IMG/VR virus record: IMGVR_UViG_3300031951_001321
Coordinates: 1 to 22,178 of that record
Reading direction: 5' to 3' (one strand)
Source of the DNA: a virus
Length of the DNA: 22,178 bases
In this document: piece after piece, positions 1 to 22,178 of the stretch
Numbering within the stretch: position 1 is the stretch's first letter
How the letters are laid out: each line of letters begins with the position of its first letter
Program-made: the position numbers and the translations under genes
Notes under the pieces: generated by a model
The model's input: the letters and a program-made list of their open reading frames with translations, nothing else
Database searches by the model: none
Told to the model about the DNA's origin: nothing

Positions 1-576
1 CATTGCTAACATTTCCAAATAACTCATTCCCCCTAAAAACTCAGAATGTTGACCTAACTCCATATGGTCGTTTGGCGATGGCGTAGCCGTACAACAAAGC
101 TTGTATGGTGTGTTTTTAAACAATTCTAAAATTAATGACGAAACTTTTCCATCTCTACCTTTTAAAATACTACTTTCATCTAAAACTACTCCAGAGTATT
201 TGGAAACATTAATATTTTTTAATTGGTCGTAATTATTAATTTGATTTTCTTTGCTATCTGTTGCAAACCAATCAATTTTAATTCCAAACTTTAAACCCTC
301 TTTTATTGTTTGCTCACAAATTGCTAACGGAGCTAATAATAAAACTGGTTTTTTTGTTTTTTTGCTTACTTGTTTTGACCATTCTAATTGACAAAAAGTC
401 TTACCTAATCCACAATCAAAAAATAATGCAAACTTTCCCTTTTGCAAAGCTACTTTAACGCCAAATTTTTGAAAGTCTTTTAAATCTTTGTGTAGTTTTT
501 TTTCGCTTATTTCAAATCCACTTTCAATAAATGTTTTTCGTTTCTTTTCCAAAAAATCTAAATACTCATTACTCAT
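1..576 (-). CDS. SNF2/DEAD-like phage helicase, N-terminal part (runs off the left edge)
   Basis: An open frame of 192 codons starts at the ATG at 576-574 and stays open to base 1, so the C-terminal helicase lobe lies outside the window. Helicase superfamily 2 motifs appear in order: a Walker A-like segment FFDCGLGKT (residues 52-60), motif Ia VLLLAPLAICEQT (78-90), a Walker B/DExx box VVLDESSILK (130-139) and motif III TATP (163-166). The DES-x-LK form of motif II resembles the SNF2-like helicases often found beside phage recombinases. The start overlaps the stop of the upstream nuclease in an ATGA arrangement, which implies translational coupling and supports this start. It probably uses ATP to translocate on or remodel DNA in phage replication or recombination. 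The family assignment is firm; the exact role is inferred from the neighbouring nuclease and RecT-like protein. Confidence 0.85.
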   Translation of the reverse strand, partial: MSNEYLDFLEKKRKTFIESGFEISEKKLHKDLKDFQKFGVKVALQKGKFALFFDCGLGKTFCQLEWSKQVSKKTKKPVLLLAPLAICEQTIKEGLKFGIKIDWFATDSKENQINNYDQLKNINVSKYSGVVLDESSILKGRDGKVSSLILELFKNTPYKLCCTATPSPNDHMELGQHSEFLGGMSYLEMLAM

Positions 577-1322
577 TTCTTTTCAATTAATTCGTTTAAC
601 AATTTATTTGCATCGATAACCCTTTTGGCTAAATAGATTTTATCTTCAATAGGAACTTCAAATCTAAATTTTGTCATACTTGGAAAATCCGAATGACTTG
701 GTATAAATGGTAAATCGTATAAATCACGTTCTACTACAAAGCGGTATTTGTACGGATCATCTTTTATATGCTTTTCAATGTAATCGGTATTTTCGACTAA
801 ATCCCGCATTTCAAGTAGATTTTCTTCCGTTGGCATAAACGCAATAGCTTCTCCAAATTTAGTGTTATGAATACAACTGTTTGATACTATCTGCCAATAC
901 TCATCTTTGAAATCTTTTTTGAATGCTTCAATACTTTTCTTTTTTAGGCATTCGGTATAGTCCATGTGATTGTCCATTTGGTACGCTTTCAATTCAGAAA
1001 CACAACCGCCTTGAATTTTGACTTGGAAATCTTCCGAACCACTCCAAAAGTCATACTTTGGATGTACAGTTGTTTTGTCAACTATTAACTCGTAATCATT
1101 ACCTAGTTGCCAATGTACCCATACTTCCCACAACTTGCCCCAATTCAATTCCCACTTGTTCACGGGTAAATTTATCCCACGTCCAATTAAAAGCTCTTTT
1201 TTACGTTGGTTAATGTAAGTTATTGCACCAGAACCAAAATTATATTTTCCTTTGCCCTCAACAGTTAAAACCGATATTTTACTTGAAGTAAAACGAGCTA
1301 CTCTATTTGCTTTGTTGTTCAT
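573..1322 (-). CDS. YqaJ-like PD-(D/E)XK exonuclease (phage recombination)
   Basis: A 249-residue protein with the layout of a YqaJ/lambda-exonuclease-type viral recombinase nuclease. Candidate catalytic residues: Glu66 in GKLWE, Asp98 in the FWSGSED segment (92-98), and Glu110 and Lys112 in the following strand SELKAY, which together make the PD-(D/E)XK signature. Gln144 in EYWQ fits the helical Gln motif seen in this family. Such enzymes resect one strand of linear double-stranded DNA so that a partner annealing protein can load on the other. That partner is probably the RecT-like protein encoded two genes upstream (1502-2233). The first 20 bases overlap the end of the 69-residue ORF, and the stop overlaps the helicase start. 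The motif reading is by eye; that it is a nuclease is likely, exonuclease polarity is not visible. Confidence 0.72.
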   Translation of the reverse strand: MNNKANRVARFTSSKISVLTVEGKGKYNFGSGAITYINQRKKELLIGRGINLPVNKWELNWGKLWEVWVHWQLGNDYELIVDKTTVHPKYDFWSGSEDFQVKIQGGCVSELKAYQMDNHMDYTECLKKKSIEAFKKDFKDEYWQIVSNSCIHNTKFGEAIAFMPTEENLLEMRDLVENTDYIEKHIKDDPYKYRFVVERDLYDLPFIPSHSDFPSMTKFRFEVPIEDKIYLAKRVIDANKLLNELIEKK

Positions 1323-1512
1323 TTTCTAAAATTTTGAGTTCGATTTCTTCTACAGTTTCAGTCGAATAATATCCTACTACATCTTGTTTTCTTTGTACTG
1401 ATATTTCACTTTTGTTTTGTTGCCCATTATGAGGACAAACTGTAATTATATTTTTAACTCTAATTACGTGAAAACCGCCAATACATTTTACTTTGATAAA
1501 TTTACTTTTCAT
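1303..1512 (-). CDS. Small conserved phage protein, unknown function (FlbD-like beta fold possible)
   Basis: A 69-residue protein with alternating hydrophobic strands, then a segment ending in TVEEIELKI. The general pattern (a basic N-terminal strand, a segment VKNIITVCPH, then a C-terminal VEEIE helix) resembles small FlbD-like or phage proteins with a compact beta fold, but I cannot assign a family firmly. It contains two cysteines (residues 10 and 26) and His27, too few to claim a zinc site. It overlaps the RecT-like gene at its start (about 11 bases) and the nuclease gene at its end (20 bases), so it belongs to the recombination operon and is probably translationally coupled to both. That it is a real gene is supported by this packing. 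Confidence 0.6.
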   Translation of the reverse strand: MKSKFIKVKCIGGFHVIRVKNIITVCPHNGQQNKSEISVQRKQDVVGYYSTETVEEIELKILENEQQSK

Positions 1513-2233
1513 TTTTCAATTTATTAAGTTGATAAATAACTTTGTCATATTCTGCTACAACTTTGTTTTGGATAACGTTTTCAATGTGGTTTAAATCCCC
1601 AACACCTAATAACTCTTTTTTGAGTTCGAATAGTTCCTTTACTTTTTCAAGTTTTGTTACATCTTCAAAGTCGGTATCAATAGTTCCCATAACATCTTTA
1701 ACTTCTTCTACTGATTGCATTCCGTTTAGAATATCTGGAGCGTACAATCTACCGAAAAAAGATGCTGCACGATATTGGAACATTAATTCCGGCATTGTTT
1801 TCCACTTTGAACCCGTTTTACTTAACCAACCCTCTGACTTTACCATTAACCAAGTTACTAATGGACCAGTAATTCTATTTCCGTCGAAATCTTCTGTGTA
1901 GGCTCTACAACCATATTCATCTGACTTTACATCATTACCAACAAACTCAAATTTTAATGGTTTAAAACGTCCGCATGAGTTTAATGCAGCAATAATAAAC
2001 GAACTTCTCCAACTTGGTTTGCCTTGGATAATATCGAGGTTTTGCATTACCATAAAAGGACTAACTCCGATACGTGTTGCCATTTCCAAAGCAATCATAG
2101 TATTTGGAATATTGTTTTTGTACGCTTGTGGAACTAAATCCGAACTACAAAGCCCTTTTGCAATTCTTTGACCATCTTCGAATGATGCTATTGTACTAAA
2201 TATTGAAGCATCTGTTTTAGCTAAATTTGACAT
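1502..2233 (-). CDS. RecT-like single-strand annealing protein (probable)
   Basis: A 243-residue protein. The core segment from LVPQAYKN (33-40), through NTMIALEMATRIGVSPFMVMQ (44-64) and KPSWRSSFIIAALNSCGRF (72-90), to GSKWKTMPELMFQYRAASFF (141-160) matches what I recall of phage proteins annotated as RecT-family recombinases. Conserved-looking features are the SPFMVMQNL helix, the GCRAY strand near residue 108, and the Trp-Lys-Thr-Met-Pro-Glu-Leu-Met block. Such proteins bind single-stranded DNA and anneal complementary strands. The neighbourhood supports the call: a DUF1351-like protein directly upstream (3 bases from its stop) and a YqaJ-like nuclease and helicase downstream. The C-terminal 50 residues are charged and probably helical. 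The family call rests on motif memory and context, so a more distant annealing family is possible. Confidence 0.65.
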   Translation of the reverse strand: MSNLAKTDASIFSTIASFEDGQRIAKGLCSSDLVPQAYKNNIPNTMIALEMATRIGVSPFMVMQNLDIIQGKPSWRSSFIIAALNSCGRFKPLKFEFVGNDVKSDEYGCRAYTEDFDGNRITGPLVTWLMVKSEGWLSKTGSKWKTMPELMFQYRAASFFGRLYAPDILNGMQSVEEVKDVMGTIDTDFEDVTKLEKVKELFELKKELLGVGDLNHIENVIQNKVVAEYDKVIYQLNKLKNEK

Positions 2234-2235
2234 AA

Positions 2236-3516
2236 TTACAACTCTTTTAATTCGGTTAATAATTCTGATTTTACCATAGCGATTTTAAAATTGGCTCTTT
2301 CGATAAAATCTTTTATTTCTTTGTTTTCGGTTTCTAAATGCAAATCAGCAAAATAAACTTCAAAGCTTTCTGAAATTATTTTTTTGTCATTTGCCAAACG
2401 TTTAATTCTCGCTTTGTTTTCTGCTTCGGCTTTCTTTTGTTCAGCAGCAGCTCTTTTTTCAGCTTCTTGTTGTGCTTTTTCGTTGGCTTCTTTTTGCGCC
2501 TTTGCATCAGCAATAGACTTTTTAGTATCAGATAAAATTTGCTCAAATTCTGTTATTGAAGCGTTGTAAACTGTTTCGGTGTTTATAAAAATATCGACAA
2601 AATCATTATGGTTCATTCCTACGTTTTCGCCAAAAACAAAACCAATTTCTGCAAGTCGATTTTTTCTAACCTCAAACTGTTCATCTTTTTGCCTTTTGAT
2701 TTCAGCATTACGTTTGGTTTGTTCTTGTTCTTCTTTTGATTTTTTAATATCAGAAAGAACTTCTTCAAATTCTAAAGAACTTGCATTTTCAATAAATGAT
2801 TTTTGATAAAATGTAACTCTTTCTTTTGCCATAAAGCTATCATTATGCAAATCAAATCCAACTTCTTTCAATCGATTAACACGAACCTGAAACAATTCCT
2901 TTTTCAAATCTTCACGCTCTTTGCGTTCTTTTTCTCTTTGAGTTAAATCATTGGTTTTGTTCATCAAATCGTTTGAAACTCGAGATTTCATTTGCTCAAA
3001 CATAACGTCGTACTCCTCAAAGTCAAAATCAGTTTCAAGCAAGTTTGCAACTTCTTGAGTAGTTCCTAAAATCGTATCAAAAGTAATTTTTTGAATTACA
3101 GAATAACATTGCGTTTCGATTTCGTTAATCTTAGATTTAATTCCGTCGATACGCTCTTGCTCTAAGCGTTCTTTTTCGGCTTTTTCAGCTTCTTTAATGT
3201 TTTCCCAACGCTTCACTTCACTTTGTTGTTTTTCTTCAAACGGTAGCGTTATTTCGATTAATTTTTTGGTTTTTTCACCTACTGACTTCCTAAAGTTTGA
3301 AAGTTTTGAAGCAATTAGCTTTTCTTGGTTTTCTAATGCAGTACGTCCTTTGACTAATGCCGTACGATGCGCCTTTGCTTGTTCATAGGTTTTATTGTCG
3401 ATAATCTCAACAAATGGATTTGATTTTACTAACTCTTTTTGAGTAGTTTCAAACGTTGCTAATTCTGGTAATTGGTTAACGTTTAATTCATCTAAATTTA
3501 ATACTTCTTTGCTCAT
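2236..3516 (-). CDS. DUF1351-like coiled-coil phage recombination accessory protein with internal repeat
   Basis: A 426-residue, highly charged Lys/Glu/Gln-rich protein, mostly helical with long coiled-coil stretches (about residues 95-130, 190-210, 255-285 and 330-375). The N-terminal part (residues 33-105, with NPFVEIIDNKTYEQAKAHR followed by a long Lys/Arg helix) resembles phage DUF1351-type proteins, which commonly sit next to RecT. The C-terminal half holds two similar blocks of about 60 residues. Block one (209-268) starts VRVNRLKEVGFDL and ends EEVLSDIKKS; block two (281-340) starts VRKNRLAEIGFVF and ends EQILSDTKKS. An earlier region near 128-187 may be a third, decayed copy. The gene ends 2 bases before the RecT-like start. 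Biochemical role is unknown; a scaffold or loader for the annealing protein is an inference from position only. Confidence 0.6.
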   Translation of the reverse strand: MSKEVLNLDELNVNQLPELATFETTQKELVKSNPFVEIIDNKTYEQAKAHRTALVKGRTALENQEKLIASKLSNFRKSVGEKTKKLIEITLPFEEKQQSEVKRWENIKEAEKAEKERLEQERIDGIKSKINEIETQCYSVIQKITFDTILGTTQEVANLLETDFDFEEYDVMFEQMKSRVSNDLMNKTNDLTQREKERKEREDLKKELFQVRVNRLKEVGFDLHNDSFMAKERVTFYQKSFIENASSLEFEEVLSDIKKSKEEQEQTKRNAEIKRQKDEQFEVRKNRLAEIGFVFGENVGMNHNDFVDIFINTETVYNASITEFEQILSDTKKSIADAKAQKEANEKAQQEAEKRAAAEQKKAEAENKARIKRLANDKKIISESFEVYFADLHLETENKEIKDFIERANFKIAMVKSELLTELKEL

Positions 3517-3528
3517 TGTTTTGGGTTT

Positions 3529-3684
3529 TTATAAAGGTTTAACACTTTGAATTTTTCTAAATACTGTGCGACTATTTACGAAATCAATTAACGCTTGTAG
3601 TTCGTTTTCGGCTTCAACTACTTTCTCTACATCAGTTGAAACGTCGTTGCGTTCCGTCCAAAAAGTGATAACATACTTATTCAT
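3529..3684 (-). CDS. 51-residue phage protein, unknown function
   Basis: A short frame starting at the ATG at 3684-3682 and ending with TAA at 3529-3531. It encodes 51 residues beginning MNKYVITFWTERNDV and ending VKPL. The pattern (an N-terminal strand YVITFW, then an acidic helix VEKVVEAENELQALIDFV) is typical of small soluble phage proteins, but I recognise no family. The start overlaps the end of the HTH gene by 8 bases in another frame, and the stop lies 12 bases before the next ORF (ATG at 3516), so it fills an otherwise empty gap in a compact operon. That packing is the main support for its being a gene. Confidence 0.55.
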   Translation of the reverse strand: MNKYVITFWTERNDVSTDVEKVVEAENELQALIDFVNSRTVFRKIQSVKPL

Positions 3685-3991
3685 TGCTTTCAATTTCTTT
3701 TACAATATCCATAAACTTACAATCGTAATCTTTCATAAATTCACGGATAAACACTAATACTGCTGGTGGCTTTTGCCATTCACATAACGCCTTAAATACG
3801 TCCGTTTCTGGATTTTCTTTTACAATGTAAAACAAAACAGAAACTACATCGGGAGCTACTTTTTCCCAATTCACAAACGTTTGTTTCGATAATCCAAATT
3901 CATCCGCTACGGTGGAAATCCTAACCGTTTCTTTTGTGCGCTTGGAATGTTCTAATAAAAATGACTTCACGTCAATAACTACTTTTTTCAT
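3677..3991 (-). CDS. HTH-domain DNA-binding protein (small phage regulator, probable)
   Basis: A 104-residue protein with a predicted helix-turn-helix at about residues 24-45: RISTVADEFGLSKQTFVNWE has the A-x-x-F-G-L-S-x-x-T spacing of a Cro/MerR-like HTH followed by a Trp-Glu. The remainder (46-104) is helical and contains PDVVSVLFYIVKEN and a Cys/Trp pair near residues 70-72. There is no catalytic motif. It lies third in the early operon, downstream of a promoter that carries a perfect palindrome at 4470-4490, so it could be an autoregulator of that operon, but nothing in the sequence proves that it binds there. A replication initiator or a nucleoid-type protein are alternatives. Confidence 0.55.
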   Translation of the reverse strand: MKKVVIDVKSFLLEHSKRTKETVRISTVADEFGLSKQTFVNWEKVAPDVVSVLFYIVKENPETDVFKALCEWQKPPAVLVFIREFMKDYDCKFMDIVKEIESNE

Positions 3992-4000
3992 ATAATGGTT

Positions 4001-4234
4001 TTAAATGTTATACTCTTTTTCTACTTCCGATAATGGCAAATCAAACAAAGGATTTTTCACATCAATATTTTTAGGAATTTCGCCTTTTATTTCTATAACT
4101 TTTGGATACAAATCGCATCTTTTAAGTTCGTTTGGGTTTTGGTTTTTAGTTTCTAAAATAGACTTTAATCTTTTAAAATCATTTCTAAAAACTAACTCTT
4201 GTATGGTTGCTGATTTTAATTGTACTACTCGCAT
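4001..4234 (-). CDS. 77-residue early-operon protein, unknown function
   Basis: A small protein with a basic N-terminal half (a helix-rich stretch to about residue 30, with NDFKRLKSILE) and a C-terminal part containing LYPKVIEIKGEIPK and ending in an acidic tail EVEKEYNI. I do not recognise it. The ATG lies 2 bases after the stop of the first gene of the operon, and its stop is 9 bases from the HTH gene. There is no signal peptide and no membrane segment. Likely a host-takeover or accessory protein of the kind phages carry at the head of early operons, but that is guesswork from position. Confidence 0.5.
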   Translation of the reverse strand: MRVVQLKSATIQELVFRNDFKRLKSILETKNQNPNELKRCDLYPKVIEIKGEIPKNIDVKNPLFDLPLSEVEKEYNI

Positions 4235-4236
4235 AA

Positions 4237-4443
4237 TTATTGATTTTCTTTTTCGTAGAAGTATTGGTCATCATAAGTAGCAAAAACTACTTTGTCCTTA
4301 AAAAGCCAATACCTAGTAGTATTTGAATTATTAAAAGAAACACTTTTTGTTCCTTTTTTTACGAATGTTCCGAAATCTTTAAAATCGGTATCGAAGTAAT
4401 AAACTTTGCCTATTACTAAATCTTTGTAGTGTACTTTTTTCAT
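4237..4443 (-). CDS. First gene of the early operon: 68-residue protein, unknown function
   Basis: I choose the ATG at 4443-4441, giving 68 residues starting MKKVHYKDLVIGKVYYFD. An upstream in-frame GTG at 4467-4465 would add 8 residues, but it overlaps the TAnnTTTG promoter box (4467-4474) and would lie at or before the expected transcription start, so I reject it. The protein is rich in Tyr, Phe, Lys and Asp with alternating hydrophobic residues (KVYYFD, SVSFNN, RYWLFK, KVVFATYDD), suggesting a small beta-barrel such as an SH3-like fold. No known family is recognised. It is the first product expected from the 4467-4497 promoter, with a leader of only about 15-20 bases. Confidence 0.55.
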   Translation of the reverse strand: MKKVHYKDLVIGKVYYFDTDFKDFGTFVKKGTKSVSFNNSNTTRYWLFKDKVVFATYDDQYFYEKENQ

Positions 4444-4466
4444 TTTGTTAATTGTTTTAGACTTCA

Positions 4467-4497
4467 CAAAAGTAAAAATAATTTTTACTTATGCAAA
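4467..4497 (-). promoter_or_regulatory. Bacteroidota-type promoter of the early operon
   Basis: On the minus strand, TTTG (4497-4494) is followed after exactly 19 bases by TACTTTTG (4474-4467), an exact match to the Bacteroidota/Flavobacterium consensus TTTG-N19-TAnnTTTG. Transcription would begin around 4460 and the first ATG is at 4443. It lies immediately downstream of the virion-operon terminator, so it begins an independent transcription unit. Confidence 0.75.
4470..4490. promoter_or_regulatory. Perfect palindrome within the promoter, probable operator
   Basis: A 21-base perfect inverted repeat: arms AAGTAAAAAT and ATTTTTACTT (10 bases each) around one central A. It covers the 3' part of the promoter spacer and five bases of the -7 box, an ideal place for a repressor to block polymerase. 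A further copy of the half-site AGTAAAA lies upstream of the -33 element at about 4504-4510. Which protein binds is unknown; the HTH protein of the same operon is one candidate. Confidence 0.55.
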
Positions 4498-4514
4498 CAT
4501 TTTTTTTACTTTTT

Positions 4515-4553
4515 TTTATAAAAACAAAAAACCCCGAAATAATTCGAGGTTTT
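4515..4553 (-). terminator. Intrinsic terminator of the virion operon
   Basis: Arms 4528-4538 and 4543-4553 with a 4-base loop. Read on the minus strand the stem is 11 pairs, including one G-U wobble that would be a mismatch in plus-strand RNA, and it is followed by a T-rich tract (GGTTTTTTGTTTTTATA). The wobble and the T tract both point to use by leftward transcripts. It lies 28 bases beyond the stop of the spike gene. Confidence 0.82.
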
Positions 4554-4580
4554 AAGTGTCGTCTAAAACAATGAAAAAAA

Positions 4581-5075
4581 TTACTTCAACTTTACAGTTT
4601 CACTCTTTGCGTTATCGATGTTTATGGCTACATCCGCTCTAGGATAAGCACCTCCAAGTGTTTGTATTGCAGTCTGTATTTTTGTGAGTTCAATATTAAG
4701 CAAATTAACCGAATTATCCAAACCCGTTTTTAATGGCTCAAATCGTACCGTTGTATATTGGTTGCCGTTCATTTCTAAAGTACCGTTATTCTTTAACCAA
4801 AGGAATGTTTTTTCAACACCTTGCGCATCCTTTGAATAAAGTCTTATTTCGCCACTTTGCGCTAATTTATTGTTATCGATGTAACCAATAACAACACTTT
4901 CACTATCATTTGAAGTCGTAGCGTGTATAGCTGTCATTCCTTTTATTGGATTTGTATCAATACCAAAAGGCACACAATCCGAAGCTGTTTTGGCTCCAGA
5001 AATAGAAAATATTTTTATAATTCGTTTACCAAGTGCATTAATCGTAGCACTATCAAATTTGCTAAATGTTATCAT
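4581..5075 (-). CDS. Baseplate spike/puncturing protein, Mu gp45-like
   Basis: A 164-residue protein matching the Mu gp45 type of short membrane-piercing spike. The OB-fold-like part is at about 30-80, with ASDCVPFGIDTNPIKGM, VVIGYIDNNK and SGEIRLYS, the last corresponding to the PGE-x-x-x-YS strand of this family. It is followed by a beta strand region FLWLKNNGTLEMNG (91-104). The remaining 60 residues look like a short helix plus beta tip, ending in Lys. I do not see the HxH iron-binding apex known from P2 gpV-type spikes; His51 is the only histidine. It follows the hub gene by 2 bases and is the last gene before the operon terminator. It forms the trimeric needle at the centre of the baseplate and interacts with the gpP-like hub. 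Confidence 0.72.
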   Translation of the reverse strand: MITFSKFDSATINALGKRIIKIFSISGAKTASDCVPFGIDTNPIKGMTAIHATTSNDSESVVIGYIDNNKLAQSGEIRLYSKDAQGVEKTFLWLKNNGTLEMNGNQYTTVRFEPLKTGLDNSVNLLNIELTKIQTAIQTLGGAYPRADVAINIDNAKSETVKLK

Positions 5076-5077
5076 AG

Positions 5078-6169
5078 TTAATTATGTCTTTGATGCGATT
5101 CGTAAAAAAATAAAATGTTTTTCGGAACTTTCCCGCTATAAGTTTCGGGCAACCTCAACTGTAAATCAGTCGTTTCTTCTTTTTCGTTAAAATTTAACGT
5201 TACCTCTGAAATCATATAACGAGAATACGCAAAGGAATATGTACCGTGTTCATGTGTGTTTACAATATCACCAGGAAACAAGTCATCAAACAATCCTACT
5301 AATTTAACCGTGCGTGTAATGTTTTGCAATTCCGAAGCAAGTTCATAATCTGCTGCTTTTTTTGTGTCCGTATCACTTCCAGAACTTAAAACTTTCGTTG
5401 TAGGACGATATTTTCCTATCAATGGGTTAATAGCCTTGTCGACGTTAGAAACTCCCGCATTTTCTTCACTAGGTTGCCGTACTACGTTAATTTCAGAGTG
5501 CATACCTTGTCCGTTATAATCTGAACCCATTTCAAGTGTATTTTCAGAATTAAAAAAGTACTTTGGTTTAGCGTTGTCATTTGGTTTGAATAAAACCACA
5601 TTACCGTCAAAATCATGCGAAAGAAGTATATTTCTTTGAGCGCATAATTTAGCCAAATATCCTTTGACTGTATCGGTTGGACTTGCGACTGTTTTTGGAT
5701 ACAATACATTGGCTTTTTCTTCCGTAGTTAATCCTTCGGTTTCAGTTCCTTTTACGTTTACATTTCCCGCATTACTTCCGATTTTCAATCCTATACCGTA
5801 AGCATTACACAATTTTTCAGCTATTTGTTTTAACGACAAACTTGTATTTTCCAATGGGTACATCTTTGGTGGGATTGTAACATCTTCTAAAATTCCACTT
5901 TTTGAATATCCCGAAATATTAACCAAATTAAATTCTTTGTTTGATCTGAAAGAATGATTTAAAATCGTTCCCGTGAAAATCTTTTTTTCTTTTGAGTTAA
6001 AGATTTCAATATCCAAATATTGAAGCGGTTTAAACAATTCTTTGTGTAAATCGTTTTCGGGATTAAAACGGCACGACAAAGAGAAAGTACTAGCAATGCT
6101 ATCTAATTTTAAGGAAATTGAACCCGAAGTAAAAAAGAATACATCTTGTTTATTTATTTTGACTAGCAT
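5078..6169 (-). CDS. Baseplate hub protein, Mu gpP / T4 gp27-like
   Basis: Using the ATG at 6169-6167 gives a 363-residue protein, close to Mu gpP (about 380). An in-frame GTG at 6208 would extend it by 13 residues, but that start lies inside the terminator hairpin at 6202-6225 and is unlikely. The N-terminal part (MLVKINKQDVFFFTSGSISL and later FSLSCRFNP) is the beta barrel of the gp27/gpD hub superfamily. The middle contains a peptide-like LSLKQIAEKLCNAYGI, typical of the family's first alpha-beta domain, and the C-terminal part has FPGDIVNTHEHGTYSFAYSRYMISEV, the second barrel. Trimers of this protein join the tail tube to the spike. Its neighbours, gpN-like upstream and the gp45-like spike downstream, are the expected partners. 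Confidence 0.75.
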   Translation of the reverse strand: MLVKINKQDVFFFTSGSISLKLDSIASTFSLSCRFNPENDLHKELFKPLQYLDIEIFNSKEKKIFTGTILNHSFRSNKEFNLVNISGYSKSGILEDVTIPPKMYPLENTSLSLKQIAEKLCNAYGIGLKIGSNAGNVNVKGTETEGLTTEEKANVLYPKTVASPTDTVKGYLAKLCAQRNILLSHDFDGNVVLFKPNDNAKPKYFFNSENTLEMGSDYNGQGMHSEINVVRQPSEENAGVSNVDKAINPLIGKYRPTTKVLSSGSDTDTKKAADYELASELQNITRTVKLVGLFDDLFPGDIVNTHEHGTYSFAYSRYMISEVTLNFNEKEETTDLQLRLPETYSGKVPKNILFFYESHQRHN

Positions 6170-6186
6170 AAGTATTTTATTTTGAG

Positions 6187-6194
6187 CAAAGTTA
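6187..6194 (-). promoter_or_regulatory. Possible TAnnTTTG promoter box ahead of the hub gene
   Basis: Minus-strand TAACTTTG matches the -7 box consensus and lies just after the 6195-6225 terminator and 17 bases before the hub ATG. No TTG or TTTG is found at 17-23 bases upstream (that interval is the hairpin), so the promoter is weakly supported and may be chance in AT-rich DNA. Confidence 0.25.
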
Positions 6195-6225
6195 AATAAA
6201 AAAAGCACTCGATAAGGAGTGCTTT
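6195..6225 (-). terminator. Intrinsic terminator inside the tail operon, between gpN and gpP
   Basis: A perfect 9-pair stem: arms 6202-6210 and 6217-6225 (AAAGCACTC / GAGTGCTTT) with loop GATAAG. On the minus strand it is followed by TTTTTTTATTT. It starts within 5 bases of the gpN stop. It looks like a full rho-independent terminator, though it lies in the middle of a set of genes that are all needed for one baseplate. Confidence 0.78.
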
Positions 6226-6229
6226 AATT

Positions 6230-7462
6230 TTAGACGTAGTAAATTATTTTACGTTCTTTTTTTATTCTAAACAATTCCTCGTTTTTAATATTGTTGATTT
6301 GTCTAAAATTTTCAATGTTTTCATCATCAGCATCCAAACCTAAATATTGATGCGTAAGTAAGATTAAATTAGTTTCTTTTGTTGTGTAAACTATTCGCTC
6401 TTGTTGACTTTCAAAACCTAAATTATAAAGATTTGCAATAGTGTATGTAATCAATTCATAAAGGTTATTTTGTGCCGTTACGTTTGGTTGCCATGCATTA
6501 TCAGTATCATAAATTCCGACTGTATTCTGGTCTAAAATCTGTAAATAATCAGCATACAAATTACTTAAATTTTGCGCCACTTGTTGAATTTGAGTAACAA
6601 CTACATAGTCGCTTTCGGATGGGTTTACCGAAGCATCAGCATAATTAGCCAAAATAGCACCTGCATTGCTTTCAAATCTTAATTTGTCCGCTACAGTCAA
6701 TAATACTTCTTTCGATTTGTCAAACGCTAATTTGTACGCTCCTAATCGAATATCAATTGACGTTTCTATTCTCGATGGTAAATTCAATAAATCTTGACTG
6801 GTTCTAATCGCTTCAAACGTATCACTCAAAAGTAAATCCGATGACTTCAAAGCCAAATTAATAGCGTTTTGATAATTGGCATTTAGTCCGTCAGCAATAC
6901 TAATAGGTTCGCTAACTACGTTTGTAAATGAACTTTGATTGTTAATATTTTGAGTTTTCAATTTCTGAATATCAGCAGTTTGATAAACTGGTTTATCCGC
7001 GGAAAATATCAACGCTTCGAGTACTTTGTTTTTTCGCTCCAGCGTATTGTCTTTAACACTAAAATTAGCGTTTGGATAATCAACATCTATACTTTCCCAA
7101 AAATCGACTGTAATTTCAGTTATGTTAAGATTATTGTCTTTTCTGGAAATACTTATCGGTTGCCCTTTTATCGTGCCATAAAACGGATGTACGATTGTCC
7201 ACGCTCGACTATCATCTGCACTACGTTCAAACGCTTCGGATTTTTCAATACAATCTGCACCGTCAAAATAAAACGTCAAAGGGTAATTCGATGCTTGCGG
7301 TAACTTACGTTCTATTAACGAACCCGAAACCCTAATAAAATCAAACTTTGATGTATTGTACTCTTTTGATTTTTCAGCAGTTTGCCACAATGGAAAATAA
7401 ACCTTACCGTCGCCAGTAGTGATTGAAAATTTAGTATTGTCTATTCTATCTTGCCAACTCAT
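6230..7462 (-). CDS. Baseplate/tail protein, Mu gpN-like (DNA circularisation N-terminal domain family)
   Basis: A 410-residue protein beginning MSWQDRI, the same pattern as Mu gpN and other DNA-circularisation-N-domain proteins. The N-terminal domain (about 1-130) contains YPLTFYFDGADC (59-70), AWTIVHPFYGTIKGQPIS (87-104) and the strand ITEITVDFWE; the HPFYG and FE pattern is characteristic. The middle is helical and may be a coiled coil (about 180-330). The C-terminus, IVYTTKETNLILLTHQYLG followed by INNIKNEELFRIKKERKI, resembles the LysM-like end of this family. In Mu-type tails it links tail tube, tape measure and hub. Its ATG overlaps the stop of the upstream gene (TAATG). In Mu it sits right after the tape measure; here it lies after the fibres. 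A terminator follows it. Confidence 0.75.
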   Translation of the reverse strand: MSWQDRIDNTKFSITTGDGKVYFPLWQTAEKSKEYNTSKFDFIRVSGSLIERKLPQASNYPLTFYFDGADCIEKSEAFERSADDSRAWTIVHPFYGTIKGQPISISRKDNNLNITEITVDFWESIDVDYPNANFSVKDNTLERKNKVLEALIFSADKPVYQTADIQKLKTQNINNQSSFTNVVSEPISIADGLNANYQNAINLALKSSDLLLSDTFEAIRTSQDLLNLPSRIETSIDIRLGAYKLAFDKSKEVLLTVADKLRFESNAGAILANYADASVNPSESDYVVVTQIQQVAQNLSNLYADYLQILDQNTVGIYDTDNAWQPNVTAQNNLYELITYTIANLYNLGFESQQERIVYTTKETNLILLTHQYLGLDADDENIENFRQINNIKNEELFRIKKERKIIYYV

Positions 7463-8202
7463 TATTTTAGGTGTTTTTTAAATTGAAATTCTGCATTTTT
7501 TTGGTAAAAATTTTCTAGTTTTTTTGAGGTTTTTTGACCAGCTTCTTCTACAAAATGAGTAGGTTTTAAGTTTGTTTTTTTTACTTTTCTACTCATAGCT
7601 ATAAAACTAAAATCAAAAGATATTTTTCTACTTAAAATATCACTAGATACTGTATTTACTTTTACTAAAAAATTTCCTTTCATAGTATTCATAAACATTG
7701 GTTTGCCCTCTTTCATTGCTCTGTAAGCCCTTGCGAGAAATTTACTTTTTCTAGTTCCTTTTCTTTGACTTCTACCAGAAACTACCCTTGTTTTATCATA
7801 AAAATTTTCCCTTTGAACACGCCCATTGTGTTTTCCACCTCTAGCACGTTTCAAATATCTTAAACCATCGTCAATAATCCCTCCATTTTCTTGTTTATAC
7901 AATCCTTCTACAAATCTTTTATCTGATGAATTGCTAGGATTTAAAAAACCAACCAAAGAACTCATTTTGTTTACATTAAATCCGTTTGCTTTTTCAACTA
8001 AAATAAGTTTTTTAACATAAGGTATTGTTCCTGTTTTAGGTTTAAAATTTAACCTAAATGACGATGCTATTTCCTTTTTTTTCATATCAAAAGCAGCATC
8101 ATTCAAAGTATTTCGAACGGCACTTGGAAACGATGAACGATGCAACCTTTCCAACTTTGCCGTTAACTGAATTGCACTATCTGTATTTACGTCAAGTTTC
8201 AT
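7462..8202 (-). CDS. Basic phage protein, possibly gpZ/gpG-like tail completion
   Basis: A 246-residue, strongly basic protein. Its N-terminal stretch IQLTAKLERLHRSSFPSAVRNTLNDAAFDMKKKEI (11-45) resembles the helical start of minor tail protein Z or Mu gpG-type proteins (the R-x-x-LN-x-A-x-x-M pattern). The middle carries RGGKHNGR and a Lys/Arg-rich stretch near 135-165; the C-terminal part has HFVEEAGQKTSKKLENFY. I cannot assign the family firmly. Such proteins normally act at the head-tail interface or tail end, so a position after the fibre genes is odd. It could alternatively be a baseplate or fibre-associated protein. It is the only gene between the fibres and gpN and is coupled to gpN by TAATG. 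Confidence 0.4.
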   Translation of the reverse strand: MKLDVNTDSAIQLTAKLERLHRSSFPSAVRNTLNDAAFDMKKKEIASSFRLNFKPKTGTIPYVKKLILVEKANGFNVNKMSSLVGFLNPSNSSDKRFVEGLYKQENGGIIDDGLRYLKRARGGKHNGRVQRENFYDKTRVVSGRSQRKGTRKSKFLARAYRAMKEGKPMFMNTMKGNFLVKVNTVSSDILSRKISFDFSFIAMSRKVKKTNLKPTHFVEEAGQKTSKKLENFYQKNAEFQFKKHLK

Positions 8203-8206
8203 TTTT

Positions 8207-9361
8207 TTATAAATTCCATTTAGTTGCTACTACATCAACCCCGTGATAATAATCTGAATTGTGTACAAAGATATTTCCCGAATTTGCGTTATAAACTCCC
8301 AATTCTGTTTTTGTCGATGAACCCAAATTAAATGAGTTTAAAACTCCACCAACTAAACTAATCAAAGCATTTGATTTCATAACGACATTAGTAGTTTTTA
8401 CAAATGAACTTTCTAATGTAATTGTCGAGTTATTTGTAATTACTGCAGTCGCCTCGTTATAGTTTAATTTTCTCAAAAGAAAATCGTCGCTTTCTGTATT
8501 TGCATCATTTGTCAAATAAACAAAAGTACCATCAGTATAGCAATAAGGCGAAAAATTATCTGCATCGCTAATCGTGTATGTTACCAATGTACCAGTAGAT
8601 AAATCACTCATATCAAACTGATAAAAAAAGTAGTTTTCGTTCGCATCCGAATAACAAAAACAAAGTAGTTTTCCTTTTAAAATAAAAGCATTCAAAACTA
8701 TAACAGTCGAATCGCTTACCTCTGTTTTAATAATCGTTTCAATGTAGTTAGCTGACGGAGTGTCGCTCATTAGTGTGCCATCTTCAAAATAATAAACCTT
8801 ACTACTATTGTTATACGCTATTGGCGTTCCTAAAGGCGTTTTAATTTCCGTAGGTTCAGCAGTCAAAGAATTAAGAGAATACGCTTTTACTCCCGTGGTA
8901 TCTAAAACCAAAACTAATTCATCATTAGCATTAAATCCCGTTGGACTTGTAAAATTATAAATTGGATTTGCTTCGCTTCCTTTGATTGTGTACGTCAAAG
9001 TATCGTTATAATTTTCCGATGCTTTGGCAAAGAAAACATATTTATTTGGCAATAGTGAAAACTTCAAATTTACACTCCAAACCGTTGCCGATAAACTTAA
9101 ACTTTGCTCAACATCATTTAATAGATTTGGTAGATTTCTAATGGCTTCTACTAATTGATAACCGCTTGTTTCGTTATCTTCGCCACCGTTAGGAGTTATT
9201 CCAGCTAAAGCCAAAATTTTATAACAATTTACTAATAAATCATTATAAATTTCTCTTACAACTGGAGTTCCATCTTCGGTATCCGTTTCATTTATAATTG
9301 CTCCAAATGGAAAATCGCTATTTACCTCTTTTGGTACTGATAATTGTTCTATTACTTTCAT
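8207..9361 (-). CDS. Tail fibre / receptor-binding protein 2
   Basis: A 384-residue protein. Residues 17-77 share a module with the preceding protein: about 29 of 61 residues agree by eye, including DGT, ITPN, DNET and GYQ. This module is probably the baseplate- or trimer-anchoring part. The rest differs completely. It has a beta-rich linker near 90-150, then repeated strands such as KVYYFEDGTLMSD, LKGKLLCFCYSDANENYFF, GTFVYLTNDANTES and FLLRKLNYNEATAVI, which look like blades of a propeller or a similar repeated beta fold. Cysteines in the LLCFCY segment are notable. No hydrolase motif is seen. Likely binds the host surface. Domain identity beyond the shared module is inferred from strand pattern only. 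Confidence 0.6.
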   Translation of the reverse strand: MKVIEQLSVPKEVNSDFPFGAIINETDTEDGTPVVREIYNDLLVNCYKILALAGITPNGGEDNETSGYQLVEAIRNLPNLLNDVEQSLSLSATVWSVNLKFSLLPNKYVFFAKASENYNDTLTYTIKGSEANPIYNFTSPTGFNANDELVLVLDTTGVKAYSLNSLTAEPTEIKTPLGTPIAYNNSSKVYYFEDGTLMSDTPSANYIETIIKTEVSDSTVIVLNAFILKGKLLCFCYSDANENYFFYQFDMSDLSTGTLVTYTISDADNFSPYCYTDGTFVYLTNDANTESDDFLLRKLNYNEATAVITNNSTITLESSFVKTTNVVMKSNALISLVGGVLNSFNLGSSTKTELGVYNANSGNIFVHNSDYYHGVDVVATKWNL

Positions 9362-9364
9362 AAC

Positions 9365-10417
9365 TTAATATTTTACTACTTCAATGTGTACTGTCAAATT
9401 TTGATTTTGCGAACCAATCTCCCGAATGCAAAAATCAAAAGTCGTTGCATTTATCGGTTTAAAAGTATATGATAATGCTCCGTTATCATTTGAAAAATTA
9501 GTCGAATTACTTTGTAAAAAAGCTCTAACGTAATAATTAGTATTTGTCATTGTATTTGCTAAAACAACTCTAACTACTGAGCTACTCGACGGCTTCTCTG
9601 TCAATGTTGCACTCACTAAATCACCTGCAACGGCAAATGTAGCTCCAATAGCACCGTTATTAATATCAATTCCACTAAACCTACCAACGTTACGAACTGG
9701 ATTTGCTCCCAATGCTGCTACAATTGCAAAATGTTCTTTTGGGTAAAGTCCATTTTGTAAAGCAGTAGCCAAATAACTACCACTATCCGCACCATTTACC
9801 CTACGAATAAAAGCCGTTAAATTGGTTAATGGTGTGGTGGCTACGTTATTTGCCGTTCCTGAATTTTCTTGACTTTGCGTTGCTGCTTTTAAATAATTCA
9901 AAGCACCTACAATAGCATCTAAATTAGATTGATCAGCAACTCTACGCAATTCAACTCCCGAAGCTGTTTTAATAAATTGGACATAGTCGCCACTATTGAA
10001 AGTAGAGACAACCGTTAAACCATAAACAGTAACATCTGCGCCTTTTATTTCGGTTTCAGTTGTAAAGTTAACCGATGCTTTACAAAGCATAGTTTCGCCC
10101 TCAAGTAAAAAGCTAATTTTGAACGGTACTTTTAATTTTCCACCTTCGGAACTTAAATTTTGAACGATGGTGTTTTTTGTAGATAACGCCCGTAAACCGT
10201 CAATAATTTGGTAGCCATTAGTTTCATTATCTGGGCTATTATTTGGCGTTATTCCGTACAATCTAAGCAATTTACTAATATTACTATGCAAGTCGCCATA
10301 AACTCGCTCATTTACTCCTGTACCGTCGCCACTTCCCGTATTGTCTTTAATACGCCCATCTGGATAATTTGCAATATCGGAATTATCTACGTTTGGATTT
10401 GAACTTAATATTCTCAT
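9365..10417 (-). CDS. Tail fibre / receptor-binding protein 1
   Basis: A 350-residue protein. Residues 18-78 are the same module as in the next gene (DGT, ITPN, DNET, GYQ conserved). The middle (95-160) is beta-rich with VTVYGLTVVSTFNSGDYVQF. It is followed by a helical linker with LDAIVGALNYLKAAT and a C-terminal beta domain (about 255-350) with ASATLTEKPSS-type strands, TNTNYYVRAFLQ and a final strand LTVHIEVVKY. Ending in a strand with charged Lys-Tyr is common in fibre tips. It directly follows the gp48-like baseplate gene, as fibre genes do in Mu (gene S position), which supports a tail fibre role. The host receptor is unknown. Confidence 0.6.
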   Translation of the reverse strand: MRILSSNPNVDNSDIANYPDGRIKDNTGSGDGTGVNERVYGDLHSNISKLLRLYGITPNNSPDNETNGYQIIDGLRALSTKNTIVQNLSSEGGKLKVPFKISFLLEGETMLCKASVNFTTETEIKGADVTVYGLTVVSTFNSGDYVQFIKTASGVELRRVADQSNLDAIVGALNYLKAATQSQENSGTANNVATTPLTNLTAFIRRVNGADSGSYLATALQNGLYPKEHFAIVAALGANPVRNVGRFSGIDINNGAIGATFAVAGDLVSATLTEKPSSSSVVRVVLANTMTNTNYYVRAFLQSNSTNFSNDNGALSYTFKPINATTFDFCIREIGSQNQNLTVHIEVVKY

Positions 10418-10429
10418 TTCTTTATATTT

Positions 10430-11203
10430 TTAACTGTAATTAATAAACGTGTAAACCACTAAGTGTGCTGGTTTCAATTTCAAAACCAATTCTTTAAATT
10501 CTTGCAATCTGGAAAACGGAACGGTTGCAACATCTCCCAAATTTTCGCCACCAATAAAAAAAGTTGCCCAAATATTTGAACCAACTGAAAAGCTTTCGTT
10601 TGGCGTGTCTAAATTAGCAATAACCTCAAATCCTAATGAACCGTGAACCGTACCTAATCCGTGTTGTGTAACGCCACCGTGTTGCGTATTTCCAATACTC
10701 AAAGCAATAACATCAGCTGGAGTTTTATAAGGCTTTGTATTTTCGTGAACGTAAACATCAAAACCCGCTAATCGCAATTGATTTTCAATAAACAAAGGAT
10801 GTTGACGTGCTTTTACTCCTAATGGATAAGCTATTTTTCGCAATATCGCTTGACGTCTTACTTCAACACTCAAACTACTATTTGAAATCAATCCTAATCG
10901 ATACTCCCACAGCTCGCAATCTTGAATACTAAAATTATCATTATCTGGAAATGTACTATCAACTGTTAATTTAGCATCACGAATAACTCGAATAAAACTT
11001 CGATTAATAGCTTGGTGCAACCTATCAAAAATAGAGTTCTTTTTTAACCACCAAACTCGCCCCGTTGGATACAACTGGCGAGTTAAATTTGAAAATATTT
11101 CTGTATAGTTCAATCCGTATTTTGACGGCATTCTGTGTGGCGTATTTTGACCGTGTGGAGTGCCTAAACCGTGAACTGTACTTTTTTCATTTACTTGATA
11201 CAT
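10430..11203 (-). CDS. Baseplate protein, Mu gp48-like (YmfQ/DUF2313 type), with histidine hexapeptide repeats
   Basis: A 257-residue protein following the gp47-like gene, as gp48 does in Mu. The core features YTEIFSNLTRQLYPTGRVWW (33-52), the segment DCELWEYRLGLI (95-106), and VEVRRQAILRKIAYPLG (114-130), which match the LLP-x-G-x-AW and E-x-R-x-x-I patterns of the DUF2313 family. Two insertions are unusual: residues 9-23 and 173-188 each carry three copies of a hexapeptide T-x-H-G-x-x with His at 11, 17, 23 and at 175, 181, 187. It bridges the gp47 wedge and the fibres. A fibre-binding role is typical of the family; the function of the repeats is unknown. Confidence 0.7.
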   Translation of the reverse strand: MYQVNEKSTVHGLGTPHGQNTPHRMPSKYGLNYTEIFSNLTRQLYPTGRVWWLKKNSIFDRLHQAINRSFIRVIRDAKLTVDSTFPDNDNFSIQDCELWEYRLGLISNSSLSVEVRRQAILRKIAYPLGVKARQHPLFIENQLRLAGFDVYVHENTKPYKTPADVIALSIGNTQHGGVTQHGLGTVHGSLGFEVIANLDTPNESFSVGSNIWATFFIGGENLGDVATVPFSRLQEFKELVLKLKPAHLVVYTFINYS

Positions 11204-11208
11204 AACTA

Positions 11209-12372
11209 CTAATTATAAGTTATTGGCGTTACTAAATTTGGAATATTTCCTAAATCAAATTGATAACTACTTACTGAATTTCCATTTACTGTAATTGCAA
11301 ATCCAGTGAAAAAATTACTATTTTCTAGTACGTCAGTTGCTACACTTTGCAATCTCGCTTCATATAAAATATCATTTCGATTTCGTGCTAAATCCGCTCC
11401 AGAAATATAAGGACGTACACTCGACAAATATAATTCAATATTATTCTGAATTGCACTTCTTATTGATGGTGTATCTTGACTTAATCCTGTTATCGTAACA
11501 GTAACTGGAATTAAAACAACTGGCAAAACTTCCACAGTAGCTTGGATAGGTCGTCTCCCTCTTTCGTTTAATGGTTTGCTTTCATCTGGATCAAACTCAA
11601 TAACATCTTCAACTTCGGAAATCAAACCACTTGACGGAACGCCATCCCCGTCAGTAGCTTCAACATAAATCTGAACCGTACCCGCATCACCATTTTTAAC
11701 ATACGGATAAACCTTTTTAACTCCTTGCGCATCGCTTGACCACAAACGATAATCCGTTTTACTTCCGCCTTGTGGTTCTAATTGTATAGCATCTAAAATA
11801 GCTTGTCGATACGCTTCTATATCTTCTCCATTTTTAGGTTGTGAAATTACATCGCTTACCGTTACTAATTGATTTACGCCTATGACTGGCTCGGTAATGG
11901 TTAACTCGTCATCAATATTCAAATCAAATTCACTTCCCGCACCCAAAGAACGAACTTCGATAACGTCATCTGTACCCGTCATAGTATATTCTAAATCCAA
12001 AACATATAATTGACCAGGACTTAATGAATTTTCGTTTGATTTAAAAGTTAATCCCGAACGTAAAACAGAACCACTTTCGCCAGTAACACTTAGCTCAAAA
12101 GTTCCCACCGTTGCAGGTCTTGGATTTCGATTTAGATAAATACGCCCTTGTCTTTCAAGTGTACCGCCATTAGCTTCTAAATCTGCAGTATCGGGAAAAA
12201 TATTGTTTTGCAAGTCTTGTAAATACAAATAAAGTAATTTGAATTTAGCACTTTCAACAATTGAAAAAGCATCTAAAAACTTTTTAAGATTATTGCTTAA
12301 TAAATTCAATTTACTTTTAAAGTCGTTCGCTAATGTTTCCCGTAACTCTTGTATAGTTGGTATTGGTCTCAT
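11209..12372 (-). CDS. Baseplate wedge protein, Mu gp47-like (baseplate J)
   Basis: A 387-residue protein of the Baseplate_J family. Characteristic elements are the helical N-terminus (IPTIQELRETLANDFKSKL), LQNNIFPDTADLEANGGTLERQG near 54-76 (the usual D-x-A-x-x-x-x-L-x-R/G pattern), RPATVGTFELSVTG and SGLTFKSNE, GAGSEFDL near 144-151, GGSKTDYRLWSSDAQGVKKVYPY (200-223), and VQIYVEATDGDGVPSS. It forms dimers in the wedges surrounding the hub and controls sheath contraction by contacting the gp46-like protein. Its ATG overlaps the gp46-like stop in an ATGA arrangement. Confident from several motifs and from the gene order 46-47-48. Confidence 0.88.
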   Translation of the reverse strand: MRPIPTIQELRETLANDFKSKLNLLSNNLKKFLDAFSIVESAKFKLLYLYLQDLQNNIFPDTADLEANGGTLERQGRIYLNRNPRPATVGTFELSVTGESGSVLRSGLTFKSNENSLSPGQLYVLDLEYTMTGTDDVIEVRSLGAGSEFDLNIDDELTITEPVIGVNQLVTVSDVISQPKNGEDIEAYRQAILDAIQLEPQGGSKTDYRLWSSDAQGVKKVYPYVKNGDAGTVQIYVEATDGDGVPSSGLISEVEDVIEFDPDESKPLNERGRRPIQATVEVLPVVLIPVTVTITGLSQDTPSIRSAIQNNIELYLSSVRPYISGADLARNRNDILYEARLQSVATDVLENSNFFTGFAITVNGNSVSSYQFDLGNIPNLVTPITYN

Positions 12373-12848
12373 ATCGTTTTTTCGATTATTAATTCATTTT
12401 TGGCATTATCATAAATCAATTGTAATACCTTATTTTCTTGATTGTCCTTTGAAGCAAAATTAACTATTATTTTGATTTTATTTACTTCAAAAAATAAAAC
12501 ATCAACAGTATAATTCAACAACTCATTTAGGTACTGCAAATCGCTTTCTACGGCTCTAATTAATTCTAAACGTCCCGAACTATTCAAAGCTATATTTTGT
12601 AGCGTTTTTTCAGTATTTGAATTAAACTGCAAACTCGGAGCATCAGCAAAAAACAAACTATTCCCCCAATAATCAAATCGTTGTTCATTAAATAAATAAT
12701 TCGTCTTTGTAACTTGCTCCACGTTACCACCAAATAAAGCTAAATAAATTTGTTGATAAAGACTTTCTACAAATACCAAATCTTGGTTTTCAATAGCCAA
12801 CTCCCCACCGTCGCCACTTTCAAATATTAAAACATCTTTTGTTATCAT
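12369..12848 (-). CDS. Baseplate wedge protein, Mu gp46 / T4 gp25-like
   Basis: A 159-residue protein of the gp46 type. It begins with KDVLIFESGDGGELAIENQDLVFVE (an N-terminal strand pair as in gp46), then LYQQIYLALFGGNVE (30-44), and the signature Arg/Trp region RFDYWGNSLFF (57-67). The C-terminal part follows the T4 gp25/gp46 fold: IALNSSGRLELIRAVESDLQYL (86-107), then strands VDVLFFEVNKIKIIVNF. It sits between the tape measure and gp47, where it belongs: it starts sheath polymerisation by contacting the first sheath ring. The C-terminal 20 residues form a charged extension. Two candidate folding partners (gp47, sheath) are encoded in the same operon. Confidence 0.8.
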   Translation of the reverse strand: MITKDVLIFESGDGGELAIENQDLVFVESLYQQIYLALFGGNVEQVTKTNYLFNEQRFDYWGNSLFFADAPSLQFNSNTEKTLQNIALNSSGRLELIRAVESDLQYLNELLNYTVDVLFFEVNKIKIIVNFASKDNQENKVLQLIYDNAKNELIIEKTI

Positions 12849-12851
12849 AAT

Positions 12852-14735
12852 CTAAAATCCTAAAGTTGAACTTAAATTGACTGGCATTCCACTAAAATTG
12901 CTTTCGGTTGTAACTTGCTTTTTAGGATCATTAACATTAATATCTAAACGACCTTTAAATTTACCCGCTTCCGATTGTTGATTTTGCGCTTGTACTTCTT
13001 GAGGTGATTGTAAAACCTCTTTTTTGCTTCCAATAACATTACTCAAATCAGTAAACTCGTTTAATTTATCAAGTCCACTTTTAGCAGCTTCGCCAATCGA
13101 ACCTGGAATTAAAGAAACTAATTTTAAAACCGTTTTCAAAGGCATCAACATCCAGTTGATTATAGCTTGTCCAATATCCCTAAAAAAGTCAACAAAGCTA
13201 AATTCTTCAAAAAACGTTACAATTCCAGTCCACAAAGCACTAATGAAATTAGTAAACGTTTCCCATTGTTTGCTAAACCAAGCTACTATTTCATCCCAAT
13301 AAATAAATATTGCAATTATCGCTACAATAGCCGCTATAATTAAGAATATTGGAGATGTAGCAATAGCCATGGCAACACCAAAAGCGGTTGTAGCGGCTGT
13401 TGCCAACCAAGTACCAACAGTCATTAATATTTGCATTGTTTTGTAAGCTGCTAATGCTACTGTATTTTTACCTATTGCAATTGATGCCTTTCCTGTTGCT
13501 GCCCTATAAACACCCATAGCTATAGAAGATAAAAAAGTCCAAGTAGAACTAATAATCATAATAGTTTTTAATAAAGCCAAAAAACCAATTATAGAAATAA
13601 CTGATAAAACAACTAAATCAATATTGCTTGCTAAAAACCCTAAAGCTACTTTCGCTAAATTTAAACCCCCAATTGTCTGGTCATTTGTCGTTAAATAATT
13701 GGTAAAACTATCTTTTAATTGATTGATTTTTTCGCTTAACGTATTACTATTAATTTCCGCGGCTTTTTGCGCTTCACTTGTTCCCGTTACTCCTTTTGTG
13801 AACTCTTTGTAAGTATCAATATTAGCTAGTAATATTTTACCAGCAGTGATATTTTCAGCTCCAAATGTTTTTAAAATAAAAGTATCTTTTGCTCTTTGCG
13901 TAGTTAGTTTTTTAGTGATTTCGTTGGCATCTTCCAAAGCATCATTAATGCTAAATTGTCCGCTTTTATAACCTAAACCAGCTTTTTGTAATTGCAACGT
14001 TGCACCTCTTAACTTTGTTCCAGCTTCCGCACCAAATAAACTATATTTACCTAAAGTCTGTATTAATGCTTGAGATTGTTCTAATGTGATATTTGCACCT
14101 TTAGCAACCGAACCAAAGTTTTTATAGGCTTCCGCAGATTGTGTTATCGATGCTGCTCCCACCGCTTGACCAGCAGCTAAAACATTTATAACCCTATCCG
14201 CTTCTTTTGCTCCTAAGCTAAATTGGTTCATAATTCCGACTAGATTTTCAGTCGATGCTCCTAACTCATCTTTTGAAGCTCTTGAAAGCACAATTGAAGC
14301 CTTTGAAATTGCGGATATTCCGTCCGATGTTTCGGCAAATTTCGCATTTAAACCCGCAATTTTCTCATAACTCATTACCACATCGATAGTACTCTTTTTC
14401 GTTTCCTTTGCAACTTGATTTATCGATGCAGTATATTTGGCAAAGTCTTTATCAGATAAGTCGCTTACAATAGTCCTAAATGATGCAACGCCATCCTCGT
14501 AGGCTTTTAAATCAGTTATAGCACTTCCTAATATTGCGCCAAAACTTAAACCCAATAGTAATTGGGAAATATTACCCATTTTGTTAAATAAACCGTCGAT
14601 TTTAGTATTTACTCCACTTACTGCTGCTCCCGTAGTCTTTGTAAAAGTAGAAACGCCCGAAGTCATTTTACTGACAACGGACGTAAACTTATCGACAGCA
14701 GTAAAAACAGTAGGTATTTTCATTGTCGCTGCCAT
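12852..14735 (-). CDS. Tail tape measure protein (TP901 core type)
   Basis: A 627-residue protein. The N-terminal half (about 55-345) is the TP901-type tape measure core, with FRTIVSDLSD, VAKETKKSTIDVV, LSRASKDELGASTE, MNQFSLGAKEADRVINVLAAG and GAKANITLEQSQALIQTLG-like helices. Three or four hydrophobic segments follow: about 365-392, 398-412, 438-460 and 462-480 (SPIFLIIAAIVAIIAIFIYW). These are typical of tape measures that insert in the host membrane during DNA delivery. An amphipathic tail with Trp/Phe clusters lies at 485-535. It sets tail length: at the usual 0.15 nm per residue this would give a tail near 94 nm (inference). The ATG lies one base after the TAG that ends the frameshift extension of the chaperone. 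Confidence 0.87.
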   Translation of the reverse strand: MAATMKIPTVFTAVDKFTSVVSKMTSGVSTFTKTTGAAVSGVNTKIDGLFNKMGNISQLLLGLSFGAILGSAITDLKAYEDGVASFRTIVSDLSDKDFAKYTASINQVAKETKKSTIDVVMSYEKIAGLNAKFAETSDGISAISKASIVLSRASKDELGASTENLVGIMNQFSLGAKEADRVINVLAAGQAVGAASITQSAEAYKNFGSVAKGANITLEQSQALIQTLGKYSLFGAEAGTKLRGATLQLQKAGLGYKSGQFSINDALEDANEITKKLTTQRAKDTFILKTFGAENITAGKILLANIDTYKEFTKGVTGTSEAQKAAEINSNTLSEKINQLKDSFTNYLTTNDQTIGGLNLAKVALGFLASNIDLVVLSVISIIGFLALLKTIMIISSTWTFLSSIAMGVYRAATGKASIAIGKNTVALAAYKTMQILMTVGTWLATAATTAFGVAMAIATSPIFLIIAAIVAIIAIFIYWDEIVAWFSKQWETFTNFISALWTGIVTFFEEFSFVDFFRDIGQAIINWMLMPLKTVLKLVSLIPGSIGEAAKSGLDKLNEFTDLSNVIGSKKEVLQSPQEVQAQNQQSEAGKFKGRLDINVNDPKKQVTTESNFSGMPVNLSSTLGF

Positions 14736-14736
14736 G

Positions 14737-14910
14737 CTACTTAATTTTTGAATTTTTAATAATTTCTTTTAATCTTTCATACCAATACACTAATCCATGA
14801 AAATCAATATCATCACAATACATATTTGATATAGTTTTAGGTGTCCAATGATAATAGTCAACAACGGATTTAATAACATTATCGACATCGTTAATTGTCC
14901 ACCTTACATA
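14737..14910 (-). CDS. Frameshift extension of the tail assembly chaperone (gpT-like)
   Basis: A reading frame -1 to the chaperone ORF. It is entered at a run of five T (14914-14910) just before the chaperone ATG-TAA end and stays open for 57 codons to a TAG at 14737-14739. Its product starts YVRWTINDVDN and ends KNSKIK, with the central segment DDIDFHGLVYWYERLKE. This resembles the C-terminal extensions of other phages' frameshifted chaperones. The first ATG in the frame comes 29 codons in, so independent translation of a useful protein is unlikely. A slipped fusion would be 194 residues. The extension exactly fills the gap before the tape measure, whose start is one base after its stop. In the lambda system the extension recruits the tail tube protein to the tape measure. 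Confidence 0.75.
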   Translation of the reverse strand, partial: YVRWTINDVDNVIKSVVDYYHWTPKTISNMYCDDIDFHGLVYWYERLKEIIKNSKIK

Positions 14911-15320
14911 AAAACAGCACTCAACTGCTGTATAACGTCGTAATCTTCACGCTCGAATTTATCCAATTCAGCAGTAGTACATCCGATAACGTGAGCAATT
15001 AAAATTAAAGCATATTTTGCCGTTTGCTTTTGTAAATCCAATCCGCTTGCTAAATCCGCTTTTGCATTTGGCTTAACTCTTGTTTTGAAATTTACAACCG
15101 ACCTCGAAATCTCGCCACTATCATTTTTAATTGGATGCACCAATGTATAAGTAGGTACAAATTCTGAATTGATTTCTAAGTTTCCACTCATAATAGCTTC
15201 CAAAATATCCAAATACTCGTCCGCTAGTTTGTCATCTGAAACGGGTTTTTTTACCCATTTATGAATAAACTTTTTTAATTCCGCTAGTGCGTTTTCTTCG
15301 CTAATTTTTACTTCTTTCAT
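14904..15320 (-). CDS. Tail assembly chaperone (Mu gp41 / lambda gpG-like)
   Basis: A 138-residue, helix-rich protein between tube and tape measure, the classic position of the chaperone. It begins MKEVKISEENALAELKKFIHKW, has a strand region PTYTLVHPIKN and NFKTRVK at about 59-84, and ends with a helical DLQKQTAKYALILIAHVIGCT and DYDVIQQLSAVFM. It coats the tape measure during tail assembly and is absent from the mature virion. A fraction of ribosomes should slip at the T5 run near 14914-14910 to make a longer fusion. The stop TAA immediately follows one codon after the slip site. No recognisable domain was used beyond gene order, size and the frameshift architecture. Confidence 0.75.
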   Translation of the reverse strand: MKEVKISEENALAELKKFIHKWVKKPVSDDKLADEYLDILEAIMSGNLEINSEFVPTYTLVHPIKNDSGEISRSVVNFKTRVKPNAKADLASGLDLQKQTAKYALILIAHVIGCTTAELDKFEREDYDVIQQLSAVFM

Positions 15321-15350
15321 TTTTATTGTTTTTGAGGTTTAATAATTGAT

Positions 15351-15758
15351 TTAGATTTTTTCTAATTTTCCACCGCCCGAAACTTTCAAAGTCATAGTTC
15401 CAGCATTAGTGTCATATTGTTGGTCGCCAACTGGTCGCCCTGTACCTTTGTAAACCGCTCCAGTTATCAAACTAAACGTCCAAACTCCATCATCTGGATG
15501 CGACGACAAAGCATCTAAGGTTTTCATTTCGTTATCGCTTACAGTATCAACTGCAACAACTCCCTCAACTGACCATCTTACTCGATTTAGTTGTGGCATA
15601 TTTTGACCGTTTGACGTTACTTGATTCGCATCGTCATTGGCTCTAATTCCACCCCTATCAATTGTGAAACTTTCATTTGATTTTGGAAAAAAGCGAAACT
15701 CTCCCGTTGTGTGTTGGCATACGATTTCATCAACGTCGCCAAATATAAAATTTGCCAT
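15351..15758 (-). CDS. Tail tube protein, Mu gpM-like
   Basis: A 135-residue, beta-rich protein directly after the sheath gene, where the tube gene lies in contractile-tailed phages. Strands visible include GEFRFFPKSNESFTIDRGG (19-37), NRVRWSVEGVVAVD (58-71), GVWTFSLITGAVYKGTG (91-107) and TMTLKVSGGGKLEKI at the end. The GTGRPVGD turn followed by D-x-N-x-x-T-M-x-L-K-V-S-G-G is the pattern of Mu-type tube proteins (gpM-like), which stack as hexamers in the tail. Starts with ANFIFGDVDEI, containing a candidate outer loop. Distances to sheath and chaperone genes are small (19 and 30 bases), consistent with high co-expression. Confidence 0.82.
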   Translation of the reverse strand: MANFIFGDVDEIVCQHTTGEFRFFPKSNESFTIDRGGIRANDDANQVTSNGQNMPQLNRVRWSVEGVVAVDTVSDNEMKTLDALSSHPDDGVWTFSLITGAVYKGTGRPVGDQQYDTNAGTMTLKVSGGGKLEKI

Positions 15759-15777
15759 TTTTTAATTATTTAAAAGG

Positions 15778-17307
15778 TTAAAATCCCGCTTCCGCATCAG
15801 TACTTTCAATTCTCGCAATTCCAGTTCTTTTGTATCTGAAAAGAGTTTCAAAACGATTTGGATTTGTAGAACTGATTTGAACAACTAAACTATCTTTTGA
15901 AAATTGAGGGTCGTTTATAAGTGCTTTTTCAGCTAAATCCTCAAATAAATCAAATAACACAGCCTTCCATTCTCTAGGCTTAATTGCACCGCTTACAGTT
16001 ACGTTTTGATTGTCTAAAACTAATGTTTTATCACGTAATCTAATCGCTTCTAAAGTAGTGTAACTATCCTTAACATTCCAATCCAAATTAAGATTTCTAC
16101 AATAACTGAATTGTAAAGGAGTTTCTCCGTCAGGATGGTACGTTGTTACCAAGTCCATAACTTTATACGCTCCATTCTCTAAAATAACAGTTGAGCAACC
16201 TGCTTTTACAAGTAAATCTCTGTTATTATAATCCGCCATATCGCCAATATTTCCATCACTTGGAACTGGCATATCCGGATAAGCTAAATTGTTTACATCC
16301 AAATGTGGATTGTCTTGCATTTGTCTAGCAAATAACGCTACCATATTTGCAGCAGCTTCCCAAGTAAATCCACTTGAATTTGGAGCAGGACAAAGAACAT
16401 TTGTAACTTGTTCAACTCTTGCGTTAGCATCGGTAATAGCTACTAATCCGCTTCTAGTATTCAATACACTACCAAAAAACGCCATAAACGGTTTAAACAC
16501 CGTAGCACTCCATCTACCCGTAGGATTGTCAACTGGAACACCGTTAAACGTTTCAAATGTAGCTAATGTATTTGATTGTACTGAACCGTAAGGATTAATT
16601 ACGCAAGTGTACCAATCATTTTGGAATTGCACCAAACTATCAGCTAAATCTACCGCACCAGTTCCATCAGTAGTATCTGAATTAGTGTAAGTCAATCCAG
16701 CTGAATTGTCGCCATAATCAATAACGATATTTACTTCCGCAGACGTTGCACCTTTCCATTTTGTCGTAGCAGTCATAACTCCTAATGTATTTGCAGCCGT
16801 AACTGGCGCACCTAATACAGAATTAATAGCATCTTTGATTTTACCAGCAATAACAGTAGCGGTATCTCCAATAACCACGCTATACGCTAATGTTTGAAAG
16901 TTAATTGTATCACGTCCGTTAATAACAACAAAATGCGTTGTGTTTGCCGTTGCCGTGCCTGTCACAGTCCATTCGATTTCAGTAGCCGTAGCCGCTTCAT
17001 CTGTAACTTGCGGAAATACAATAGTTGGTATTCCTCCAACTCCATCCCCACCATTAACTGGTCGCAAAATACTCATAATTCTATGAATTGGCGAACCATA
17101 TCCATATAAGTCCGCGGCTTCTTTTGCGCTTGTAACTTCTCTTTTATCAGCGGTTAATCCGCTTTGATTTGCTGTGTTGGCTTCTCCAAAAACCGCAATC
17201 ATTTGAGGTAAATTAGCAGTATCATTTGTAAAAATGCCTTTTCTAATTTTATAACCAGAAACTCTTGAAAGCCTTTCAGTACCTACAGCATTTGAAATTG
17301 CACTCAT
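15778..17307 (-). CDS. Contractile tail sheath protein, Mu gpL-like, with inserted domain
   Basis: A 509-residue sheath protein. The N-terminal domain (1-100) has RVSGYKIRKGIFTND and PQMIAVFGEANT (Mu gpL pattern). Residues about 108-218 are a Thr/Ala-rich beta domain, with VTGTATANTTHFVVINGRDTINF-like strands, then GKIKDAINS and TAANTLGVMTATTKWKGA. Such insertions recur in Mu-type sheaths and would face the particle exterior. The conserved C-terminal half has PFMAFFG, NNRDLLVKAGCSTVILENGAYKVMDL, REWKAVLFDLFEDLAEKALI and FRYKRTGIARIESTDAEAGF, the motif set of the sheath core that packs on the tube. Sheath contraction drives the tube through the cell envelope. Strong call; it shows the phage is a myovirus. 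Confidence 0.9.
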   Translation of the reverse strand: MSAISNAVGTERLSRVSGYKIRKGIFTNDTANLPQMIAVFGEANTANQSGLTADKREVTSAKEAADLYGYGSPIHRIMSILRPVNGGDGVGGIPTIVFPQVTDEAATATEIEWTVTGTATANTTHFVVINGRDTINFQTLAYSVVIGDTATVIAGKIKDAINSVLGAPVTAANTLGVMTATTKWKGATSAEVNIVIDYGDNSAGLTYTNSDTTDGTGAVDLADSLVQFQNDWYTCVINPYGSVQSNTLATFETFNGVPVDNPTGRWSATVFKPFMAFFGSVLNTRSGLVAITDANARVEQVTNVLCPAPNSSGFTWEAAANMVALFARQMQDNPHLDVNNLAYPDMPVPSDGNIGDMADYNNRDLLVKAGCSTVILENGAYKVMDLVTTYHPDGETPLQFSYCRNLNLDWNVKDSYTTLEAIRLRDKTLVLDNQNVTVSGAIKPREWKAVLFDLFEDLAEKALINDPQFSKDSLVVQISSTNPNRFETLFRYKRTGIARIESTDAEAGF

Positions 17308-17313
17308 AATTTT

Positions 17314-17916
17314 TTAATTATTAAATGTTAATTTGAAACCTTTTTCAGTTTCATTGATTTTGATCGTCGTATCGTTCCCTTGTAATTCAATTGAAGTCCA
17401 CATTTCTTGATTTTCTTGTATTCTAACTGAAAATGTAATCCTAGCAAATTTTATAAAATTAGCATCGCCATTGCCATAGGTTAATTGATTTTGTATTCTT
17501 TCTACCATAGTACCACCGATTAAACCAGGTGCGTAACCTAAAGTTTTGTATTTAGTGCTTGATAAAATCGAACGCATCATACCTAACCATTTCAAAGTTA
17601 GAAATCTTGAATTATCGTCGCCACTTAAAACTAAAGTTTCATCTCCAGTTGTGTACAAATCAATAAAAAAAGTAGTATTTCCTTGTACGTCAAATTGATT
17701 TTTACCGTTGTAATCGATGTTATCTAGTCCAACTGAAATAACAATCCCTTCGCTTTTATCGTAAGCAGTTTGACGTTCGATATAAACACTAAAATCATCG
17801 CTTAAATTTTGCAATGATTTTTGTTTTGTCAACTCCTCAAATAAGATAACCGCTATTTTTTCAAGCACAATCTCAAATCCTTGACGTGGTATGATATTTT
17901 CAATTATTGAAGCCAT
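17314..17916 (-). CDS. Tail completion / tail terminator-like protein (probable)
   Basis: A 200-residue protein between the head closure protein and sheath. It begins with MASIIENIIPRQGFEIVLEKI, a helical start (to about 40), and then has beta strands: IVISVGLDNIDY, TTFFIDLYTTGD and FARITFSVRIQENQEMWT near the C-terminus. The position and the pattern (helix followed by a five-stranded sheet) match tail terminator or neck proteins such as Mu gp37/lambda gpU, which cap the tail tube and join head to tail. I cannot identify the exact family. It is coupled to the gene upstream by a TAATG overlap and lies 6 bases from the sheath gene. Confidence 0.55.
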   Translation of the reverse strand: MASIIENIIPRQGFEIVLEKIAVILFEELTKQKSLQNLSDDFSVYIERQTAYDKSEGIVISVGLDNIDYNGKNQFDVQGNTTFFIDLYTTGDETLVLSGDDNSRFLTLKWLGMMRSILSSTKYKTLGYAPGLIGGTMVERIQNQLTYGNGDANFIKFARITFSVRIQENQEMWTSIELQGNDTTIKINETEKGFKLTFNN

Positions 17917-18293
17917 TATTTAAAATCTCCTAAAATTAAAATGATTAATCCTAATGTTTCATCTGGCATATTTTCACGAACTACATATTTTTTGGTTATT
18001 CCAGAGCTATCAGCGAACGAAATAAAATATTTTAGTAAACTTATTTCGCCATTTGATTTACGTACCGTAAAACCTAAATTTACTAAGTCAGTTTCAGAAA
18101 TACAAACGTGAACGTTTTTTGAATTTGTTGGATTTCCATCCGTATCAAAGCTAAACCAATGCTTTGTAGCAAATCCAGTTAAAATTTCAGTCTTATCTTG
18201 TGCAGGGGTTTGCACCGTTATTAACGTTTCAAAACCTCCCTTTGTAACAAAATGACGACTATCTCTTTTGGCTAACTGGATTAAACTACTCAT
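17916..18293 (-). CDS. Head closure / head-tail joining-like protein (probable)
   Basis: A 125-residue protein, all beta in pattern. The most typical stretch is FVTKGGFETLITVQTPAQ (15-32) followed by TEILTGFATKHWFSFDTDGNPTNSKNVHVCISETDLVNLG-like strands. This resembles neck proteins of the Mu/lambda gpFII or phage head closure type: strand, DTDGNP turn, H-V-x-x-S-E-x-x-L. Strands VRENMPDETLGLIILILGDFK close the protein. It is placed where the neck genes lie, after the capsid genes and before the tail completion gene. Its stop and the next start share TAATG. Family placement is by pattern and context. Confidence 0.55.
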   Translation of the reverse strand: MSSLIQLAKRDSRHFVTKGGFETLITVQTPAQDKTEILTGFATKHWFSFDTDGNPTNSKNVHVCISETDLVNLGFTVRKSNGEISLLKYFISFADSSGITKKYVVRENMPDETLGLIILILGDFK

Positions 18294-18296
18294 GCT

Positions 18297-18524
18297 TTAT
18301 TTTTTAACTTGATTTTTTTTAGCAACTAATTTTTTAACTGGATTTTCAGTTTCTTCAACTTCAATTTCCAAAACTTTTTCATCAATTACAACCTCTTTGA
18401 TGAAACCACGCTTTACAAGTTCATCCGCATTATCATGCAGTTGTTTCTCGCTTACTATTGCGCCAAATTCAGCTACCTTTTTATTAGATAGCTGAATTGG
18501 TGCTTTTACTTCAAATGTTCTCAT
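18297..18524 (-). CDS. 75-residue protein downstream of capsid, unknown function
   Basis: A small acidic-then-basic protein. It starts MRTFEVKAPIQLSNKKVAEF, has a helical middle (SEKQLHDNADELVKRGFI) and a charged tail ending KKNQVKK. It has no membrane segment and no motif I recognise. Its ATG shares the TAATG overlap with the major capsid stop, so it is likely translated with capsid protein. Its location between capsid and neck corresponds to the lambda FI position, but with 75 residues it is much shorter than FI and no sequence likeness can be claimed. Confidence 0.5.
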   Translation of the reverse strand: MRTFEVKAPIQLSNKKVAEFGAIVSEKQLHDNADELVKRGFIKEVVIDEKVLEIEVEETENPVKKLVAKKNQVKK

Positions 18525-19597
18525 TACGATGCTGACGTTGTCGTTAATGTATAAATTCTGTCAACTGATAACGGAACCGCTAATGGAGCTGAATTTAGAA
18601 TGTATTCCCAACTCATTTTTTTAGGGTCGATAACGTCGTGAACTTCATAAGTAGCTTCAACATTTCCAACATATTGACCATCGTGAACGTTACCTAAAAC
18701 AGCAGGTAATGCACCATGACCAGTGAACCCTTGGAAATCTGACGGCAACAAAATTACTTTGTTTGCATCTAAATAACGTACTTCGTTACCTTCCGCATCT
18801 TCGTAAGTTTCGTTATAAGTCCAAAGATTTACGATAAAATCCCCAGCTCCAACTTGACCTTGGAAAACTAAACCAGAAACATTATCCATTTGTGGCATTT
18901 GGATGTCAGTACGATTAATATTTCTGATGTCCGCTTCGGCTTTAACTTTTGCAGATAATTTGAAATTATTAAACGCAGTTGAACCCATAATAGCATTAAC
19001 AGTTGATGCTCCAGAACGTCCAGTATTTCTCAAAAATTCGCAACCGTCTTGTAAATCTTTTACAGGGTCGCAATCAGCAGAAACCGTCCATCTTGCAGCA
19101 CCAGTTAAAGTTTCAAAACTTTCGGCTTTACGTTTGAAATCGATGTTATCTCCATTTTTCAAAACAACAATTCCAGTTTGTAGAATTTGCGCTCTTTGAA
19201 GCTCTTTCGCTCTTTCGATTTGGTCTTTCAAATGAGTTAATTTCGCATCAGCAGACTGCAATAATGACGTTCCTGTAATTTCGTTTGGAACTGTTCCCAT
19301 TCCAAAAGTAACATCATAGCTTTCGCACGACGTAAAATCGAAACTTAACGAATACATTGGCGGAATGAAAATCTTTTCAGTTGATTTACTGAACTTATTT
19401 CTAATCGGATCGGTGCAACGTTGAACGTCAACAGCTACCTTTTTACCTAATCTTTCAACTTCAATTGAAAATCCTTTTGTTCTTGTCGTTTTATCTGGGA
19501 AAAACGCACCAAAACCCGATTTTACACCTACTCTGTCTGAAAAAGTAGCAACTAATTGTTGTGTAAATCCTTTACGATGTTGATTTAATCCTATCAT
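18524..19597 (-). CDS. Major capsid protein, lambda gpE-like
   Basis: A 357-residue protein, close to lambda gpE (341). Motifs of the major capsid protein E family are visible: IFIPPMYSLSFDFTS (85-100, the PP-x-Y strand), LQRAQILQTGIVVLKNGD-type helix and strand (131-148, the ALQTGK-like signature), TVSADCDPVKDLQDGCEFLRNTG, INAIMGSTAF-like, and a C-terminal pair LPAVLGNVHDGQYVG and SAPLAVPLSVDRIYTL. The fold is HK97-like but of the gpE branch, normally stabilised by a decoration protein; that gene lies 6 bases upstream. It assembles the icosahedral head and is processed or scaffolded by the S49 protease protein encoded further upstream. Confidence 0.85.
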   Translation of the reverse strand: MIGLNQHRKGFTQQLVATFSDRVGVKSGFGAFFPDKTTRTKGFSIEVERLGKKVAVDVQRCTDPIRNKFSKSTEKIFIPPMYSLSFDFTSCESYDVTFGMGTVPNEITGTSLLQSADAKLTHLKDQIERAKELQRAQILQTGIVVLKNGDNIDFKRKAESFETLTGAARWTVSADCDPVKDLQDGCEFLRNTGRSGASTVNAIMGSTAFNNFKLSAKVKAEADIRNINRTDIQMPQMDNVSGLVFQGQVGAGDFIVNLWTYNETYEDAEGNEVRYLDANKVILLPSDFQGFTGHGALPAVLGNVHDGQYVGNVEATYEVHDVIDPKKMSWEYILNSAPLAVPLSVDRIYTLTTTSAS

Positions 19598-19603
19598 GGC
19601 TTA

Positions 19604-20377
19604 TTAATTATCAAAATTTGTATTTTCTACTACGTTATCACGAACCACGAAACCAACCGCATTAAGAACGTCTTTTAACGTCTTATTTCCAACAACTGTA
19701 TTTAAAGTAACTCCACTTGGCAATACTAATTCAGTGCCGTCAATTTCGCCACCAATACACATATTTACTTGTAATTCGTCATCAGTTCCAAGCGTTCCGC
19801 TTCCTTCGTAAGTCAAAATACCGATTACATCAGCTAAATTACTTGAAGTTACTGGAATTAAACCACCAGCACTAGCGGTAGAACCACCAGAAACGATATT
19901 TATAGTTGGATTCGCGCCCGTACCAGTTTCAGCTAAGTTAGTAACATTACCAACAGTAGTAGCCGTAAATAATACAGTTGCAATATCAGTAACCGCACCA
20001 GTTGACCAACCAGTTAACGCACCAGAATAAGTACCTAAAGAAGTACCAGCACCAGTAGTAGCACCATCTTCTAAATTTGCAAAAGCAGCAGCTAATTGAG
20101 CTTGTGTAGTTACACCCGTCGAAGTGAAAGTTAAACCACCTAAAATTTGAGTTTGACCAGCAGTTAATCCCGAAGCGTTAAAAACAACCGAAGCCGTTTC
20201 GTAAGTTCCAGCAGCTCTAGCAAGTAAAACTCCACTTTCTAAACCTAATGCAGCGGCATTTGTGTTTTTCAACAAACCACTATCAAAACTGTTACCAAAA
20301 AGAAAAACTTTTTTTTGTGTGTAATCCGCAGTCGATTGATTACGGGTTACATTTCTTTGATTTACATCTACTCCCAT
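19604..20377 (-). CDS. Capsid decoration protein, gpD-like, with inserted Gly/Thr/Ala-rich beta domain
   Basis: A 257-residue protein between protease and capsid, the place of lambda gpD. The gpD-like frame is seen in residues 30-57 (DSGLLKNTNAAALGLESGVLLAR; the GL-x-x-G-x-L-L-x-R pattern) and again from 170 to 257 (LIPVTSSNLADVIGILTYEG, the IGIL strand, DELQVNMCIGGEIDG). Between them about 110 residues (61-170) are Gly, Thr, Ala and Ser-rich with LTAGQTQILGGLTFTSTG and TGAVTDIATVLFTATTVGN. This insert resembles repeated beta domains of bacterial surface proteins. Lambda gpD is about 110 residues, so the insert more than doubles the length. It should point away from the capsid surface. The insert is an inference from length and composition. 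Confidence 0.65.
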   Translation of the reverse strand: MGVDVNQRNVTRNQSTADYTQKKVFLFGNSFDSGLLKNTNAAALGLESGVLLARAAGTYETASVVFNASGLTAGQTQILGGLTFTSTGVTTQAQLAAAFANLEDGATTGAGTSLGTYSGALTGWSTGAVTDIATVLFTATTVGNVTNLAETGTGANPTINIVSGGSTASAGGLIPVTSSNLADVIGILTYEGSGTLGTDDELQVNMCIGGEIDGTELVLPSGVTLNTVVGNKTLKDVLNAVGFVVRDNVVENTNFDN

Positions 20378-20380
20378 TTT

Positions 20381-21640
20381 TTAGATTTTTTTAGCAAGGT
20401 TAGAGTAAAAGTCGTTTACTTCTGATTGTGCTGCATCTTCTGTAGTTTCTGTAGCTTGTACAGTTGTACTTTCAGTAGTAGTCACAATCGTAGCGTTATC
20501 GCCTTTCATAGCTTCTAACATCGTTAGTGAGTTCATTTTTACCATTAACTTTTCCCTTTGGGATGGCGTAATAGCTTCGCCACTTTCGATACCATTAGCC
20601 ACCATTTCAGGGTCGGCACTTTGGTAAGTTAACCAACTTGCCACTCGCTCTCGTTCTTGAGTAATTCCCTCTTTAACGATTTCAGCGTGAACCGATGGAA
20701 ATTGACTTTTTAAATCATCTCTTGTCATCTTTGAATTTGAATTAAATTTAACTTTATTTACATTGTTTAACACAATCTTACTTTCGGTTTCCAACATTGA
20801 AACAACTTCATCAAAACTAGCAATGCCATCTATAAAAGTACCAATGACATTTTTTGAAAAATGATGCGCTCCGTCATCCCACGTTGTACTAGATAGTTGA
20901 GGTCTATCTTGAATTATTGAATTAAGGAAATTTTCGTTAATCGGGTCTAACATTTCATTAATTAATAACTCGTAATTGTCATTATTCAAAGCTTCCTCAA
21001 TAGCTTTGTTTTTGTTTACTGATTTTGTAGCGTACAATCTCACTACTTTTTCGCCACTTTCTAAAGTCGTATTTGCAGCATATCCAGAAAATTCAATCAT
21101 AGTTCCTAAGCTACCTACGATATTCATTTCGCTTTCTGAATATATCTTTTGGCAACTAGACAAAATACCATAACAAGCACTTGCTGACATCCCGCCTTTT
21201 TTTACCAATCCGTAAACTGGTTTAGTTAATTTAATTTGGTTAATGGTATCTTTCATTACTTGAACCGCATTACTAGAACCACCGCCAGAATTAGCTAAAA
21301 TTATAAAAGCCTTTATTCTTTTGTCCTTAGACATAAAAAGCATATTTTGTGCTAATTGTTCCATTCCCACGGTACTCTCACCACCAGAAAGAGTAATTGC
21401 GCCGTTTAAATTTATAACTCCAACAGCTTCAAATTCATCTGAATTATTTAGTTGCCAACCGTATTGAATAGTTCTTGTAAAAGCATTATAAATTTGCGGA
21501 CTATTGTATTTAGTTTCCGGCAACTCCAAAACAACACCATTACGATTATCTTTTAATATTTGAGATAACGAACCATAAGACAACGCATCTATACACCAAG
21601 CATTAGCCCCATAAATTTCCCTTTTTAATGCAAAATTCAT
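20381..21640 (-). CDS. Prohead protease with C-terminal scaffold domain (S49, lambda gpC / Mu gpI type)
   Basis: A 419-residue S49 (SppA-like) serine protease. The ClpP-like fold is evident: GVINLNGAITL (74-84), the glycine loop FIILANSGGGSS (112-123), KPVYGLVKKGGMSASACYGI (140-159) with Ser154 as likely nucleophile in the SAS-x-x-Y-G segment, and IVGSLGTM (174-181). A Lys in TKSVNKNK (205-212) probably completes the Ser-Lys dyad. From about 300 to 419 the protein is charged and helical, as in the scaffold part of lambda gpC, where an internal start makes the scaffold alone; here Met305 (20728) is a candidate. It cleaves itself and scaffold during head maturation. The first gene after the virion promoter. 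Confidence 0.85.
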   Translation of the reverse strand: MNFALKREIYGANAWCIDALSYGSLSQILKDNRNGVVLELPETKYNSPQIYNAFTRTIQYGWQLNNSDEFEAVGVINLNGAITLSGGESTVGMEQLAQNMLFMSKDKRIKAFIILANSGGGSSNAVQVMKDTINQIKLTKPVYGLVKKGGMSASACYGILSSCQKIYSESEMNIVGSLGTMIEFSGYAANTTLESGEKVVRLYATKSVNKNKAIEEALNNDNYELLINEMLDPINENFLNSIIQDRPQLSSTTWDDGAHHFSKNVIGTFIDGIASFDEVVSMLETESKIVLNNVNKVKFNSNSKMTRDDLKSQFPSVHAEIVKEGITQERERVASWLTYQSADPEMVANGIESGEAITPSQREKLMVKMNSLTMLEAMKGDNATIVTTTESTTVQATETTEDAAQSEVNDFYSNLAKKI

Positions 21641-21663
21641 AATGATTTATTTTAATTTCTCTA

Positions 21664-21692
21664 CAAATATATATAATTTTTAATTCAAACAA
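21664..21692 (-). promoter_or_regulatory. Bacteroidota-type promoter of the virion operon
   Basis: Minus-strand TTG (21692-21690) followed after 18 bases by TATATTTG (21671-21664), matching TTG-N17-23-TAnnTTTG. Transcription would begin near 21657 and the protease ATG is at 21640, giving a very short leader. The -33 box overlaps the T tract of the preceding terminator. Confidence 0.55.
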
Positions 21693-21725
21693 TAAAAATA
21701 AAAAAAAGCGTTCATTTCTGAACGC
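21691..21725 (-). terminator. Intrinsic terminator upstream of the virion operon
   Basis: A 7-pair perfect stem: arms 21708-21714 and 21719-21725 (GCGTTCA / TGAACGC) with loop TTTC, followed on the minus strand by eight T and then ATTTTTATTG. It ends the transcript of the gene at the right edge, 62 bases after its stop. Confidence 0.85.
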
Positions 21726-21787
21726 CTCAACTAATCAAATAAAAACCTCAAAACAATAAAAAAGATTATCACTTCAAAACTACAAAT

Positions 21788-22178
21788 TTATTTCTTAACT
21801 TTTTTGTTTACAGAAAAAATAGATTTGTCAAACCCAATCAATCCATATTCATTACTTCCAATTCTTTGATAAGAAAATCTTAAAATATCATTCTTTTTGT
21901 TTTGAAGTGATAAGTTGATTTTGTAAGTGCCTTGGTTTAATTCTTTGTTAACTCCAATTTCGCCACCAAGTAACGCCCGAAACAATAACTCTTTTTTTTG
22001 TACTTCTTGCTTTCGTTCTTTGGTTTCCCAATCGATTTGCATCGTTTCAATAGTTCCACGTGTCAAACCGTAAACGTCAATTTTAACCGTATCATTGTCA
22101 ATTTTTCGCTCAAAGTAATTAATCGCTATTGCATTACTATACGCTTCTTTTAATTCTTTGTCATCCAATAAAACCAAA
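21788..22178 (-). CDS. Unrecognised protein, C-terminal 129 residues (runs off the right edge)
   Basis: An open frame of 129 codons from the edge to a TAA at 21788-21790. The true start lies outside the window: the first codon here, TTG, is only the first in-frame codon available and is probably not a start. The visible part begins VLLDDKELKEAYSNAIAI, continues with alternating hydrophobic strands (DTVKIDVYGL, NQGTYKINLSLQN, DILRFSYQRIG), and ends in a Lys-rich FSVNKKVKK. I recognise no family. It is followed by a terminator and lies upstream of the virion promoter, so it belongs to a separate or preceding transcription unit (terminase and portal genes would be expected further right). Confidence 0.5.
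   Translation of the reverse strand, partial: LVLLDDKELKEAYSNAIAINYFERKIDNDTVKIDVYGLTRGTIETMQIDWETKERKQEVQKKELLFRALLGGEIGVNKELNQGTYKINLSLQNKKNDILRFSYQRIGSNEYGLIGFDKSIFSVNKKVKK

Follow-up and report, generated by a model that had tools for sequence, protein, structure and literature searches.

Promoters of the Flavobacterium/Bacteroidetes sigma-A type consist of a TTTG box and a TAnnTTTG box separated by 19 nt, and the transcriptome study of F. psychrophilum places TAnnTTTG at positions -12 to -5 (PMC9723704). Among phages of this host group, the announcement of phage FL-1 describes neither a regulator nor a promoter (PMC5465603), while the FCL-2 paper reports that integrases and repressors are absent and that lysogeny was not detected (PMC4541368). 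A term search of a further article gave nothing relevant (PMC5524643), and the listings of a literature search, with subscription journals mostly outside its reach, contained no mapped promoter regulation for freshwater Flavobacterium phages.

Here, we analyzed a stretch of viral DNA of 22,178 nt, which we refer to as the window (IMG/VR record IMGVR_UViG_3300031951_001321), in which an initial annotation had proposed an exact consensus promoter covered by a palindromic operator at the head of an early operon. Direct reading confirmed the promoter, TTTG-N19-TACTTTTG at 4497-4467 on the minus strand, as well as all of the coordinates that had been assigned to the locus (Table 1). Its 2 boxes are located about 19 nt apart in an intergenic region, ahead of a gene and behind a terminator, as is the case for Bacteroidetes sigma-A promoters, and a sigma-70 scan gave no match on 4497-4467, which is the expected result for this phylum. 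The consensus TTTG-N19-TAnnTTTG occurred 3 times in the window (at 4497, 6857, and 3027, with 0.385 expected), and the occurrence at 4497 was the only intergenic one. If TAnnTTTG is located at -12 to -5 (PMC9723704), the early mRNA is predicted to start at about position 4462. The ATG codon of the first gene, at 4443, is located 23 nt downstream of the -7 box. An ORF of 76 aa with a GTG start (4237-4467) overlaps the promoter; this GTG is a poor choice of start codon, and the ATG at 4443 (68 aa) fits.

On the minus strand, the tail gene at 4581-5075 is followed by its 3' end, the terminator at 4553-4528, an A-tract, the TTTG box, the spacer, the -7 box, and the ATG at 4443. Since the terminator ends the tail operon just upstream, the promoter sits at an operon boundary, and its proposed position at the head of the recombination operon was upheld, with the recT operon behind it and the terminator of the tail operon ahead of it. 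It was also noted that a hairpin, AAAGCACTCGATAAGGAGTGCTTT, is present at 6202-6225 of the window, where 2 tail genes join. The operon downstream of the promoter contains, in order, 2 small genes, the HTH gene, another small gene, the phrog_6347 gene, the gene for the RecT-like protein, a small gene, and the phrog_4763 gene, whose product may be the nuclease partner of RecT. A second contig, L004, is identical to the left end of the window over 2294 bases and extends the operon with a helicase-methyltransferase fusion; the 2.9 kb that it adds contain no additional consensus promoter. Judging from its gene content and homologues, the operon is probably expressed early. An ATPase-like protein takes the place of RecT in L119 (4989-6050) and in FL-1 (L107 28802-29869), where it matches AAA_24 and phrog_1366, and the end of the L119 protein resembles that of the RecT-like protein in the window.

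Table 1. Coordinates of the promoter, the putative operators, the flanking repeats, and the neighboring genes in the window
Feature	Position	Strand	Basis
-33 element, TTTG	4494-4497	-	direct reading
-7 element, TACTTTTG (TAnnTTTG)	4467-4474	-	direct reading
Promoter spacer, 19 nt	4493-4475	-	direct reading
Intrinsic terminator at the end of the tail operon	4528-4553	-	terminator scan: 1 found, 0.1 expected
Palindrome without mismatches, with O1 core GTAAA-N7-TTTAC (4488-4472) reaching into the -7 box	4470-4490		direct reading
Second, imperfect site; core O2 = GTAAA-N7-TTTGC (4509-4493), overlaps the -33 element	4491-4511		shuffle test
Wide inverted repeat from the outer half-sites (perfect arms of 11 bp around a loop of 24)	4468-4513		sequence comparison
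Downstream arm of outer inverted repeat, corresponding to +1 to +12 of the early mRNA as predicted	4451-4462	-	repeat search
Upstream arm of outer inverted repeat, within the 3' UTR of the tail mRNA	4561-4572	-	repeat search
First operon gene, 68 aa, without assigned function	4237-4443	-	no database match
Second operon gene, 77 aa, without assigned function	4001-4234	-	weak matches only
Gene for the HTH protein of 104 aa (predicted Cro/CI-type fold), a candidate autorepressor	3677-3991	-	alignment, HMM, predicted structure
phrog_6347 gene, 426 aa	2236-3516	-	E 3.5e-99
RecT-like annealing protein	1502-2233	-	phrog_561, E 3.6e-73
phrog_4763 gene, 249 aa	573-1322	-	E 9e-87
Final tail-operon gene (phrog_5226), comparison anchor	4581-5075	-	PHROG match

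The perfect 10+1+10 palindrome noted over the spacer and most of the -7 box was also present as described, at 4490-4470. It reads AAGTAAAAAT-T-ATTTTTACTT (as a whole, AAGTAAAAATTATTTTTACTT), contains no mismatches, and covers 16 of the 19 spacer bases and 5 of the 8 bases of the -7 box. No other palindrome in the window had arms of at least 10 bases and a gap of 0 to 1, and 0.10 were expected per shuffled window (60 shuffles). When the 137-nt intergenic region itself was shuffled, such a palindrome was obtained in 68 of 5000 cases with a gap of 0 to 1 and in 242 of 5000 with a gap of 0 to 7. The palindrome is only modestly rare in such A+T-rich DNA, and is suggestive of regulation but alone no proof of it.

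The additional half-site AGTAAAA, found at 4510-4504 as had been noted, belongs to a second 17-bp site that adjoins O1. The O2 region (4511-4491, AAGTAAAAAAAATGTTTGCAT) is identical to the palindrome at 16 of 21 positions, abuts it with a 21-bp step, and includes the -33 box. The spacing within the 2 cores is the same, N7, with a single mismatch in O2 and none in O1. With O1 fixed and the upstream 90 nt shuffled, an abutting match of at least 16/21 was obtained in 5 of 5000 cases, and a match anywhere in these 90 nt in 138 of 5000. Under a stricter null model, in which both promoter boxes were kept and all registers were searched, the likeness between O1 and O2 yielded a p value of 0.27. Within the window alone, the resemblance of the 2 sites is weak under this null.

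In the shuffles, comparable dyads arose by chance at rates of about 0.01 to 0.05, as would be expected if this were an ordinary, unregulated promoter, with the palindrome and the A-tract half-site as by-products of A+T-rich promoter DNA, which has A-tracts upstream and TTT in the -7 box. The outer half-sites point partly in the same direction. Their arrangement as a wide inverted repeat is common to the window, L007, L105, and L104, but AAAAGTA tracts upstream of the -33 box were also identified in L089 and L097, both of which lack dyads, and the outer half-sites recur at the promoter of 1 bacterial gene (Draconibacterium, L113). Because such tracts occur in L089, L097, and L113, the upstream half-site may partly represent a promoter element of the A-tract type. 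A pattern search of bacterial genomes for the outer half-sites around TTTG gave 7 stretches. Three are from Bacteroidota: L111 and L113, which were non-coding by an ORF test, and L110, which was located within an ORF.

Loss of the palindrome in relatives that keep the promoter had been named in the initial annotation as grounds against a regulatory role, and this is partly what we observed. The exact palindrome (20 bases) was identified in IMG/VR only in L003, which represents the same phage (99.8% identity to the window over 8160 bases, with differences confined to 2881-3154). We inspected 15 tail-gene loci, excluding the partial L101 and the duplicates L088, L091, and L092. An exact TTTG-N19-TAnnTTTG promoter was located behind the tail gene in L090, L093, L095, L097, and FL-1, and an N21 variant in L096, while none was found by that pattern at the remaining inspected loci. 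Compact palindromes of at least 8 on the tail-adjacent promoter were present in only 2 of the 15, L093 and FL-1, each with a different sequence. None of 117 candidate stretches from a search of bacterial genomes with the tail-gene profile encoded a relative.

Among 18 promoters tested, all homologous or related, 4 had significant compact palindromes (p <0.05), including that of L011, which resembles a terminator stem, and 5 had significant wide inverted repeats; the row for L008 in this test corresponds to the wrong promoter. The promoters in L090, L095, and L097 were retained without a significant dyad, again as would be expected of unregulated promoters. From these comparisons, the position of the promoter is conserved in part and the sequence of the palindrome is not; the same picture would be expected of a regulator with changing specificity.

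The support for regulation comes from the wider arrangement, namely the two-site layouts in the window, L007, and L105, the operators in FL-1, and the recurring HTH family. The L007 promoter, which precedes an HTH-recT operon with the HTH gene in first position, carries the same 20-bp sequence inverted on its -33 and -7 boxes (17/20, p 0.002). The corresponding repeat was 17/20 in its near relative L105, in which the HTH gene also comes first in the recT operon (p 0.004), and 19/20 in L104 (0/1000). L007 came from a list of consensus promoters (26 distinct and non-coding, 97 sources) that had been made without selecting for dyads, whereas a pattern that includes the half-sites was used to find L104 and L105, which are therefore biased and count for less. 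Promoters overlapping ORFs, among them the FL-1 promoter at 49738, were omitted from this list, and the duplicates L001-L003, L087, L088, L091, and L092 were excluded. The spacing inside the site is N4 between GTAAAC and GTTT in L007 and L105, N7 in the window, and N8 in the phage of L104.

Several other repeated elements were seen at promoters in these genomes. Nearly identical promoters are located at 32891 and 41983 in G008 (the record of L095), the first of them following the tail gene, which points to a common control element with no obvious dyad. The promoters at G004 7518 and 34812 and at G013 4639 have N21 spacers and carry a GTTATAAATTTG / GTTATATATTTG-like motif that recurs on -33 and -7 at a 29-bp step. 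In L089 (5492-5647), 2 copies of the direct repeat TTTGTAATTCAAAA flank a weak promoter ahead of the homologous operon.

A repeated dyad was found in FL-1, where, with up to 3 mismatches allowed, TACGCAAA-N2-TTTGCGTA was present at 5 sites (0.28 expected; maximum of 2 in 100 shuffles). The motif had been defined on 2 of these sites, so that the other 3 served as a test. All 5 sites are located at consensus promoters, at 18897, 25832 (2 sites), 49738, and 52380, and 4 promoters carry an operator element centered on -33. The promoter at 25832 has 1 operator on -33 and 1 on -7, and is located 25 nt ahead of an HTH-family gene (product APZ82915.1), the first gene behind it, which was identified with a profile that did not include FL-1 (E 5.1e-17). 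This gene is followed by phrog_6347, by an AAA ATPase where the window has RecT, and by phrog_4763. The promoter list for the window and its relatives, from which ORF-overlapping promoters and those without an ORF start within 120 nt were omitted, hid the FL-1 promoters at 18897 and 3244; a separate listing, without these omissions, contained all of them.

In G001, the phage of L104, GTAAA-N8-TTTAC was identified at 5 places, 4 of which are at promoters, on either -33 or -7, and an additional site with 1 mismatch is present on another TACATTTG box. Three of the G001 sites are intergenic by the mask used, with 0.06 expected, and a count of 3 was not attained in any of 500 shuffles, whichever spacing from 0 to 15 was used. 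While the window, as a 22-kb fragment, has a single intergenic consensus promoter, operators are repeated at further promoters in FL-1 and G001, and such dyads can therefore be regulon-like operators in this phage group. Private operators repeated far above chance in these 2 phages, together with the duplicated site in L007 and L105, weigh against an unregulated promoter, which we consider a rather unlikely explanation.

The HTH gene reported in the operon was retained in our analysis, and its product belongs to a syntenic family with a predicted Cro/CI fold. An HMM built from the window HTH protein and its syntenic relatives matched proteins in L006, L007, L008, L009, L105, L089, L090, L095, FCL-2, and FCV-1. 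Later iterations of this HMM, which gave 41 matches in total, strayed into HTH proteins from other phages, and only the recT-operon set was counted. Members were present in 10 of the 14 records searched and absent from those of L104, L093, L096, and L097, which may reflect incomplete contigs. As a single query, the window protein retrieved only the contig of its own phage among viral contigs, and nothing in the phage collection or among PDB sequences.

An AlphaFold2 model based on the alignment had a mean pLDDT of 90.7 and was used in place of a single-sequence model, which was discarded (pLDDT 47.7). It predicts helices at residues 8-19, 25-31, 36-44, and 48-59, among others, as well as short strands at the two termini, and thereby the helix-turn-helix fold of the XRE (Cro/CI) family. 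The top VIA-align rows were mostly small HTH regulators, with CylR2 first (Z 5.5, 65 residues, 3.3 A), and included 9k3w, SaPI2 Stl, and VanUg, with P22 c2 lower down (Z 4.1); Z values of 4 to 5.5 are modest. Foldseek gave no match at E <=0.001, and HTH proteins were among its best rows. The window protein reaches no Pfam HTH cut-off and has weak PHROG matches only, and its aligned relative L010 exceeds the HTH_26 cut-off (25.3 vs 22 bits). A search of 18 records with PF01381 matched the second HTH gene of FL-1 and 2 members of the HTH family. Compared to its relatives, the window protein has about 30 extra residues between an 'AP' motif and the C-terminal 'F-D-VKE' motif, which look like a partial internal duplication.

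We suggest that the early promoter is shut off by the Cro-like product of the third gene in its own operon, and put the chances of this at about even. Early in infection, the bare promoter, which is of the host sigma-A type, would be read by the host polymerase. As the HTH protein accumulates, its dimers would bind, perhaps cooperatively, to 2 abutting 17-bp sites with centers 21 bp, or 2 helical turns, apart. Occupation of O1 on the -7 box and of O2 on the -33 box would exclude polymerase, and the recombination operon would be expressed as a limited early pulse. As for the phage-encoded switch originally proposed, the operator-like dyads over both promoter elements, the HTH gene in the operon, and the parallel in FL-1 speak for it, whereas the perfect palindrome was not found to be a conserved element. 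A switch between lysis and lysogeny finds no support, given what the FCL-2 paper reports (PMC4541368).

The sequences of the HTH proteins and of the operators do not co-vary cleanly. The window and L007 share half-sites though their HTH proteins are only about 26% identical, and L007 and L105 share the operator, yet their presumed recognition helices differ in residues. The HTH proteins of L008 and L119 are 53% to 54% identical to that of L007, and no GTAAAC site is present on their -7 boxes. The HTH-family gene is present in FCL-2, FCV-1, L006, and L009, in which no clear operator was seen. For lack of such co-variation, the protein encoded at 3677-3991 is a candidate reader of O1 and O2 only.

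The sites could instead be read by a regulator encoded outside the 22-kb fragment, by a host factor, or by an activator that replaces recognition of the -33 box, as MotA does at T4 middle promoters. The absence of co-variation would agree with another reader, as would the presence of this type of site in G001, where no match to the HTH family was found. Furthermore, the element centered on -33 at 4 FL-1 promoters suits activation as well as repression, and a second HTH_3 gene of the Cro/CI type in FL-1 could encode the reader there. This gene (L107 16606-16860), above the Pfam cut-off and recorded as a 'hypothetical protein', adjoins the only 2 leftward genes of the phage, and no operator copy was found at its own promoter. 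Activation is disfavored by the position of O1 over the -7 box, and 2 of the 5 FL-1 sites are located at the promoter of the HTH-family gene itself; we regard another reader as unlikely.

A perfect 12-bp inverted repeat brackets the terminator and the promoter (Table 1), and a read-through transcript of the whole region folds at a z of about -7. That the intergenic region acts as a nucleic-acid structure, in which this repeat pairs the 3' end of the tail mRNA with the early mRNA (late-to-early antisense) or bounds an invertible promoter, is highly improbable. In its favor, the arms match exactly from the predicted +1, a 12-bp repeat with at least 3 G/C arose in only 7 of 5000 shuffles, and the duplex energy of -14.7 kcal/mol was reached by 0 of 2000 shuffled sequences. 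Against it, pairing that is striking in the window was unspecific in relatives, where cognate pairs were no better than non-cognate ones (1 non-cognate pair reached -16.4). The flipped junction had 0 matches in viral contigs, and the region is oriented alike in the window and in L003, its only other copy.

The small unannotated family of the HTH protein (phrog_6759-like, 'unknown function') emerges from the comparison as a likely early-gene regulator. A broader proposal, which we offer tentatively and consider doubtful, is that apparently lytic Flavobacterium phages share a fixed layout, with an operator on -33, another on -7, and a tiny Cro-like protein encoded in the operon, while the operators are private to each lineage and their specificity turns over fast. 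The operator types by lineage are TACGCAAA-N2, GTAAAC-N4, and GTAAA-N7. Repressor specificity would then turn over as it does in the immunity repressors of temperate phages, though there is no known lysogeny to protect, and the regulator might also act on a closely related superinfecting phage by silencing its early genes.

Compared to known systems, the window promoter matches both boxes of the Flavobacterium/Bacteroidetes sigma-A promoter exactly, with the 19-nt spacer and a short A-rich leader, and differs by the addition of operator-like dyads across both boxes. The dyad at a recombination operon is also reminiscent of the SOS (LexA-like) regulons of Bacteroidetes. Such control was rejected as far as it would act through the 3 boxes named in the available text of the LexA paper (PMC8565304), CTAA-N5-TTAG, GGA-N5-TCC, and TTAC-N5-GTAA, which are all absent from the intergenic region. 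With the autorepressors of the Cro, P22 c2, and CylR2 type (XRE), the window shares the predicted fold, a gene located within the operon that would be controlled, and palindromes over the promoter, although its protein is too distant for the Pfam cut-off, its DNA binding is a prediction, and a lysogeny module was not seen. There is also a likeness to the Ficleduovirus phages FL-1, FCL-2, and FCV-1, which contain the tail operon and an operon with an HTH-family gene (gp42 of FCL-2 is phrog_6759). FCL-2 and FCV-1 encode a RecT-like protein in the HTH operon, as in the window, but carry no recognizable operator. In FL-1, by contrast, the HTH operon, with its ATPase, is located apart from the tail operon and another operator is found at 4 promoters. 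The comparison gives exact sites in a cultured phage where early-gene regulation is testable.

Follow-up and report, generated by a model that had tools for sequence, protein, structure and literature searches.

Bacteriophage lambda produces two forms of its tail chaperone, G and GT, by slipping on the canonical heptamer GGGAAAG. Two-form chaperones arising from slippage are already known in other phages as well as in lambda (Levin, 1993; Xu, 2004, 2013, as cited in PMC5009743), and the tail chaperone of phage Mu uses a -2 frameshift (Xu, 2004; Baranov, 2006, as cited in PMC5009743). A further system is found in arteriviruses (PRRSV), which have a eukaryotic host and genes unrelated to those of these phages, and where an RG-GUU-UUU site in nsp2 directs -2/-1 frameshifting (PMC11818727, PMC4937337). 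Among described phage motifs, those of PRFect were derived by inspecting annotated SEA-PHAGES genes; by motif name, GG-UUUUU would correspond to "twofive" and the U5 run of the window to "five", and the main text of that paper makes no mention of Flavobacterium, Cellulophaga or Bacteroidota (PMC10885494). A literature search judged by titles and abstracts likewise found no tail-chaperone frameshift described in Flavobacterium or Cellulophaga phages.

The chaperone gene and its -1 frame extension

The window, that is, the whole 22,178-nt stretch of DNA analysed here, is a virus record of 22 kb with a Mu-like contractile tail module (PF04865, weak PF10076). This module includes matches to sheath (phrog_165) and baseplate wedge (phrog_180), a profile match to Baseplate_J, and a sub-threshold match to Mu gp48. 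Judging from the relatives of the window, the host is probably a member of the Bacteroidota. On the minus strand, the gene order is tail tube (15351..15758; phrog_4699, E 2e-51), chaperone (14904..15320; 138 aa; phrog_4648, E 2e-33), extension (14740..14910; 57 codons; phrog_5697, E 2e-19) and tape measure (12852..14735; phrog_28, E 3e-45; PF10145, E 4e-15), the last being the presumed client of the chaperone. This is the order of the lambda G/GT region, with two overlapping reading frames between the tail tube and tape measure genes, and a low-level fusion carrying a short C-terminal domain, predicted here from sequence, would be a second point of likeness.

An earlier note on this DNA had proposed that the chaperone ends GCT GTT TTT ATG TAA and that slippage on the T5 run at 14914-14910 opens a 57-codon -1 frame. 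Both statements agree to the base with the minus-strand reading frame 15320-14904: the 0-frame stop TAA (14904..14906) is the second codon 3' of the slip codon, the -1 frame opens 40 nt 5' of this stop, and it runs to a TAG (14737..14739) that lies, as the note had also said, one base ahead of the tape-measure ATG at 14735. The computed length of the predicted fusion (137 + 57 = 194 aa) reproduces the noted one. The extension contains, in order, the motifs R-W ... H-W-x-P ... CDD-D ... YWY. From the opening of the -1 frame to the conserved RW motif, the window has no ATG, GTG or TTG; the conserved part of the extension therefore cannot come from a standalone start.

The AlphaFold2 model of the chaperone is confident (pLDDT 94), and its fold matches in BFVD are annotated tail or tape-measure chaperones with a probability of 0.98-0.99 but an E-value of 0.05-0.09, the best named viral matches being the tape measure chaperone of Burkholderia phage Mica and two tail assembly chaperones. 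Pfam Phage_TAC_7 (PF10109, "E, or 41 or 14"), to which the chaperone is weakly similar as a further likeness to Mu, scores 15.2 bits in the window against a gathering threshold of 25, and is matched at E<=0.01 by 4/61 family members (best 2e-4). The model of the extension is weak (pLDDT 70), and sequence and fold searches of the PDB gave no meaningful match for either the chaperone or the extension. Gene order and fold matches together support a G/GT role for the chaperone.

The extension matches 86 phage records (tblastn, E 1e-15 to 4e-9), the chaperone is also found in 86, and both searches return 79 Flavobacterium and 7 Cellulophaga phages; no plasmid match to the chaperone was found. All 60 aligned members of the extension family match phrog_5697. 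Further loci were added from viral-contig scans and one genome scan, bringing the loci with an upstream chaperone to 234, many of them overlapping, which represent 90 distinct junctions. A slip-compatible Phe codon, meaning TTT or TTC within a U-run and able to re-pair in the extension frame, is present in 90/90 distinct junctions. Frame-interrupted homologues, which the earlier note had named beforehand as evidence against its proposal, were sought, and 0/234 chaperone-bearing loci lacked a slip-compatible site. On this comparison, the -1 frame extension is not due to chance, because both parts are conserved in 86 isolate phages and every distinct junction is slip-compatible. A decayed gene or a sequencing error is refuted by the open layout kept in the 86 isolate records and in dozens of independent contigs, none of them frame-interrupted, and its probability is negligible.

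Annotation of the extension varies. In Cellulophaga phage phiSM and Flavobacterium phage VK58, a reading frame over it is listed as a separate hypothetical protein, whereas it is absent from the annotation of FL-1, FCL-2 and FCOV-F56; the description of the extension as unannotated in the earlier note therefore applies to part of the records, while a fusion is annotated in none of the five examined. The phiSM and VK58 entries are in line with an extension that is a separate gene, translated either from an independent start or by ribosomes that re-initiate at the stop of the chaperone. Such a gene is nevertheless highly implausible, given that ATG, GTG or TTG precedes the conserved motif in the extension frame in 17/90 distinct junctions and is missing in 73/90, as it is in the window, and that conservation begins right at the slip site with nearly fixed spacing to it. 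The annotation of the 86 phage records could be revised to show a single fusion gene. In two loci from Flavobacterium columnare phages (L005 and L006, 2095-2135), an inverted repeat followed by a T-run lies between the extension and the tape measure gene; this element is absent from the window, where the two abut.

The slip site at the junction

The slip site of the window, U GUU UUU (14910..14916, minus strand), does not have the canonical heptamer X-XXY-YYZ, in which both the P-site and A-site tRNAs re-pair. When the ribosome slips by -1, the Phe codon TTT at 14912-14910 can pair again on TTT, and the earlier remark that only this codon re-pairs is right for the window. With U-GUU-UUU, the P-site tRNA-Val cannot re-pair well, which counts against a frameshift. 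Across the family, junctions fall into four classes: A, the class of the window (NTT TTT ATR TAA), B (GTT TTT TAR), C (GTT TTT TCR TAR) and D, which is distant and has mostly U7-U9 or TTT TTC. The slip position is set by an Asp 11 codons upstream in 84/90 junctions.

Codon choice at the site is strongly biased. Where Val precedes the slip codon, it is encoded by GTT in 52/52 cases, compared with 18/45 for nearby Val codons and a background of 0.48 (Fisher p 2e-12 for slip-preceding against nearby Val, in sequences that are related to one another). The base 5' of NTT TTT is G in 36/53 distinct -1 junctions, where codon usage predicts 7.1, and TCG supplies this G 26 times, though it makes up only 7% of Ser codons. 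The family consensus is thus G-GUU-UUU, a known slip core, from which the window departs in having U in place of the G; the non-canonical character seen earlier holds for the window, and this consensus is to be added to it. The GUU-UUU core with a 5' G is shared with the arterivirus site, while lambda differs in its GGGAAAG site. Partial re-pairing of GGU in the P site was considered as the reason for the G before GUU and found insufficient, as CUU lineages keep the G too.

The 0-frame stop lies one or two codons after the slip codon in 60/63 junctions. In six loci (L024, L156, L229, L233, L234 and L236), it lies 5-6 codons 3' of the slip codon, so the family can do without a stop next to the slip site. 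In the window, a small hairpin, CAGCA/UGCUG (14915-14930, minus strand), adjoins the slip site on its 5' side.

An upstream stimulator of the dnaX type was rejected: Shine-Dalgarno-like sequence about 9-14 nt upstream occurs in 7/90 junctions, with no excess over the control windows (7-9/90 in three of the four and 29/90 in the fourth). Ribosomes of this host class occlude the anti-Shine-Dalgarno sequence (PMC8710568), so a stimulator of this type would be expected to work poorly, and the phage family seems to rely on the U-run and a hairpin.

The downstream hairpin and the proposed mechanism

A conserved RNA hairpin that the earlier note did not contain lies 3' of the slip site (14839..14904, minus strand; MFE -21.8 kcal/mol) and is the predicted frameshift stimulator. 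Its outer arms in the window, AGGUG (14904-14900) and CACCU (14843-14839), coincide with the codons of R-W (AGG TGG) and W-x-P (TGG ACA CCT). In most class A-C relatives, the hairpin spans about 65 nt and starts 5-6 nt after the slip codon, which places a 3' structure within the usual spacer of 5-9 nt between slip site and stimulator (PMC5009743), although its stimulating action is a prediction. The N-GUU-UUU site with an obvious 3' hairpin sets the window family apart from lambda, and its position and nature differ from those of the arterivirus stimulator, in which a protein complex acts on a C-rich element roughly 10 nt 3' of the site.

Stability was compared with 500 synonymous recodings of each of 44 sequences. 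The hairpin of the window is more stable than its recodings (z -3.31, p 0.004), as are those of 32/44 sequences (p<=0.05; mean z -2.75). Under a within-gene permutation null, the mean z was -2.20 and the window reached p 0.036, and away from the hairpin, in both genes, the class A-C mean z stayed between about 0.5 and -0.6. RNAalifold returned no consensus fold for the full 42-sequence alignment, probably because of indels and shifted stem registers, and was replaced by per-sequence folds, the synonymous null and a register test on indel-free sequences. In 20 indel-free relatives, 63% of positions along the full span pair in the register i+j=75, compared with 31-50% in every other register tried. 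Twenty chosen pairs were paired in 77.3% of cells against 29-60% when slid, a figure that is favoured upward because the pairs were picked on those same sequences. The same 20 pairs showed 19 double-change cells against 8.9 when shuffled (0/500), indicating covariation. The shared register is confined to the indel-free subset, and class D hairpins differ.

The conserved extension, slip site and 3' hairpin strongly support the G/GT-type frameshift put forward in the earlier note. Very probably, a -1 programmed ribosomal frameshift of the lambda G/GT type on N-GUU-UUU makes two forms of the chaperone in this virus, and slippage on a U-run ahead of the hairpin does so in its Flavobacterium and Cellulophaga relatives too. 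Most ribosomes would stop at the TAA and release the 138-aa G form, and a minority would pause at the hairpin (14904-14839) while decoding GUU UUU. In these, tRNA-Phe would move back by one U within the U5 run, and reading would go on in the -1 frame to give the 194-aa GT form, which ends in the 57-aa C-terminal domain. The analogy with lambda (PMC5009743) suggests that the G part may coat the tape measure and that the extension may recruit tail tube subunits. The ribosomal nature of the slippage, its efficiency and these roles of the two proteins are presumed.

Slippage of RNA polymerase, adding or dropping a U on the T-run so that mixed mRNAs encode both proteins, would be an alternative source of the two forms. 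It would suit the class D relatives, whose runs, mostly T7-T9, are of plausible length, and the occurrence of both alternative frames in the family. However, in the window and in 28 further distinct -1 junctions the run is no longer than T5, a length that is short for known bacterial transcriptional slippage, and selection on codon phase (GTT TTT), on the preceding G and on the spacer to the hairpin fits ribosomal slippage better. Transcriptional slippage is therefore considered very unlikely, and in the long-U class D, too, slippage would presumably be ribosomal.

Frame changes among relatives and neighbouring features

The -1 shift holds for the window but is not universal in the family. Nine of the 90 distinct junctions, including that of isolate phage FL-1, enter the extension in the +1/-2 frame. 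Their site, nearly identical to that of the -1 junctions, is RTT TTT TCR TAR with one exception, L245 (GTT TTT TTA TAG). Of the rows in the 42-sequence alignment, 7/7 odd-frame ones lack one base between slip site and extension, and none of the -1 rows does. The tree needs three frame changes, two of them forced by well-supported branches, and the slip size of the cassette seems to have switched repeatedly during evolution, at least 2-3 times.

These odd-frame junctions fit -2 slippage, as used by Mu, with the downstream coding core 1 nt closer. A +1 shift in the nine relatives is possible but doubtful. The run in all of them is T6 or T7, which also allows TTT to re-pair after a forward move of one base, and +1 is very probably the shift used by the haloarchaeal myovirus HSTV-2 (PMC5009743). 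Against this, the distance from the slip codon to the tryptophan of H-W-x-P is 21 codons if the shift is -2, as in 6/7 sister -1 phages, whereas a +1 reading gives 20 codons in all seven odd-frame relatives scored. Furthermore, all odd-frame relatives keep NTT before TTT, which is needed for -2 and not for +1, and -1 and -2 share slip sites in vitro (PMC7618472, PMC4937337). A single-base deletion read by -2 keeps the 21-codon distance automatically, so this distance supports -2 over +1 without proving it.

On balance, the evidence leans slightly towards a single GUU UUU and hairpin cassette that serves both -1 and -2, as one site does in arteriviruses, with a 1-nt change switching the frame while the fusion is kept, and with the switch repeated. 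Frameshifting by -2 is reported to work best with spacers 1-2 nt shorter than those favouring -1 (PMC7618472), with a similar pattern for PRRSV (PMC4937337). A shorter slip-to-hairpin spacer in the -2 relatives was considered and rejected: the conserved coding core is 1 nt closer, but most of the predicted stem bases in this group still begin 5-7 nt 3' of the slip codon, so that agreement with the tension model is suggestive only. Closely related phages that differ by a -1/-2 switch form matched natural pairs for testing the control of slip size in bacteria, and if one cassette supports both shifts, they would let the spacer/tension model be tested in bacteria on naturally occurring sequences.

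Two further features were observed in the window. In the tail region, the proteins encoded at 8207-9361 and 9365-10417 (minus strand) adjoin and share 36% N-terminal identity over 162 aa (E 4e-21); neither has a Pfam match, and the pair is an apparent tandem duplication. Just 5' of the chaperone ATG lies a short leader, AACCTCAAAA(A)CAATAAAAA (15317-15351, minus strand), which could be an A-rich initiation leader or part of a promoter. It recurs on the opposite strand at about 21.74 kb (21733-21765, plus strand), with 86% identity over about 35 nt.
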